64,000 bases of DNA from Bacteroidota bacterium (GTDB lineage: Bacteria > Bacteroidota > Bacteroidia > Bacteroidales > JAGONC01), in NCBI GenBank assembly GCA_022711405.1, contig JAKLFC010000019.1, positions 1-64,000 on the forward strand. Direction: 5' to 3'. Below, piece after piece: positions 1-64,000 of this stretch. A model generated the notes under the pieces. The model made no database searches. It saw only the letters and a list, made by a program, of their open reading frames with translations, and was not told the origin of the DNA. Within the stretch, counting starts at the first letter, position 1, and the number at the start of each line of letters is the position of its first letter. Made by a program: the position numbers and the translations under genes.

Positions 1-105
1 AATATCCCATGTTTTTGGCCTCCATAGGAGGCCCATGTCGGTAGCCATTTTGGGATGGGAATATCCCATGTTTTTGGCCTCCATAGGAGGCCCATGTCGG
101 TAGCC
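1..105. repeat. Tandem 59-bp repeat carrying a hairpin (two copies)
   Basis: Two near-identical copies start at 1 and 60 (period 59). Each holds a perfect 7-bp hairpin, GGCCTCC-ATA-GGAGGCC, at 17-33 and 76-92, followed by CATGTCGGTAGCC. The same hairpin and tail recur at 815-843 on the other side of the transposase gene, so this is the left flank of a REP-like element. The copy at the window edge may be one of a longer series. Confidence 0.85.
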
Positions 106-148
106 TAATTGGATGGACAATTCAATTTGACGCGTGCCATAGGCACGC
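76..148 (+). repeat. REP-like double-hairpin module, left copy
   Basis: The module is hairpin A (GGCCTCC-ATA-GGAGGCC, 76-92), a roughly 39-nt linker beginning CATGTCGGTAGCC, and hairpin B (GCGTGCC-ATA-GGCACGC, 132-148). Both hairpins have 7-bp perfect stems and 3-nt loops. It lies directly against the 3' end of the transposase gene at 153. A direct copy sits at 815-886 and an inverted, more diverged copy at 692-768. Confidence 0.8.
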
Positions 149-152
149 CATG

Positions 153-614
153 TTAATCAAAGAATTCAAACAGATATTTTTCATCGTAATCAATCTCAAA
201 TATTCTCAAAAACTCAAGGTATTCTTTGCGGAATGTATTTTTTTGATGGTGTTCCTTCTGGTGCAGGATATATTCAATGACATTGTGTTTTTGAGATTTT
301 GCATAAGAAAAGGCCCCATATCCTTTTTGCCAGTGAAATGGATGTCCCGTTAGCATTTTTGCGTTAATGAAGCTGTTAGTCTGAACTTTAATTTCCTTTA
401 CGAGGCTTGACAGACTAACATCAGGATTCATCCCAATAAAAAGATGAAGATGGTCCGGCATTGCATAGATAGCCAGTAATTTGTGTTTCTTGTTTATGAG
501 GATCCCTGTAATATATTTATGCAGCTCTTCTCTAATCTGCTCGTTAATTAGGGCCTGCCGGTGTTTAACGGCGAAAACAATTTGAATGTACAATTGGGTG
601 TAAGTATTTGGCAT
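153..614 (-). CDS. tnpA: IS200/IS605-family TnpA-type transposase (Y1, HUH)
   Basis: 153 aa, the normal length for a single-domain Y1 transposase, which cuts and joins single-stranded DNA at hairpins. The HUH metal motif is His55-Leu-His57 in MPDHLHLFIGM. The likely nucleophile is Tyr115 in VIEYILHQKEHH. The family block WQKGYGAFSYAKSQ is also present. The reading frame is intact from start to stop. No tnpB follows. The gene is enclosed by hairpin modules (76-148; 692-768; 815-886), an arrangement like the REP-associated transposases (RAYTs). Whether this is a mobile IS200-type element or a domesticated RAYT-like gene cannot be decided here. Confidence 0.9.
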   Translation of the reverse strand: MPNTYTQLYIQIVFAVKHRQALINEQIREELHKYITGILINKKHKLLAIYAMPDHLHLFIGMNPDVSLSSLVKEIKVQTNSFINAKMLTGHPFHWQKGYGAFSYAKSQKHNVIEYILHQKEHHQKNTFRKEYLEFLRIFEIDYDEKYLFEFFD

Positions 615-691
615 AATAGAGGATTGTATTGTATACTGTTAATCCGGAAAGAGAATGTTTTGTTACCCTGATTTGAAGATTTTTTTACATG

Positions 692-768
692 GCGTGCCCA
701 TGGCACGCAAAATTTAACGGGCAATATGGATTCTGCTACCGACATTGGGCTCCTATGGAGCCCAATGT
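692..768 (-). repeat. REP-like module, inverted copy
   Basis: Read on the minus strand it repeats the flank pattern: hairpin A', a 12-bp perfect stem with TAT loop (742-768), then TGTCGGTAGC, a linker, and hairpin B' (GCGTGCC-CAT-GGCACGC on the plus strand, 692-708). With the direct copy at 815-886 it makes a head-to-head pair, as in bacterial interspersed mosaic elements built from REPs. Confidence 0.75.
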
Positions 769-814
769 TCGGATTCTAATGTGATTTATTGTTTCTGGAA
801 TTCTTCCGGATTCT

Positions 815-886
815 GGCCTCCGTAGGAGGCCCATGTCGGTAGCCAATTCGATGGACAATTCATTTTGCCGCGTGCCATCGGCACGC
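815..886 (+). repeat. REP-like double-hairpin module, right direct copy
   Basis: Hairpin A (GGCCTCC-GTA-GGAGGCC, 815-831), linker with CATGTCGGTAGCC, hairpin B (GCGTGCC-ATC-GGCACGC, 870-886). The stems equal those at 76-92 and 132-148, while the loops differ (ATA versus GTA and ATC). Conserved stems with changing loops suggest that the structure is what is kept. Confidence 0.8.
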
Positions 887-970
887 CACATGAATCAGAT
901 CTTGACGATTTGTGGTAGAATGATCCCAATTTCAGGAATTTTCCTAAATTTCGATCCCTAATTAACAGGC

Positions 971-2263
971 ATGGATTTGCTGCGGTTAGCCCTTACACCC
1001 CTTGAAAAGAAGACCTTCCGCCTTCATATCGCCTATTCTTCCATCGAGGGCATCATACTCGGCGTGCTGGCCCTGAACGAGTTTGTTTTCATCAAGAGCC
1101 TTCAGGGCTCTAGCTATCAGCTGGGAATCCTTTTTCAGTTCTCGGTGATCGTTTACCTGCTGCTGATCGTTGCCAATGAATTCCTGCGAAGGATCAGAAA
1201 CAAAAAGAAACTGCTGCTCATCACCGGGATCATCACCCGTGCGCCCCTTTTTCTTCTCATTCTTTTTCCAAAGACACCGGAGATGTACACGGACGGTATG
1301 ATCTATCATATCTCCTTCCTGGCTATTTTCCTGGTCTTCTATCTTTCGACACCCGTAGTTTACCCACTTATCACCCTGTTTTTAAAGTCCAACTATGCGC
1401 ATCACCATTTTGGGCGACTTTATGGGATGGCCACGGCCCTCAACAAGCTGATCCTGATCCTCACCACGTTCGTGTACGGATTGCTCCTTGACCGGAACCA
1501 TTATTCATTTACGTATGTATTTCCCGTGATTGCCGTACTTGGGATCATTTCCATTCATCTGCTGTCCCGGATGGAATATCAGGCAATCATCGCAGACACT
1601 CCCCGGCAGACATTCCGACGCTCCATCAGGGAATCGGTGAACAAAATGATCCGGATTCTCCAGACCAACAAACCATTCTGGAGTTTTGAGCTTGCCTTTA
1701 TGATCTATGGCTTTGGATACATGATCTCCATCGCACTGATCATCCTTTTCTATGAAGACGCATTAAATCTGAATTACTCGAGTGTCGCATTTTACCGGAA
1801 TGGTTACACCATCCTCTCGATCCTGCTGCTGCCCTTCTTCGGAAGAATGCTGGGAGTGATGGATCCACGCAAATTCGGCGCATTCACCTTTGCCGCGCTC
1901 TTCCTGGCTCTTTTATTCGTGATCCTCACCCAGTATATCCCAGCCAGCTTCGAAATGTGGGATATCCGGATCTATTACATGCTCATCTTTTTTATGCTGC
2001 TTTTCGGAATTTTTGATGCCATGATGGCCCTGCTCTGGTACATCGGATCGGCCTACTTCTGCTCACGGGAGGAGACTGCCGACTATCAGGCCGTACATCT
2101 GGCCCTGACCGGTATCCGCGGTATCTTTGCCCCCCTTGTTGGAGTCCTGTTTTACGAATGGATTGGCTTTACCGGCGCTTTCGTCATTGCCATGATCTCC
2201 CTGCTGGCCGGCATCTGGGTGGTGATGCGGTCGTACCGGAGAGAGGGGATCGGTGGACGGTAG
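971..2263 (+). CDS. MFS-type multi-spanning membrane protein
   Basis: 430 aa, almost wholly hydrophobic, with roughly 10-12 membrane segments arranged as two halves around a polar loop near residues 195-230 (Met-Glu-Tyr-Gln to Asn-Lys-Pro-Phe). The layout and the short basic inter-helix loops (RRIRNKKK; RSYRREG at the C-terminus) fit the major facilitator superfamily. Substrate unknown. The ATG at 971 follows a gene-free flank. The gene ends before a word-repeat tract and the BlaI-type operator region, so it is probably transcribed alone. The family call rests on topology rather than a specific signature. Confidence 0.6.
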   Translation: MDLLRLALTPLEKKTFRLHIAYSSIEGIILGVLALNEFVFIKSLQGSSYQLGILFQFSVIVYLLLIVANEFLRRIRNKKKLLLITGIITRAPLFLLILFPKTPEMYTDGMIYHISFLAIFLVFYLSTPVVYPLITLFLKSNYAHHHFGRLYGMATALNKLILILTTFVYGLLLDRNHYSFTYVFPVIAVLGIISIHLLSRMEYQAIIADTPRQTFRRSIRESVNKMIRILQTNKPFWSFELAFMIYGFGYMISIALIILFYEDALNLNYSSVAFYRNGYTILSILLLPFFGRMLGVMDPRKFGAFTFAALFLALLFVILTQYIPASFEMWDIRIYYMLIFFMLLFGIFDAMMALLWYIGSAYFCSREETADYQAVHLALTGIRGIFAPLVGVLFYEWIGFTGAFVIAMISLLAGIWVVMRSYRREGIGGR

Positions 2264-2273
2264 GCGGCCGCTG

Positions 2274-2340
2274 GTCAGCAGTCAGCAGTCAGCAGTCAAT
2301 CCCACAGCCATTTGACAGTTTAACAATTTAACAATTTAAT
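2274..2340. repeat. Intergenic word repeat (GTCAGCA and TTTAACAA units)
   Basis: Three tandem GTCAGCA words (about 2274-2298) followed by TTTAACAA-type words (about 2319-2340). The first word recurs in complementary form at 59309-59341, 57 kb away, so it is a dispersed simple-word repeat and not a local slippage event. Confidence 0.6.
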
Positions 2341-2393
2341 AATGTGTAAGTTGTGAACCGATCCCAGGACATTAACATTTTTTAACACTATTT

Positions 2394-2409
2394 TACGAAG
2401 AATTTCGTA
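2394..2409. promoter_or_regulatory. Operator 1 (BlaI-type dyad)
   Basis: Inverted repeat TACGAA-GAAT-TTCGTA, 6-bp arms and 4-bp spacer, just upstream of the -33 box. It is nearly the same as the dyad at 2449-2466. Paired dyads flanking a promoter are what a dimeric BlaI/MecI repressor would bind. Confidence 0.75.
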
Positions 2410-2415
2410 CTAAAA

Positions 2416-2447
2416 CTTGATTTCCACTCGTTATCGAATTACTTTTG
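2416..2447 (+). promoter_or_regulatory. Bacteroidota promoter of the blaI-M56 operon
   Basis: The -33 element CTTG (2416-2419), a 20-bp spacer and a perfect -7 element TACTTTTG (TAnnTTTG, 2440-2447). The start site should fall near 2453, inside operator 2, about 24 nt before the ATG at 2477. A bound repressor would therefore sit directly on the start site. Confidence 0.75.
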
Positions 2448-2448
2448 T

Positions 2449-2466
2449 CTACGAACTAATTCGTAG
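2449..2466. promoter_or_regulatory. Operator 2 (BlaI-type dyad)
   Basis: Perfect inverted repeat CTACGAA-CTAA-TTCGTAG, 7-bp arms and 4-bp spacer, immediately after the -7 box. It shares the half-site TACGAA with operator 1. Spacing between dyad centres is about 56 bp. Confidence 0.8.
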
Positions 2467-2476
2467 ATGAAACCAC

Positions 2477-2869
2477 ATGAAACACGAACCTGATTATATT
2501 AAACCGACGGACGCGGAGTTGGAGATACTGTCCATATTATGGGAGAAGGGTCCCTGTACGGTCAGGTCCGTCAACGATAAGCTGAATGAGACCAGAGCCG
2601 TTGGATACACAACAACCCTGAAATTCCTTCAGATCATGACCGATAAAGGCATCGTTACGCGGCAGGAAAATGGCCGGACACATGTCTACACTGCAAGCCT
2701 CAGGAAAGAAAAAGTTCAGAATCAGCTCCTTGAAAAAGTGATGGATTCTGTCTTTGGAGGTTCTGCTCAACAGTTGGTTTTGAAGGCCCTCGGCAACTAC
2801 CGTGCTTCCCAGTCAGAACTTGATGAAATTAAGGCTCTTATACGTAAATTAGAGGGAGGAAACCTATGA
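2477..2869 (+). CDS. blaI: BlaI/MecI/CopY-family repressor
   Basis: 130 aa. The N-terminal winged helix holds the family pattern LTDAELEIL-like PTDAELEILSILWEKGPCTV (residues 11-30), the recognition region VGYTTTLKFLQIMTDKGIV and the wing ENGRTHVYTA. The C-terminal part is the helical dimerisation and cleavage region. It should repress its own operon through the two dyads at 2394-2409 and 2449-2466, and be relieved when the membrane peptidase encoded next (start overlapping by 4 bp) is activated. The inducer is not predictable; in Bacteroidota these pairs are not confined to beta-lactam resistance. Confidence 0.93.
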   Translation: MKHEPDYIKPTDAELEILSILWEKGPCTVRSVNDKLNETRAVGYTTTLKFLQIMTDKGIVTRQENGRTHVYTASLRKEKVQNQLLEKVMDSVFGGSAQQLVLKALGNYRASQSELDEIKALIRKLEGGNL

Positions 2870-4941
2870 ACCTGATGGGAATTTCAATAGCCGAGCCCCT
2901 TGTCCAGGCACTGGGCTGGACACTGCTTCATTCCCTGTGGCAGGGACTGGTCATCTTTGTACTTTACAGGGCTGTTTTATCTTTTATAAACCCTTCCCAA
3001 CTGAAATCCAGATACATAATTTCCGTAGCTGCTTTATTATTGATACCTCTTACCTCAGCCGTCACCTTTGCCCAGCTTTACCCGGAACCCGCTGTTTCGG
3101 CCGGCATCAGTACACTGGGCCCACAAATGCATCCCATCTTGCGAACCACGTCAACTATTTTTCACACAATTGCGGGAGATACGACACAGGGTCATTTCAG
3201 CATTCGGATCTGGTACAACAGTTTTTTAACCTTCCTGAACGGTCATATGGATTATATTGCCATAGTATGGATGGCCGGAATGCTTGCCTTCCTGCTCAGG
3301 ATGACGGGCGGGTACTTTTATCTGCACCGTCTGAAATTGCGACATGCTTCGGAGGCGGGTGAGACCTGGGAAAAACGCCTGGATCTCCTGAAGGCCAGGA
3401 TGAACATCCGGTACTGTGTACGTTTACTGGAGTCAGAGAAGGTCGGCATTCCCTCGGTCATTGGATTCCTCAAACCCGTCATCCTGGTACCGGCCGGTGC
3501 CCTGTCGCAGATCCCTGCCGACCAGATGGAAGCGATTCTGGTCCATGAACTGGCCCACATTCTGAGGAAGGATTATCTTATCAATGTCGTACAGGTTTTG
3601 ATCGAGGCTTTGTTCTTTTATCATCCGGTTGTCTGGTGGTTATCAGGCCGTATACGTACCGAAAGAGAATTTATCTGCGATGACCTATCGCTTACCTATT
3701 GCCCAAATCCCCTGGTTTATCTGAAGGCATTGACCAGCGTTCAGGAATTATCGCAAAGGTCTCCTCTTTTTACAGCTGCCCTGGCTTCCGGAAAAAATCA
3801 ACTTTTAATACGAATAAAGAGAATCGTCAGTCCACATTCCAATGCACTAAATAACTCAGGAGGATCCATCATGTTACCACTGACATTAGCCATCGTCACC
3901 GTCGCTGCAGGTACTGCGTTTGCCATCAAGGCAGGGCCGGATACAGACCAGGCCTTTTCAACGCGTTTATCTGGCAGGGAGACCCCAAATTTTTTTATGC
4001 AACAGCCGACTGGAAACATTTCCTTTTTTCCCGGGCTGAGCTCTCCTTATCGGAAAACTGATCCTGCGCTCTCAGGTCATACCGGTGTCATTGCGGATAC
4101 GACCAGCAAGGCTGACACTGTGGCCTTGAAGGAGCGACAGGCGGGGGAAGAGTACAAGAAGCAGCTGCAGGAGCAGGAAATGGCTCACAAACAACTTCAG
4201 GAAGCCATTGAGGAACATCAGAAAGCCCTTCAGCAATATCTCGAAATCCAGCGCCAGCAACGACAATTCAGGCATCAGGAGTACTATGAAGCGCTGAGAG
4301 AGGCAGAAAAACGTCTGCAGGAGCAGTACTTTAAGGATAGCATTGACCGAAGTCTGCCTCATTGCCAGGTGCCGCCCGGTGATTTTTACTTCGATTTCGG
4401 ACCAGGTGTGCATTCATTTGTCTGGCCTGAAGACAGCGCGTTCCAATGGAACTATCAAAAGTTCATGGAATCCTATTTTGATTTCGATACCTCCTGGACG
4501 AACGTATACGAAGAGTTGGATTCCATCGGAGGATATCATTATTTTTATGATCCCCGGGATCCGGAACAGGTTCCTGAGGATGAGCGATTCAACTATCCTA
4601 TCCCGTACGACCTGAAGCTTCCTGATATCTACTATACCTATCCTGATATGGAAGATTTGTACAGGCATGAAGAATTACTGCTTCCTGATGTTCCTGACGT
4701 GGAAGAGAAGTATTTGATACCTTTTCATGGGAATATCCAAAGGACTGAGTCGATAATGAAAAGCGAATTGCTTGGGGATGGTATCATTACCAGAGAAAAC
4801 GATTACGTTGTCTTTATTGATTCGGGAATGATGTCGGTCAATGGCGAAAAGCAGCCCCGTGAAGTGTATAAAAAATATAAACGGCTGGTAGAGACTGCAA
4901 CAGGAGAAGAGCTAAAGAAGGGACTCACTTTTTTTTTCTAG
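2866..4941 (+). CDS. BlaR1-like M56-family membrane metallopeptidase
   Basis: 691 aa. N-terminal membrane helices (residues about 10-70 and 125-150) and the zinc-protease motif HELAH at 227-231 in the cytoplasmic loop place it in family M56 (BlaR1/MecR1). A further membrane segment lies near 335-355. The remaining ~330 residues contain a Gln/Glu-rich coiled coil (about 420-490) and an acidic, Tyr- and Pro-rich tail. A penicillin-binding sensor domain is absent, so beta-lactam sensing is not supported; the extracytoplasmic tail is the likely sensor. Translationally coupled to the BlaI gene (ATGA overlap). Its last 17 bp overlap the convergent channel gene. Confidence 0.9.
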   Translation: MNLMGISIAEPLVQALGWTLLHSLWQGLVIFVLYRAVLSFINPSQLKSRYIISVAALLLIPLTSAVTFAQLYPEPAVSAGISTLGPQMHPILRTTSTIFHTIAGDTTQGHFSIRIWYNSFLTFLNGHMDYIAIVWMAGMLAFLLRMTGGYFYLHRLKLRHASEAGETWEKRLDLLKARMNIRYCVRLLESEKVGIPSVIGFLKPVILVPAGALSQIPADQMEAILVHELAHILRKDYLINVVQVLIEALFFYHPVVWWLSGRIRTEREFICDDLSLTYCPNPLVYLKALTSVQELSQRSPLFTAALASGKNQLLIRIKRIVSPHSNALNNSGGSIMLPLTLAIVTVAAGTAFAIKAGPDTDQAFSTRLSGRETPNFFMQQPTGNISFFPGLSSPYRKTDPALSGHTGVIADTTSKADTVALKERQAGEEYKKQLQEQEMAHKQLQEAIEEHQKALQQYLEIQRQQRQFRHQEYYEALREAEKRLQEQYFKDSIDRSLPHCQVPPGDFYFDFGPGVHSFVWPEDSAFQWNYQKFMESYFDFDTSWTNVYEELDSIGGYHYFYDPRDPEQVPEDERFNYPIPYDLKLPDIYYTYPDMEDLYRHEELLLPDVPDVEEKYLIPFHGNIQRTESIMKSELLGDGIITRENDYVVFIDSGMMSVNGEKQPREVYKKYKRLVETATGEELKKGLTFFF

Positions 4942-5821
4942 GTCTGACCGATTTTTTAGAAAGCTTTGCACCACATTTCCTGCAGTAACTTGCACCCGGG
5001 TCGTGATCGGTTTCCCCGCATGACCAGCAAAATATCTGGGAAGCATTGTGTGTCTTCTGCAACTGCTGCGCTTTCGACATTTCCATGGTGATGATCCCCG
5101 TGGGTACAGCGATGATGGCGTAACCGAGGATCATGATCACCGATGCAATGATCTGACCAAGGGGTGTAGCCGGTGAAATATCCCCGTATCCTACCGTTGT
5201 GATGGTGACAATGGCCCAGTAAATGCTGACCGGTATGCTCGTAAATCCGTTTTCAGGGCCTTCAATCAGGTACATGAATGCTCCAACGATCACGACTATG
5301 GTAAGGATGACTTCCAGGAAAACAATGATCTTATGCCGGCTTTCCTTCATGGCGATGACAAGTACATTGGAGGCTGCCATAAAACGGCCAAGTTTGAGGA
5401 TACGAAATATCCTCAGCATCCGGATGACACGAATGATGATAAGATACTCCGATCCCGCCAGCAGCAGGCTGAGATAGGTGGGCAGCACGGCAACCAGGTC
5501 GATGATACCGTAAAAGCTTGTCATGTATTTTATCGGACGTCCAATGGTCCAGACGCGGAGCAGGTATTCCAGCGTGAAAAGACCGGTCACAACCCATTCA
5601 ATCACTTTTAAAAAATCGCCGATGGATGCTTTGACGGCAGGGATGCTGTCAAGCATCACCACCAGTACGCTGAACAGGATCGTGATCAGAAGGATAATGT
5701 CAAACCTTCTCCCGGAAGGCGTATCCGATTCAAAGATGACCCTGCGAAGCTTCAGCCGCTGCCTGAAAATATTTATTCTGTTCTCATGAAGGTAATGGCG
5801 GATCCGGGTAATAATTTTCAT
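4925..5821 (-). CDS. Voltage-gated K+ channel with a C-terminal zinc ribbon
   Basis: 298 aa from ATG 5821; a longer reading from 5974 would overlap the DUF2400 gene and adds a polar stretch with no homology signal. Six membrane segments: S1 about 41-58, S4 with regularly spaced Arg131, 134, 137 and 140, then the pore with selectivity filter TTVGYGD at 208-214, typical of tetrameric K+ channels. After S6 the tail carries CxxC (Cys265, 268) and CxxC (Cys280, 283), a zinc-ribbon-like motif, and ends in a Lys/Arg-rich run. The tail's role is unknown. Lies 40 bp after the DUF2400 gene, probably co-transcribed. Confidence 0.9.
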   Translation of the reverse strand: MKIITRIRHYLHENRINIFRQRLKLRRVIFESDTPSGRRFDIILLITILFSVLVVMLDSIPAVKASIGDFLKVIEWVVTGLFTLEYLLRVWTIGRPIKYMTSFYGIIDLVAVLPTYLSLLLAGSEYLIIIRVIRMLRIFRILKLGRFMAASNVLVIAMKESRHKIIVFLEVILTIVVIVGAFMYLIEGPENGFTSIPVSIYWAIVTITTVGYGDISPATPLGQIIASVIMILGYAIIAVPTGIITMEMSKAQQLQKTHNASQIFCWSCGETDHDPGASYCRKCGAKLSKKSVRPRKKK

Positions 5822-5861
5822 GACCTCAGTGTTTTGATTCGAGTATCGTTGCAAAGATAGT

Positions 5862-6632
5862 TCAGAAACTTTCGTACATTCCGATTCCGAACAGTGCGTA
5901 ATCATACCGGACCGGGTCGGCCGGATCCAGTCTTCTGAGTCGGGCGGTAAGTTCTTCAACCGCCTTCCAGTCATTTTGTTTCCTTGACAGTAGACCCAGG
6001 TTCCTTGCTACATATCCTGAATGCACGTCCAGTGGACAAAGGAGCTGGTCCATACCGATCCGGTTCCAGAGGCCAAAGTCCACGCCCCTGTCATCCTTTC
6101 GAACCATCCAGCGAAGGAACATGTTCATCCGTTTGGCAGCCGATCCTTTCATAGGATCAGGAAGATGTTTGACTGTTCTTGGTAAATGCGGGGATTCGAA
6201 AAAAACTTGTTTTAGCCGTGAGAGCATTGTCCTGACATTCTCATCCGCTTCAGGGAAACGTGAACCCATCACGTTCTCCAGCCCTCCACAGTGCTGGTAG
6301 AGGTGCCTCAACGATTGAACAAAGTACAGGCAATCCTCCCCGTTGAAGGTCCTGTGCACAAACGAAAGCAGGTCTTTCTGATCCCGGGATGATGAATTCA
6401 TGACATAGTCGAAGGGTGCATCATCCATCAGCGACATCCATTTTCTGGCGTTTGCAATGATGGTTTTCCTTTGTCCCCAGGAAATGACCGCAGTGAGAAA
6501 GCCTGCGATTTCAATATCTTCTTTCCTGTGAAAAAGATGCGGAACAGAAACAGGATCCTCCGGGATAAACTCCTGGCGGTTGTATAGGTCAGATTTAAAA
6601 TCCAGGAAGGATTTCAGGTCATTTTCGGTCAT
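5862..6632 (-). CDS. TIGR02757/DUF2400 family protein
   Basis: 256 aa, the normal length of this Bacteroidota-rich family. Recognisable blocks are an N-terminal FIPEDPVSVPHLF, then EIAGFLTAVISWGQRKTII (residues about 40-58), and a C-terminal half with NMFLRWMVRKDDRGVDFGLW and PLDVHSGYVARNLGL. The latter resembles the helix-hairpin-helix fold of DNA glycosylases, but no catalytic role has been established to my knowledge. It starts 6 bp after the gamma-subunit gene of the 2-oxoacid oxidoreductase, so it shares that transcript. The link to that enzyme is positional only. Confidence 0.88.
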   Translation of the reverse strand: MTENDLKSFLDFKSDLYNRQEFIPEDPVSVPHLFHRKEDIEIAGFLTAVISWGQRKTIIANARKWMSLMDDAPFDYVMNSSSRDQKDLLSFVHRTFNGEDCLYFVQSLRHLYQHCGGLENVMGSRFPEADENVRTMLSRLKQVFFESPHLPRTVKHLPDPMKGSAAKRMNMFLRWMVRKDDRGVDFGLWNRIGMDQLLCPLDVHSGYVARNLGLLSRKQNDWKAVEELTARLRRLDPADPVRYDYALFGIGMYESF

Positions 6633-6638
6633 TCATGG

Positions 6639-7187
6639 TCATACCTTGACTTCTTCGATGATCTCCATGCCCCTGAGAATTGCCTTTTCATTATCAGGGA
6701 TCAGGTCATGATAACGGTGAGGGAGTGATTTTTTAAGGCCCAGGATCACATTTTCGAGTCTGACCACCGGTTTCACTTTCATGTACCCTCCGAGAACGAT
6801 CATATTGAAGATTTTTGACAGTCCGAGCCTGGTAGCTTCATCAGCAGCATCCACACGGTAAATGTGGATGTCTTTCCGTGAGGGATGGCGTGTAATGCCA
6901 TTGCCATCGTAGATCAGCACACCTCCGGGTTTTACCGATGGTTCGAATTTATCCATGGATTGCTGATTAAGGATGATGGCCGTGTCGTAGAAGTGCAGGA
7001 TGGGTGAACTGATCCGCTCATCACTGAGGATAACGGTTACGTTGGCAGTTCCGCCTCTCATTTCCGGGCCATAGGATGGCATCCAGCTCACTTCCTGATC
7101 CTGCATGATACCGGAATAGGCAAGGATCTTACCCATCGACAGAACGCCCTGTCCTCCAAAGCCGGCAATAATGATTTCTTCGGTCAT
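6639..7187 (-). CDS. 2-oxoacid:ferredoxin oxidoreductase, gamma subunit
   Basis: 182 aa. Opens with the glycine-rich signature GFGGQGVLSMGK (residues 9-20) and continues with SYGPEMRGGTANV, both diagnostic for the gamma (catalytic-gamma domain) subunit of pyruvate/ketoisovalerate/2-oxoglutarate oxidoreductases. It forms part of the enzyme that converts a 2-oxoacid plus CoA to acyl-CoA, CO2 and reduced ferredoxin. It follows the beta subunit after a 122-bp gap that holds a strong inverted repeat (7245-7303), so its expression relative to beta may be adjusted there. Confidence 0.92.
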   Translation of the reverse strand: MTEEIIIAGFGGQGVLSMGKILAYSGIMQDQEVSWMPSYGPEMRGGTANVTVILSDERISSPILHFYDTAIILNQQSMDKFEPSVKPGGVLIYDGNGITRHPSRKDIHIYRVDAADEATRLGLSKIFNMIVLGGYMKVKPVVRLENVILGLKKSLPHRYHDLIPDNEKAILRGMEIIEEVKV

Positions 7188-7244
7188 GATTCTTTATGTA
7201 CGTTTTAGCTTTTTAACCGTATTGATGTTACAGGTTATAAGTTA

Positions 7245-7303
7245 CAGGTTACAAGTTTAAAATATGTCATTTTTATTACCTGAAACCTGAAACTTGTAAC
7301 CTG
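7245..7303. repeat. Inverted word repeat between beta and gamma subunit genes
   Basis: Perfect 14-bp arms CAGGTTACAAGTTT (7245-7258) and AAACTTGTAACCTG (7290-7303), separated by 31 bp. Extra half-copies of the word (GTTACAGG, GAAACCTG) surround both arms. In RNA this is a stable stem within the operon. There is no clean T-run, so it is not a standard terminator; it could stabilise or process the transcript. Confidence 0.75.
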
Positions 7304-7309
7304 CAACCC

Positions 7310-8098
7310 TTATTTTACTATTTTCCCGTCCACTTTCATATCTCCCAGGGGAAAGAAAGGGAACATATTCTGTTCCATCCAGTGGTTGGCATCCACGGGC
7401 CTCATTTTCCAGCCTGAGTTGCAATTGGAGACGATCTCGACAAAAGAAACTCCTCCCTTGTTATCCCTTTGATTTTCAAAGGCTATGCGAATTGCTTTTT
7501 TTGCTTTGCGCACTGCTGCAGGCGTATGGACGGCCTGACGGGTAACGAAATAGGTTCCTGGCAACGTCGCGACCACTTCGGTCATTTTAAGGGGATAGCC
7601 CATCATGTGTACATCTCTTCCGTACGGAGAGGTGGAAGATTTCATGCCCTCCAGCGTGGTGGGTGCCATTTGTCCCCCGGTCATCCCGTAAATGCCGTTG
7701 TTGATGAAGATCATGGTGAGATTTTCTCCCCTGTTGCATACATGGATGGTTTCAGCCGTACCGATGGCTGCCAGGTCACCGTCACCCTGGTAGGTGAAGA
7801 CGATCCGGCCGGGCCATGTCCTCTTGATGCCGGTTGCCAGTGCAGGAGCCCGGCCGTGGGCAGCCTGCTGCATGTCGATGTTCATGAAATCGTAGGCGAG
7901 TACAGAGCATCCCACAGGACAGATCCCGATGGTTTTTTCCTGGAATCCCAGTTCTTCGACCACCTCCATAATGAGGCGGTGCGCGGTACCATGGCCGCAT
8001 CCGGGGCAATAGCTCAGGATATTGTCGGTCATCAGGGGAGTCTTTTTATACACCAGGTTCTCGGGCCGGATAATGTCTTCCAATCGTATTTCAGCCAT
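7310..8098 (-). CDS. vorA: 2-oxoacid:ferredoxin oxidoreductase, beta (TPP-binding) subunit
   Basis: 262 aa. CPGCGHG near residue 31 and CPVGC near 60 mark the iron-sulfur-contacting Cys residues of this subunit type. The thiamine-pyrophosphate and Mg2+ site is GDGDLAAIG...NNGIYGMTGGQ (about 105-143). The catalytic core binds TPP, on which the 2-oxoacid is decarboxylated. It begins 4 bp after the alpha-subunit stop. The alpha partner is closest to the VorB type, which suggests branched-chain 2-oxoacids, but 2-oxoglutarate or pyruvate cannot be excluded from sequence alone. Confidence 0.93.
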   Translation of the reverse strand: MAEIRLEDIIRPENLVYKKTPLMTDNILSYCPGCGHGTAHRLIMEVVEELGFQEKTIGICPVGCSVLAYDFMNIDMQQAAHGRAPALATGIKRTWPGRIVFTYQGDGDLAAIGTAETIHVCNRGENLTMIFINNGIYGMTGGQMAPTTLEGMKSSTSPYGRDVHMMGYPLKMTEVVATLPGTYFVTRQAVHTPAAVRKAKKAIRIAFENQRDNKGGVSFVEIVSNCNSGWKMRPVDANHWMEQNMFPFFPLGDMKVDGKIVK

Positions 8099-8102
8099 GG
8101 TT

Positions 8103-9185
8103 TTATTCTCCTATGATTTTTGCTTTAAGGACACCAAGGATCTCTTCAGGAGTGTAGATCATTCCTCCCATTCTTCCGTAAAATTCGACGTTAACCCTGC
8201 CTTCCACTGCCAGGCGTACGTCTTCAACCATCTGACCTGAACTGAGTTCGACCGTAAGAATACCCTTCACATGGCCAAGGAGTTCCCGAATCTGTTTAGT
8301 TGGGAAAGGCCAGAGTGTAATAGCTCTTAAAAGGCCAAGCCTAATGCCCTGAGCCCTGGCTATGTCGAGGGCTTTTTGCGCGATCCTGGCACTGGAGCCA
8401 TATGCAACGATCAGGTATTCAGCATCGTCGCAGGCGATTTTTTCACAACGGACCTCTTTTTCCTGGATGGTGGCGTATTTATTCTGCAGCCTGATGTTGC
8501 GCTGTTCCTGGACGTGAGGCTGTAGGTCGAGGGAGGTGATGATGTTCCGTTCCCTGTTCAGTGGTTTGCCTGTAGTGGCCCACGGCGACATTTTGATGAT
8601 CTCTTCTTCAGTCCAGCGGGGGATTGGATCGAATAGTACCACTTTCTCCATCATCTGTCCGATGACCCCGTCGGAAAGGATCATGGCAGGATTGCGGTAT
8701 CTGAAGGCCAGTTCAAAGGCCAGTTTGATAAAGTCCGACATCTCCTGCACTGAGGCAGGCGCCAGAACGATCATCCGGTAATCACCATGGCCTCCTCCCT
8801 TTGTTGCCTGGAAATAGTCGGCCTGCGAAGGCTGGATGGTGCCCAGTCCGGGACCTCCCCTGACCACGTTGACCAATACGCAGGGAAGCTCTGCCCCTGC
8901 GATGTAGGAGACCCCTTCCATCATCAGGCTGACTCCGGGGCTTGAAGAGGATGTCATCACCTTTTTGCCTGTGGCGGCAGCGCCATACACCATGTTGATG
9001 GAAGCTACTTCACTTTCGGCCTGAAGGACGACCATTCCGGTCCGCTCATGCGGCTTTTCGGCCATCAGGTATTCAATGACTTCCGACTGAGGTGTGATGG
9101 GGTACCCGAAATAGGCATCCACACCGGCGCGTATTGCAGCTTCTCCAATCGCCTCGTTGCCTTTCATTAAACGTAATTCACCCAT
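8103..9185 (-). CDS. vorB: 2-oxoacid:ferredoxin oxidoreductase, alpha subunit (VorB-like)
   Basis: 360 aa from ATG 9185 (the codon at 9191 is TTG and less likely). Contains the pyrimidine-binding core GYPITPQSEVIEYL (residues about 27-40) and QAESEVASINMVYGAAATGKK, then SSSPGVSLMMEGVSYIAGAELP, all typical of the 3-methyl-2-oxobutanoate:ferredoxin oxidoreductase alpha chain. The C-terminal domain II is complete. Sits between the ferredoxin (7-bp gap) and beta (4-bp gap) genes, giving the order delta-alpha-beta-gamma of four-subunit enzymes. Confidence 0.93.
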   Translation of the reverse strand: MGELRLMKGNEAIGEAAIRAGVDAYFGYPITPQSEVIEYLMAEKPHERTGMVVLQAESEVASINMVYGAAATGKKVMTSSSSPGVSLMMEGVSYIAGAELPCVLVNVVRGGPGLGTIQPSQADYFQATKGGGHGDYRMIVLAPASVQEMSDFIKLAFELAFRYRNPAMILSDGVIGQMMEKVVLFDPIPRWTEEEIIKMSPWATTGKPLNRERNIITSLDLQPHVQEQRNIRLQNKYATIQEKEVRCEKIACDDAEYLIVAYGSSARIAQKALDIARAQGIRLGLLRAITLWPFPTKQIRELLGHVKGILTVELSSGQMVEDVRLAVEGRVNVEFYGRMGGMIYTPEEILGVLKAKIIGE

Positions 9186-9192
9186 GATCAAT

Positions 9193-9435
9193 TCATTTAA
9201 CCGTTTCAGATTCCACTTTCATTCTGTATACCGTGATCACTCCATCGGGACAGACGATGGCACAATTGGTACAACCGGTACAGGCTTCCGGATTTTTCAT
9301 ATATGTGTAGCGGTATCCTTTGCTGTTCACCTGGCTTGCCAGTCCGATCACTTCCGTTGGACAGGCTTCGATGCAGACCTCGCATCCTTTGCACTTTTCT
9401 ATATCAATGACGATTGCACCCCTGACTTTTGCCAT
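9193..9435 (-). CDS. vorC: 2[4Fe-4S] ferredoxin-type delta subunit
   Basis: 80 aa from ATG 9435; reading further upstream to 9501 would enter a word-repeat tract and is rejected. Two CxxCxxCxxxCP clusters, CKGCEVCIEACP and CTGCTNCAIVCP, bind two [4Fe-4S] centres and pass electrons from TPP to free ferredoxin. First gene of the oxidoreductase operon. No convincing promoter was found in the 250 bp upstream, which consist mostly of word repeats. Confidence 0.92.
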   Translation of the reverse strand: MAKVRGAIVIDIEKCKGCEVCIEACPTEVIGLASQVNSKGYRYTYMKNPEACTGCTNCAIVCPDGVITVYRMKVESETVK

Positions 9436-9482
9436 GTCGTTTGGATTTATAGGAGTAATTTGATTTACTGTGCCTGTTAGGT

Positions 9483-9553
9483 TACAAGTTTCAAGTTTCA
9501 AGCTTCAAGTTTCAACCTGTCGCCCATAAACTTGAAGCTTGAAGCTTGTAGCT
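9483..9553. repeat. Inverted word repeat (CAAGTTT/AAGCTTG)
   Basis: Perfect 14-bp arms CAAGCTTCAAGTTT (9499-9512) and AAACTTGAAGCTTG (9528-9541) with a 15-nt loop; further partial copies of the word lie outside the arms. Same design as 7245-7303, with a different word. Confidence 0.75.
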
Positions 9554-9624
9554 TTCTTTTTCCGCCCCACGAAATTACTGAATTTTCCTCAATCGGAAAG
9601 CCAAAGGAGGTAAGAAATATTTTC

Positions 9625-9694
9625 ATGAAGCATGTAGTATGTAGCATGAACTATTAAATATTGCATATTTCATATTTCATGCTTCATGCTTCAT
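9625..9694. repeat. Inverted word repeat (ATGAAGCATG)
   Basis: ATGAAGCATG at 9625-9634 faces CATGCTTCAT at 9678-9687, which is repeated at 9685-9694. Variants (GTAGTATG, CATATTT) fill the space between. Lies just past the stop of the aminotransferase gene (9702), where its transcript would end. Confidence 0.7.
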
Positions 9695-9701
9695 AATCAG
9701 A

Positions 9702-11018
9702 TCATCGCGGATTGTTTTCCCGGAATTTTATCAAGCGTTTTTCCAGTAAAGGGAATTGTGACTCTCTGACAAGCGATACGCAGGCACGTGCACCTTCCGA
9801 GCGCTCGCTGCCGCAGATGGTCAGTGAGATCGCACTGATCCCATGGTAGATCAACTCCGTGATCAACTCTTCCCCGTTCATTCCCGGGTAAGAGATCGTG
9901 AAATAAAATCCATCGGCAACCGGATCATTTTCGTCCCTTTCATAGACAATCCTGAATCCGTTGTCAAGGAACAGCTTCTTCATGATCCGTGCTTTGTCGC
10001 CATATACCCTGACATCCTGTGTGAGATTGACCGTTCCGTCATTGACAGCTTTAAGCATCGCAGCAAGTCCGTACTGAGGCGAATGAGAAGTGCCGGCACT
10101 CAACGCGTACAGGGCGCCGAAGATCATGGCGGGGCCGAACTGGTCGAAATAATAATTTTGTAACAGATCCGCTGACCGCATGTGATACACTTTATCCGAG
10201 ATCACCATCATGCCGATCCGCTGTCCTGCATAACTGAATACCTTGGAACTGGAGATCAGCAGGATGTAATTATCGGTATAGTTGGCAGCCGAGGGTTGAT
10301 AGGGCGGCTTTCCGGGTTTGGAATAATCCTTCCTGAAATCCATTCCGAAATAGGCAAGATCCTCAACAATGATCGCATCGTATTGATTGGCCAGTTCGCC
10401 GATGATCTTCAGTTCTTTTTCAGTGAAACAGATCCACGACGGATTATTGGGATTGGAATAAAGGATACAGGAGATATTTCCCTTCTCAAGATAGGATTCC
10501 AGCTTAGCTTTCAGTTTATCACCCCTGAAATTGTACACATCAAATGCTTCGATAGGATTGCCGATGACCATGTGCTGTTGCTTATGCACGGGAAAACAGG
10601 GATCGATCGACAGGGTGGTGTTCTTTTCCCTGTGCAGTCTGTTGACGGTCATGAACGTGGCATATCCACCCTGCATCGAGCCGACAGTGGGGATACAGCC
10701 CTCTTCGCTCACTTCAATGTTCAGGAAAAGCTTGACAAATCGTGCCATTTCCTTCTTTAGTTCCATTATGCCGTAAATATCGGCATAGATTGCCGCAATT
10801 CCGGTGCGCAGCGCCGTGATTTCCGCTTCAACACCAACCTGTGACGGGGGCAGTCCGGGAACGCCCATTTCCATCCGTATATATTCCTCTCCTGTGGCAG
10901 CCTCGATTTCATCAACCAGCTTCTTGAGCATACGAATGGTCACCCTGCCCATATTGGAGATGTTGAGTTCCTTGATTTTCTGCGTGACGACATCGTAATT
11001 GATCGGTGTTTCCTTCAT
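9702..11018 (-). CDS. PLP-dependent aminotransferase, class I/II
   Basis: 438 aa, fold-type I. Visible landmarks: NPNNPS (189-194) contacting the substrate carboxylate, Asp220 and Tyr223 in IIVEDLAYFGMDF, which hold the pyridine ring, and the Schiff-base Lys259 in SSSKVFSYAGQRIG. The N-terminal block MGVPGLPPSQVG and the GSMQGGY phosphate-binding loop are intact. It would move an amino group to 2-oxoglutarate or pyruvate, producing a 2-oxoacid. Placed between an ADP-forming acyl-CoA synthetase and a ferredoxin-dependent 2-oxoacid oxidoreductase, it fits the first step of amino-acid fermentation. Substrate unproven. Confidence 0.88.
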   Translation of the reverse strand: MKETPINYDVVTQKIKELNISNMGRVTIRMLKKLVDEIEAATGEEYIRMEMGVPGLPPSQVGVEAEITALRTGIAAIYADIYGIMELKKEMARFVKLFLNIEVSEEGCIPTVGSMQGGYATFMTVNRLHREKNTTLSIDPCFPVHKQQHMVIGNPIEAFDVYNFRGDKLKAKLESYLEKGNISCILYSNPNNPSWICFTEKELKIIGELANQYDAIIVEDLAYFGMDFRKDYSKPGKPPYQPSAANYTDNYILLISSSKVFSYAGQRIGMMVISDKVYHMRSADLLQNYYFDQFGPAMIFGALYALSAGTSHSPQYGLAAMLKAVNDGTVNLTQDVRVYGDKARIMKKLFLDNGFRIVYERDENDPVADGFYFTISYPGMNGEELITELIYHGISAISLTICGSERSEGARACVSLVRESQFPLLEKRLIKFRENNPR

Positions 11019-11066
11019 TTGTCAGATCTCTTTTTTTGAGTGGATTTATGATGATGAATCGTTCTT

Positions 11067-11074
11067 CAAAGGTA
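11067..11074 (-). promoter_or_regulatory. -7 element upstream of the aminotransferase gene
   Basis: Minus-strand TACCTTTG (TAnnTTTG), ending 49 bp before the start codon. The matching -33 region is weak, so this is a half-supported promoter. Confidence 0.5.
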
Positions 11075-11119
11075 GGAATTATTACCATAAGGAAATCCGT
11101 ATGAATCCATGAAAAAGAT

Positions 11120-13177
11120 TTACTTTTCAATCCGGATCCTGGCATCGACCACCGTAATGGATTCCCTGTGGGCCATCAACGGATTCAGGTCCATCTCCTT
11201 GATTTCAGGGGCAGCCGTGACAAGGGCTCCCACGCAGGATACGATTTCGGCAAATACATTTTCATCGGCACCCGTTCTTCCCCGTACTCCCTTGAGAAGT
11301 TTATAGCCTTTCAGGTGCCGGATCATCCAAAGCGCCTGATCGAAGCTTACCGGAGCAAGGGCAGCCTGAAAATCTTTCAGGACCTCGATGAAAATCCCTC
11401 CGAATCCGCATAACACCAGATGGCCGAAATCGGGATCTTCCTTTGCACCGATGAAGAGCTCCATGCCTTTTGTCATGGGCTGTATGAGTACACTGTGCGC
11501 ACCGCTGATGGACATCAGTTCCCTGAAAGCCGTCTGCGCCAGGGCATAACCCGTAATGTTCAGCTTGACCCCTCCCAGGTCGGATTTATGCAACAGTCCG
11601 CCCACTTTCATGACCACCGGAAAACCTATCTGACGGCATGCATCTGTGACCTCTTTCTCGTCGGTTATGATGACCTCCACAATTCTCGGTATGCGCGCGG
11701 CATCCAGAAGTCTTTGCAGGCTGGTTTCAGGAAGGTATCCGGATGAAGAGACGCTGATCACATCACGTATTTCTTTGATGTTGATTTCGGGCAATTTCGT
11801 CTTTCCTGATTCAGCAATTTCTTTGACATAGATTCTGGCCAGTGCATTTCCAAAGGTCACTTCATCCGGGAAATAGATCCTTCCCCTATCGAGAAAGGAC
11901 TGCACCTCTTCTGATGCAGTCACAACGGAGGGCAGGATCGGGAAGATCGGTTTATGGCTCGCTTCCATTTTACTGTCCAGCATCTCGTAAACGGTAAAAA
12001 TCCTGCTGAGCCCGGGAGTTCCGAAGATCACTGCCATGCCGTCGATCTCCCTGAGTTTACTGTCGACAGTGTCAATGATCTTTCCGAGTTGTTCAGCCGT
12101 GCCGGTAGCCAGGAAATCGATCGGGTTGTTCACCGAAGACCCCTGAAAAAGCTGTGTTTTGAGTTCATCCATCACAGGACCCTGAAGATGAGGGATGTTC
12201 ATTCCTCCCTTTTCCAGCGTATCCGTCAGCATGACGGCAGGCCCTCCTGCATGGCTGATGATGGCCAGGTTCTTGCCTTTCATGGGTTTGTGCATGAATA
12301 TCGAGGCGGTGGTGATGAGTTCCTCCCTGCCGAAGCAGCGGATGATCCCTGACTTGCGGAAAAGGGAATCTACAGCCAGATCGCTGCTGGCAAGTGCGCC
12401 GGTATGTGAGGAGGCAGCCCGGATCCCTGCTTCGGATGATCCTGCCTTGATGGCGGCCATCCTGCAGCCCTTACGTATCAGAGATGATGCATGCTTCAGC
12501 AACAGCCTGGGATTACGGATGTTTTCAATATACAGCAGCACCACCGGCGAGCTGGTAACAGGATCATAGGTCATATCCAGGTACTGAACCACTTCTTCCA
12601 CCCCGGTCTGAGCGCTGTTGCCAACAGAATAGACCCCTGCAAAGGTCAATCCTCTGGGGATCCCCAGCTCCATGATGAAACAGGCCGTAGCGCCAGATCC
12701 TGAGATGAGCGTGCATCCTCCGGGAGATAGTCTGGGAATCGGCAGCGTGAAGATGCTCTGATGCCTGGGAGTCAGTACTCCGGTACAATTCGGTCCGATA
12801 AGAGCGGCGCCTGTCGAATTGACCGCTTTCACCAGCCTGTCCTCAAGTTCTTTCCCTTCTTTGCTTTCCTCGCTGAAACCTGCAGATATGACTATGAAGG
12901 CCCGGGTGTTTTTATAATGCGTAAGGTACTCAACCGTCTCCGGGACAAAGCGAGCAGCAATGGCGATGACGGCAAGATCTGTTTCGGGCAGGGTGGTCAG
13001 GTCATGATGGCAGGGGATACCCTGAATGACCGATTCTTTCGGATTGACCACACGAAGACTGCCCGTGAAACTCCCTTCCCGGATATTTTTCAATACCTTG
13101 CCTCCCGGCTTTGAAATATCGTTAGAGCCTCCTACGACGACGATACTTCCAGGATCGGTCAGTTGCTTGTTCATCAT
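11120..13177 (-). CDS. Acyl-CoA synthetase (ADP-forming), fused alpha-beta
   Basis: 685 aa, the length of a fused enzyme. The N-terminal CoA-binding Rossmann domain starts VVVGGSNDISKPGGKVLKN. A succinyl-CoA synthetase-like ligase part includes IGPNCTG and the SSHTGA motif, whose His is the phosphorylated residue in this family. The C-terminal ATP-grasp domain has GFPVVMKVGGLLHKSDLGGV. The enzyme converts acyl-CoA + ADP + Pi to acid + CoA + ATP. Known from peptide-fermenting archaea and some anaerobic bacteria. Its place beside the aminotransferase and oxidoreductase genes makes ATP formation from amino-acid-derived acyl-CoA the likely job. Confidence 0.9.
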   Translation of the reverse strand: MMNKQLTDPGSIVVVGGSNDISKPGGKVLKNIREGSFTGSLRVVNPKESVIQGIPCHHDLTTLPETDLAVIAIAARFVPETVEYLTHYKNTRAFIVISAGFSEESKEGKELEDRLVKAVNSTGAALIGPNCTGVLTPRHQSIFTLPIPRLSPGGCTLISGSGATACFIMELGIPRGLTFAGVYSVGNSAQTGVEEVVQYLDMTYDPVTSSPVVLLYIENIRNPRLLLKHASSLIRKGCRMAAIKAGSSEAGIRAASSHTGALASSDLAVDSLFRKSGIIRCFGREELITTASIFMHKPMKGKNLAIISHAGGPAVMLTDTLEKGGMNIPHLQGPVMDELKTQLFQGSSVNNPIDFLATGTAEQLGKIIDTVDSKLREIDGMAVIFGTPGLSRIFTVYEMLDSKMEASHKPIFPILPSVVTASEEVQSFLDRGRIYFPDEVTFGNALARIYVKEIAESGKTKLPEINIKEIRDVISVSSSGYLPETSLQRLLDAARIPRIVEVIITDEKEVTDACRQIGFPVVMKVGGLLHKSDLGGVKLNITGYALAQTAFRELMSISGAHSVLIQPMTKGMELFIGAKEDPDFGHLVLCGFGGIFIEVLKDFQAALAPVSFDQALWMIRHLKGYKLLKGVRGRTGADENVFAEIVSCVGALVTAAPEIKEMDLNPLMAHRESITVVDARIRIEK

Positions 13178-13268
13178 GGATTTTAAATTTGCTGCAATTA
13201 CACAGCTAAATTATAAAATGCCCATGAATACCAATGCCCGGATGAGCATTAATAACCATCAGCGGTTA

Positions 13269-14603
13269 TTATCCCCTGTACGACACCCACTTCCACAAGT
13301 CGTGGTACGTAACTTTCTTCCCGAACAATAAAATTCCGGTTCGGTAGATACGACCAGCCAGCCATGTTGTCCCCAGAAAGCCCAGGGTAAGCAGAGTGAC
13401 AGAAAGGACGAGATCCAGGTAGGGAACCCCAAAGGGTATCCTGGCCATCATGGCGATGGGGGAGGTAAAGGGTATGATGGAGGCCCAGAACACAAGGGGG
13501 CCCTCCGGATTATTAATGATGTAAGGGATGAGGACGATCGAAAGGATCAGCGGGATGGTGATGGGCAACATGAACTGCTGCGTGTCGGCCTCATTATCCA
13601 CTGCGGCTCCGATGGCAGCGAAAAGAGCACCGTAAAGCAGGTAACCGCCAATGAAGAAAAACAGGAAAAAGACCAGGATGGTACCGTAGTTGATCGTATT
13701 CACAGCTTCCAACACCAGTTGCAGTTCATCGCCGCTCAGTTCATCTTCATCGGGAATGACGTTTGAAGGAGCCAGCCGGCTGTTCTCTGTCATCAGCATT
13801 TGTGCAGAACCTGCTTCCGACAGGGATGCTCCTGTCATCGCGGTAAAGGTCGTCACCAGGGCTGCGGTAAGCAGTATCCACAGCACGAACTGGGTGAGTC
13901 CCACCATGGCGATGCCGACGATCTTGCCCATCATCAGCTGAAAAGGTTTTATGGAGGAAAGGATCACTTCGACGATGCGGCTGCTTTTCTCTTCGATGAC
14001 GCCCCGCATGACCTGTGAACCGTACATGAAGATGAAAATGTAGATCAGAAATCCTCCTACATATCCGATCACCATGCTCACCTCGGTGAAACTTTTTTCC
14101 TCGTTGCCTTCTTTGTCAATTTTGAACGTTGCCAGCTGGATCTTCGTCTTTGCACTGTCAATGACCGCGGGATCCACTCCCGATGCCTCCAGTTTCAATC
14201 GTTCCACCTCTTTTTGCATGGTATTCCGGATCGTTCCCGTGACGGTCACGCTGGCCTGTTTGCTTGAATAAACGATGGCGGAAGTCGGGATGATGGCCTC
14301 GGTCTTAGGGATATGAAGTAGTGCGTAGTATCCGCTGTCGGCGAGGTGACCTTTGAGCGTGGCAATGTCGCCGCTGACCTCTGAAAAGATGACTGTCCTG
14401 GTATCTGTGAACTTATCCCTGAAAATCCCTGTTTCGTCCAGGATGGCAATTTTCTTAATATCCCCTTCCCGAGTGGAGATGTACACCGGAATGATGAACA
14501 TGGCTGCCATCAGGATGGGGCCAAGGAAGGTCATGACCACGAACGAGCGCTTCTTTACCCTCGACAGGTACTCTCTCTGTATGATCAGTTTGATTTTATT
14601 CAT
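13269..14603 (-). CDS. ABC-2 type transporter permease (NatB-like)
   Basis: 444 aa. N-terminal cytoplasmic IIQREYLSRVKKRSFVVMTF leads into one membrane helix, then a ~150-residue extracytoplasmic domain, then a block of five or six helices (about 175-430) with the ABC-2 feature GVIEEKSSRIVEVILSS before the second helix. This is the Na+ efflux/antibiotic-export NatB type. Its ATG overlaps the ATPase stop by 4 bp, so the two form one exporter. Substrate unknown. Confidence 0.88.
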   Translation of the reverse strand: MNKIKLIIQREYLSRVKKRSFVVMTFLGPILMAAMFIIPVYISTREGDIKKIAILDETGIFRDKFTDTRTVIFSEVSGDIATLKGHLADSGYYALLHIPKTEAIIPTSAIVYSSKQASVTVTGTIRNTMQKEVERLKLEASGVDPAVIDSAKTKIQLATFKIDKEGNEEKSFTEVSMVIGYVGGFLIYIFIFMYGSQVMRGVIEEKSSRIVEVILSSIKPFQLMMGKIVGIAMVGLTQFVLWILLTAALVTTFTAMTGASLSEAGSAQMLMTENSRLAPSNVIPDEDELSGDELQLVLEAVNTINYGTILVFFLFFFIGGYLLYGALFAAIGAAVDNEADTQQFMLPITIPLILSIVLIPYIINNPEGPLVFWASIIPFTSPIAMMARIPFGVPYLDLVLSVTLLTLGFLGTTWLAGRIYRTGILLFGKKVTYHDLWKWVSYRG

Positions 14604-15535
14604 CTTGACATCGTGCTGAATTCATTCACTTTGGAAATAAAGATCTCGTTCATGGTCGGCAACATTTCCGAAAATCCATGGATGGTGATATGGGGAAGCA
14701 GATCGTTGATCAGATCGTTGGGGCCTGTGCCTTTTGGAATGCGGATATGCACGGTTTTCAGTTTCTCCTCCAGGTTTTCTTCCAGTATCTGGTACGATGG
14801 GTGCAGTAACGGACGCAGGGAGCTTTCCATCCCGTCATAGTGGATGATGTAGGCGTTATTCCTGTACGTACTTTTTATATCGGTCACCCTTCCTTCGAGT
14901 ATCTTTTCGGAGCGGTTCAGCAGCGCAATGTGGTCGCACAGTTCTTCCACGGATGCCATGTTATGGGTGGAAAAGATGATGGTAGCTCCCTTTTCGCGAA
15001 GCTTAAGGATCTCTTCCTTCAGGATATTGACATTGATGGGATCGAAACCGCTGAAAGGTTCATCGAAGATCAGCAGTTCAGGTTCATGGATCACGGTCAC
15101 CACGAACTGAACTTTCTGCTGCATCCCTTTTGAGAGTTCTTCTACCTTACGGTTCCACCACGACATGATGTCGAATCTTTCGAACCACCACTTCAGGCGC
15201 CTGGTGGCTTCCATTCGGCTCAAACCCTTCAATTGCGCCAGGTAGAGGGCTTGTTCGCCGACTTTCATTTTTTTGTACAGGCCCCTTTCTTCCGGAAGGT
15301 ATCCGATCCGGTAGATATGACCGAGCGATAGGTTTTCATTGTTCCAGGTAAGGGTCCCTTCATCCATGGCCAGGATCTGGTTCACAATGCGGATGAAGGT
15401 GGTCTTTCCAGCTCCGTTGGGTCCCAGCAGGCCGTAGATGCTTTGCCTTGGTACACCAAGGGATACGGATTTGAGGGCAGTGTGGTTCGCATATCGTTTT
15501 GTGATACCCGTCGCGGTAAGGATTTCGTTTTGCAT
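14600..15535 (-). CDS. ABC transporter ATP-binding protein (NatA-like)
   Basis: 311 aa from ATG 15535, which is 7 bp after the dnaJ stop; a start at 15574 would overlap dnaJ. Walker A LGPNGAGKTTF, ABC signature LSKGMQQK, Walker B LLIFDEPFSGFDP and the H-loop STHNMASVEEL are all present. The C-terminal ~90 residues are a DUF4162-like accessory region typical of ATPases paired with ABC-2 permeases. Energises the permease encoded directly downstream. Confidence 0.92.
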   Translation of the reverse strand: MQNEILTATGITKRYANHTALKSVSLGVPRQSIYGLLGPNGAGKTTFIRIVNQILAMDEGTLTWNNENLSLGHIYRIGYLPEERGLYKKMKVGEQALYLAQLKGLSRMEATRRLKWWFERFDIMSWWNRKVEELSKGMQQKVQFVVTVIHEPELLIFDEPFSGFDPINVNILKEEILKLREKGATIIFSTHNMASVEELCDHIALLNRSEKILEGRVTDIKSTYRNNAYIIHYDGMESSLRPLLHPSYQILEENLEEKLKTVHIRIPKGTGPNDLINDLLPHITIHGFSEMLPTMNEIFISKVNEFSTMSR

Positions 15536-15542
15536 CGGTCTG

Positions 15543-16712
15543 TCAGGTATTGAACATATCTTTCCACCGGTCAAAGAAATTTTTATCCCGTCCTGTGGGC
15601 CGGGGCTTAAAATTTTCTGAAGAGGCCAGTTTTTCCATCATCTCCTTTTCCTCCCGGGTGAGGGTTTTCGGTACCCAGACCTGGATGTTCACCAACTCGT
15701 CACCCCGTTGTCCATAACCATTTAAAACTGGTATCCCTTTGTCTTTGAGGCGCAGGACTTTTCCCGGTTGTGTTCCGGGTGGAATTTTTATGCGGGCCTT
15801 TCCGTCGATGGTGGGGACGTCAATGGAGGTTCCCAGGGCTGCTTCCGGCAGGCTGATAAAATGTTCGTATACAAGGTTGTGATCTTCCCTTTTCAGGTAG
15901 GGATGCTTTTCTTCTTCGATGAGCACGATCAGATCACCTGGAATGCCACCCCGGGCCGCCGCGTTCCCCTTTCCGTTCAGTGAAAGCTGCATTCCCTCCG
16001 ATACTCCTGCTGGAATCTTTATCGAAATGATCTCTTCTCCATTGATGATACCGTGCCCTGCACATTTCAGGCACCTGTTGGTAATGATCTGACCCTCGCC
16101 TCCGCAGTTGGGACAGGTGGAGGTGGTTTGCATCTGCCCGAGGAATGTGCTGGTGATCCGGGTGACATGACCCGTGCCATGGCAGGAGGAACAGCTCTGG
16201 TAGGAGCTGCCTCCTTCTGCACCGGTTCCGCGACACTGATCGCACGGTACATATTTATTCACCTTGATTTTCTTTTCCACCCCGTGCGCAATATCCTCCA
16301 GGGTCAGGCTCACTTTTACACGCAGGTTGGTTCCGCGTGTGGTCCTTTTCTGTCTTTCCCGGGTTCCTGTCCCGAAACCAAATCCTCCAAAACTTCCGAA
16401 GGCGTCGCCAAAGATATCCCCAAACTGGCTGAAGATATCCTCCATGCTCATGCCAAAACCGCCAGCCCCGCTGCCACCGCCGGCACCCCTGACACCTTCG
16501 TGGCCAAAGCGGTCGTATTGACGCCTCTTTTCCGGATTGCTCAGTACTTCGTAGGCCTCGGCAGCCTCCTTGAAATGCTCTTCCGCTTCCTTATCACCAG
16601 GATTTTTGTCAGGGTGATATTTAAGCGCCATCTTCCGGTAAGCTTTCTTTATCTCGGTTTCATCAGCATTCTTGGAAACTCCAAGTATTTCGTAGTAATC
16701 GCGTTTTGACAT
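15543..16712 (-). CDS. dnaJ: Chaperone DnaJ
   Basis: 389 aa, type I Hsp40. J-domain with YHPDKNPGD (HPD triad near residue 33) stimulates DnaK ATPase; then a Gly/Phe-rich linker (about 75-120), four CxxCxGxG-type zinc repeats ([32 protein letters not shown]) and the C-terminal substrate-binding domains. Follows grpE after an 81-bp gap holding a word repeat; dnaK is not in the window. Confidence 0.97.
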
Positions 16713-16731
16713 CCTGATATCTTGGCAAACT

Positions 16732-16770
16732 GTTAAATTGTTAAATGGTCAAATTGTTCAATGGTTCAAT
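16732..16770. repeat. Word repeat between grpE and dnaJ
   Basis: Tandem variants of TTAAATTG and TTCAATGG, each about 8-10 bp. Same class as the tracts at 2319-2340 (TTTAACAA) and elsewhere. No strong hairpin. Confidence 0.55.
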
Positions 16771-16793
16771 AACAAGCTGCTGATATTTTCCCA

Positions 16794-17354
16794 TCACCCT
16801 GCCACCACCACCTTGGCGTACCGGATCACCTTTCCATTCAGCATGTAACCTTTTACAGTTTCATCGATGATCCTGCCCTTCATTTCTCCGGATGGTGCAG
16901 GGATCTGGGTGATGGCATCGTGAAGGTCGGTATTGAAAGGTTCGCCAATGGATTTGATTTCCTGTAGTCCTTTCTGCTCAAGGATCGTTCTCAGTTTTGC
17001 AAAGATCAGCTTTTCGCCTTCTCTCAGAGCTTCAATATGTTCTGTGCTTTCGGAGTGCCTGAGGGCGCGGTCGAAATCGTCCAGAACCGGCAGCAGGTCA
17101 TAAATGACTTCCTGAGTGGCCGACTTGCTCAGCTCTGTTTTTTCCCTGAGGGTTCGCTTGCGGAAATTGTCGAATTCGGAATAAAGGCGGATATATTTAT
17201 CATTGAGTTCAATCAGCTTGCCCTGCAGCTCTGCGATCAGAGCATCCTGAGCAGTATTTTTCTTGTGGGTTTTTGAACTTTTTTCGTGTTTATGAGCTTC
17301 CGGAGCCGCTCCGGAGGATGTCTGATCCTGTTCGTTCTTTTCTTTTTCGTTCAT
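16794..17354 (-). CDS. grpE: Nucleotide exchange factor GrpE
   Basis: 186 aa from ATG 17354 (an in-frame start at 17387 is possible but adds only non-conserved residues). Charged, Lys/Glu-rich N-terminus, long coiled-coil helix (about 45-95) with YIRLYSEFDNFRKRTLREK, then the beta-domain ending NGKVIRYAKVVVAG, the family signature. Exchanges ADP for ATP on DnaK. Upstream of dnaJ on the same strand. Confidence 0.95.
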   Translation of the reverse strand: MNEKEKNEQDQTSSGAAPEAHKHEKSSKTHKKNTAQDALIAELQGKLIELNDKYIRLYSEFDNFRKRTLREKTELSKSATQEVIYDLLPVLDDFDRALRHSESTEHIEALREGEKLIFAKLRTILEQKGLQEIKSIGEPFNTDLHDAITQIPAPSGEMKGRIIDETVKGYMLNGKVIRYAKVVVAG

Positions 17355-17474
17355 GGTGATGAATTCCGTATATAGTAAAACAATCACAATCCGCTTTTGA
17401 GCAGAAACGGCCGGGTGGGCTGATCAACATCTTTGCCACAACGGATATTACGACAAAATGGCAGGAAGCTGTCC

Positions 17475-18779
17475 TTATTGTCTTTGAATGGAAGCCCCGA
17501 TGCGGTTCAGACGTTCATCAATATACTGGTAACCCCTGTCGATCTGTTCGATATTGTGAATAACGCTTTTACCTTCTGCAGACAGGGCTGCTATCAGCAG
17601 GGCAACCCCGGCGCGGATGTCGGGAGAGGTCATATCAATGCCCTTCAGGGGGTGTTCATGGTCAAGCCCGATGACAGTTGCACGGTGAGGATCGCATAAA
17701 ATGATACGGGCTCCCATATCGATCAGTTTATCGACAAAAAACAGCCGGCTTTCAAACATTTTCTGATGGATCAGGACACTGCCTTTGGCCTGTATCGCCA
17801 CAACGAGGGCAATGCTGATGAGGTCGGGAGTGAATCCCGGCCAGGGAGCATCGGCAATCGTCATGATCGAGCCGTCCATAAAGGTTTCTACTTCGTAGTG
17901 ATCATGGTACGGTATCAGCAAGTCGTTTCCGGTTTGCTGCACTTTGATGCCCAGCCGGCGGAAAACTTCCGGTATAAGTCCCAGTTGTGGCAGATCCACT
18001 CCGCTGATGGTCAGTTCGGAACGGGTCATGGCGGCCATGCCGATAAAGCTTCCTACTTCGATCATATCCGGCAGCAGTTTGTGGGAACATCCTCCCAGGC
18101 GGGTCACGCCTTCGATGCTGAGAAGGTTGGATCCCACTCCTTTTATGCGGGCCCCCATGGCATTGAGCATCCGGCAGAGCTGGAGCACATACGGTTCGCA
18201 GGCAGCGTTGAAGATGGTGGTGGTGCCTTCCGCCAGTACGGCAGCCATGACGATGTTGGCAGTTCCTGTCACAGATGCTTCATCCAGAAGCATATAAGAG
18301 CCTTTGAGTTGTTTGGTCCAGACCTTAAAGGAACTTTCACCCGGCAGGTACGTGAAATGAGCACCGAGGGCCGTCAGTCCAACGTAATGCGTGTCGAGCC
18401 GGCGTCGGCCTATTTTGTCGCCGCCGGGCTGGTGCAGGTAACCAACGTTGAATCTGCCTAGCAGCGGTCCCAGGATCATGATGGAACCTCTCAGGCTTTG
18501 GGATTTTTTTCTGAATTCATCCGACCGGAGATAATCCAGATTGAGATCATCGGCCTGGAGGGTCACTGTGGCGGGTGTGTTGCGTTCCACCCTGACACCC
18601 ATGCCTTCCAGAAGTTCGATCAGATGATTGACGTCCCTGATGTCGGGGATATTTTCAATGGTAACCTTCTCATCCGTCAGAAGGCATGCACAGATGACCT
18701 GCAGCGCTTCGTTTTTTGCACCCTGAGGATGGATTGTCCCGCGGAGTTGCCTGCCGCCCTGAATAATGAATGAGCTCAT
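17475..18779 (-). CDS. murA: UDP-N-acetylglucosamine 1-carboxyvinyltransferase MurA (Asp-type)
   Basis: 434 aa. Transfers enolpyruvate from PEP to UDP-GlcNAc, the first committed step of peptidoglycan synthesis in the cytoplasm. N-terminal PQGAKNEAL carries the catalytic Lys/Asn (Lys22, Asn23). The active-site loop reads PGGDKIGRRRLD, so residue 121 is Asp where E. coli has Cys115. Asp in this position is known to keep activity and to prevent alkylation by fosfomycin. Starts 34 bp after DUF4290 and is probably co-transcribed with it. Confidence 0.96.
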   Translation of the reverse strand: MSSFIIQGGRQLRGTIHPQGAKNEALQVICACLLTDEKVTIENIPDIRDVNHLIELLEGMGVRVERNTPATVTLQADDLNLDYLRSDEFRKKSQSLRGSIMILGPLLGRFNVGYLHQPGGDKIGRRRLDTHYVGLTALGAHFTYLPGESSFKVWTKQLKGSYMLLDEASVTGTANIVMAAVLAEGTTTIFNAACEPYVLQLCRMLNAMGARIKGVGSNLLSIEGVTRLGGCSHKLLPDMIEVGSFIGMAAMTRSELTISGVDLPQLGLIPEVFRRLGIKVQQTGNDLLIPYHDHYEVETFMDGSIMTIADAPWPGFTPDLISIALVVAIQAKGSVLIHQKMFESRLFFVDKLIDMGARIILCDPHRATVIGLDHEHPLKGIDMTSPDIRAGVALLIAALSAEGKSVIHNIEQIDRGYQYIDERLNRIGASIQRQ

Positions 18780-18813
18780 CTGGAAAATTGATTTTCCAAA
18801 GATAGGAAATACT

Positions 18814-19503
18814 TTAATCCTGGGGCTTTTGCCTTCTGTCTTTTCGCGGACGCTGGCTGAAATTGTGGTTGAAGCCGTTCTTATAACCGTGGTTGTGATT
18901 TTTGTTTATTGCCATCGGTGGCTCCTTGATGAATTTTTTCTTTTTGTTCCGTGCCAGGATATCGTTGGTGTGGCTGAGCTTATCTTCAGTCCCCAGCTTT
19001 AGCTGTCCTTTGGAGAGCAGTTCAAGGTGCTGGGCAATCAGTTCATCGGTTACCGATTCCCTGTTCCAGCTCAGGTAAGATTTTTTCAGATGGTTGGCAA
19101 TGGTATGCACCAGTGCCTGTTTCTCAGGTCCTTCCGGATAATCGATCGCTTTCTGAATGATCGCCTCGATGTTGCTGCCGTAATGACGGAACTTGATCTC
19201 CCTGTCATGGTACTTCAGTCTTTTGGGCCGCTTGAAGATCTCTCCCGGTGAGGGCGGTGTAAACGGTCCGTCAAGATTCAGCTTGAAATCCGACATGATG
19301 TACAAATGATCCCACAGCTTGTGACGGACATCTCCGGCGTCGCGGAGGGTGGGATTCAGCTGCGACATGACATTGATGATGGCTTTCGCCGACTGGGTTC
19401 TGATTTCTATATCTTCAATGGTCATCAGGCTTTCGACCATTCTTTGGACGTTCCGGCCATATTCCCTGAGAATAAGCCTGTTGCGGGTGCTGTTATACTC
19501 CAT
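18814..19503 (-). CDS. DUF4290 family protein
   Basis: 229 aa, a Bacteroidota-specific family without known function. The core MEYNSTRNRLILREYGRNVQ and HKLWDHLYIMSDF (about 84-96) is characteristic. The last ~40 residues are Lys/Asn/His-rich and low in complexity (KNHNHGYKNGFNHN), suggesting a disordered, basic tail. It precedes murA, and a good promoter lies at 19628-19657. Confidence 0.88.
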   Translation of the reverse strand: MEYNSTRNRLILREYGRNVQRMVESLMTIEDIEIRTQSAKAIINVMSQLNPTLRDAGDVRHKLWDHLYIMSDFKLNLDGPFTPPSPGEIFKRPKRLKYHDREIKFRHYGSNIEAIIQKAIDYPEGPEKQALVHTIANHLKKSYLSWNRESVTDELIAQHLELLSKGQLKLGTEDKLSHTNDILARNKKKKFIKEPPMAINKNHNHGYKNGFNHNFSQRPRKDRRQKPQD

Positions 19504-19627
19504 GATAATAGTTAATCCGGTTAATTGATGACGATGGTTATATTCTCACAAGACGCGGAGGTTATCCGGGAAAGTAAATGTTGAACGATTTCTGGTTGCG
19601 TTTCGTGTGCTGTTGTGGAATCGGTTG

Positions 19628-19657
19628 CAAATATACTACTATTTTTTAATATGCAAA
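19628..19657 (-). promoter_or_regulatory. Promoter for the DUF4290-murA unit
   Basis: On the minus strand TTTG (19657-19654), an 18-bp spacer and TATATTTG (19635-19628), an exact TAnnTTTG. The start site would be near 19621, giving a leader of roughly 120 nt before the ATG at 19503. Confidence 0.75.
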
Positions 19658-19698
19658 CCTGACAGAGAATTAACGGGAACAAGTGCATTATGCCGTGA

Positions 19699-21993
19699 TC
19701 AGAGGATCCGGAGCCTTGCGAATTTCAACAGGATCTGTTTTTGTCCGATGTCCTGGAAATAAATGGTTGCTTTTTTATTGGGGCCCGTACCTTCCATACT
19801 GATCACTTTTCCTTTGCCAAAGCGTGCATGTTCCACATTCATGCCCACCTGGATCAGCTCGGAATTGTCGTCGGGGCTTGTGGGACTGTTGTCGGATGAA
19901 GGAAGCACCCTCCGGAAATTCTTCCTGTAAGGATGCCTCTGGTCTTTGGTAGCCCGTACATCGCCGCTGGAAGTAACGAAGCGGTTCTCTGCCGGGTTGA
20001 AGGATACTTTTTTCGGTGCCTCGAAGGCCGCCAGATCTATCTCATCAATGAACCGGCTGGGTTCGCAAAGGGTCAGGTTACCCCATCGGTACCGGTTCTC
20101 GGCGTACGACAGGGTTACTTTTTTCATGGCCCGTGTCAGGGCGACATAAAACAGGCGTCTTTCCTCCTCCAGATCTGCACGGGAATCCAGGGACTGTATC
20201 GAGGGAAAAAGGTTCTCTTCCAGGCCAACGATATACACATAGGGAAACTCAAGTCCTTTAGCTGCATGGATGGTCATCAGCGACACGTGATCAGGATCTT
20301 CCGTATCAGGCGTGTCGGCATCAGTAAGCAGTGCAACCTCCTGCATGAATTCGTCCAGGGTCCTGGGTACATTTTCGAGGTTCTCAGCTGTAAAGGAAAG
20401 AATCTCCTCCCTTTCGGAAAAATCCTGAATGGCATTGAGCAATTCCTCAATATTTTCAAAACGGCTGATCCCTTCCGGCGACCTGTCCTCGTGCAGTTCC
20501 TTCAGAATGCCAGCCGCCGAGGCGATTTCCCTGGCCAGCAGATAGGCATTTTTGGTCTTCAGCTGGGCTGAAAAGCTCTTTATCATAACACAGAAATCGG
20601 TCATTTTCTTCTGCGTGCCCATCGGTAAGTCGAAGCGTTTATCGGGCATATTTTCAATGACCTCCCAGATGCTCGTCCTGTTTTTATCAGCCTCTACGAT
20701 CAGCCGTTCGCAGCTGGTCTTGCCGATGCCACGGGAGGGATAGTTGATGACACGAAGCAGCGCCTCATCGTCATGATGGTTGATCACCAGCCTGTAATAG
20801 GCGATCAGGTCTTTGATCTCCTTGCGCCTGTAGAACGACAGACCTCCATAGATTTTATAGGGGATGTTCAGTTTGCGCAATGATTCCTCAAATGCCCTGG
20901 ATTGGGCATTGGTCCGGTAGAGGATGGCAAAGGCGTCGTTCCTGAGCTGATGGTTCATCTTATGTTCAAAGATAGCGTTGGCCACCAGGGAGCCTTCCTC
21001 GCTGTCGGTGGTGGCTTTCAGCAGGCCTATGAGATGACCTTCTTCGTTATTTGTCCATATCTCTTTGAAAATCTGATCTTTATTATTGACGATCACGCCA
21101 TTGGCCACTTTCACGATGGTTTTGGTCGAGCGGTAATTCTGTTCCAGTTTATAGGTGGCAGCATCCGGATAGTCGCTTTTGAAGTTCAGAATGTTCTGGA
21201 TATTGGCTCCCCGGAACGCATAGATGCTCTGGGCATCGTCGCCCACCACACAGATGTTTTCATTGTTGGCAGCCAGTTTCTTCAGGATGGCATACTGTAC
21301 GTAGTTTGTGTCCTGGTATTCATCCACAAGGATAAACAGAAATTTTTGCTGGTATTTGTACAGCACTTCGGGATATTCCTCCAGGAGCCGGTATGTGTTC
21401 AGCAGCAGGTCGTCGAAATCCATAGCGGAGGCCTTGACCATCCGGTTCTGGTACATGGTGTAAAGGTGACCTGTTTTGGGCCGGCCGGAGATTTTATCCT
21501 GGAGCAGCAACTGTGGATCACTATTGTATAGTGCGGGGGTGACCAGGTTTATTTTGGCCTGAGAGATTCGGTTCAGCACATAGGATGGTGCATAGATCTT
21601 CGGGTCAAGCTCCTGTTCATTGATCAGCGATTTCATCAGGCTTTTGGAATCATCGGTGTCGTAGATCGTAAAATGCGACGGGAATCCCAGGCGATGTGCC
21701 TCTATCCGGAGGATACGCGCGAAGATTGAATGAAAGGTTCCCATCCATACGTTCCGTGCATCCTTGTTATCCACCAGGGCTGTGATTCTTTTTTTCATTT
21801 CCCTGGCAGCCTTGTTGGTAAAGGTCAGGGCAAGGATGGAAAAGGGATCGACACCCAGATTGATCAGGTGTGCGACCCTGTAGGTCAGCACCCGTGTTTT
21901 GCCTGAGCCAGCCCCTGCCAGCACCATCACGGGTCCTTCAATATGCTCAACGGCGACCCGTTGTTCGTCATTTAAATCTTCCAGGATGTTCAT
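19699..21993 (-). CDS. UvrD/PcrA-type superfamily 1 DNA helicase
   Basis: 764 aa. Walker A AGAGSGKT at 26-33, motif II VDEYQDTNYVQY, motif III GDDAQSIYAFRGA, motif IV QNYRST, motif V LMTIHAAKGLEFPYVYI and motif VI FYVALTRA are complete. The C-terminal ~50 residues form the PcrA-type Tudor-like module (VGMNVEHARFGKGKVISMEG), which supports PcrA/UvrD over Rep. Unwinds 3'-5' in repair and in clearing stalled polymerase or RecA. Transcribed divergently from the ribosomal cluster. Confidence 0.93.
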   Translation of the reverse strand: MNILEDLNDEQRVAVEHIEGPVMVLAGAGSGKTRVLTYRVAHLINLGVDPFSILALTFTNKAAREMKKRITALVDNKDARNVWMGTFHSIFARILRIEAHRLGFPSHFTIYDTDDSKSLMKSLINEQELDPKIYAPSYVLNRISQAKINLVTPALYNSDPQLLLQDKISGRPKTGHLYTMYQNRMVKASAMDFDDLLLNTYRLLEEYPEVLYKYQQKFLFILVDEYQDTNYVQYAILKKLAANNENICVVGDDAQSIYAFRGANIQNILNFKSDYPDAATYKLEQNYRSTKTIVKVANGVIVNNKDQIFKEIWTNNEEGHLIGLLKATTDSEEGSLVANAIFEHKMNHQLRNDAFAILYRTNAQSRAFEESLRKLNIPYKIYGGLSFYRRKEIKDLIAYYRLVINHHDDEALLRVINYPSRGIGKTSCERLIVEADKNRTSIWEVIENMPDKRFDLPMGTQKKMTDFCVMIKSFSAQLKTKNAYLLAREIASAAGILKELHEDRSPEGISRFENIEELLNAIQDFSEREEILSFTAENLENVPRTLDEFMQEVALLTDADTPDTEDPDHVSLMTIHAAKGLEFPYVYIVGLEENLFPSIQSLDSRADLEEERRLFYVALTRAMKKVTLSYAENRYRWGNLTLCEPSRFIDEIDLAAFEAPKKVSFNPAENRFVTSSGDVRATKDQRHPYRKNFRRVLPSSDNSPTSPDDNSELIQVGMNVEHARFGKGKVISMEGTGPNKKATIYFQDIGQKQILLKFARLRIL

Positions 21994-22013
21994 GGATTTT
22001 GGATCAGGTACCG

Positions 22014-22021
22014 CAAAAGTA
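22014..22021 (-). promoter_or_regulatory. -7 element of the uvrD-type gene
   Basis: Minus-strand TACTTTTG (exact TAnnTTTG) 20 bp before the start codon; the -33 partner is not clear. The transcript would have a very short leader. Confidence 0.55.
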
Positions 22022-22066
22022 ATGGATTTACGTCAAATGCATCTCTTGAAAAAAAATAACGAAAAG

Positions 22067-22097
22067 ATTGTATATTGAAAAATTAATTGTACTTTTG
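22067..22097 (+). promoter_or_regulatory. Promoter of the str-S10-spc-alpha cluster
   Basis: ATTG (22067-22070), 19-bp spacer, TACTTTTG (22090-22097). The fit to the Bacteroidota sigma consensus in both boxes and spacing is good. Predicted start near 22103. No other equally good promoter was seen within the ribosomal cluster. Confidence 0.75.
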
Positions 22098-22102
22098 CAC
22101 CC

Positions 22103-22313
22103 GCTTAATTGGAAGCTGTTTATTTAAAGGTTCTTTCATTTATTTAAGCCAGAGAAACATTCTCAGAATACTCAGGAAACCTGATAAGGTAAGACGGTTA
22201 TAGGTTTCAGCCGCGATGGATCTGCCATGATCCATGCCGGTTATGTCTGCAATCCTTACTGTATCCTTCCCTGATATTCCAGATAACATTTAATGTGAAC
22301 AAAAATCGTAGCT
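22103..22313 (+). promoter_or_regulatory. Long structured 5' leader of rpsL
   Basis: About 210 nt of untranslated leader, long for this phylum. Two perfect 7-bp stems are visible, GAAACCT...AGGTTTC (about 22176-22211) and ATGGATC-TGCCAT-GATCCAT (about 22217-22236). Such leaders commonly mediate feedback by S7 or S4, but no match to a known r-protein leader was recognised. Confidence 0.5.
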
Positions 22314-22691
22314 ATGCCGACGATTCAGCAATTAGTCCGAAAAGGACGTAAGAAATTGACCGATAAGAGTAAGTCGCCAGCCCTTGATGCGTGTCCGCAG
22401 AAAAGGGGTGTATGTGTGAGGGTCTATACGACCACTCCCAAGAAGCCCAATTCAGCGATGCGCAAGGTGGCCAGGGTGCGTTTGACCAATACCAAGGAGG
22501 TGAATGCTTATATTCCCGGTGAAGGTCATAACCTGCAGGAGCACTCCATTGTAATGATCCGCGGTGGGAGGGTCAAGGATCTTCCGGGCGTCAGGTACCA
22601 CATTATCCGTGGTGCACTGGATACATCCGGCGTGGAGGGGCGTAATCAGAGAAGGTCGAAATATGGAACCAAGCGCCCGAAGAAGAAATAA
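22314..22691 (+). CDS. rpsL: Small ribosomal subunit protein uS12
   Basis: 125 aa, full length. Decoding-centre loop [11 protein letters not shown] (Lys43, Lys44) and [14 protein letters not shown] (Lys88) carry the wild-type residues at the usual streptomycin-resistance positions. First gene of the cluster, 20 bp before rpsG. Confidence 0.98.
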
Positions 22692-22711
22692 GATACATTA
22701 TATAATGATCT

Positions 22712-23179
22712 ATGAGAAAAAGTAAACCAAAAAAGGTAGAAGTACTTCCGGATCCCAGGTTCAATGATGTGATGGTTTCCAAATTTGTGAACAACATGAT
22801 GTATCGCGGGAAAAAGAACCTTGCCTTCAAGGTGTTCTATGAAGCCATTGATGCCGTCAGCGAACGCTCGGGCGAAGATGGCCTGGAAGTATGGAAAAAA
22901 GCATTGGCCAATGTGACTCCTTCGGTTGAAGTGCGAAGCAGGAGAATAGGGGGTGCCACATTCCAGATCCCTTCGGAGATAAGGCCTTCGCGAAAAATGT
23001 CGATCGGGATGAAGAATCTGATCAAATACTCGCGTGCTCGCCATGAAAAATCGATGGGGCAAAAACTTGCCGGAGAGATCCTGGCCGCCTTCAAAGAAGA
23101 AGGTGCGGCTTTTAAAAAGAAAGAGGACACCCACCGTATGGCCGAAGCTAACAAGGCATTCTCCCATTTCCGGTTTTAG
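22712..23179 (+). CDS. rpsG: Small ribosomal subunit protein uS7
   Basis: 155 aa; [17 protein letters not shown] at the N-terminus and [14 protein letters not shown] in the centre are typical. Binds 16S rRNA in the head and is the usual feedback regulator of str operons, relevant to the structured leader at 22103-22313. Followed 28 bp later by fusA. Confidence 0.98.
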
Positions 23180-23207
23180 TTGAAAAGAACGACCAGGTAG
23201 TTAAAAA

Positions 23208-25310
23208 ATGTCGGACAGGCTGTTACATATCAGAAACATTGGCATTATGGCCCATATCGATGCGGGTAAGACCACAACGACGGAGCGCATATTGTACTAC
23301 ACCGGCATCAACTACCGAATGGGAGAGGTACATGAGGGAACAGCCACCATGGACTGGATGGTTCAGGAGCAGGAAAGAGGGATCACCATCACTTCTGCCG
23401 CAACCACCGTATTCTGGGACCTGGATTCCCAGAAGTACCGTATCAATATCATTGATACCCCCGGCCATGTGGATTTCACGGTCGAGGTGGAACGGTCGCT
23501 CCGAATACTGGACGGCGCCATTGCGGTCTTCTGCGGTGTGGGAGGTGTGGAACCCCAGTCCGAAACCGTATGGAAGCAAGCCGATACTTACCGGGTACCC
23601 CGGATCAGTTTTGTCAATAAGATGGATCGTCCGGGAGCGGATTTCCAGAACGTGATTGCCCAGATCAAGGATAAGCTGGGAGCCAATCCTGTGGCACTGC
23701 AGCTTCCCATCGGCAATGAAGAGACTTTCGCCGGTGTGGTGGATCTGATCGGGCGAAAAGCCTATCAGTGGGATGAGGAATCACTGGGGATGCGCTACTA
23801 TGAAACTTCGATCCCGCCTGATATGATGGAGATGGTGGAAAACTACAGGATGAGGATGATCGAGAGCGTGGTCGAAAATGATGAGCATCTTTTTGAGAAA
23901 TTCATCAATGATCCGGAATCCATCACTGAATCCGATATCCATGAGGGTCTGCGCAAAGCCACTCTGGATTTGCACATCACTCCCGTTCTCTGCGGGGCTG
24001 CCCTGAGAAATAAAGGTATTCAGAACCTACTGGATGCCATCATCCGTTATCTTCCCTGTCCGCTCGACATACCGCCGGTGACCGGCCTGAATCCATTCAC
24101 CGAAAAGGAAGAGATCAGGAAGGCGGATCCTTCGGAACCGTTCACTGCTCTGGCGTTCAAAATAGCCACCGATCCCTTTGTCGGGCGTATCGCATTTTTC
24201 CGGGTGTATGCCGGAGCGCTGGAAGCCGGGGAAACAGTGCTGAATTCACATACCGACAAAAGGGAGCGGATCTCGCGCATCATGCAGATGCACGCCAACA
24301 AGCAAAAACCCCTGCAGCGGATCGAAGCCGGTGACATCGGAGCAGCTGTGGGATTCAAGCTGATACGAACGGGAGATACCCTGTGCGATCCGTCTCATCC
24401 CATTGCACTGGAGCCCATCCACTTCCCTGAACCTGTCATCAGGGTTGCAGTTGAACCCAGGACGCAGGATGACGTGGAGAAACTGGAAGCGGGACTGGCC
24501 AAGCTGACAGAAGAAGATCCTACATTCAAGGTGAGGCTGGATCCGGAAACCGGACAAACCATCATCAGCGGCATGGGTGAACTGCATCTTGAGATCCTTA
24601 CCGACCGCCTGAAAAGAGAATTCAACCTGGAAATCAACCAGGGTATGCCACATGTGGCCTACAAAGAGGCCATTGTGAGCCCTGTCGGATACAGGGAAGT
24701 CTATAAGAAACAATCCGGAGGCAGGGGAAAGTTTGCCGACATCGAAGTAGAGCTTGGCCCTGCCGACAATGGAATGCCAGGGCTTCAGTTCCTTAATGAG
24801 ATCAGGGGAGGCAGCATTCCCAAAGAATTCATTCCTGCCATTGAAAAGGGATTCCGGCAGGCCATGAACAACGGTATCCTGCTTGGCTTCCCCATGCACA
24901 GCATGAAGGTCCGGCTTCTTGACGGATCTTACCATCCTGTGGATTCTGATGCATTGTCATTTGAGATTGCTGCAAACCTGGCCTTCAGGGAAGCCTGCAA
25001 AAAAGGAAAGATGATCCTTCTGGAACCCATCATGCGACTGGAGGTCATCACCCCGGATGAATACCTGGGAGATATCACCAGCGATCTGAACAGACGGAGG
25101 GGAAATGTGGTTGAAGTGCTGCCCCGGATCCGCTCACAGGTGATCAGGGCACAGGTTCCTCTGGCAGAAATGTTCGGATATGTCACCGCCTTGAGGACCA
25201 TCACCTCAGGCAGAGCTACATCAACTATGGAATTTCTTCATTATGAGCCTGTTCCGGATGTTATGACAGAGGAAATCATCTATAAAATAAAGGGATATAT
25301 TCTCACTTGA
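23208..25310 (+). CDS. fusA: Elongation factor G
   Basis: 700 aa, canonical EF-G length. G1 [10 protein letters not shown] (15-24), G2 with [12 protein letters not shown]3 [10 protein letters not shown]4 NKMD; domains II-V complete, with the domain IV tip region [10 protein letters not shown]. Translocase GTPase of the ribosome. No tuf gene follows; rpsJ is next. Confidence 0.98.
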
Positions 25311-25340
25311 ACCTAATTGTCAACCTATAATCATTAAAAG

Positions 25341-25646
25341 GTGAGCCAGAGAATCAGAATAAAACTAAAATCATACGATCATAACCTGGTGGATAAATCT
25401 GCCGAAAAGATCGTAAAAACAGTCAAATCGACGGGTGCTGTCGTGAATGGTCCCATTCCGCTGCCGACTGACCGTAAGATCTTTACGGTCAACCGGTCGA
25501 CCTTTGTCAATAAAAAATCACGCGAGCAGTTTCAGCTATGTTCCTATAAGCGGTTGCTGGACATTTACAGTACAACGTCCAAAACCATTGATGCGTTGAT
25601 GAAGCTGGAACTTCCCAGTGGAGTGGAAGTTGAAATAAAAGTATAA
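25341..25646 (+). CDS. rpsJ: Small ribosomal subunit protein uS10
   Basis: 101 aa from a GTG start at 25341 (no ATG is available near the conserved [13 protein letters not shown] start). Contains [23 protein letters not shown]. In E. coli this gene heads the S10 operon; here it continues the str genes after a 30-bp gap. Also the NusE transcription factor in antitermination. Confidence 0.97.
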
Positions 25647-25680
25647 TTGTGCCTGGCTGCAGGCATTAAATTGTAAGAAC

Positions 25681-26310
25681 ATGTCAGGACTGATTGGTAA
25701 AAAAATTGGGATGACCAGCATCTACGATGCGAATGGTAAGAACGTTCCCTGTACGGTGATCGAAGCCGGTCCTTGTGTGGTAACCCAGATCAAGACCAAG
25801 GAGAGCGACGGATACGATGCGATCCAGATGGCCTTTGATGAAAAGAAGGAGAAACATACCACCAGGGCGCTTCGTGGTCATTTTGAAAAAGCGGGTGTCA
25901 CACCCAAAAAGATCATCAGGGAGTTCACACGTTTTGAGGTGGGTCACCAGAAGAAATTCGGGGATATCGTGACGGTGGATGTATTTGTGGAAGGCGAATA
26001 CATTGATGTCGTCGGTATCACGAAAGGAAAAGGATTCCAGGGTGTAGTGAAGCGTCATTATTTCGGCGGGGTGACCGACGCCACCCATGGTCAGCACAAC
26101 CGTCAGAGGGCGCCGGGTTCGATCGGGGCCTCTTCCTATCCCTCCAGGGTACTCCCCGGGATGCGAATGGCTGGTCATACCGGATGCGATCGGGTAAAGA
26201 TGATCAATTTACAGATCATGAAGCTCATTCCCGAGAAAAACCTGGTCCTTGTCAAGGGTGCTGTGCCCGGACCCAATGGTTCATATTTAATTCTAGAAAG
26301 ATGGAGCTAG
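25681..26310 (+). CDS. rplC: Large ribosomal subunit protein uL3
   Basis: 209 aa; [14 protein letters not shown] start and the central extension loop [20 protein letters not shown] with the Gln usually methylated in this family. Its stop overlaps the rplD start by 10 bp, implying coupled translation. Confidence 0.98.
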
Positions 26311-26954
26311 CAATTTTTCAACTAAACGGTCAGCAGACCTCCAGGAAGGTGATGCTGGATGATTCAATTTTCGGCATTGAACCGAATGATCACGCAATCT
26401 ATCTTGACACCAAGCAGTTCATGGCCAATCAGCGGCAGGGTACACACGCCACCAAGGAGAAGAGCCTGCTTTCGGGCAGCACCCGCAAGATTAAAAGGCA
26501 AAAGGGTACAGGCGGTGCAAGGGCCGGGAGCGTAAAATCCCCTCTTTTCCCGGGCGGGGCACGTGTGTTCGGACCTCAGCCGCGTGACTACAGCTTTAAA
26601 CTGAACAAGAAAGTGAAGAGGCTCGCCAGAAAATCAGCGCTGACGTACAAGGCGAAAGAGAATCAGATCATCGTTCTGGAAGATTTCGATTTTGAAGCAC
26701 CGCGCACCAAAGCATTGATTGAGCTGCTGAATAATTTCAGCGTGGCCGACCAGAAAACCATGTTCGTTCTGGCCAGGCCAAACCGCAACATTTTCCTTTC
26801 CAGCAGGAACCTTCAACAGGTAAAGGTGATCCAGGCATCGGATCTGAGTACCTATGACATCCTGAATGCCCGGCACCTGTTCTTCATGGAGAGCTCGCTG
26901 CAGGAACTGCAAAAAGTGCTGGCCAGTAACGCTGAGGATCAAAACCAAAAATAA
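26301..26954 (+). CDS. rplD: Large ribosomal subunit protein uL4
   Basis: 217 aa from ATG 26301, where the conserved sequence ([10 protein letters not shown]) begins. Loop [20 protein letters not shown] lines the exit tunnel. Overlaps rplC by 10 bp. Confidence 0.97.
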
Positions 26955-26965
26955 AAATCAGGACC

Positions 26966-27256
26966 ATGGACATTATACTGAGACCGGTCATTACGGAGAA
27001 AATGACCCAGAAAGGGGAGAAATTGAACCAGTATGGTTTTATTGTGCATAAAAAGGCCAATAAGCTTCAGATCCGCAAGGCTGTCATGGAATTGTACGGA
27101 GTTGAGGTCATTGATGTCAATACGATGAACTATTCAGGCAAGTTGAAGACCCGTTTTACAAAAGGGGGAGCCCTCTCAGGAAGGACGAATTCCTACAAAA
27201 AAGCGATCGTCACTTTAGCGGCAGGAGAAACTATTGATTTTTACAGCAATATCTAA
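26966..27256 (+). CDS. rplW: Large ribosomal subunit protein uL23
   Basis: 96 aa; RPVITEKMTQKGEKLNQYGF start. Tunnel-exit protein and docking site for SRP and trigger factor. 11 bp after rplD and 5 bp before rplB. Confidence 0.97.
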   Translation: MDIILRPVITEKMTQKGEKLNQYGFIVHKKANKLQIRKAVMELYGVEVIDVNTMNYSGKLKTRFTKGGALSGRTNSYKKAIVTLAAGETIDFYSNI

Positions 27257-27261
27257 GATAA

Positions 27262-28086
27262 ATGGCTTTAAAGAAATTTAAACCGACAACATCAGGTCAG
27301 CGCTTCAAATTGATCAGCGCATTTGAAGAGATCACCTCTTCCACACCTGAAAAACGATTGTTGATCACCAGGAAGAAGACTGGGGGCAGGAATAATGAAG
27401 GAAAAATGACCATCCGCTATATTGGCGGAGGGCATAAACAGCAGTACCGGCTGGTGGACTTCAAGCGTGACAAGGAAGGTATCCCGGCAGTAGTAAAATC
27501 GATCGAGTATGACCCGAACCGGTCGGCCCGCATTGCCCTTCTTTTTTATACGGATGGGGAGAAACGTTATATCGTGGCACCTCATGGTATGAAGGTAGGA
27601 CAGCAGGTGGTCAGTGGCAGGGGAGTAACACCGGATATTGGTAACTCAATGTATCTGAGCGAGATACCTTTTGGTACCATCATCCATAACATTGAGCTTC
27701 GTCCGGGTCAGGGTGCCAAGATCGCACGCAGCGCCGGGTCTTATGCCCAGCTGATGTCGCGCGACGGAAAGTTTGCCATCCTCAAGCTGCCATCCGGGGA
27801 AACACGGATGATCCTGCAGACCTGTAAAGCCACCATTGGCATGGTGTCCAATATTGACCATTCGCTGGAGACCTCCGGCAAAGCCGGAAGAACGCGATGG
27901 ATGGGACGCAGGCCAAGGGTGCGTGGCGTTGCCATGAATCCAGTCGACCATCCCATGGGCGGTGGAGAGGGACGTGCTTCCGGAGGACATCCCAGGTCAA
28001 GGAAAGGTGTCCCTGCCAAAGGATACAGAACAAGGAAGCTGAAAAATACATCGAATAAGTATATTATTGAAAGAAGGAAGAAATAA
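27262..28086 (+). CDS. rplB: Large ribosomal subunit protein uL2
   Basis: 274 aa. The peptidyl-transferase-proximal motif near the C-terminus, [20 protein letters not shown], includes the conserved His of the family. Binds domain IV of 23S rRNA. Confidence 0.98.
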
Positions 28087-28106
28087 TTCAATTTTTATCG
28101 CATACC

Positions 28107-28379
28107 ATGAGCCGTTCACTAAAAAAAGGTCCGTTTATCCATTATAAACTGGAGCAGCGTGTCAGGGAATCGCAGGAGACCAAGAAGAAAGCGGTCATCA
28201 AAACCTGGTCAAGAAGTTCTGTGATCTCTCCTGAATTTGTGGGTCTGACCATCGCTGTTCATAACGGTAATAAATTTATTCCGGTTTATGTCACCGAGAA
28301 CATGGTTGGACACAAGCTGGGTGAGTTCGCCCCTACGCGTATTTTCAGGGGCCATGCAGGTAGTAAAGGAAAGAAATAA
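28107..28379 (+). CDS. rpsS: Small ribosomal subunit protein uS19
   Basis: 90 aa; [14 protein letters not shown] start and the C-terminal [18 protein letters not shown] are standard. Head of the 30S subunit, next to uS13. Confidence 0.98.
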
Positions 28380-28394
28380 TAAACCGAGCAGACA

Positions 28395-28811
28395 ATGGGA
28401 GCAAGAAAACGACTAGCAGCCGAGGCGAACAAAGAGGCAAGAAAGTCAACCTATATCGCCAGCCTGAACAACTGTCCGACTTCGCCACGCAAAATGAGGT
28501 ATGTAGCCGATATGGTTCGTGGTATGGAGGTTGAAAAGGCACTCCATGTCCTGAGGAATTCCACGACCTATTCATCGCTGCGCATCAGGAAACTGTTGCT
28601 TTCGGCCATTGCCAACTGGCAGAGCAAGAACGAAGGCGCACGCATCGAACAGAGTCATCTGTACATCAAGGAGATCTCTGTCGACAGCGGCCGGATCCTC
28701 AAGCGCATCAGGCCAGCCCCGCAGGGACGGGCCCACCGGATCAGAAAACGTTCGAACCACGTTACCCTGATCCTCGACAGCCGTCCGGTTGAACAGAAAA
28801 CAGAAGCATGA
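28395..28811 (+). CDS. rplV: Large ribosomal subunit protein uL22
   Basis: 138 aa, with a short Bacteroidota-type N-terminal extension before [14 protein letters not shown]. The beta-hairpin [19 protein letters not shown] reaches the tunnel constriction and is the site of macrolide-resistance changes in other bacteria; none is evident here. Confidence 0.97.
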
Positions 28812-28849
28812 CCATTTAAATCAATCAAATTACATAACGAACAGAATTA

Positions 28850-29572
28850 ATGGGACAAAAAACAAATCCAATAGGCAACCGGTTAGGGATCATCAGGGGA
28901 TGGGACTCCAATTGGTACGGAGGGAAAAGCTTTGTCGGTAAACTGGTGGAAGATGAAAAGATCCGGAAATACCTCAATGTGCGTCTGGCAAAGGCAAATG
29001 TTTCAAGGATCGTGATCGAGCGGACCCTTAAACTGGTGACCGTGACCATCAACACGGCCCGGCCCGGTATCATCATTGGCAGGGGTGGCCAGGAAGTGGA
29101 TAAGCTGAAGGAGGAACTGAAGAAGCTTACCAAAAAGGAAGTCCAGATCAACATATCGGAGATCAAACGGCCCGAACTGGACGCCCTGATCGTGGGCTCG
29201 ACCATTGCCAAGCAGATCGAAGGCAGGATCTCCTACCGGCGTGCCATCAAAACGGCTATCGCTTCCTCGATGCGAATCGGCGCAGAAGGAATCAAAGTGG
29301 AGATCTCAGGCAGGCTGGGAGGCGCTGAAATGGCAAGGAGCGAACAGTACAAGGAGGGGAGAATTCCTCTGCATACCCTCCGGGCCGACATCGATTACGC
29401 CATCAGCGAAGCCCATACCACCTACGGAAGGATCGGAGTGAAGGTATGGATCTGCAAGGGAGAGGTCTTTGGCAAGCAGGAATTTGTGCCTGCCGCAACA
29501 CCCAAGGCCAAACCGGCACCGGCAGGGGGCATGAAACCCCGGCCCAGAAGCAAGCCAAGAGGAGTGAGGTAA
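28850..29572 (+). CDS. rpsC: Small ribosomal subunit protein uS3
   Basis: 240 aa; KH domain with [17 protein letters not shown] and the C-terminal domain with [15 protein letters not shown]. Pro/Lys/Arg-rich tail (last ~25 residues). Forms the mRNA entry with uS4 and uS5. Confidence 0.98.
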
Positions 29573-29609
29573 ACATAGTACAGCAAATTATTTGTAATAT
29601 CCATCAGTT

Positions 29610-30038
29610 ATGTTACAACCAAAAAAGACCAAATACAGGAAGCAGCAGAAAGGCAAGATGAAAGGAAATGCCCAGAGGGGCGATCAGATTGCCTTTGGTT
29701 CATTTGGCATCAAAGCACTGGAGGAAGCATGGCTCACCGGCCGCCAGATAGAAGCTGCCCGTCAGGCTGTGACACGTCACATGAAACGTGAGGGCCAGAT
29801 CTGGATTCGTATTTTCCCGGATAAGCCCATCACCAAGAAGCCGGCGGAAGTCCGCATGGGTAAAGGAAAGGGAGCACCGGAAGCATTCGTGGCGCCCATC
29901 ACACCGGGCAGGATCATGTTCGAGGCCGACGGCGTACCCCTGGAAATTGCCAGGGAAGCACTGCGGCTCGCTGCGCAGAAACTACCCATAAAAACCAAAT
30001 TTGTGGTCAGAAGAGATTATGTCGAAGAAACAATCTAA
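29610..30038 (+). CDS. rplP: Large ribosomal subunit protein uL16
   Basis: 142 aa; [19 protein letters not shown] start and the conserved loop [15 protein letters not shown]. Near the A-site tRNA elbow. Confidence 0.98.
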
Positions 30039-30044
30039 TACGCG

Positions 30045-30263
30045 ATGGAACAGAAAGTAATACAAGAATTATCAACCTCCGAACTGGTGGAAAGGCTGGA
30101 GGAGGAAAAGAAACAGCTGACCAAACTCAAACTCAACCACCACGTTTCTCCCATCGATAATCCTAACAGGATCAAGGCATACCGGAGAGCTATAGCCCGC
30201 ATCATGACCGAGCTAAGGAAAAGAGAACTGCAAGGAACAATGAACAAACAGTCTGCTAAATAA
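30045..30263 (+). CDS. rpmC: Large ribosomal subunit protein uL29
   Basis: 72 aa, two antiparallel helices; [20 protein letters not shown] and the family core [19 protein letters not shown]. 6 bp after rplP. Confidence 0.96.
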
Positions 30264-30277
30264 TACCATACACCGAA

Positions 30278-30532
30278 ATGGAACGAAATTTAAGAAAAGA
30301 AAAAGTCGGCGTCGTAGTCAGCGATAAGATGGAAAAGACCATCGTGGTGGAAGTTCTCAGGAAAGTCAAGCATCCGATCTATGGCAAGTTTGTCAAAAGA
30401 ACCTCCAAATTTGCTGCGCACGATGAAAAGAATGAATGCAGGACGGGCGATACGGTAAGGATCATGGAGACCCGTCCCCTGAGCAAATCAAAATGCTGGA
30501 GATTAGTGGAAATCATTGAAAGAGCCAAGTAA
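30278..30532 (+). CDS. rpsQ: Small ribosomal subunit protein uS17
   Basis: 84 aa; [19 protein letters not shown] and the signature [20 protein letters not shown]. Ends 2 bp before rplN. Confidence 0.97.
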
Positions 30533-30534
30533 CC

Positions 30535-30903
30535 ATGATACAACAAGAATCACGATTGACCGTTGCAGATAACAGTGGCGCCAGGGAAGTGCTCTGTATC
30601 CGCGTACTGGGTGGAACCCGCAAACGATATGCTACCATCGGTGATAAGATCATCGTTACGGTTAAAACAGCCATTCCATCCGGTAACATCAAAAAAGGGA
30701 CAGTATCCAAAGCGGTAGTAGTCAGGACCAAAAAGGAGATACGCCGGAACGACGGTTCCTATATCCGGTTTGACGATAACGCCGTGGTACTGCTTAACAA
30801 TGCAGGTGAAATGGCGGGTACACGCATCTTCGGGCCGGTGGCCCGCGAGCTTCGTGATAAAAAATACATGAAGATTATTTCTTTAGCACCCGAAGTGCTT
30901 TAG
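30535..30903 (+). CDS. rplN: Large ribosomal subunit protein uL14
   Basis: 122 aa; [19 protein letters not shown] start and the C-terminal [20 protein letters not shown]. Forms an intersubunit bridge. Confidence 0.98.
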
Positions 30904-30923
30904 CTTCCAAATAAAGAACAGAA

Positions 30924-31247
30924 ATGAAAAGGAAATTCCATATCCGCAAAGGAGATACCGTGATGGTCATTGCAGGCGACTCCAAAGGTCAGCAGGGTAG
31001 GGTCCTGAAGGTTGATACCGACAGCGAAACCGCGATCGTCGAGGGGATCAATATGATCTCCAAACACAGCAGACCCAGCACTCAGAACCCAAAGGGGGGG
31101 ATTGTGCACAAAGAAGCACCCATCCATATTTCCAATCTTAAAGTGGTCGATTCTTCCGGTAAACCCACACGCACCGGCCGGAAGATAGATGCCAAAACAA
31201 ATAAAACAGTGCGGTATTCAATCAAATCAGGGGAGGTGATCAAGTAA
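30924..31247 (+). CDS. rplX: Large ribosomal subunit protein uL24
   Basis: 107 aa; KOW motif [20 protein letters not shown] near the N-terminus. An assembly initiator. Its stop shares a base with the rplE start (TAATG), so the two are coupled. Confidence 0.97.
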
Positions 31248-31801
31248 TGAAGTACGTGCCGCGTCTGAAAAAACAGTACCAGGAGGACATCACTCCTGCA
31301 TTGATGAAACAGTTTGAATTCAAAAATGTCATGCAGGTGCCCAGGCTGGTGAAAATATGCCTGAACCAGGGGATGGGTTCAGCCATTACCGACAAGAAGC
31401 TGCTGGAAACAGGTATCGCTGAAATGACCTCCATCACCGGTCAGAAAGCAGTCACGACCAAATCCAGAAGAGACATCTCCAATTTCAAGCTGCGCCGGGG
31501 TATGCCCATCGGAATACGCGTGACCCTGAGGGGCGACAATATGTATGAGTTCCTCGACCGCCTCATCTCCGTCTCCATTCCCCGCATCCGCGACTTCAAG
31601 GGAATCAGCGACAAAGGATTCGATGGCAGAGGTAACTTTACCTTCGGTGTCCCCGAACAGATCATATTCCCGGAAATCGATATTGACAAAGTGGCCAAGA
31701 TCAATGGAATGGATGTGACATTTGTGACTACAGCCCGAAACGATAAAGAAGCTCATGCATTGCTGAAAGAATTTGGAATACCATTTAAAACTCAAAAATA
31801 A
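31247..31801 (+). CDS. rplE: Large ribosomal subunit protein uL5
   Basis: 184 aa; conserved [30 protein letters not shown] and [15 protein letters not shown]. Binds 5S rRNA. Confidence 0.98.
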
Positions 31802-31807
31802 GATTAC

Positions 31808-32077
31808 ATGGCAAAGGAATCAATGAAGGCCCGCGAAATCAAACGCCTGATGATGGTTAAAAAATTTGCGGCCAAAAGAGCTGAACTCAAATCCAAGGGA
31901 GACTTTGCGGCACTGCAGAAACTGCCCAAAAACTCCTCCAGTGTCAGACTTCATAACCGCTGTCAGCTCACCGGACGGTCCAGGGGATTCATTCGCCAGT
32001 TCGGAATCTCCCGTATTAACTTCAGGGAGATGGCCAACCAGGGACTTATTCCGGGTGTGAAGAAAGCCAGCTGGTAG
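31808..32077 (+). CDS. rpsN: Small ribosomal subunit protein uS14 (zinc-free type)
   Basis: 89 aa, the long form lacking the CxxC...CxxC zinc ribbon of short S14. C-terminal [19 protein letters not shown] and the final [11 protein letters not shown] are typical. With the zinc-free L36 nearby, this cluster encodes zinc-independent versions. Confidence 0.97.
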
Positions 32078-32117
32078 TGAATAGTGCTTTGATCAAAAAT
32101 AAACAGAGATACGAACA

Positions 32118-32516
32118 ATGACGACAGATCCAATTGCAGATTACTTGACGCGCATCAGGAATGCGGTGAAAGCTAACCACCGGATCGTGGAGATCCCCGC
32201 ATCCAACCTAAAGAAAGAGATCACCAAGATCCTCTTTGATAAGGGATATATATTGAATTATAAGTTTGAGGATGATCAGGTACAGGGCACCATCAAGATA
32301 GCGCTGAAATATCACCCTACGACCAAGCTGCCGGCCATCAGCTCCCTGAAAAGGGTCAGCAAACCCGGCCTTCGTAAATATGTCAACGCAGAGAAATTAC
32401 CCCGCGTTCTGAATGGACTGGGAATCGCTATCCTTTCCACTTCGCAGGGTTTGATGACCGATAAGGAAGCCCGCAACCTCAACATCGGCGGTGAAGTATT
32501 ATGTTATATCAGCTAA
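32118..32516 (+). CDS. rpsH: Small ribosomal subunit protein uS8
   Basis: 132 aa; [18 protein letters not shown] start and C-terminal [18 protein letters not shown]. In other bacteria the feedback regulator of the spc genes. Confidence 0.98.
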
Positions 32517-32532
32517 AACAGGAGACCAAACC

Positions 32533-33090
32533 ATGTCACGAATAGGAAAACTGCCCATACCCATTCCCGATGGTGTCAAGGTGACGATCACCGATGAAAA
32601 TCTGGTGACCGTGAAGGGTAATCTGGGAGAATTAAGCCAGCAGGTCGACCCCCAGATCGAATTAAAGATCGAGGACGGCACCCTTCACATCTTACGGCAT
32701 TCCGACGAAATCGATCCAAGGTCCAAACATGGTCTGTACCGTGCTTTGCTTGCCAATATGGTCAAAGGTGTTTCCACTGGTTTCACAGTGACCCAGGAAA
32801 TGGTGGGCGTCGGATACAAGGCTGTGCTGACCGGCCAGTTGCTCGACATATCGGTGGGCTATTCTCATAACATCATATTTCAGCTTCCTCCCGAAGTCAG
32901 GGCCGAAGTAAAGATCGAAAGAGGGAAGAATCCCCTGATCATCATGCAATCGTATGACCGGCAGCTGCTGGGACAGGTGGCAGCCAAGATACGTTCGTTC
33001 AGGGCGCCCGAACCGTACAAAGGCAAAGGGATCAAGTTTGAGAACGAGGAACTGAGAAGAAAAGCCGGTAAGGCCGCAGAAAAGAAATAA
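32533..33090 (+). CDS. rplF: Large ribosomal subunit protein uL6
   Basis: 185 aa from ATG 32533, where conserved MSRIGKLPIPIPDGVKV begins; the in-frame ATG at 32491 lies inside rpsH and is rejected. C-terminal PEPYKGKGIKFENEELRRK is intact. Confidence 0.97.
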   Translation: MSRIGKLPIPIPDGVKVTITDENLVTVKGNLGELSQQVDPQIELKIEDGTLHILRHSDEIDPRSKHGLYRALLANMVKGVSTGFTVTQEMVGVGYKAVLTGQLLDISVGYSHNIIFQLPPEVRAEVKIERGKNPLIIMQSYDRQLLGQVAAKIRSFRAPEPYKGKGIKFENEELRRKAGKAAEKK

Positions 33091-33121
33091 CCTTTTTACA
33101 ATCGATTAATATACCTGAAGA

Positions 33122-33484
33122 ATGTCGATAAGCAGTAATAAAGAATACAGGAGGTCCAGGATCCGGATGAGGATCCGGAAGGTCGTCAGTGGTACGGCCC
33201 AGAGACCCCGTTTGAGCGTTTTCAGAAGCAACCGTGATATTTATGTTCAGCTGGTGGATGATATGAGCGGACGGACACTGTTTTCAGTATCTTCACGTCA
33301 GCCGGAAGTGGTTGATCAGAAGACCACCAAAATTGAACAGGCAAAGCAGGTAGGCATGCTTGTGGCAAAAAAAGCACTGGAGTCCGGGATCAGCGAGTGC
33401 GTGTTCGACCGCGGAGGATACCTGTACCATGGAAGAGTTAAATCATTGGCTGAAGCAGCCAGGGAAGGCGGACTTAAATTTTAA
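33122..33484 (+). CDS. rplR: Large ribosomal subunit protein uL18
   Basis: 120 aa; [20 protein letters not shown] core and [20 protein letters not shown] end. Binds 5S rRNA. 6 bp before rpsE. Confidence 0.98.
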
Positions 33485-33490
33485 CAGAAA

Positions 33491-34009
33491 ATGGCTAATT
33501 TGAATGTCAGAAGAGTAAAATCAAGCGAAATCGAATTCAAGGATAAGCTTGTGAGCATACAGCGCGTGACCAAAGTGACAAAAGGGGGACGAACTTTCAG
33601 TTTCTCAGCAGTGGTCGTTGTGGGGAATGAAAACGGAGTGGTGGGCCACGGACTGGGTAAGGCTAAAGAGGTGACCGCCGCCATCGCCAAAGGGATCGAT
33701 GATGCAAAAAAGAACCTGATCAAAGTTCCCGTGCTCAAAGGCACCCTGCCTCACGAACAGCTTGGCAAGTACAGTGGTGCATTGGTTTACCTCAAGCCTG
33801 CCGCCCCGGGTACCGGCGTGATCGCAGGTGGTGCCATGCGTGCTGTGCTGGAAAGCGTCGGGATCAAGGACGTGCTGGCCAAATCCAAAGGCTCCTCCAA
33901 CCCTCACAGCGTGGTCAAGGCCACCATCAACGCCCTGATGCAGATGCGGGATCCCTATGCCGTAGCCCAGCTGAGAAATATACCAATGGAAAAAGTGTTC
34001 AACGGATAA
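33491..34009 (+). CDS. rpsE: Small ribosomal subunit protein uS5
   Basis: 172 aa; double-stranded-RNA-binding N-domain with [16 protein letters not shown] and [20 protein letters not shown]-domain with [17 protein letters not shown]. Confidence 0.98.
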
Positions 34010-34022
34010 AAGCGAATACCCC

Positions 34023-34202
34023 ATGAATAAACTTAAAGTCACACAGATCAGAAGCGGGATCGGTAAACCCGAGCGCCAGAAGAGAACGCTGAAAGCCTTG
34101 GGAATCAAACGTATGCACCAGACTGTCGAGGTAATGCCCACTCCCCAGATCCTGGGTATGATCGAAAAAGTACGCCATCTGGTGGAAGTGGAAGAAATGT
34201 AA
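34023..34202 (+). CDS. rpmD: Large ribosomal subunit protein uL30
   Basis: 59 aa, ATG 34023 to TAA 34200-34202. Begins MNKLKVTQIRSGIGKPERQK and continues with LKALGIKRMHQTVEV, the family's core; the C-terminus ends in VEVEEM. Between rpsE and rplO as in all bacterial spc operons. Confidence 0.97.
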   Translation: MNKLKVTQIRSGIGKPERQKRTLKALGIKRMHQTVEVMPTPQILGMIEKVRHLVEVEEM

Positions 34203-34233
34203 CATATCAACGAACTTTTGATAATATCAGACT

Positions 34234-34689
34234 ATGATGGACTTAAGTAATTTGAAACCGGCTGAAGGTTCGGTAAAGAAAAGCAAACGTGTTGGAAGAG
34301 GTCAGGGTTCCGGCAAGGGAGGTACTTCGACAAGGGGCCATAAGGGCGCCAAATCCAGATCCGGATATAAACGGAAAGTCGGCTTCGAGGGTGGACAGAT
34401 GCCGCTGCACCGCCGTGTTCCCAAATATGGTTTCACCAACTTTAACAGGATTGAATTCCGCAGTATCAACCTGGACTTGCTTCAGCGACTGTTTGATGCC
34501 AAAGGGATCACTTATTTTGATCAGGATGTGCTTGTGGCAAACGGTCTGGCCGGAAAAAATGACCGGATCAAAATCCTGGGCAGGGGAGAACTTTCAGCGA
34601 AACTGGATGTGAAAGCACATGCATTTTCCGCCTCGGCAATGAAGTCTATCGAATCTAACGGTGGTGTTGCAACAAAAATTCAGCTTTAA
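34234..34689 (+). CDS. rplO: Large ribosomal subunit protein uL15
   Basis: 151 aa; LSNLKPAEGSVKKSKRVGRG start and GFEGGQMPLHRRVPKYGFTN. Two adjacent ATG codons (34234, 34237) could start it. The stop codon overlaps the secY start (TAATG). Confidence 0.97.
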   Translation: MMDLSNLKPAEGSVKKSKRVGRGQGSGKGGTSTRGHKGAKSRSGYKRKVGFEGGQMPLHRRVPKYGFTNFNRIEFRSINLDLLQRLFDAKGITYFDQDVLVANGLAGKNDRIKILGRGELSAKLDVKAHAFSASAMKSIESNGGVATKIQL

Positions 34690-36053
34690 TGAAACGATTT
34701 ATCGAGACCTTAAGGAACATTTATAAGATTGAGGACCTTCGCAAGAGGATCCTCTATACCCTCGGTATCATCCTGATTTACCGGTTAGGGGCCTATGTTG
34801 TGCTTCCGGGCATCGATCCGAACCAGCTGGGAGGCCTGCAGAACCAGGGCAAGTCAGGATTGCTGGGCCTTCTGAATATGTTCTCCGGCGGTGCCTTCTC
34901 CAACGCATCCATCTTCGCCCTCGGGATCATGCCCTACATCTCTGCCTCCATCGTTGTGCAGCTGCTGGGTATGGCCATCCCTTATTTCCAGAAGCTGCAG
35001 CGCGAGGGGGAAAGCGGCAGGAAGAAGATGAACCAGATCACGCGATACCTGACGGTGGCTATCCTCATATTCCAGTCACCCGCGTATATTGCCAATATTG
35101 TGAACCAGATCCCACCGGAAGGAATTTATCCCTTCCGCTCGGATATCACCTCCCATTCGGTGTTTTCCTTTTTCGGCATCTCATCCGTCATCATCCTTAC
35201 GGCCGGCTCGCTGTTCATCATGTGGCTGGGCGAACGCATCACCGATAAAGGAATCGGCAACGGGATATCTCTTATCATTATGATCGGTATCATTGCCCGT
35301 CTGCCATTTGCACTCTTCGGCGAACTGATTTCCCGCCTGGAAACCCAGGGAGGAGGCCTGGTGGTGTTCTTTGTCGAGATCGCCGTGCTAATCATGGTTA
35401 TCCTTCTCTGTATCCTTCTGGTACAGGGAACCCGGAAAATACCGGTACAGTATGCCAAGCGAATCGTCGGAAACAAACAGTACGGTGGAGTGCGGCAGTA
35501 TATACCCCTGAAGGTGAATGCCGCGGGAGTGATGCCCATCATCTTTGCCCAGGCGATCATGTTCCTGCCCCTGACCTTCGCCAGCTTCGGCTCGCAGGGA
35601 ATGTCGGGTTTTGCGGCCACATTCAGCAATATGAACGGATTCTGGTACAACTTTGTATATGCCATCCTGATCATCCTGTTCACCTACTTCTACACGGCCA
35701 TCACGATCAATCCCAGCCAGATGGCCGAGGATATGAAAAAGAACGGTGGATTCATTCCCGGTGTGAAACCCGGCAGAAAGACCGCTGAATTCATTGATAA
35801 TATCATGTCGCGCATCACCCTGCCAGGCTCCATATTCCTGGCATTCGTGGCGATCATGCCTGCTTTTGTGAGGTTATTGGGTGTCAATACCCAGTTTGCC
35901 CAGTTCTACGGTGGCACATCCCTTCTGATCCTTGTGGGTGTCGTGCTCGATACGCTCCAGCAGATCGAAAGTCACCTGCTGATGCGTCATTACGACGGAT
36001 TGACCAAGACCGGGAGGATAAAGGGACGCTCTTCCATGAGCATGGGCACCTAA
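34689..36053 (+). CDS. secY: Protein translocase channel subunit SecY
   Basis: 454 aa with ten membrane helices. Plug and helix 2 region GLLNMFSGGAFSNASIFALG, cytoplasmic loop residues VQGTRKIPVQYAKR, and the C-terminal loop region MKKNGGFIPGVKPGRKTAEF that meets SecA and ribosomes. Coupled to rplO by a one-base overlap. Confidence 0.98.
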   Translation: MKRFIETLRNIYKIEDLRKRILYTLGIILIYRLGAYVVLPGIDPNQLGGLQNQGKSGLLGLLNMFSGGAFSNASIFALGIMPYISASIVVQLLGMAIPYFQKLQREGESGRKKMNQITRYLTVAILIFQSPAYIANIVNQIPPEGIYPFRSDITSHSVFSFFGISSVIILTAGSLFIMWLGERITDKGIGNGISLIIMIGIIARLPFALFGELISRLETQGGGLVVFFVEIAVLIMVILLCILLVQGTRKIPVQYAKRIVGNKQYGGVRQYIPLKVNAAGVMPIIFAQAIMFLPLTFASFGSQGMSGFAATFSNMNGFWYNFVYAILIILFTYFYTAITINPSQMAEDMKKNGGFIPGVKPGRKTAEFIDNIMSRITLPGSIFLAFVAIMPAFVRLLGVNTQFAQFYGGTSLLILVGVVLDTLQQIESHLLMRHYDGLTKTGRIKGRSSMSMGT

Positions 36054-36087
36054 CGTTGAATAGGGGGAAGTGGAGGTGTTTGAGAAA

Positions 36088-36873
36088 ATGATGGTGAAAA
36101 CCGAAGAAGAAATTCACTATATTAAGATAAGTTCTTTGATTGTTGGGAAAGCTCTTGCCGAGGTAGCAAGGCACATCCGGCCAGGGATCACAACCCTGGA
36201 ACTGGACAGGATCGCTGAGGAATTCATCCGTGATCATGGAGCCAGGCCTGCGTTCAAAGGGTATGAAGGGTATCCTGCAACGTTGTGCGTCTCCCTGAAC
36301 GAACAGGTGGTTCACGGTATCCCCGGGAAAAGGGAAATAAAGGAAGGGGACATCGTATCGATCGATTGCGGGGCGGTGAAGGATCATTTCTACGGCGATT
36401 CGGCCTATACGTTCGCAGTGGGGGATGTCCCAGAGGATGCACTGATGCTCATGAAACGAACAAAAGAAGCACTCTATAAAGGGATCGAAGCGGCTGTGGC
36501 CGGGAAACGTGTGGGAGATGTCGGCTTTGCAGTTCAAAACTGGGTGGAGCAATATGGTTACAGCGTCGTCAGGGATCTGGTAGGACACGGAATCGGGAGA
36601 AACCTGCATGAAAAGCCGGAGGTACCGAACTATGGACAGCGAGGAACAGGCATCAAGCTTGTGGAGGGAATGACCATTTGCATCGAACCCATGATCAACC
36701 TCGGGACAAGATCCGTGATACAGGAACAGGATGGATGGACCATCCGCACCGCTGACCGGAAATCATCAGCCCATTATGAGCATGCAGTGGCGATCAGAAA
36801 GGACGGATGTGAACTATTATCAACCTTTGAATTTATCGAAGAAGTAGTTAATCAACATATTTTCAGGAACTAA
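36088..36873 (+). CDS. map: Methionine aminopeptidase, type I
   Basis: 261 aa from ATG 36088 (ATG 36091 or GTG 36070 also in frame; conserved sequence starts at VKTEEEIHYIKISS). Metal ligands occur in the usual order: Asp in DIVSIDCGAVKDHFYGDSAY (two Asp), His in DLVGHGIGRNLHE, Glu in TICIEPM and Glu in HYEHAVAI. Removes initiator Met from nascent chains. Between secY and infA as in many Gram-negative and Gram-positive spc operons; infA starts on the next base after its stop. Confidence 0.96.
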   Translation: MMVKTEEEIHYIKISSLIVGKALAEVARHIRPGITTLELDRIAEEFIRDHGARPAFKGYEGYPATLCVSLNEQVVHGIPGKREIKEGDIVSIDCGAVKDHFYGDSAYTFAVGDVPEDALMLMKRTKEALYKGIEAAVAGKRVGDVGFAVQNWVEQYGYSVVRDLVGHGIGRNLHEKPEVPNYGQRGTGIKLVEGMTICIEPMINLGTRSVIQEQDGWTIRTADRKSSAHYEHAVAIRKDGCELLSTFEFIEEVVNQHIFRN

Positions 36874-37092
36874 ATGACGAAGCAGTTATCGATCGAACAG
36901 GATGGCATTGTGAAGGAATCACTTGGTAATGCTATGTTCCGCGTTGAACTGGAAAACGGGCATGTGATCACAGCCCACATTTCCGGCAAAATGCGCATGC
37001 ATTACATCAAGATCCTGCCCGGCGATAAAGTGAAAGTCGCTATGTCACCCTATGACCTGACAAAAGGAAGGATTACCTACAGGTATAAATAA
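36874..37092 (+). CDS. infA: Translation initiation factor IF-1
   Basis: 72 aa, a single S1-like OB fold: [39 protein letters not shown] and [13 protein letters not shown]. Abuts map with no gap. Confidence 0.98.
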
Positions 37093-37159
37093 ATTGAAGC
37101 TTCCGGCCACAATGACCGGAAGACAGCCATAACAGTCTGAAATTGTAAATTGAACTCCA

Positions 37160-37276
37160 ATGAAAGTAAGGGCATCCGTTAAGAAAAGAACTCCTGAATG
37201 CAAGATTGTCAGAAGGAAAGGAAGGATCTACATCATCAACAAGAAAAATCCGAAGTTGAAACAGCGGCAGGGATAA
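37160..37276 (+). CDS. rpmJ: Large ribosomal subunit protein bL36 (zinc-free)
   Basis: 38 aa, ATG 37160 to TAA 37274-37276. [20 protein letters not shown] aligns without gaps to E. coli L36, but three of the four zinc ligands are replaced (positions 11, 27 and 33 are Thr, Asn and Leu; only Cys14 remains). It therefore belongs to the non-zinc-binding type. Confidence 0.96.
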
Positions 37277-37329
37277 GGAGTGACCAGACCTTGCACCGTT
37301 AAATCCAACAACACAATAAACAACATACC

Positions 37330-37710
37330 ATGGCTAGAATCTCGGGTATTGACATACCAAAGAACAAACGCGGCGAAGTTGCACTGACCTATATCTATGG
37401 CATTGGTAAAAGCAGCGCCCGCCACATCCTTCAACAGGCGGAAGTGGATATCAATAAGAAAGTACAGGACTGGAACGACCAGGAACTGACAAAGATCCGG
37501 ACCGTCATCAACGAAAATATGAAAGTCGAGGGAGAACTGAGGTCTGAAGTTCAGATGAATATCAAGCGTTTGATGGATATCGGCGCTTACAGGGGTATCC
37601 GCCATCGTCTGGGACTACCTGTCAGGGGTCAGAGTACCAAAAACAACGCACGGACGCGTAAAGGAAGAAGAAAAACGGTTGCCAACAAAAAGAAGGCTCC
37701 CAAAGGTTAA
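37330..37710 (+). CDS. rpsM: Small ribosomal subunit protein uS13
   Basis: 126 aa; [20 protein letters not shown] start and C-terminal [20 protein letters not shown]. Contacts P-site tRNA. First gene of the alpha segment. Confidence 0.98.
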
Positions 37711-37752
37711 AAATCATTCACTAATCATTGATCAGCGCGAAACAACAAATCT

Positions 37753-38142
37753 ATGGCTAAAACGACAAAATCGGTCAAGAAACGAGTGGTCAGGATTGAT
37801 CCTATTGGACATGCATACATCATGGCTTCGTTCAATAATATCATCATCTCCCTGACCAACAGCGCAGGACAGGTCATTTCCTGGTCTTCTGCCGGTAAAA
37901 TGGGATTCAAGGGTTCAAAGAAGAACACGCCCTATGCAGCTCAGATGGCTGCACAGGACTGTTCCAAGCAAGCGTACGACCTTGGACTGCGCAAAGTGAA
38001 GGTATATGTCAAAGGACCCGGTGCCGGCCGCGAATCTGCCATCCGCACCATCCATACCAATGGCATCGAAGTGACAGAGATCTGCGACATCACCCCGATC
38101 CCTCATAATGGATGCAGACCGCCCAAACGAAGAAGAGTATAA
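37753..38142 (+). CDS. rpsK: Small ribosomal subunit protein uS11
   Basis: 129 aa; [20 protein letters not shown] and the C-terminal [17 protein letters not shown] signature. Confidence 0.98.
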
Positions 38143-38171
38143 AACCGCAACAATATTAAATCAATAAGGGT

Positions 38172-38777
38172 ATGGCACGATATATTGGACCAAGAACCAA
38201 AATTGCCCGCAAATTCAGGGAACCGATCTACGGACCCGACAAATCATACGAGAAGAAAAATTACCCTCCAGGTATGCATGGCGCCACCAAAAGAAGACGC
38301 AAGCAATCGGAATATGGTGTACAGCTTCAGGAAAAACAAAAAGCGAAGTATACCTACGGTATTCTGGAGCGCCAGTTTAAAAATACCTTTTACCGTGCAA
38401 CCCGAAAGAAGGGTATCGCCGGGGAGGTACTGCTTCAGCTTTGTGAAGCCCGTCTTGACAACGTGGTGTTCCGCTTTGGAATAGCTCCGTCACGCGCTGC
38501 TGCGAGGCAGTTGGTGACACACCGTCATATCGTCGTCAACGGCGAAGTGGTGAATATCCCTTCGTATTCAGTCAGACCAGGCGACCTGGTGGGTGTCAGA
38601 GACCGCTCCAAATCCCTCGAAATGATCACCGATTCACTGGCAGGTAGGATCCAGAAATTTTCATGGCTGGAATGGGATGAGGATAAACTAATCGGGAAAT
38701 TCATGAATTACCCGGAGAGATCAGAAATCCCTGAAAACATCAGGGAACAGCTGATCGTTGAGTTGTACTCGAAGTAA
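38172..38777 (+). CDS. rpsD: Small ribosomal subunit protein uS4
   Basis: 201 aa; [20 protein letters not shown] start, S4 RNA-binding domain [20 protein letters not shown]. The N-terminus lacks the zinc cysteines found in some S4 forms. In other bacteria S4 regulates the alpha operon. Confidence 0.98.
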
Positions 38778-38807
38778 TCGTTTTTGTAAAACTTACAGAT
38801 AAGACAA

Positions 38808-39800
38808 ATGGCCATCCTAGCTTTTCAGAAACCTGATAAGGTCATCATGATCGAAGCCGATCAGTTCAAGGGTACCTTTGAATTCAGACCCCTTGAGCCC
38901 GGCTTTGGTATTACTATCGGCAACTCCCTGCGCAGGATACTGTTATCCTCACTGGAAGGGTATGCCATCACCTCCATCCGGATAGAAGGAGTGGATCAGG
39001 AGTTTTCGTCCATGAAAGGAATTGTGGAGGATGTTACGGACATCATCCTGAATTTGAAGCAGATCCGTTTTAAAAGACAATTGGATTCCGAAATCACCGA
39101 GAAAGTGACCGTGGTGATCCAGAATCAGTCGGTTTTCAAAGCCGGTGATATGAACAAATTCCTGTCGGTCTTCCAGGTACTGAATCCCGATCTGGTCATC
39201 TGCCATATGCAACCGAATGTCAAACTGAATATGGAGATTACCATCGACAAGGGAAGAGGTTACGTGCCGGCAGAGGAAAACAAGGTGATGAATGTCCCCC
39301 TGGGCGTCATCTTCCTGGATTCGATCCATACTCCCATTAAGAACGTGAAATTCCACGTGGAGAACTACCGCGTGGAACAGAAGACCGACTATGAGAAACT
39401 GGTCATGGAGATCACTACCGACGGTTCGATCCATCCGAAAGAAGCACTGAAAGAATCTGCCAAGATCCTGATTCAGCATTTCATGCTGTTCTCGGATGAA
39501 AAGATCACCTTTGATACCGAAGAAAAATCCGTTACTGAAGAATTCGACGAGAATACATTGCATATCCGGCAGCTGCTGAAAACCAGGCTGGTCGACATGG
39601 ATCTTTCCGTCCGTGCCCTGAACTGCCTGAAGGCAGCCGACGTAGAAACGCTGGGAGACCTGGTCACCTTCAATAAAACGGATCTTTTAAAGTTCAGGAA
39701 TTTTGGAAAGAAATCCCTCACTGAGCTGGAAGAGCTGGTGAAATCGAAAGGCCTTGATTTCGGGATGAATACAGCAAAGTACAAATTAGAAAAGGAATAA
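38808..39800 (+). CDS. rpoA: RNA polymerase alpha subunit
   Basis: 330 aa. N-terminal dimerisation domain with [21 protein letters not shown]-terminal domain (about 250-330) with the helix-hairpin-helix [20 protein letters not shown] and [15 protein letters not shown]. The C-terminal domain contacts UP elements and activators. Confidence 0.98.
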
Positions 39801-39805
39801 TCACC

Positions 39806-41714
<1,909 letters not shown>

Positions 41715-41738
41715 TCCTGCAGCCTTAATGGAATTCGT

Positions 41739-41766
41739 GAGAGGGGACATGACAAGGTTCCCTCTC
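41739..41766. terminator. Hairpin after eno
   Basis: GAGAGGG (41739-41745) pairs with CCCTCTC (41760-41766). There is no T-run after it, so it is a weak terminator candidate for the end of the ribosomal transcription unit. Confidence 0.4.
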
Positions 41767-41790
41767 GTGCTATTTGCTGATAAATTATGT

Positions 41791-41798
41791 ACCTTTGC
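41791..41798 (+). promoter_or_regulatory. -7 element of the DUF2520-kdsC unit
   Basis: TACCTTTG, exact TAnnTTTG. A start site near 41804 rules out translation from the ATG at 41787 and supports the ATG at 41814. The -33 region is unclear. Confidence 0.55.
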
Positions 41799-41813
41799 CC
41801 GTTCTTGAAAGGT

Positions 41814-42626
41814 ATGAAACATACAGATATCATGCGTGTGGTACTTGTGGGCGCCGGAAATGTGGGCACCCATCTGGCGTATCATCTCTGCAGCAGCCAG
41901 GTAAAGCTTGTCCAGATATGGAGCCGTACCGAAGTATCTGCACGTACACTGGGCGAAAGGGTGGAAGTGCCGTTTACCACAACACTGGATGACCTATCAG
42001 CGGATGCAGACCTGTATATTGTTGCCGTGCCTGATCACGCACTGCCTGAGATCATGTCCTTGTTATCCTTGCAACGCGACCGCTTCATTGTACACACATC
42101 CGCCGGATCTTCCATGGATATCCTCCGCATCGCCTCCGATCGTTACGGTGTGTTCTATCCCCTCCAAACATTTTCCAGGACACATCCTGTCCGTTTCAGC
42201 AACGTACCGCTCTGCCTGGAAGCAAACACGGCAGGCGATCTTGCCCTTCTAAAGGACTTCGCACGTCATTTTTCACGCAGGATCTATATCATGGATACAG
42301 AGAAGCGAAAGACAGTGCACCTGGCGGCAGTTTTTGCCAATAATTTTCCGAATTATCTTTACCAGGTCTCAGAAGATATTCTGCACGGGGAAAAGCTTCC
42401 TTTTGACCTGGTCAAACCACTGATCCGTGAAACCGCCATGAAGGTTCAGCGTCAGTCTCCCCGTCAGGTTCAGACAGGGCCTGCCAGTCGTGAAGATCAT
42501 GCCATCATTTCGCAGCATATTGAACGACTGGGCCGGGATACTGCCTACGCAAGACTGTATTCGTTTCTGACACAATGCATTCTGGATTCCCTGGCCAATA
42601 AAAATAAACCACATGACCATGCCTAA
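41814..42626 (+). CDS. Rossmann/DUF2520 NADP-binding protein
   Basis: 270 aa from ATG 41814 (ATG 41832 is also possible). Nucleotide-binding VVLVGAGNVGTHLAYHL at the N-terminus, then YLIVAVPDHALPEI-type core (LYIVAVPDHALPEIMSLL), and a C-terminal helical DUF2520 domain with HLAAVFANNFPNYLY. It resembles pyrroline-5-carboxylate and ketopantoate reductases in fold; the substrate is unknown. Overlaps the kdsC-type gene by 14 bp. Confidence 0.85.
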   Translation: MKHTDIMRVVLVGAGNVGTHLAYHLCSSQVKLVQIWSRTEVSARTLGERVEVPFTTTLDDLSADADLYIVAVPDHALPEIMSLLSLQRDRFIVHTSAGSSMDILRIASDRYGVFYPLQTFSRTHPVRFSNVPLCLEANTAGDLALLKDFARHFSRRIYIMDTEKRKTVHLAAVFANNFPNYLYQVSEDILHGEKLPFDLVKPLIRETAMKVQRQSPRQVQTGPASREDHAIISQHIERLGRDTAYARLYSFLTQCILDSLANKNKPHDHA

Positions 42627-43140
42627 TTATAAAACGCTTTTGAATGGCATCACCACATTCGTTTTTGATTACGACGGTGTACTGACCGATGGGAGTGTTT
42701 TGCTGACCGAGAATGGAGATGCCCTGCGCATGGCTAACGTAAAAGATGGGTATGCCTTGCAGCTGGCAGTAAAAAATGGTTTTCATGTGGCCATCATAAG
42801 TGGGGGCCGCTCCCAGTCCATTAAGCACCGTTTCGACGCGCTGCAGATCCATGATGTTTTTCTTGGAGTGGAGAACAAGATCGAAGTCTTCAACGAGTAC
42901 CTGACCCGTTACGGGATCCGTTCAGAGGAGGTTCTGTATATGGGTGACGATATACCCGACTTTGAACTGATGATGGTCGCGGGTCTGCCGGCATGTCCGG
43001 CCGATGCTTCCGAAGAGATCAAGTCGGTGGCAAAATATATTTCAGGCTTCCGGGGAGGACATGGCTGTGTGAGGGATGTGATCGAACAGGTGATGAAGAT
43101 CCAGGGGAAGTGGATGAACCACCTGGCATTTACGTGGTAA
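42613..43140 (+). CDS. kdsC: HAD-family KDO-8-phosphate phosphatase (KdsC-type)
   Basis: 175 aa, a capless HAD. Motif I DYDGVLTDG (nucleophile Asp), motif II ISGGRS, motif III Lys in NKIEVF and motif IV MGDDIPDFELM. The C-terminal GGHGCVRDVIEQVM closes neighbouring active sites in the KdsC tetramer. Dephosphorylates KDO-8-phosphate for LPS core synthesis. An lpxB gene three genes downstream fits this role. Confidence 0.88.
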   Translation: MTMPNYKTLLNGITTFVFDYDGVLTDGSVLLTENGDALRMANVKDGYALQLAVKNGFHVAIISGGRSQSIKHRFDALQIHDVFLGVENKIEVFNEYLTRYGIRSEEVLYMGDDIPDFELMMVAGLPACPADASEEIKSVAKYISGFRGGHGCVRDVIEQVMKIQGKWMNHLAFTW

Positions 43141-43169
43141 CCATATTCATAATTGCTTTGGTCTGACGC

Positions 43170-43766
43170 ATGCTGACACCTGAACATCTCAAGAAGTACC
43201 GCATTGTACTGGCCTCCCGCTCGCCCAGGCGACGGAACCTGTTGAAAGAACTGAACATCCCTTTTGAAGCTGTGGACCTCGAGATCGATGAGTCGTTTCC
43301 GGAAGGATTGAAAAAAGAGGAAATTGCGCTGTATCTGGCCACAGCCAAGGCAAATGCCTATCCCGAATCAGAACTGAACCATGATACCCTGCTGATCACC
43401 GCCGACACCATTGTCTGGCTTAACGGCCGCACCATAGGTAAACCCGCAGACCGGGATGAGGCCATCCATCAGCTTAAAATGTTATCCGGTAACAAGCATG
43501 AGGTGATCACCGGAATCTGCCTCCGCACACACTCGTTCAGCCGGTCTTTCTTCTGCCTGACGGATGTCTGGTTCAGGGAGCTCACCGAGGAAGAAATTAC
43601 TTTTTATGTGGATCATTATCATCCCATGGACAAGGCTGGGGCCTATGGCGCCCAGGACTGGATAGGTTATATTGGTATTGAGCGTATCGAAGGATCCTAT
43701 TTCAATGTCATGGGATTGCCGGTGCACCAGCTTTATGAAGAACTGAAAAAGATCGAAAATCATTAA
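43170..43766 (+). CDS. maf: Maf-family nucleotide pyrophosphatase
   Basis: 198 aa. Signature LASRSPRRRNLLKEL near residues 14-28 and catalytic Asp in LLITADTIVWLNG; the GKPADRDEAIHQLKMLSGNKH and DWIGYIGIERIEGSYFNVMG blocks are typical. Hydrolyses dTTP/UTP and modified pyrimidine nucleotides. One base separates its stop from surE. Confidence 0.93.
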   Translation: MLTPEHLKKYRIVLASRSPRRRNLLKELNIPFEAVDLEIDESFPEGLKKEEIALYLATAKANAYPESELNHDTLLITADTIVWLNGRTIGKPADRDEAIHQLKMLSGNKHEVITGICLRTHSFSRSFFCLTDVWFRELTEEEITFYVDHYHPMDKAGAYGAQDWIGYIGIERIEGSYFNVMGLPVHQLYEELKKIENH

Positions 43767-43767
43767 T

Positions 43768-44541
43768 ATGAATGACAGGACTATACTGATCAGCAATGAC
43801 GATGGGGTGAATGCCCCCGGAATCAATGTACTGGCAGCAGTGATGAGGAATTATGGCCGCGTATGCATCGTAGCTCCCCAGGAACCCATGTCGGGGATGG
43901 GCCATGCAGTGACGGTGCGGCATCCGCTTCGTCTGCGGAAACTGGAAGAGGAGGAAGGTTTCTCACGATACAGTTGCAACGGTACCCCTGCTGATGCAGT
44001 GAAACTGGGCATCCAGGTAGTGCTCCGCAGCAAACCCGACCTCCTTGTGTCAGGGATCAATCATGGCTCCAACGCTTCCATCAATATCCTCTATTCCGGC
44101 ACCATGGCAGCTGTGCTGGAGGGAGTCATCAGCGGAGTGCCTTCCATTGGATTCTCACTGGCCGACTATTCCTATCATGCCGATTTTTCTGCCTGCGCAA
44201 AATATGTGAGGATCGTGGTGGAAAATGTCCTGAACCATGGACTGCCTGCCGGCACATGCCTCAACGTGAATATCCCGCCGGTGGCAGCCGATAGGATCAG
44301 GGGCGTCCGGATCTGCAAACAGGGTCAGGGTATGTGGATGGAGGAGTTTGACGAACGGAAGGACCCGCACAACAGGGAATACTACTGGCTTACTGGTGCA
44401 TTTGCAAGTATTCCCAACGGAAGGGATACAGATGACTGGGCACTGGAGAACAACTACGTATCCGTCGTACCGGCTCATATGGATCTGACGGCCTATCCTG
44501 CCATCGAACTGATCAAAAAATGGAGCTGGGATGCTGAGTAG
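43768..44541 (+). CDS. surE: 5'/3'-nucleotidase SurE
   Basis: 257 aa. Metal site ILISNDDGVNAPGI (Asp-Asp), Ser/Asn residues in VAPQEPMSGMGHAVT and SGINHGSNASINILYSGTM. The C-terminal half is family-typical. Acts on nucleoside monophosphates. The next gene begins within its last 11 bp. Confidence 0.95.
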   Translation: MNDRTILISNDDGVNAPGINVLAAVMRNYGRVCIVAPQEPMSGMGHAVTVRHPLRLRKLEEEEGFSRYSCNGTPADAVKLGIQVVLRSKPDLLVSGINHGSNASINILYSGTMAAVLEGVISGVPSIGFSLADYSYHADFSACAKYVRIVVENVLNHGLPAGTCLNVNIPPVAADRIRGVRICKQGQGMWMEEFDERKDPHNREYYWLTGAFASIPNGRDTDDWALENNYVSVVPAHMDLTAYPAIELIKKWSWDAE

Positions 44542-44812
44542 AGATTCGTTTCCGTTAGGAGCCCTCATCGGTGCCATTGCACCTGGGATTTTCCTGGGCA
44601 TCCTGTACCTGATCAACCTTCTGATCGAAAAATTCATCGTGCACCAGCTGTACATACGGTTGAACTCCCTGGTACTGGTCAGCATCACCCTCGATCTGAT
44701 CATCATGCGATACTACTTTGTAAAACTCAAGTACGACAGGACCGGCAGGGGTATCCTTGTCGTGACCTTTATTTATATGATGCTGTTTTTTATTCTCCTC
44801 GCAAAACGATAA
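44531..44812 (+). CDS. Small membrane protein of unknown function
   Basis: 93 aa with three hydrophobic segments (about 8-32, 43-60, 73-90) and short basic loops, ending LAKR. It overlaps surE by 11 bp and stops 12 bp before lpxB, so it is translated as part of that operon. I do not recognise the family. Its place directly before lpxB suggests an inner-membrane role, possibly in envelope building, but that is inference only. Confidence 0.7.
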   Translation: MLSRDSFPLGALIGAIAPGIFLGILYLINLLIEKFIVHQLYIRLNSLVLVSITLDLIIMRYYFVKLKYDRTGRGILVVTFIYMMLFFILLAKR

Positions 44813-44824
44813 AGGGATCAATAC

Positions 44825-45946
44825 GTGCGGTACTACATCATCACCGGTGAGGCGTCGGGCGATCTTCATGCCTCCAGCCTGATGAAGGAACTGAAAGGTT
44901 TGGACGCAAACGCAACCTTCCGGTGCTGGGGTGGTGAACGCATGAGGGAACAGGGAGGCGAACTGGTAAAACATTACAGAGAGACAGCCTATATGGGCTT
45001 TACCGATGTAGCGCTCCACCTGGCGAAAATCCGGAAGCTGATCGCCTTTTGCCGTAAAGACATACTCTTGTTCCATCCGGATGTGCTTATCCTGGTCGAC
45101 TATCCCGGCTTTAACCTTCGCATTGCCAGGTTCGCCCGCAGCAAGGGCTTTCGCGTAATTTACTACATCTCGCCACAGGTATGGGCCTGGAAATCTTCGC
45201 GTATCAGGAAGATCAAAGCATGGATCGATCATATGATCGTGATCCTTCCCTTTGAGGAGGCCTTCTATGCAACGTACGATTACCCTGTTGAATATGTCGG
45301 ACATCCCCTTCTTGATGCCATCGGCCCTCCCCGTGACACTATACCATCCTCTTTCCGTTCGATCCATTCCCTCGACGACCGACCTGTGATTGCCATCCTG
45401 CCGGGCAGCCGTCAACAGGAAATCAGACGGATCCTGCCCATTATGCTGTCGGTTGTTGCACAGTTTAGTGATTATCAATTTGTTATTGCGGGGTTGTCGG
45501 AGCTGACTCCCGCCTTTTACCAGACCTTTACAGGCTCTGGTCCGGCCAGGATCGTGTATGACCAGACGTACTCGCTTTTAAGAAATGCCACCGCAGCCAT
45601 GGTGACTTCGGGCACGGCCACGCTCGAAACGGCCCTGCATGAAGTTCCCCAGGTGATTTGCTACAAGGGAGAGCACTTATCCTACCTGATTGCCAAAAAA
45701 CTGATCAAAGTCCCCTACATCGGACTGGTTAACCTGATCATGGGTAAAGAGCTGGCCAGTGAACTGATCCAGCATAAGCTGACGCGGGAGAACCTCATCG
45801 CCGAATTGCAGAAGGTGCTTGAGGTAGGCAACAGAAGAGATGAAATGCTTCTTGATTACCAGAAGCTGAAGGTGAAACTGGGCGGCAGGGGAGCCTCCGC
45901 CAGGGCAGCGGCATCCATTTACCGGTTCCTTCAAAAAATATCGTAA
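44825..45946 (+). CDS. lpxB: Lipid-A-disaccharide synthase
   Basis: 373 aa from GTG 44825. GT19 family landmarks: IITGEASGDLHASSLM at the N-terminus, YISPQVWAWKSSRIRKI, and the C-domain ILPGSRQQEIRRILPIM, ATLETALHEVPQVICYK. Joins UDP-2,3-diacylglucosamine to lipid X on the inner membrane. With the KDO phosphatase it indicates an LPS-bearing outer membrane. Confidence 0.95.
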   Translation: MRYYIITGEASGDLHASSLMKELKGLDANATFRCWGGERMREQGGELVKHYRETAYMGFTDVALHLAKIRKLIAFCRKDILLFHPDVLILVDYPGFNLRIARFARSKGFRVIYYISPQVWAWKSSRIRKIKAWIDHMIVILPFEEAFYATYDYPVEYVGHPLLDAIGPPRDTIPSSFRSIHSLDDRPVIAILPGSRQQEIRRILPIMLSVVAQFSDYQFVIAGLSELTPAFYQTFTGSGPARIVYDQTYSLLRNATAAMVTSGTATLETALHEVPQVICYKGEHLSYLIAKKLIKVPYIGLVNLIMGKELASELIQHKLTRENLIAELQKVLEVGNRRDEMLLDYQKLKVKLGGRGASARAAASIYRFLQKIS

Positions 45947-45953
45947 AGTTCAT

Positions 45954-45961
45954 TATTTTTG
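45954..45961 (+). promoter_or_regulatory. -7 element of the TPR lipoprotein gene
   Basis: TATTTTTG, exact TAnnTTTG, 24 bp before the ATG at 45986. The expected start near 45967 agrees with that ATG over the in-frame TTG at 45974, though the TTG is not excluded. Confidence 0.5.
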
Positions 45962-45985
45962 CACCCTTAACATTTGAAGACAGAC

Positions 45986-46951
45986 ATGTACATCAGAAAA
46001 ACCTTATTGATCATACTGACAGGTGCATCCGTCGTTGGAATGATATCCTGCAACACATCCACGAAGAAGGAACCTGAGAGCAAGGGCGATTCCCTGTCCA
46101 CCCTGATCCCTGTTAAACCTTCAGGAGATGAAGCCATTGTTACCTATAAACCATCCGAGGAGAAGGCAAAGGACGGGGTCATTGTCAAATCATCCTCCAT
46201 CATGCAGGATTCGGCCTTTAGACAAGTGCTCAAGCAGATTGACGCCAAGGATTACGCAGGGGCACTGGCCCGCATCGGGCCATTCTTCCAGAGATTTCCC
46301 GACAGCCCTGAGGTTTACTTCTTTCAGGCGATCTGCCGTACGGAGTTGAAACAATTTGCACAGGCCCTGCCTGATTTTGACCGGGCTATCCAACTGAACC
46401 CTGACTTTGCGGATGCTTTCAATTACCGCGGTGTAGCCCAGTTCTACCTGAGGCGCTATGACCTCGCCATCCGTGACTACGACGAAGCAGTCAGGCTGAA
46501 ACCACAATTCCCCAAAGCCTATTACAACCGCGGACTGGCCAAGGCAAATCTTGGGGATTATGAAGCGTCCATCGTTGATTTCGACAAATCCATCGAACAG
46601 GATTCAACCAGCGTCGACAGTTTCAACAACAGGGGGAATGCCAGGACCATGCTGAAGGATTATGAAGGAGCTATCGAGGATTATTCCAAATCCATACAGC
46701 TGGCACCCGGAAATCCGGAGGCATACAATAACCGTGGTGCCGCAAGGCAATTGATGAAAAACAACGACAAGGCCATACGGGATTTCACAAAAGCCATCGA
46801 GATCAAACCCGACTACAGTGATGCGTATTATAACAGGGGAAGATCCTATCTTGCCCTGAAGGATAACACCAAAGCATGCAGCGATTTTAAAAAAGCCCTT
46901 GAAATGGGTGTGTCGGATGCTTCCAGGTACCTGGAGCAATTTTGTAAGTAG
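45986..46951 (+). CDS. TPR-repeat lipoprotein
   Basis: 321 aa. Signal peptide MYIRKTLLIILTGASVVG with lipobox ISC, so it is lipid-anchored. After a ~60-residue Ser/Lys/Glu-rich linker come six or so tetratricopeptide repeats of 34 residues, many with the pattern AYYNRGLAKANLGDYEASI and FNNRGNARTMLKDYEGAI. TPR arrays bind partner proteins; partners unknown. Transcribed after lpxB but with its own -7 box. Confidence 0.88.
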   Translation: MYIRKTLLIILTGASVVGMISCNTSTKKEPESKGDSLSTLIPVKPSGDEAIVTYKPSEEKAKDGVIVKSSSIMQDSAFRQVLKQIDAKDYAGALARIGPFFQRFPDSPEVYFFQAICRTELKQFAQALPDFDRAIQLNPDFADAFNYRGVAQFYLRRYDLAIRDYDEAVRLKPQFPKAYYNRGLAKANLGDYEASIVDFDKSIEQDSTSVDSFNNRGNARTMLKDYEGAIEDYSKSIQLAPGNPEAYNNRGAARQLMKNNDKAIRDFTKAIEIKPDYSDAYYNRGRSYLALKDNTKACSDFKKALEMGVSDASRYLEQFCK

Positions 46952-46966
46952 GTCTATTGGTAATGA

Positions 46967-47017
46967 CCCCACCCCCTTCACCCCCTCCCCTGAAGGGGAG
47001 GGGGACAGGGGGAGAGG
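46967..47017. repeat. G/C-rich interspersed hairpin (CCCCTCCCC type)
   Basis: CCCCCTCCCC (46981-46990), loop TGAA, GGGGAGGGGG (46995-47004): a perfect 10-bp stem made only of strand-biased C and G runs, with more C-rich and G-rich flanks. This sequence type is dispersed in many bacterial genomes. It lies between the TPR and CotH genes and inside an otherwise possible N-terminal extension of the latter. Confidence 0.75.
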
Positions 47018-47058
47018 TCATCAAGGGTAAATTTTATAAATTCCTAAAAATCAATGAT

Positions 47059-49416
47059 ATGAAAATCCATCTGCGATTTTGGTCTTTGTTTTTTGGGATA
47101 ATAGGCAGTACGGTCTTCTTCTCCTTTGCTTCCCATGGGCAAACATACGACACCCTTTCCAACTGGGATGGTATTGTTCAGGACTGGTATGTATCCACCC
47201 TTGGTTCCATGGTGGTGACCAACCCGGCCCCCGATGCGGTCAATTCCTCCGAACATTGCTTTAAGGTCATTTCCGGCGTGGGGATGTATGATTACATGAT
47301 CTGTGATCTGGAGGGGGGAGCTGATTTCGATGCCTTCCCACGGTATCGCGTCAAGGTGCTTGCCCCTGCTTCGGGAGGACTTGTCGCCCTGAAATTCGAG
47401 AACTTCAACAATACACACTCGCATGAGATCGCCATGACGCCGGTGCCCGGGCAATGGACGGATTTGTTGTTTGATTTTTCAGGCCTGGATTACGGGGATC
47501 TGACCCGCATGGTCATCTTCTGGGATTTTGAGGGTACTGCATCGGGTATAAGCTGGTATTTCGACGATGTGCTGAAGGAGATCCCTCCGCCTCCGGAACT
47601 TGAGTCCAACCTGCCTATTGTCGTGATCAATACCTTTGGCGCCTCTATCCCCGACGAACCGAAGATACACGCACACATGGGCATCATCGCTAACGGTCAG
47701 GGCATGATGAATAACCTGAAGGATCCCTTCACGGACTATGACGGTGATATCGGCATCGAGGTAAGAGGCCAGTCAACACAGATGTTTCCCAAGAAGTCCT
47801 ATGCGTTCGAAACCCGCGACAGCAATGGTGATAACCTGAACGTTTCCCTGCTGGGAATGCCCGCAGAAAACGACTGGATTCTGTATGCTCCCTATACCGA
47901 TAAATCCATGCTCCGCAACGTTGTGACCTTTGATATGGGACGGAAAATGGGCCATTACTGCACACGCACCATCTTTTGTGAGGTTGTCCTGAATAATGAC
48001 TATAAGGGAGTTTATGTGATGGAGGAAAAAATCAAGAGGGATAAGAACCGTGTGAACATTGCCGCCCTAGACCCGGATGATATCTCTGGTGACGGCCTGA
48101 CCGGCGGTTATATCCTCAGGGTGGATAAGGTGGACTGGGATTTCGTCTTTGGCATCGACGGATGGAAATCCAATCCGGTTCCGGCCTACCCCAATGCAAT
48201 GGATATTATTTTTCAGTACTACGATCCAGAACCAGGTGAACTTGTATCCCAGCAAAGTGCCTACATCAGGGAATTCATAACAACTGCTGAGAATACCCTC
48301 ACTTCCGGTAATTTCAGGGATCCCGACCAGGGATACCAGCAGTATTTCGATGTCCTTTCTTTTATCGATTTCATGCTGCTGAGCGAAGTATCCAAGGAGG
48401 TGGATAAATACAGGTACAGCAATTACTTCTACAAGGAAAGGGACAGTGATGGAGGTAAGCTCTTTGCCGGACCAGCCTGGGATTTTAACCTCGGTTACGG
48501 CAATGTGGATTACTGGGAACCCGGCATCGATTATACCGGCTGGGCTTATGACAGGGTAGAACCCTACGACTGGAGTGTCATGTTCTGGTGGAAAAGACTG
48601 ATGGAGGATAGTTATTTCAGAGACATGGCAAAAACAAGATGGGCCTGGCTACGGCAGCATGAACTCACCACGCAGGGCATCCATGCCGTGATCGACTCCA
48701 TCCTTCTGCATATTGATGCAGCAAAAGATCGTAATTACGAGCGCTGGCCTATCCTCGGGCAGTATGTGTGGCCGAATTATGACTGGTACGGAAATACCTA
48801 TGCCGATGAAGTGGATTATTTTGAGGATTTCCTTTTCAGCCGCCTTGGCTGGATGGATTATAACCTCCCCGGAAACATCAACCAGCCCTGGGTGGCGATT
48901 TCAAGTGAAGCCAACCTGATCCGTGTTGACCTCCATGGAGATTATTTCAGACGAAAGGACCTGAAAAAGGAGGACTTCAGGCTGAATAACGTACCTGATG
49001 GGGTGTATATCCAGACGGTTACTTATACTACTGCCTCCACCTGCACCCTGAATATCACTACCACTGCAGGCAGCTATCCCGGCCTGTCGGTGACCATCTC
49101 GGAGGAAGTGCTCAACTACTGGGAGGATCTGACCAGCAACACACTGGAGTCGGCCGGGATTTCTGCGGTACCGGCTCAAACAATCCAAATTGGCCTTTTC
49201 CTGGAGAACCACAACCTGCATATATGCAGCGACCATCCTGAATTGCTTCCTTCACAGGCCTCGGTGATCAGCATGGCCGGCCAGCGTCTTCTCGACCTTC
49301 CTCTGGATGAAAAACAGGAAAACATACTGCCGCTCCGCCTGAAACCAGGCATTTATCTGCTGGTCATCATTGCTGATCCGCAACCCGTTGTCAGAAAATT
49401 TCTCGTTGCAGGGTAG
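47059..49416 (+). CDS. CotH-family secreted protein with T9SS C-terminal tail
   Basis: 785 aa from ATG 47059, where a signal peptide (IHLRFWSLFFGIIG...FASHGQ) begins; the longer frame from 46957 only translates the C-rich repeat. An N-terminal carbohydrate-binding-like domain (about 30-170) is followed by a CotH kinase fold: GIEVRGQSTQMFPKKSYAFE, LYAPYTDKSMLRNVVTFDMG and the conserved GPAWDFNLGYGN. The last ~70 residues (ISMAGQRLLDLPL...YLLVIIADPQPVVRKFLVAG) match type A T9SS sorting tails. So it is exported and probably surface-bound. CotH proteins are atypical protein kinases or cell-surface proteins; the substrate here is unknown. Confidence 0.88.
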   Translation: MKIHLRFWSLFFGIIGSTVFFSFASHGQTYDTLSNWDGIVQDWYVSTLGSMVVTNPAPDAVNSSEHCFKVISGVGMYDYMICDLEGGADFDAFPRYRVKVLAPASGGLVALKFENFNNTHSHEIAMTPVPGQWTDLLFDFSGLDYGDLTRMVIFWDFEGTASGISWYFDDVLKEIPPPPELESNLPIVVINTFGASIPDEPKIHAHMGIIANGQGMMNNLKDPFTDYDGDIGIEVRGQSTQMFPKKSYAFETRDSNGDNLNVSLLGMPAENDWILYAPYTDKSMLRNVVTFDMGRKMGHYCTRTIFCEVVLNNDYKGVYVMEEKIKRDKNRVNIAALDPDDISGDGLTGGYILRVDKVDWDFVFGIDGWKSNPVPAYPNAMDIIFQYYDPEPGELVSQQSAYIREFITTAENTLTSGNFRDPDQGYQQYFDVLSFIDFMLLSEVSKEVDKYRYSNYFYKERDSDGGKLFAGPAWDFNLGYGNVDYWEPGIDYTGWAYDRVEPYDWSVMFWWKRLMEDSYFRDMAKTRWAWLRQHELTTQGIHAVIDSILLHIDAAKDRNYERWPILGQYVWPNYDWYGNTYADEVDYFEDFLFSRLGWMDYNLPGNINQPWVAISSEANLIRVDLHGDYFRRKDLKKEDFRLNNVPDGVYIQTVTYTTASTCTLNITTTAGSYPGLSVTISEEVLNYWEDLTSNTLESAGISAVPAQTIQIGLFLENHNLHICSDHPELLPSQASVISMAGQRLLDLPLDEKQENILPLRLKPGIYLLVIIADPQPVVRKFLVAG

Positions 49417-49487
49417 TCTGATAAAAACAATTCTTTACGACAGGGTAACAAAATCCTATAATTCGGATAAACCATAAAGGTTTACCG

Positions 49488-51617
49488 ATGAGGTCCTGTT
49501 TCCGTCTTTCCCTTGTCAGGCTGTTGCTGTGGTTCATGGCGGGGATCATTCTGTACAGGCTGGCAGCATTGGCAAGCGTTTTGCCGCTTATTCCGCCCTT
49601 TATCCTGCTGGGCAGTTTCACTGGATTGCTTTGCCTTGTATTTTATGGGCATCTGTCACATTCATGCCGCTGGATTCCGGGAGCACTGATCGCACTCTAT
49701 TATCTGCTCTGTGGTTATTTGCTCGCTTTTGCTGATCATCCGGTGAATCATCCGCTTCATCTGATCCACAGGAAGGATCCCGTGAATGTTTGCATCGGAA
49801 CGGTCACCGAACCTCCCCGGCCCGGCAGGAGTACAAGCCGTCTCACACTCTCCCTGATATGCGTTCGGGGCCAGGATCAATGGAGCAGGGTGGAAGGGAA
49901 GGTCATCGTTTATGCAAAAAAAAGTTCCCCTTTTCCTGATCTGTCCTACGGTGACACACTGATGATCAGGGAAGGTCTGCGGCCTGTTTCAGGGCCAAAG
50001 AATCCAGGCCAGTTCGATTACAGGAAATACCTGGAGCGGAATGGCATTTACCACCAGTCCTATCTCACACCTGGCAGTGCTCAGGTCATGGGCCCTATGA
50101 AGAAATGGACTGTGAAGAAACTTGCGTTCATGGTACACCGGCGGCTGGCTGGCATACTTCAAGAATCCGGGCTGGAGGAAAGGGAACGCGCCACTGCGCA
50201 GGCGTTGCTGCTCGGCGATAAGAGCCAGATCGACGAGGAGACCTACCAGGCTTATTCCTCTTCGGGTACGATACATATCCTTTGCGTTTCCGGATTGCAT
50301 GTCGGAGTTATCTACCTGATCCTGGACTTACTGCTGGGCTTTCTGCCGGCAAACAAATCAGCACGATGGGTCAGGTATCTGCTGATCATCCTTCTGATCT
50401 GGTTCTATGCGTTCCTCACGGGATTATCCCCATCGGTGCTAAGGGCAACCGTCATGTTCACCATCCTTATCATCGGCAGGGCCTTCCGTCGCAGTACCAA
50501 CATTTACAACACCCTGGCATCGTCTGCACTTCTGCTGCTGTCAGCCAATACCACCATGCTGATGGATACAGGTTTTCAGTTATCCTACCTGGCGGTCATC
50601 GGCATCGTCAGCCTTCAGCCATGGATAAGGGACCTGCTGCCAGTAAAAGGATGGTTGGTGAAAAAGATATGGGAGCTGATGTCGGTCTCACTGGCTGCCC
50701 AGCTTCTGACCCTGCCACTTACCATTTTTCTGTTCCATCAGTTTCCCAATTATTTCCTTATCGCCAATGTATTGGTGGTACCCCTCTCAGGATTCATCAT
50801 TTATGCAGGTATCCTGGTTTTTGCTACCCATCCTGTACCTTTACTTTGGAAGCTGATGTGCTGGATCTTTGGATGGATGGTCAGGGGCATGAACGAAACA
50901 GTCTCCTTTATCGAACGGCTGCCTTATTCTACGCTGAGAGGACTGCCGATGGATGCAGCCGAAATGGTATTGCTGTATATTGTCATCTTATCTGCAACCA
51001 ATTTGCTGGTTTTAAGGCAGAAAAGGGCTCTTCTTTTCCTGCTGGCCGCACTGGTAATAACCTCGGGGTATAAGCTTTGGCTTTTGCAACGGGTCAGGGA
51101 TCAAAAAGAACTGGTCGTATATTCGGTGACAGGCACAACAGCGATTGGCCTGATCCATGAAAGGAAGGGCATTTTCATACTGGATTCAGCGCTTTACAGG
51201 GATCCCTCACGGATTACTATGCAACTGAAAGGGCACTGGATAAAGAGACGCATTCGACAGCCCCGGCTCCTGCCGATAACCGAACCGCAATTAAATACGA
51301 ATCTGTTCGTAAGAAGCCGTAAAATGGATCATCTTTCACTGTATTGCCTTGACGATAAGGGTATTATGGTGATCGACACTAAATTCCAGATAGGGAAGAA
51401 ACAGGACGACCCTTTGCAGGTGAGTTTTATTCTTTTAAGGAACAATGCGCAGCTATCTTTAAAAGAGGTAATGAAGGTGGTTGATGCAGAATGTATCATT
51501 GCAGATAATTCCAATTCCCGCTGGCGGGTGAACAAATGGAAAGCAGAAGCAGAAGCGGCCGGCGTTTGCTTCTATGATACGTCAGAGGAAGGCGCATTTG
51601 TAAAGCGCTGGAAATGA
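49488..51617 (+). CDS. comEC: ComEC/Rec2-family competence membrane protein
   Basis: 709 aa. N-terminal helices, a soluble OB-like domain (DUF4131 region, about 60-200) and the central competence domain beginning around residue 235 with LLLGDKSQIDEETYQAYSSS and GTIHILCVSGLHVGVIYLIL, then many helices. The C-terminus has a soluble remnant but no HxHxDH beta-lactamase motif, as in most Bacteroidota ComEC. Forms the inner-membrane channel for transforming DNA. No other competence genes are near. Confidence 0.93.
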   Translation: MRSCFRLSLVRLLLWFMAGIILYRLAALASVLPLIPPFILLGSFTGLLCLVFYGHLSHSCRWIPGALIALYYLLCGYLLAFADHPVNHPLHLIHRKDPVNVCIGTVTEPPRPGRSTSRLTLSLICVRGQDQWSRVEGKVIVYAKKSSPFPDLSYGDTLMIREGLRPVSGPKNPGQFDYRKYLERNGIYHQSYLTPGSAQVMGPMKKWTVKKLAFMVHRRLAGILQESGLEERERATAQALLLGDKSQIDEETYQAYSSSGTIHILCVSGLHVGVIYLILDLLLGFLPANKSARWVRYLLIILLIWFYAFLTGLSPSVLRATVMFTILIIGRAFRRSTNIYNTLASSALLLLSANTTMLMDTGFQLSYLAVIGIVSLQPWIRDLLPVKGWLVKKIWELMSVSLAAQLLTLPLTIFLFHQFPNYFLIANVLVVPLSGFIIYAGILVFATHPVPLLWKLMCWIFGWMVRGMNETVSFIERLPYSTLRGLPMDAAEMVLLYIVILSATNLLVLRQKRALLFLLAALVITSGYKLWLLQRVRDQKELVVYSVTGTTAIGLIHERKGIFILDSALYRDPSRITMQLKGHWIKRRIRQPRLLPITEPQLNTNLFVRSRKMDHLSLYCLDDKGIMVIDTKFQIGKKQDDPLQVSFILLRNNAQLSLKEVMKVVDAECIIADNSNSRWRVNKWKAEAEAAGVCFYDTSEEGAFVKRWK

Positions 51618-51642
51618 ATGCATTCAAGACAGATGATTTGGA

Positions 51643-52026
51643 TCAGAGGTTTTTAATCACGGCGGTGAGTCTGCATTCTATATCATCCGCCACCTCCTCG
51701 ATGGTCGCGTTGGTGGCCAAGGGCATCGACTTGATGGGATTGAATGTTGAAACTTCTGTCCTTCCATCATCATGTTCCTGTACGATCACATTGCAGGGCA
51801 TCAGCAACCCGACTTTATCGTCCTGCTGAAGCATCCGGAAGGCCAGGTTAGGATTACAGGCACCCAGTATCCTGTATTTCCTGAAATCAGCGCCGATTTT
51901 CTCCTTGAGGGTCTTTTTTACGTCAATCTCGGTAATGATTCCGAAACCCTCTTTCTTAAGGGCTTCGGTAACTTTATTTATAGCCTCCTCAAAGGGGATC
52001 TCCAGAAATTTTGTAATGTGTACCAT
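51643..52026 (-). CDS. DUF302 family protein
   Basis: 127 aa. Typical core FLEIPFEEAINKVTEALKKE, GFGIITEIDVKKTLKEK, YRILGACNPNLAFRMLQQDD and GLLMPCNVIVQEHDDG, with the family's conserved Cys in LGACNP. Single domain, cytoplasmic; no established reaction. Its start lies within the last 38 bp of the CHAD gene, so it is the last gene of the gatE-gatD-CHAD-DUF302 unit. Confidence 0.9.
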   Translation of the reverse strand: MVHITKFLEIPFEEAINKVTEALKKEGFGIITEIDVKKTLKEKIGADFRKYRILGACNPNLAFRMLQQDDKVGLLMPCNVIVQEHDDGRTEVSTFNPIKSMPLATNATIEEVADDIECRLTAVIKNL

Positions 52027-52879
52027 GGGATTGGTTTTTGGAAATGTGCATTAAGGGATTGGTTGATATTCGGTTCAGCTCACGCAATGCTTTGTTGACC
52101 AGACTGTTGTTCTCCTGGATGATCCGCTTGATCATAGACTGGCTATTGATTTTTTTATGGGGAAAGTACGTATGCATGGACTTCTCATATTGAAAGATAT
52201 GATCAAGGGCCACCATACGGTCATGCCAATCGCCAAGGTAATTCTCGATGGGTTTGATTTTGTTTTGAAGAGGTTTGTAATCGGCTGTCTCTTTTACGAC
52301 AGAACCTATCATCTCCATCATGTACCTGGCTTCTTTCAGTAAACGCCGTATCAGGTGGATGGTGATCCGGTCTTTCTGGTGTGATATTTCCTTGGCATGG
52401 TTTATCTTATGTTCGATATAGTCATTGGCTTTCAGAATGATCTGTTTTTTACCTGTCCGGAAATAAAAGGTACGGATATCTTCTTCAAGGGATTGCCAAT
52501 CGGGCGAGGAATACATCCGCAGCCAGTTGTTTACGTTTGACCTGGTGACTTTTTCATGGTCTTTCAGATACGCACTATATCCCTCGATATTTCCCGGACA
52601 TTTTTGATGAAGGTAGACGGCCAGTTTTTGCTGCACCTGAAGGTCGCGTATGAGTCCAAGGCGTTTGAAAATTTTCCTGAAAGGCCGGTAATGTTCCCCG
52701 ATATCCCAGGTACCTGGATAGATATAATCCAGCAGGAGCAATAGTGTGCGGGTTTTCTTGATGCTGACCCTGATATCATGAATGGCATCGTCATCGGTAA
52801 CATCCTGGATCTTCGGAAAACATCTTTCAAATGTTTTCCTCTGATAAAAGAGGTACCGGTTGAGCATGTTCAGGTTCAT
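51989..52879 (-). CDS. CHAD-domain protein
   Basis: 296 aa, helical, with the conserved His/Arg/Lys-rich helices of CHAD: DDDAIHDIRVSIKKTRTLLL (residues about 28-47), RKIFKRLGLIRDLQVQQKLA, HLIRRLLKEARYMMEMIG and NYLGDWHDRMVALD. CHAD domains bind polyphosphate and can locate to polyP granules. Starts 2 bp after the gatD stop, so probably translated with it. No triphosphatase (CYTH) domain is attached. Confidence 0.88.
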   Translation of the reverse strand: MNLNMLNRYLFYQRKTFERCFPKIQDVTDDDAIHDIRVSIKKTRTLLLLLDYIYPGTWDIGEHYRPFRKIFKRLGLIRDLQVQQKLAVYLHQKCPGNIEGYSAYLKDHEKVTRSNVNNWLRMYSSPDWQSLEEDIRTFYFRTGKKQIILKANDYIEHKINHAKEISHQKDRITIHLIRRLLKEARYMMEMIGSVVKETADYKPLQNKIKPIENYLGDWHDRMVALDHIFQYEKSMHTYFPHKKINSQSMIKRIIQENNSLVNKALRELNRISTNPLMHISKNQSHGTHYKISGDPL

Positions 52880-52881
52880 GG

Positions 52882-54267
52882 TTATTTATGTACCCTGCGG
52901 ATGAAATCCTCCACTTCCGGCACTCCTCCCTGGTATACCAGATACCCGTTATAGGGTTCGCGGAGGGTGATCTCATCGTTGACAGGCGTGAACATCATCT
53001 GTCTGACCTTTTGCGGATCATCTGTCTGGCCCAGGATCCAGCTCAGTTTCACCCATGCGACCTCGGGCAGCATGTTGCCTGCGGGGATCACTCCCTTGGC
53101 CATCATGTCCCTGCCTGTATCGTAAACGAACATGTGTACATATCCCCAGATCGTCTGGACGGTCATAAAGACGTGTACTCCCTTTGCTTTTGCCCTCTCC
53201 AGGGCGGGATACAGCTCTTTGTTGACGTGTCCCAGCCCTGTCCCGACAATGATGATCCCCCTGTAACCCGCATTGATCATGGAGTCAAGGGTATCAGGCT
53301 TGATACCGGGATAGTAATAGAGCATGGTCACCTCATCACTGAAGTAGGGGTAAATGTTTACATTCCTATCGTTTCTTCTTTTATTGTACTTTTTATGAAT
53401 GGGGATGATCTCTTTTCGGCTCACACGAGCCACCGGAACATCGCCGATGGTCCGGAATGTGGAACGGTAGGAGGAATGCATCTTTCTTACGCGGGTTCCT
53501 TTGTGCAACAGGCCATATTCGTCGGAAGTCGGGCCAAACATGCATACCATGACCTCAGCGATATCCCCGTGTCCGGCGGCATGCATGGCATGCATCAGGT
53601 TCAGGGCCGCATCGGAGCTTGGCCTGTCGGAGGAGCGCTGCGAACCGACAAGAATGATGGGAATGGGGAGGTTCTGGCACATGAAGGTCAGCACCGCCCC
53701 CGTATGATGCAGCGTATCGGTACCATGTCCGATGACGATGCCATCCACTCCTTTTTCAATCTCTTTCCCGATGGCCTGGGCGAGTGCGACATACTGTCTG
53801 GGACCCATGTTCTCGCTGAACACGGCAAAGATCTTTTCCGTTTCCAGGTTGCAGATATCTGCCAGCTCAGGAACCGCACCGTATAATTCACCCGGCGTGA
53901 AAGCCGGTATGACGGCACCTGTCCTGTAATCCAGCCTGGAAGCTATGGTTCCGCCCGTGCCCAGGAGCTTTACCTTAGGAAGGCCAGGCGTCACAGGGAA
54001 CTGCTTTTCCGGTATCTTGTACACCGCTTTTTTGTAACCGGTCTCCGTGATGGATGTAATGGTCCTGATGTCGATCCCGATGTTGTACCCTGTGGGGATC
54101 TTTAAGACGATATGTTTATCGTCGTCGTTTTCCGCCCTTGGCAATATGGTCCCCACAAAGGTGCCGCGCGTTGTTTCCATCCTGGCCTGGCCCCATACCC
54201 GTGTGTTGAACTTCTTCAGCGTTTCGAGCGCCTCTCCCTTGTACCCCTGAAAAATATCGTCTGACAT
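52882..54267 (-). CDS. gatD: Glu-tRNA(Gln) amidotransferase subunit D (archaeal type)
   Basis: 461 aa. An N-terminal ~95-residue beta domain precedes an L-asparaginase fold: LGTGGTIASRLDY (103-115) with the first catalytic Thr, VIGHGTDTLHHTGA (179-190) with the Thr-Asp pair, and VGSQRSSDRPSSDAALNL. The beta domain plus asparaginase arrangement separates GatD from plain asparaginases. It frees ammonia from Gln/Asn for GatE, which amidates Glu on tRNA(Gln). The GatE gene is directly upstream on the same strand with a 116-bp gap. GatDE is regarded as an archaeal enzyme, so its presence here points to transfer. Confidence 0.92.
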   Translation of the reverse strand: MSDDIFQGYKGEALETLKKFNTRVWGQARMETTRGTFVGTILPRAENDDDKHIVLKIPTGYNIGIDIRTITSITETGYKKAVYKIPEKQFPVTPGLPKVKLLGTGGTIASRLDYRTGAVIPAFTPGELYGAVPELADICNLETEKIFAVFSENMGPRQYVALAQAIGKEIEKGVDGIVIGHGTDTLHHTGAVLTFMCQNLPIPIILVGSQRSSDRPSSDAALNLMHAMHAAGHGDIAEVMVCMFGPTSDEYGLLHKGTRVRKMHSSYRSTFRTIGDVPVARVSRKEIIPIHKKYNKRRNDRNVNIYPYFSDEVTMLYYYPGIKPDTLDSMINAGYRGIIIVGTGLGHVNKELYPALERAKAKGVHVFMTVQTIWGYVHMFVYDTGRDMMAKGVIPAGNMLPEVAWVKLSWILGQTDDPQKVRQMMFTPVNDEITLREPYNGYLVYQGGVPEVEDFIRRVHK

Positions 54268-54324
54268 ATTGATCTGTATTGCGGGTATTATCTTTTACTG
54301 ATAATTAAATTAAGGTCAAAGAGT

Positions 54325-54370
54325 AAACAGCAAAAATCAAATATCAAATATCCCTGATTGTCATCAGGGC
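54325..54370. repeat. Word repeat and hairpin between gatE and gatD
   Basis: Tandem ATCAAAT-type words (54336-54351) followed by CCCTGAT-TGTC-ATCAGGG (54352-54369), a perfect 7-bp stem with a 4-nt loop. On the minus strand the stem precedes an A/T-rich tract without a clean T-run, so partial termination or mRNA processing between the two subunits is possible. Confidence 0.6.
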
Positions 54371-54383
54371 AAGCCGTTAATCG

Positions 54384-56372
54384 TTAATCAGCTATCCCCA
54401 TCTTCCGCCCGATCTCATCCTTCAATTCCCTGAGTGGAATATTTCCCGTGGCCAGCCCCCGCAACTCACCCATGATCCAGCGGATGGCAATATCAGGCAG
54501 CTGCGAGCGACCCACCTTCCTGAATTTTTCGATCAGAAAGTCCACCTTGGCAAGGATCTCTTCCCTGCTTACCTTTTTGAATTTTATGCTGGTAAGAACC
54601 GAATCAAGATCCATCTTTGGATGCTCGAAAATAACGGGAAGCATATCTCCGGCAATCCTCACATCCAGATGCTGATCCCTGATGTATCTCAGCAGGTCGA
54701 ATAGTTTGTCATAGGTAAATTCCGCGGATTTTTTATAATGACCTTCCACAAATTTGAGATGGTGGCCGAAGAAGGTGCCTGTCAGCCGGGGATCAACCTT
54801 CAGTTCCCTGATGATCCGCTCGATATGTGGATAAAGGTTTCTTGAGAAGATGTAATGATACGTATCCTCGGGTACGTTCCATTTTTTCAGTTGATGATAC
54901 CGGTCGATCACCTGCGATGGCAAATTCTTGCGGATTTCTTCAATCGATTCATCTTCCAGCGGAATGGGTGCGGAATCCGTATCCGGGTACATCCTGTCGG
55001 CCCCCGGCAGAACCCGCTCGAAGATAGTTGTTCCATTCCCGAAGGATTTCCGCGTCTCATTGGGAATACCTTCGAACGCCATCCGGCACCTTTCCTCCAC
55101 GGTTTCAAGAGCAGTAGGCATATCCGCTTCCGGCCCCCAGATCACCAGCTGCGCATCGTTCTCCTTGGATTTCAGCAGTCTTCGGATCGAATCCCAGTCC
55201 TTCAGGGAGATGTTGGCGGTAAATTCCTCGGAATGGCACATATGCGGTTTTTCGATGCAGGCAATGACCTTCAGACGGTCGCTGATCTCATCGGCAAACA
55301 TTTTACCCGGCTGGGTAAAGAAAGAGAGTACCCCCTTGAAACCTGGCAGGTTGATGGCGATGATCCTGTTCTTCCCGTTGGCAGCCAGCCGGATGGGTTT
55401 GTACCGGAAATTGAAGGTATTATAGGCAATCACCCTGGATGCGATCTTCCATTCGGCAGGATTCTTGACGCGCTGGCGGATCATTTCGCGCACGTGCAGC
55501 AGCGCCCATTGCCGGAAACATTCATTGTGCGTCAGCTCGGGGATCCATTTCGTATGTGCCACACCCTTGATCTCCACACGCGATCCTCCCCGGCAGCTCA
55601 CGTTGACATCCTCGCGGCCGGCACCCATCCCGGTACGGACCTTTCCCGTGGAACGGTTCAGGAAACGGATGTAGTCGCAGGCCTCCCTGACCTCATCCGG
55701 ATTGAAACAATCAGGATAGGTAACCGTTTCGATCAGCGGCATGCCCAGCCGGTCGGTCTTAAAGCCCCTCTGATGGCCTACATCCCACATCTCGCGGCAT
55801 GCGTCCTCTTCAAGACTGAGCTGGATCAGACGGATCTTTTTATGCTTCAATGGAATTTCACCCTCCACCCCAATGATGGCGGTACGCTGAAATCCGGTAG
55901 GTATGCTGCCATCAAGATACTGTTTGCGCGTGATATGAACTTCCCCGACAATGTTCAATCTGGAGAGGAGAGATATCTCAATGGCAATCCCGAGGGCCTC
56001 ACTGTCGATCTTGAAGGGGGGAGTGTCGTCCACATCATACGTGCAGGCCGTTTCATTCTTGATCCGGTAAACGATCTCTTTTCTGGTCTTGAACTCCATC
56101 AGGGCCGTGCCGTCGTATTCACCCAGCTCACTGAGCGTTGGGCGCATATGTCGTATCAGTTCAGCATCGTACTCATGATCATGATTGTAAACACCAGCCG
56201 GACAACGGCAAAATAGCTTGTATTTTGTAAGAAGCTGCTGATGTACTTCCAGTCCTGATTTAAATCCTATCCGGTCATAATCTGCCTGTGTGGCTTCCCT
56301 GCGGGTAACATATCCAATCGCACTACGGCTTTGGAAATAATTCTCCTTTGGATCGAACGTTCCTTTTTTCAT
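54384..56372 (-). CDS. gatE: Glu-tRNA(Gln) amidotransferase subunit E (archaeal type)
   Basis: 662 aa, near the archaeal length of about 620-640. The GatB-like core opens SGLEVHQQLLTKYKLFCRCP (39-58), the GatE form of the GatB motif, followed by EIVYRIKNETACTYDVDDTPP and ITRKQYLDGSIPTGFQRTAI. The region of about 320-430 is the AspRS-like insertion found in GatE and not in GatB (around RIIAINLPGFKGVL and MHSEEF-like positions). The C-terminal YqeY-type tail ends in NIPLRELKDEIGRKMG. Phosphorylates and amidates Glu-tRNA(Gln) with ammonia from GatD. Confidence 0.93.
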   Translation of the reverse strand: MKKGTFDPKENYFQSRSAIGYVTRREATQADYDRIGFKSGLEVHQQLLTKYKLFCRCPAGVYNHDHEYDAELIRHMRPTLSELGEYDGTALMEFKTRKEIVYRIKNETACTYDVDDTPPFKIDSEALGIAIEISLLSRLNIVGEVHITRKQYLDGSIPTGFQRTAIIGVEGEIPLKHKKIRLIQLSLEEDACREMWDVGHQRGFKTDRLGMPLIETVTYPDCFNPDEVREACDYIRFLNRSTGKVRTGMGAGREDVNVSCRGGSRVEIKGVAHTKWIPELTHNECFRQWALLHVREMIRQRVKNPAEWKIASRVIAYNTFNFRYKPIRLAANGKNRIIAINLPGFKGVLSFFTQPGKMFADEISDRLKVIACIEKPHMCHSEEFTANISLKDWDSIRRLLKSKENDAQLVIWGPEADMPTALETVEERCRMAFEGIPNETRKSFGNGTTIFERVLPGADRMYPDTDSAPIPLEDESIEEIRKNLPSQVIDRYHQLKKWNVPEDTYHYIFSRNLYPHIERIIRELKVDPRLTGTFFGHHLKFVEGHYKKSAEFTYDKLFDLLRYIRDQHLDVRIAGDMLPVIFEHPKMDLDSVLTSIKFKKVSREEILAKVDFLIEKFRKVGRSQLPDIAIRWIMGELRGLATGNIPLRELKDEIGRKMGIAD

Positions 56373-56409
56373 AATGATCTTTCTGATGTTCCTGCCGAAA
56401 AGGGGATAC

Positions 56410-56417
56410 CAAAATTA
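56410..56417 (-). promoter_or_regulatory. -7 element upstream of gatE
   Basis: Minus-strand TAATTTTG, exact TAnnTTTG, 37 bp before the gatE start. The -33 box is weak. If used, the whole gatE-gatD-CHAD-DUF302 unit is read from a native Bacteroidota-type promoter. Confidence 0.5.
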
Positions 56418-56460
56418 TGGGTTTTCAGGATATAAACCCAGTATGATGGGAAAAGAAATC

Positions 56461-57294
56461 TTAAGGAATATGAAAAGTCGAATCCGAAACCATCTCTACC
56501 CAGTAATCCGCACCCATACCCAGGACGGTGAACGAGTACGTCTGACCTTTTGTCAGGACAGGGGAGGGGGATACGTCGTGGATATTCCGGATGACGTTGT
56601 CAAGTACATAGAATTGAAAATACTGATCCGTCGTGAATGTGCCGGACAACATCTCCTGATCTGCTGTTGCAACGATCTGCAGGTACATGGATGTACCGGG
56701 GATAGAATCGTTATACCATGAAAAAAGAGGCTGAGTGAGCTGGTCAAAATCGATCTCAACCAGGCCGGGGCAGTATTTTGTGGAGTCCGACATGGTATTG
56801 ATCAAAAATGCATTCGAAATCAGGATCTGCCCGTTCTTCTTGCAGCTGATCCTTGCCCAGCGGGGGAATTCCAATGCAGGATGAAGGAACCTTACAAACG
56901 CTCCGTCGTACTCCGTTCGTGACTCCAGCGCAATCTCATAGAATGTGGTCAGGTCATTGACATTGATGCTGTACTTGTCCGATTCGAATATAATGTACTC
57001 GGTGCTGTTCTCCGGTGGTAAATAAAAAACGCTGATGGGATCGCCGGTGTTTTCCATAAAGGAGGGTATGCTCTCTGTCGCGTACGCCAGGATCGAATCC
57101 ATCTGGATGACGGGATCACCATTGTCTTTGATATATGACCTGAGTGAATAGCCTGCCTCGTCGGTATCCTCCTCCTTGCAGGCCGCAAAAAGCAGCGCCA
57201 GTGCAATGCTAAAAAATACCAGGTAATGGAATATCTTCACGGGGGATGCTTTTGGGACAAAGATACGATAAAAGGTCTTATCTGGCAAGATCAT
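56461..57294 (-). CDS. Predicted lipoprotein, DUF4249-like length and layout
   Basis: 277 aa (or 258 aa from GTG 57237, which would put the signal peptide at the very start). Signal segment IFHYLVFFSIALALLF with lipobox AAC, so lipid-anchored. The remainder is beta-rich with no motif I can assign; it mentions several Tyr/Asp/Ser-rich strands. Layout recalls DUF4249-type outer-membrane-associated lipoproteins, but no signature confirms this. Same strand as the phosphoesterase gene upstream, 42 bp away. Confidence 0.65.
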   Translation of the reverse strand: MILPDKTFYRIFVPKASPVKIFHYLVFFSIALALLFAACKEEDTDEAGYSLRSYIKDNGDPVIQMDSILAYATESIPSFMENTGDPISVFYLPPENSTEYIIFESDKYSINVNDLTTFYEIALESRTEYDGAFVRFLHPALEFPRWARISCKKNGQILISNAFLINTMSDSTKYCPGLVEIDFDQLTQPLFSWYNDSIPGTSMYLQIVATADQEMLSGTFTTDQYFQFYVLDNVIRNIHDVSPSPVLTKGQTYSFTVLGMGADYWVEMVSDSTFHIP

Positions 57295-57336
57295 CCCTTT
57301 GAATGACCGGTTATTTTAATCAACTTATGTTTGTGG

Positions 57337-58440
57337 TCATCTCACATTGATATCCAGGTATATGGGCAGGTGATCGCTGAATCCGCCCAGGTAGCGGGGA
57401 CCCAGGTACGTCCTGTTCAGTTTGTTTCCGAATCGCCCGGGATCGTCGGTCAGCAGAAAGGGCGCATGGAAGATGAGCGGCTGTGCAGGATCCAGGCACA
57501 GGTGTGACAATCCCTTTACAAGGGATGTTGAGACGATGAACTGGTCGAACGTGTGCCACGTTTCCCCATGCTTGAGCGTTCCGGTATAGCCGCTGATCGT
57601 TTTCGCGGTCATTAGATTGACCAATCCCGCCTCCTGCTTCCCGTCTCCCTCCAGCAATATCCCTGAAATGCTTTCATCTCCCGGATCATCATTCAGATCG
57701 CCCATGATCACGATATTGGCCAGGGGATCTGAACGCAGGATCGAGTCAACGGTCCTTTTCAGGGTAACGGCTGCTTGTGCACGTTTTTCGACAGTCTGCA
57801 TATAACCGCCAAACCGGGAAGGCCAGTGATTCACGAACACATGAATGGTGTCATTTCCAATGACCAGTAGCTTTGCATACAGGATATCCCTTGTATGGGC
57901 GATGGTATCCGGTGCAAAAATGACGGGTATGACCCTCTCAAAAAGCGGTATGACCCTGGCAGGCCTGTACAGCAGAGCAACATCCACCCCGCGGGGATCC
58001 GGAGATTCATGGTGGATGATCCGGTACCCGCCGGCTGATAAAGGCGTGTCATAAATAAGTTTGAGGAGTACATTCCTGTTCTCCACTTCGCATACGCCAA
58101 TGATTTCAGCAGGTTCCCATCCGCCTGCAGCCAGCAGGGTTTTACCAAGGTACTGCAGTTTAGTGATATAACGGGTATAATTCCAGTGTTTTGCACCTTC
58201 CGGTGTGAACTCTTCGTCATTGGTCAGGGAGTCATTGTGCGGATCATAAAGGTTTTCCAGGTTATAGAACACGATCCGTATGCCCGATGTGTCCCTTTCC
58301 CGGTCCGCAAAACCTTCAAACAAAGGTGCTCCCCCGGTCGTTCTTTCCCCGATCCTTATCCCTCTTTGTGCGGGGGAATGCACAGTGGTTGTTAGAAATA
58401 AAATTCCCGCAACATAAATCGCCAGTGTTGATCTCATCAT
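57337..58440 (-). CDS. Secreted endonuclease/exonuclease/phosphatase-family protein
   Basis: 367 aa. N-terminal signal peptide (STLAIYVAGILFLTTTVHSP). EEP fold: RIVFYNLENLYDPHND (metal-binding Asn-Leu-Glu-Asn), IIGVCEVENRNVLLKLI with the catalytic Glu, the HxxP-like segment HHESPDPRGVDVALLY, FVNHWPSRFGG, IVIMGDLNDDPGDESI and the C-terminal FSDHLPIYLDI (Asp-His). A phosphodiesterase or nuclease acting outside the inner membrane; could use extracellular DNA or phospholipid as substrate. Confidence 0.88.
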   Translation of the reverse strand: MMRSTLAIYVAGILFLTTTVHSPAQRGIRIGERTTGGAPLFEGFADRERDTSGIRIVFYNLENLYDPHNDSLTNDEEFTPEGAKHWNYTRYITKLQYLGKTLLAAGGWEPAEIIGVCEVENRNVLLKLIYDTPLSAGGYRIIHHESPDPRGVDVALLYRPARVIPLFERVIPVIFAPDTIAHTRDILYAKLLVIGNDTIHVFVNHWPSRFGGYMQTVEKRAQAAVTLKRTVDSILRSDPLANIVIMGDLNDDPGDESISGILLEGDGKQEAGLVNLMTAKTISGYTGTLKHGETWHTFDQFIVSTSLVKGLSHLCLDPAQPLIFHAPFLLTDDPGRFGNKLNRTYLGPRYLGGFSDHLPIYLDINVR

Positions 58441-58508
58441 GAAAAATGGACAGAAAACAATTCATTTCCTATCCATTAATCCCCCATCCCCCTCAAACGT
58501 TACCCTGT

Positions 58509-58602
58509 ATAAAGATCAAAGATCAAAAATCAAAAATCAAAGATCAAAAATCAACAATACTTTTGCTCTTTGCTTTTTGAAATTTGAAATTTGATTTTAG
58601 GT
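58509..58602. repeat. Word repeat (GATCAAA / TTTGAAA)
   Basis: At least six tandem copies of GATCAAAAATCAAA-like words (58516-58553), then TTTGCTTTTTGAAATTTGAAATTTGA-type complementary words (58562-58596, described by parts: TTTGCTTTTTG, AAATTTG twice). The two halves can pair. Lies between convergent ends of neighbouring minus-strand genes. Confidence 0.7.
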
Positions 58603-59133
58603 TGGATTCGCCACCATTTTCACCTTAAACCTGAATTTGACCCCGAAATCCAGGGGTGTTTCGTTGGCGCTGCCTGCCAGGTTGAGCAGGAAAGAATGAG
58701 GAGGATTTTTGATAAGATCCGCTGCCCGATCGACACCTGCCTGGTTGAAGGCAAGGTTCTGGACATTTCCGACAAGTGACGCCAGGTTCTGGTTGGTCAC
58801 CGTCCCGATGGTAACCGGTCCGCCGCCGGAGGCGTCAGACACGGTCAGGGTAGCTGTATTGATCTGCTGTGTCGCAGTGCCGTTTTGGTATGTGACCTCA
58901 TAGGTCACTTCCAGGATTTCGATGGATTTGATCAGGTCGGCATATTCCTCGATGACATCCGATTCTGCTGCTGCATCCAGCAGGTAGTCTTCGTCGAAGC
59001 TAGCGTTGTTGCCCTGTACGATGAATGTATGTTCGAGCCAGAACTCCTTTTCCACGTCAAGGAGATCACAGGAGTAAAAATACATTGAAATCATTATCAG
59101 GCTTGCCGTTAATAAGATGATGTTGCGTTTCAT
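58597..59133 (-). CDS. Predicted lipoprotein of unknown function
   Basis: 178 aa from ATG 59133, where a lipoprotein signal MKRNIILLTASLIMISMYFY with lipobox YSC begins; the frame from 59184 is longer but non-conserved in character. Beta-strand-rich, with an Ile/Glu/Val pattern around residues 75-120. I recognise no family. Nearest gene to the tRNA-Val boundary, with the base composition of the core genome. Confidence 0.7.
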   Translation of the reverse strand: MKRNIILLTASLIMISMYFYSCDLLDVEKEFWLEHTFIVQGNNASFDEDYLLDAAAESDVIEEYADLIKSIEILEVTYEVTYQNGTATQQINTATLTVSDASGGGPVTIGTVTNQNLASLVGNVQNLAFNQAGVDRAADLIKNPPHSFLLNLAGSANETPLDFGVKFRFKVKMVANPT

Positions 59134-59242
59134 AGTTTGTGTTTTAGAAGTGGTACATTGGTGAATTGACTTACAATAATACAAATATTTTAAAAGTGGC
59201 CTTCACATTCAAATTGTTTTCGCGTGCGTGTGACAGGTAATA

Positions 59243-59277
59243 TTTGTTGCATATCTTAAAATAATCCCCTAATTTTG
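59243..59277 (+). promoter_or_regulatory. Promoter of the tRNA-Val transcription unit
   Basis: TTTGTTG (59243-59249), 20-bp spacer, TAATTTTG (59270-59277, exact TAnnTTTG). Predicted start near 59284, so the precursor would include the partial tRNA copy (59344-59361) and its hairpin before the mature tRNA. Confidence 0.7.
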
Positions 59278-59308
59278 CAGCCTGTTCAGCATAACACTCG
59301 GGAGCTGC

Positions 59309-59341
59309 ATATGACTGCTGACTGTTGACTGCTGACTGTGA
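59309..59341. repeat. Word repeat (GACTGCT)
   Basis: Four TGACTGCTGACTGT-type words in tandem, complementary to the GTCAGCA repeats at 2274-2298. Within the predicted tRNA precursor, upstream of the partial tRNA copy. Confidence 0.6.
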
Positions 59342-59343
59342 AC

Positions 59344-59361
59344 GGGACGTTAGCTCAGCTG
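59344..59361 (+). repeat. Duplicated 5' end of tRNA-Val followed by a hairpin
   Basis: 18 bases identical to the first 18 of the tRNA at 59406 (acceptor strand, D-stem and part of the D-loop), then TCCTGAG-TTTT-CTCAGGA (59362-59379), a perfect 7-bp hairpin. It cannot fold into a tRNA. It could be the scar of an integration or a tandem duplication. Confidence 0.8.
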
Positions 59362-59405
59362 TCCTGAGTTTTCTCAGGATGACGAGCGGATAAAATCTAA
59401 ATAAT

Positions 59406-59480
59406 GGGACGTTAGCTCAGCTGGTTTAGAGCGCATGCTTGACAGGCATGAGGTCGACAGTTCGATCCTGTCACGCCCCA
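59406..59480 (+). tRNA. tRNA-Val (anticodon GAC)
   Basis: 75 nt cloverleaf. Anticodon arm CATGC-TTGACAG-GCATG gives GAC; T arm GACAG-TTCGATC-CTGTC; D arm GCTC...GAGC. Acceptor GGGACGT pairs with ACGCCCC except for an A4:C69 mismatch. CCA is not encoded. Followed by a rho-independent terminator at 59491-59521. Confidence 0.95.
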
Positions 59481-59490
59481 CAACCCGAAA

Positions 59491-59521
59491 CCCTGAAATA
59501 CCAAAGATTTCAGGGTTTTTT
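59491..59521 (+). terminator. Rho-independent terminator after tRNA-Val
   Basis: CCCTGAAA (59491-59498), 9-nt loop, TTTCAGGG (59508-59515), then six T. Perfect 8-bp stem. Confidence 0.85.
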
Positions 59522-59683
59522 ATTTTCGAAAAACATATGCAGTTTACCTGCGGTTTAAATATGGTTTAAGGTTTTTATTGAAATCTCAAGACTGATTTTA
59601 TACTAAACTTTGATTTAAAGAAAGTAATTTTTTGCGATCGGTACCACTTTCCGGTACTTTTTGCTCCCCGGCCGTATGGCCGC

Positions 59684-59780
59684 GTTATGACTTCGCAACT
59701 GGAAAGCTCCCTCGGCCCGCAGTTTATCCCGCGAGTAGCGGGAGGCCTCAGTCCGCTTCCCTAGGTTGCTCCGCCATAAC
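59684..59780. ncRNA. Candidate structured RNA or DNA element, first unit
   Basis: GTTATG (59684-59689) pairs with CATAAC (59775-59780), GCAAC (59695-59699) with GTTGC (59765-59769), and inside lies CCCGC-GAGTA-GCGGG (59728-59742). Three nested or contained stems in 97 nt of non-coding sequence. No known RNA family recognised and strand not determined. Confidence 0.4.
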
Positions 59781-59828
59781 TGATAATTATGCAGAGCGAA
59801 TTATTCAGTTGTATTTATAAACGACCTA

Positions 59829-59964
59829 GGACTTCTCAGGCGGGGCACCCACACGGCGAAAATGGCGTGCGAAGCAAATGAAAATCTGTTTGAGCCCCGA
59901 CTGAAAGGAGGGGCGAGTTATTTTCATTTAGCCATTGAGCCGTATGTGGGTCGCCGAGAAGTCC
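59829..59964. ncRNA. Candidate 136-nt elongated hairpin element
   Basis: Six colinear stems: GGACTTCTC+GGCG (59829-59842) with CGCC+GAGAAGTCC (59952-59964); ACCCACA (59847-59853) with TGTGGGT (59945-59951); CGGC (59854-59857) with GCCG (59939-59942); ATGGC (59862-59866) with GCCAT (59931-59935); AAATGAAAAT (59876-59885) with ATTTTCATTT (59920-59929); GCCCC (59894-59898) with GGGGC (59910-59914). Every pair is Watson-Crick. On the plus strand it is followed by a T-rich stretch. It could be an ncRNA, a single-stranded-DNA recognition hairpin (origin or transfer) or a MITE-like insertion. Confidence 0.55.
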
Positions 59965-59983
59965 AGTCTAGATTTTTCTTTTA

Positions 59984-60017
59984 GTCCTTTTCTTTGTATC
60001 ATGACAAAGAAAAGGAC
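59984..60017. repeat. Perfect 14-bp inverted repeat
   Basis: GTCCTTTTCTTTGT (59984-59997), 6-nt loop, ACAAAGAAAAGGAC (60004-60017). A/T-rich stem typical of the dispersed hairpins seen in Bacteroidota. Might end a transcript that covers the 136-nt hairpin. Confidence 0.7.
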
Positions 60018-60045
60018 ATACTTAAATATTTGTGAACAAAAAAAA

Positions 60046-60068
60046 GGTGCGGCCGTTATGGCCGCACC
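60046..60068 (-). terminator. Rho-independent terminator of the ArdC-like gene
   Basis: GGTGCGGCC-GTTAT-GGCCGCACC: 9-bp perfect G/C-rich stem. On the minus strand it is followed by eight T (plus-strand A run 60038-60045). It lies 17 bp past the stop at 60086. Confidence 0.9.
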
Positions 60069-60085
60069 GCGAAGTGGCCAGCTGA

Positions 60086-60415
60086 TCAGGACTTGGCCTG
60101 ATCCACTACCTGGGCATTGGAGTACAGGTAGCGTACCGGAAAATAGGTATAGGACTTTCCGTATTCGTCCGTCCGCTCAACCGGGCGACCCCAGATGAGG
60201 AAAGGTCTGGAGTTCTTCTTAACGACCTTTCCGGCCTTGACCCAGCCTTCATAGGTGTTGAAGATGGTGTGCTTTGCTGTGGCATAGCTCGCCAGCAGGG
60301 CGTCATTGACGGTTTTGAATTCACCAGCGGTGATTTTCGGTCTTAAGCTCTGGGTTAAGACTTTCAATGATGCTCTTTGAGCTGCGATGGCAGTGGTGTT
60401 TTCTGTTGCATTCAT
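60086..60415 (-). CDS. Small protein resembling the ArdC N-terminal ssDNA-binding domain
   Basis: 109 aa. The C-terminal half, FNTYEGWVKAGKVVKKNSRP then FLIWGRPV...YFPVRYLYSNAQV, follows the pattern of the N-terminal domain of ArdC/LtrC antirestriction proteins (W...G..V.KG...I..W, then F..SNAQ), but the usual Gly is Asn and no metallopeptidase domain follows. Such single-domain proteins are common on plasmids, phages and integrated elements. Strong terminator after the stop; the 5' side shares the R1 repeat (60494-60550) with the next small gene. Function unproven. Confidence 0.65.
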   Translation of the reverse strand: MNATENTTAIAAQRASLKVLTQSLRPKITAGEFKTVNDALLASYATAKHTIFNTYEGWVKAGKVVKKNSRPFLIWGRPVERTDEYGKSYTYFPVRYLYSNAQVVDQAKS

Positions 60416-60493
60416 GGCAATTGGTTTTGTGCAGCCGTGTAAGGGCTACTGGTTATTAAAAAAAATTACGCCAGTAAGCTCCACGAGCAGGAT

Positions 60494-60550
60494 AACAATA
60501 GGTCAAGGAGATCGGTCAGCTTTCTTTAGAAAATGACGAGACCCTACGGG
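60494..60550. repeat. R1 repeat, copy A
   Basis: 57 bp, of which the first 31 are identical to 61212-61242 and most of the rest is conserved (AGAAAATGACGA, ACGGG). Contains a small TTTC-TTTA-GAAA hairpin; copy B has TTTC-GCA-GAAA, the stem kept and the loop changed. Its left end lies 79 bp from the start of the ArdC-like gene, so it may be a shared 5' control region, or the start of a plus-strand RNA ending at R2. Confidence 0.8.
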
Positions 60551-60571
60551 CGGATATACAATTAAATATCC

Positions 60572-60712
60572 AACATACGAACATACGAAGGTGAAGGCGA
60601 TGTTAAAGTAGAAGTCGATTTTTGAATTGAAGGAAGAATTCTAAGATCTGCGATCCAATCGCAATTCTCCCTCGCCTTTCAGTTCTACTTCAACTTCGAA
60701 TGTTCGTATGTT
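60572..60712. repeat. Long inverted repeat inside unit A
   Basis: Arms of 25 bp with two mismatches (60572-60596 and 60688-60712), outermost 13 bp perfect (AACATACGAACAT / ATGTTCGTATGTT). An inner structure AGAATT...GCGAT-CCA-ATCGC-AATTCT spans 60635-60668. Unit B has no counterpart, so this is an insertion between R1 and R2 or was lost from B. Confidence 0.75.
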
Positions 60713-60726
60713 CTGAGATCCTCTCC

Positions 60727-60774
60727 CCGTCCTTGACGGATTTTTAGACTGCGAAGTAACTTCGCGGAGTTTTT
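60727..60774 (+). terminator. R2 repeat, copy A: tandem terminator-like hairpins
   Basis: CCGTC-CTT-GACGG then ATTTTT (60727-60745), and GCGAAG-TAA-CTTCGC, GGAG, TTTTT (60751-60774). The block 60730-60769 matches 61316-61355 at 35 of 40 positions. Two hairpins each followed by T-runs on the plus strand suggest the end of a plus-strand transcript beginning near R1. Confidence 0.65.
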
Positions 60775-60936
60775 ATTTGAATAAAAAGTAGCCCAACCTG
60801 CGGTGAACAAGTATAAATGTGTGTAGGGTAAAAACTGCATTGAATGCATTTATTTGTACTGATATGCTTTTAAATGGATTGGCAAAAAGGATAGCCTTCA
60901 TTTTTCTTCGGGGAGTGAAGCATGAGCATAAAAAAA

Positions 60937-60962
60937 GGGGCTGCCGGTCATCCGGCAGCCCC
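60937..60962 (-). terminator. Rho-independent terminator of the 58-aa gene
   Basis: GGGGCTGCCGG-TCAT-CCGGCAGCCCC: perfect 11-bp stem. Minus-strand T-run follows (plus-strand AAAAAAA 60930-60936). It is 6 bp past the stop at 60969. Confidence 0.92.
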
Positions 60963-60968
60963 TGGGAG

Positions 60969-61145
60969 TTATTCGGAGAGAAGGTCAATTAGCATCTGGC
61001 GTGTAAGACCATAGCTCATTGCTTCTGAAAAGGTGCAGTCGGCAAGCTCGCAGAGCTTTTCATACGGCTGGAATGACAGATAATAAGGATTGTACAGTGT
61101 GGTGGCATCTGTCGTGCGATCTGATGTTAAGGCAATGTGTGTCAT
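60969..61145 (-). CDS. Small protein, unknown function
   Basis: 58 aa from ATG 61145. Sequence is polar and helix-prone at the end (CELADCTFSEAMSYGLTRQM), with Tyr-rich NPYYLSFQPY in the centre; I recognise no family. Evidence that it is a gene: a strong terminator directly after the stop, and the same R1 block 67 bp upstream of its start as upstream of the ArdC-like gene. A longer frame to 61199 has no support. Confidence 0.6.
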   Translation of the reverse strand: MTHIALTSDRTTDATTLYNPYYLSFQPYEKLCELADCTFSEAMSYGLTRQMLIDLLSE

Positions 61146-61211
61146 GGCTTTAAATTTTTGAAAGTGAAACAATAAAAAATTTGACGCTGTAAAACACACA
61201 CGAGCCGGCCG

Positions 61212-61267
61212 AACAATAGGTCAAGGAGATCGGTCAGCTTTCGCAGAAAATGACGAAACCCAACGGG
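61212..61267. repeat. R1 repeat, copy B
   Basis: 56 bp, partner of 60494-60550 with 31 leading bases identical. Upstream of and divergent from the 58-aa gene. Confidence 0.8.
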
Positions 61268-61315
61268 TAACCAGGACGGTAACAGGAATCAGGGGAGAAA
61301 ACCGTCTATGTGTTA

Positions 61316-61355
61316 TCCTTTACGGATTTTTCGACGGCGAAGTAACTTTGCGTAG
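61316..61355 (+). repeat. R2 repeat, copy B
   Basis: Matches 60730-60769 at 35 of 40 positions. The GCGAAG-TAA-CTTtGC stem has one mismatch here and the first stem is reduced to ACGG/CCGT, so the terminator quality is lower than in copy A. The R1-R2 distance is 48 bp, against 179 bp in A. Confidence 0.7.
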
Positions 61356-61457
61356 AAATTTTGAATGATGAACAAAAAAAGTAAGAGTCAGAAATCAACG
61401 GAATTAAAAAGAAGGCTAACTTATTGCACTTTATGACCTTCAATTGAATTTATCTGA

Positions 61458-62894
61458 TTATTTTTTAATCCACTTTCCCGAATAATAAGCCTTTTTACCA
61501 GAAATAATTCGATAATAATACAAACCATTCGCTAGTTTTGAAGTATTAAGCACCAAATATCCCATCGAAAAATGTTTAGAAACGACATTTCGTCCACAAT
61601 GATCGTACATTTCAAATATGCCATCCGATAGTCCGCATTCAAGATAAAGCTTTTGGCTTCCTGGATTTGGATAAATAAGAAATGAGAATACAACAGGTTT
61701 ATCGTTTTCATCAATATTTACTATTAAACCCTGGTCATTAACTTTCACGATTATGGCATCCCTTTCCTGGTTAGGATTATTGCGCCAATCCCAGCAGGTA
61801 CCGGTAATAAGACAGCCACCATCGCTTGTGGCAAGAACATCAGAAAGAACATACAATCCGAATTTACCAAAATAAAAAGACCAGTTTAAATCACAAAATC
61901 GATTTATATTATAGACGCCAAACCAGCTGTCAATCTGCTCAAATTCATAGTCAGGATAATTTGATGTACCGGCCAAAAATATAGTATCTTGTGAATGACA
62001 GTCAAGACGGTAGGACCAATCCGATGTGTCTGATTTACCAAATGTCCCACCAGCTATCCTTTGACCCATTTGATTAAATATGCCAACACCAAAATCCTCT
62101 ATAATAGCTGGGAACTCAAAACCCACTGCACATCTGGCATATGTGCTATCGGTCAGACTCTGTGTGTCGGTATAAAATATCAATGTATCATCCATTGGCC
62201 TTGCAAATACGATCCCTTCGTATTCCAGATCATAATTTATTTGGCAAATCGTATCAAATCCCCCCAGGTGATAACCCTGGATTGCAGGAAGTTCGACAAT
62301 TTTTGTGTAATAGTTCCTTTCGATCGTTCCCCGTTTTATGATACCGTTAACTGGATTTAATTCCCAAACGACATTATGGGATTCACTGCCACTAAGAGCG
62401 CCTTCCGTGCCAATAAAGACCAGGTTATCCTGACGGTTCACAATACAACTATAAAATGCCCAACCGGTGTCTGCATCGAAGATCACTGTTGGTTGGAACA
62501 CTTCCAGATCATCGGATATAAATCCGTACATTAAACCGGGATGACCAACATTGGTTTTATCGGTAATCGTTGACCAAAAGAACGTATTTTGTTGGTATTG
62601 AAACAAATTTAAACTGGCAATATAGTAGAATCTTGACTCATCCAATAAAACGGAATCAATACAGTTTCCAAAGGAATCCAATTTAAAAATGATATCGGAA
62701 TAATAAGAATGCATTTGGTTTGGATAATATTCACCTCTGTAAATATGTAGTAAATAATCACCAGTCGGTAATTCATAGGGAGAATCTGCAATATCATCCA
62801 AAGAAGTACCTATAGTCGATACGAAAGTCTGGGAATATAATCCCCAAGGGATGAACAAGAATACGAATTTTAACAGCCCAGCTAATCGGAACAT
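61458..62894 (-). CDS. Secreted protein with T9SS type A sorting domain
   Basis: 478 aa from ATG 62894, at a signal peptide (MFRLAGLLKFVFLFIPWGLYSQ). The long middle is beta-rich with repeated Asp/Gly/Trp segments, resembling beta-propeller or Kelch-like secreted proteins, but no repeat is clean enough to name. The C-terminus has YPNPGSQKLYLECGLSDG then FEMYDHCGRNVV and LANGLYYYRIISGKKAYYSG, a standard T9SS sorting domain ending in Lys-Lys. Clearly AT-richer than genes before 59 kb. Confidence 0.85.
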   Translation of the reverse strand: MFRLAGLLKFVFLFIPWGLYSQTFVSTIGTSLDDIADSPYELPTGDYLLHIYRGEYYPNQMHSYYSDIIFKLDSFGNCIDSVLLDESRFYYIASLNLFQYQQNTFFWSTITDKTNVGHPGLMYGFISDDLEVFQPTVIFDADTGWAFYSCIVNRQDNLVFIGTEGALSGSESHNVVWELNPVNGIIKRGTIERNYYTKIVELPAIQGYHLGGFDTICQINYDLEYEGIVFARPMDDTLIFYTDTQSLTDSTYARCAVGFEFPAIIEDFGVGIFNQMGQRIAGGTFGKSDTSDWSYRLDCHSQDTIFLAGTSNYPDYEFEQIDSWFGVYNINRFCDLNWSFYFGKFGLYVLSDVLATSDGGCLITGTCWDWRNNPNQERDAIIVKVNDQGLIVNIDENDKPVVFSFLIYPNPGSQKLYLECGLSDGIFEMYDHCGRNVVSKHFSMGYLVLNTSKLANGLYYYRIISGKKAYYSGKWIKK

Positions 62895-62941
62895 GATTTC
62901 TTTAATAGTAGAAAGAAACAATAACAACCTGTTCCTAAAAT

Positions 62942-63988
62942 TTATTCAGTTGACAGGGGTATGCAAGTTATTCTAACATCGACACATACCATGTAATGAT
63001 AATTGCAAACATAAATACCTCCAGCACCCCACCAAATGCAGTCATCAAACTCAATATATGGTACCGGCAAATTATGTATGGTACATTTATATGTATATCG
63101 ATTATCATATTGCCCAGTATGTCGAATATCATCCAAGACTTCCTTATAAGCATGCAAATAATTATTCAATTCATTAGTATTTAAATATTCACAACTAGTA
63201 TTAGCCCAAAAAATGTTTTGATATACAAAACTAGTATTCCATCCAACGGAATACCATGGATTCACAAATTCAACAAAAGGAAATCCGCTATTACAGTCAC
63301 ACCAAAGTACGGGATTATGAGGATTAAGTTTTACAGTCATTGCTGAACAAGCATTTGGATTTTGGTCTTCACATGAACTTAACGAAGTTCCATTTTCAAA
63401 ATCAATTGGATCTTCCCATGGATTTATAACCATTGTCCAGCAACCCATAAACTCACCCCAGGTACCAAGGGTGTAATCTACGCTGAATTCTGTCATGTTT
63501 TCATCAAAACCGACGATCTGAATCTGAATGGATATAACAAGACTATCGGCCATATTCAGATTATTCATCTCATTCTCAAGATCCTGATATTTTTGCATCA
63601 TTTCAGTTCCAGAAATAATCGGATTGCCCTCACCATCAAAATCAACTATGGATAATGTAAAACCCGATTTTTTGTCACAGCAGTAGACTACTGTTGAATC
63701 CTTGAGAAAGCATATTTCTTCGTCATTTAATAAAGATGTTTCCATCTCATATCTGGCTAGCGCGGCCGATTTATCTTCAAAAACAATATCTGATTTTAGA
63801 TCACTTTGGTAAGTTTTGTATTGTTCTCTAAAACTTATTATTAGATTATATCTATCATGGGCATCATCAGAGGGCAGGAATGCATTAAGTTTATCAATAT
63901 TTCCTTCATTATTGATAGAAAGATTATTAGTAATATTATCATTTTTGTTGCAAGAAGCAATAAGAGTGGTTGTTAAAATTAATAACAT
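62942..63988 (-). CDS. Predicted lipoprotein, 5' end uncertain at the window edge
   Basis: 348 aa within the window. A hydrophobic MLLILTTTLIA and lipobox ASC start it, but there are no basic residues before the hydrophobic core, and the frame stays open to 64000; the true start may lie up to a few codons outside. The mature part is Cys-rich (at least ten Cys, several in DCIWWGAGG, CDCNSGF and CCDKKSG), acidic and Asn-rich. I recognise no family. AT-rich like its neighbour, same strand, 47 bp apart. Confidence 0.7.
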   Translation of the reverse strand: MLLILTTTLIASCNKNDNITNNLSINNEGNIDKLNAFLPSDDAHDRYNLIISFREQYKTYQSDLKSDIVFEDKSAALARYEMETSLLNDEEICFLKDSTVVYCCDKKSGFTLSIVDFDGEGNPIISGTEMMQKYQDLENEMNNLNMADSLVISIQIQIVGFDENMTEFSVDYTLGTWGEFMGCWTMVINPWEDPIDFENGTSLSSCEDQNPNACSAMTVKLNPHNPVLWCDCNSGFPFVEFVNPWYSVGWNTSFVYQNIFWANTSCEYLNTNELNNYLHAYKEVLDDIRHTGQYDNRYTYKCTIHNLPVPYIEFDDCIWWGAGGIYVCNYHYMVCVDVRITCIPLSTE

Positions 63989-64000
63989 AAGATGGTAAAC

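Follow-up and report, generated by a model that had tools for sequence, protein, structure and literature searches.

Repeated leaders upstream of small genes in a Bacteroidota genome: candidate hairpin-dependent promoters

Promoters of the Frpo/ssi type, described from conjugative plasmids of E. coli, form by folding of single-stranded DNA and switch on establishment genes early (PMC9849209, PMC11541004). Experiments have established single-stranded DNA promoters on plasmids of Proteobacteria, and others have been predicted in leading regions elsewhere; a full-text literature search, whose coverage leaves out most subscription journals, returned no report of one in Bacteroidota. The promoters of phage N4, used by the virion RNA polymerase, also need a DNA hairpin; these hairpins are short and form on supercoiled duplex. 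A phage moron is a small gene that stands alone beside phage structural genes and brings its own promoter region and terminator. The radC RNA motif (RF01754) is associated with anti-restriction and integrase genes. It is listed for Proteobacteria (PMC2864571). The promoter consensus of Bacteroides is TAnnTTTG at -7, with TTTG near -33 (PMC7366714).

The window, the whole 64,000-nucleotide stretch of Bacteroidota DNA analyzed here, contains two units that share the order terminator, minus-strand gene, R1, spacer, R2, as the original prediction described. Part coordinates were read by hand from the window sequence, and all statements about structure are predictions. In unit A, gene A (60086..60415, minus strand) encodes a 109 amino acid protein that profile and protein comparison indicate to be like the N-terminal domain of ArdC (anti-restriction type), and its intrinsic terminator lies at 60038..60068 on the minus strand (GGTGCGGCC/GGCCGCACC, then a T run). 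R1 occupies 60494..60524 (plus strand; repeat comparison and genome search), the 5′ arm of the predicted template-strand hairpin 60487..60509 (plus strand, mostly inside R1; inverted repeat and covariation), the variable, self-complementary apex 60544..60729 (placed by folding), and R2 60730..60769 (plus strand, with the 3′ arm at 60730-60752). In unit B, the corresponding features, on the same strands and identified in the same way, are gene B (60969..61145), its intrinsic terminator (60930..60962, an inverted repeat in the sequence), the 5′ arm (61204..61227), R1 (61212..61242), a variable apex placed by folding and leader comparison (61268..61315), and R2 (61316..61355, with the 3′ arm at 61316-61338).

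The repeated cassette is evident from R1, which is identical at 31 of 31 positions between the units, the 23-nt block directly after it (91% identity), and R2 (88% identity over 40 nt). The spacer between R1 and R2 is not conserved in sequence, and several versions are strongly self-complementary. No similarity was seen between proteins A and B, again as first proposed. Gene B, earlier given as 76 amino acids, most likely encodes 58, because a start at ATG 61145 is common to all three B copies. Elsewhere in the window, pieces at 59813-59977 are near-identical to DNA adjoining a group II intron match (RF02005) on contig C9 and look like a remnant. The region 59347-59481 holds a tRNA-Val gene and, in front of it, a repeat of the gene's first 20 or so bases, which resembles an insertion site.

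The genome of the window contains at least nine leaders, each preceding A, B, or RadC, three genes that are unrelated to one another. R1 with up to three mismatches occurs eight times in the genome and not once for the reversed control, which excludes chance and places R1 beyond the two units of the window. The ninth copy, more divergent, precedes radC on contig C10, and one additional copy is present in G001, a genome of the same genus. All R1 copies lie 5′ of A, B, or a short RadC gene in constant orientation relative to it. The idea of one control cassette carrying interchangeable small genes is thus supported, with three types of gene and no fewer than nine copies in this genome. An R2 at C5:10440 is followed by no gene of this set. 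In a sampled distribution, R1 is absent from 147 of the 149 genomes searched, and it is also absent from the viral contigs searched; ten matches to the exact R1 core in contigs of other phyla were taken as chance 19-mers.

The order of the genes on contig C11 (the window and just beyond) is A, B, two cargo genes, RadC, and on contig C10 it is RadC, cargo, B, A, followed by phage portal-like, DUF6712, and tape-measure genes and, beyond the phage genes, a gene read by eye as an integrase. One end of contig C8 carries RadC and the beginning of a gene for an AAA ATPase, and one end of contig C9 carries A, B, and the rest of an ATPase gene, so these ends may be one locus split by assembly. Another A copy, at the end of contig C2, adjoins integrase- and primase-like genes (named from their sequence only). 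Other RadC genes of G001 and G002 have different upstream DNA. An A homologue in a prophage of G006 is without such a leader; its gene strand carries, at a greater distance upstream, a TAACTTTG box that looks like an ordinary duplex one. A Druantia DruE-like helicase and pieces of AAA_15/OLD-type ATPases are among the cargo close to RadC and B (L011:2-5278, 8718-9107; L009:8445-9479). Between B and RadC there are a sorting-signal protein gene and a lipoprotein-like gene (window 61458-64000; L010:1332-4034), oriented opposite to the A/B/RadC trio in both loci.

The genes behind the leaders include ArdC-N-like and RadC genes, and A and RadC are of kinds present on mobile DNA entering new hosts. 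Protein A itself matches the ArdC-N profile PF08401 weakly, below the cut-off (E=0.096), and is 33% identical (E=6e-17) to a protein of phage contig L111 that passes this cut-off. Protein searches found no homologue of A in plasmids and one match in phages, from a Flavobacterium phage (32.5% identical, covering 66% of the query). Gene B has no protein family match above cut-off and was not found outside G000 among the 31 genomes searched.

R1 and R2 were originally seen as separate conserved blocks. Their conservation stands; their separateness does not, as together they form a single imperfect inverted repeat, one block in each arm, that can be followed for about 60 nt. The arms enclose a small conserved hairpin along with some 50 to 200 nt of variable sequence, which is often self-complementary. 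Over the innermost 23 nt of the arms, 97.5% of cells are paired in the A, B, and RadC versions, and pairing falls to 32-50% in slid registers. Among these leaders three pairs are changed on both sides, in nine cells, and the covariation score was reached by 0 of 500 shuffles; measures that count pairs or pair types were not above shuffles (213/500). The alignment was edited manually, with one bulged base deleted from the B sequences and an arbitrary GAAA set between the arms; it comprises a small number of related sequences, and the structure under test was itself derived from them. Prediction and covariation indicate that a stem-loop can form in the single template strand. Long imperfect hairpins of GAAGG/TAGAAG-like words recur between genes (window 60573-60725, L054 near 6300, L047 downstream of A), some of them inside leaders. 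An integron attC identity was set aside, as the site is 5′ of the gene and core motifs are absent by eye.

Motif search identified a promoter-like element in R2. In unit A it consists of a -33-like TTG (60733-60735) and a -7-like TAACTTCG (60757-60764), one base off TAnnTTTG, and in unit B of a -33-like CCTTT (61317-61321) and a -7-like TAACTTTG (61343-61350), all on the plus strand. R2 of the RadC leaders reads TTG-N21-TAACTTTG, the B leaders have CCTTT (in place of CCTTG) with TAACTTTG, the three G000 A leaders have TTG with TAACTTCG, and the A leaders of G001 and G002 have TAACTTTG. Every leader thus carries a -7 box on the template strand, and the search found TAnnTTTG on the gene strand of none. 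The pattern CCTT[GT]-N20-23-TAnnTT[TC]G occurs in the 64 kb at the two R2s only. All nine leaders are in the top 11 of 43 promoter-like sites whose upstream complement includes -33, a subset of the 74 promoter-like sites in 237 kb.

In duplex DNA, this consensus-like R2 promoter would point away from the gene. We propose that the leader of R1, spacer, and R2 is a hairpin-dependent, Frpo/ssi-like promoter for the Bacteroidota primary sigma factor, a reading to which we give about even weight. When the template strand is single-stranded (during conjugative entry or replication) or extruded as a cruciform, R1 would pair with R2. Folding would make the -33 element double-stranded, and the strand facing the -7 box would match it poorly. 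With the R2 arm of this folded template strand serving as non-template and the R1 arm as template, the geometry would direct RNA polymerase across R1 and on into gene A, B, or radC. The predicted promoter boxes, which resemble the Bacteroides consensus, are rebuilt in the modeled folded strand and directed at the gene. In predicted DNA folds of all ten leaders, the -33 element pairs with the 5′ arm (R1; probability 0.61-1.0), and the -7 box takes little part in the arm duplex (0.01-0.27) but has some local pairing. The proposal draws on the observed inverted repeat, arm covariation, where the promoter motif lies and which way it points, recurrence in a second family, and gene repertoire; transcription of the folded form, the timing of folding, and action on entry are steps that we infer. 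The layout suggests that a DNA hairpin turns such genes on in mobile DNA of Bacteroidota, as happens on some E. coli plasmids.

A second leader family came to light by following a single relative; the number of its members reflects sampling, in about 390 genomes of the order, rather than a census. A distant radC in G012 has a leader with a different apex (AATCTCCAC...TTCGGGTAGTATT) and a layout identical to that of the window-type leaders. By eye, GGAGAT and ACCC-GAAG are common to both families. Leaders of the second family occur in Bacteroidales plasmids, conjugative elements, and phage contigs, upstream of radC, ardC, and A-like genes, the last in phage contigs. A 46-kb Phocaeicola massiliensis plasmid has them before radC and before a full ArdC, the ArdC leader being without a box. 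Another lies in a mobilizable insertion of the conjugative transposon CTn214 without a matching -7 box, and one in a small contig with a Mob_Pre relaxase also lacks the box. Of 18 non-redundant leaders, 12 carry a box at a distance of 54-66 nt from the apex; in control windows of equal width the number is 0 or 1. The template strand folds beyond dinucleotide-shuffle prediction in 19 of 21 (mean z -1.55). In the viral-contig leaders L108 and L111-L115, the -7 box itself is mostly paired with the other arm. Second-family leaders often precede a gene for a small protein whose motif resembles LNKGxNSGKP (L099, L101, L105, L117, L118, L127).

Several observations count against the hairpin-promoter reading. 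The boxes depart from consensus in the three G000 A leaders (TAACTTCG) and in B (CCTTT). Gene A is intact in G001 and G002 despite a lost R1, so it can persist without the fold. The C10 copy adjoins phage portal and tail genes, and phage contigs hold several second-family members; because phage DNA enters as a duplex, a cruciform or replication intermediate would be needed for the hairpin there. A profile search for one relaxase family, PF03432, found none in the genome, and no leading region or transfer origin was located. In some second-family leaders (e.g., L096), a plain duplex promoter may serve a divergent gene. The advantage of the template strand in folding, a mean z of -0.45 in window-type leaders, is mostly composition, and we rejected this asymmetry as support in those leaders.

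The leaders are conserved, foldable, and directly upstream of start codons, features that would also suit a structured 5′ leader of a gene-sense RNA. Such a leader would regulate A, B, and radC at translation or termination, in a context comparable to that of the proteobacterial radC RNA motif. The arms could pair in such an RNA too, but it gives no reason for both leader families to retain a TAnnTTTG box on the other strand. The template strand also folds better than the gene strand in 10 of 10 window-type leaders, where composition may be the cause, and in 18 of 21 of the second family. An Rfam search of the leaders at gathering and relaxed thresholds gave nothing above a family's gathering score, and the RF01754 covariance model had no match at E<=10 in the genome. 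We consider a leader RNA unlikely.

R1 is nearly invariant in sequence, beyond what pairing alone demands, as would be expected if the inverted repeat were a duplex-DNA operator bound by a dimeric regulator of the mobile element for joint control of the genes. The arms, however, change together with pairing kept, and they stand about 100 to 220 bases apart across an interval that is partly variable and often self-complementary. The gene strand also offers no recognizable TAnnTTTG promoter to regulate, and we regard an operator as quite unlikely.

Identical anatomy would serve a single-strand initiation site, at which RNA polymerase or primase primes the complementary strand on the folded strand and the gene is incidental. 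The title of a 1997 paper by Masai and Arai, cited in PMC11541004, describes Frpo for both transcription and priming. Nearly every copy precedes the same small gene set in the same relative orientation, though, for which priming alone would have no need, and the probability that we assign to a pure initiation site is small.

The original prediction also had a small RNA running from R1 to an R2 terminator, divergent from each gene; R2 of the A and RadC copies does end in a hairpin and T run and unit A folds well from R1 to R2 (z -4.6), but unit B as RNA folds no better than shuffles (z -0.38), no consensus TAnnTTTG box is seen by eye before R1 on the plus strand, and the leader's promoter-like element sits in R2, past the supposed RNA body, making such an RNA very improbable. 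R2 is terminator-like in the A and RadC leaders, as was claimed, but the second family keeps TAnnTTTG without an evident terminator.

If the hairpin-dependent promoter is real, a common gut phylum has its own version of these elements, recognizable by sequence. The leader would then mark genes switched on by mobile DNA during cell entry and give a route to listing candidate anti-defense genes such as B; its presence in phages would need an account of hairpin formation in duplex DNA. More tentatively, and with some doubt, we suggest that conjugative elements and duplex-DNA phages of Bacteroidota have a common fold-back promoter class for the host primary sigma factor. Such promoters would be silent towards the gene in duplex and active when single-stranded or in a cruciform, so that anti-restriction genes would fire on entry.

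Among the described systems, the radC RNA motif RF01754 is tied by its name to radC, one of the genes behind the leaders. The C10 copies resemble phage morons in adjoining phage structural genes, with a predicted promoter there, but the other loci are not beside phage genes as far as read, and the promoter would be a hairpin. Frpo/ssi promoters of F, ColIb-P9, and other conjugative plasmids are stem-loops in the non-coding DNA that precedes anti-restriction or establishment genes; they occur in several copies per element, and folding of the strand rebuilds their promoter boxes (PMC9849209, PMC11541004), features that we see or predict in the leaders as well. In contrast to their -35/-10 boxes, the leaders have Bacteroidota -33/-7 boxes; the window-type -7 box is mostly outside the arm duplex, the apex hairpin is variable, and one copy lies in a prophage. 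Like the promoters of phage N4, the leaders would require a hairpin, but their boxes resemble those of the host sigma factor.
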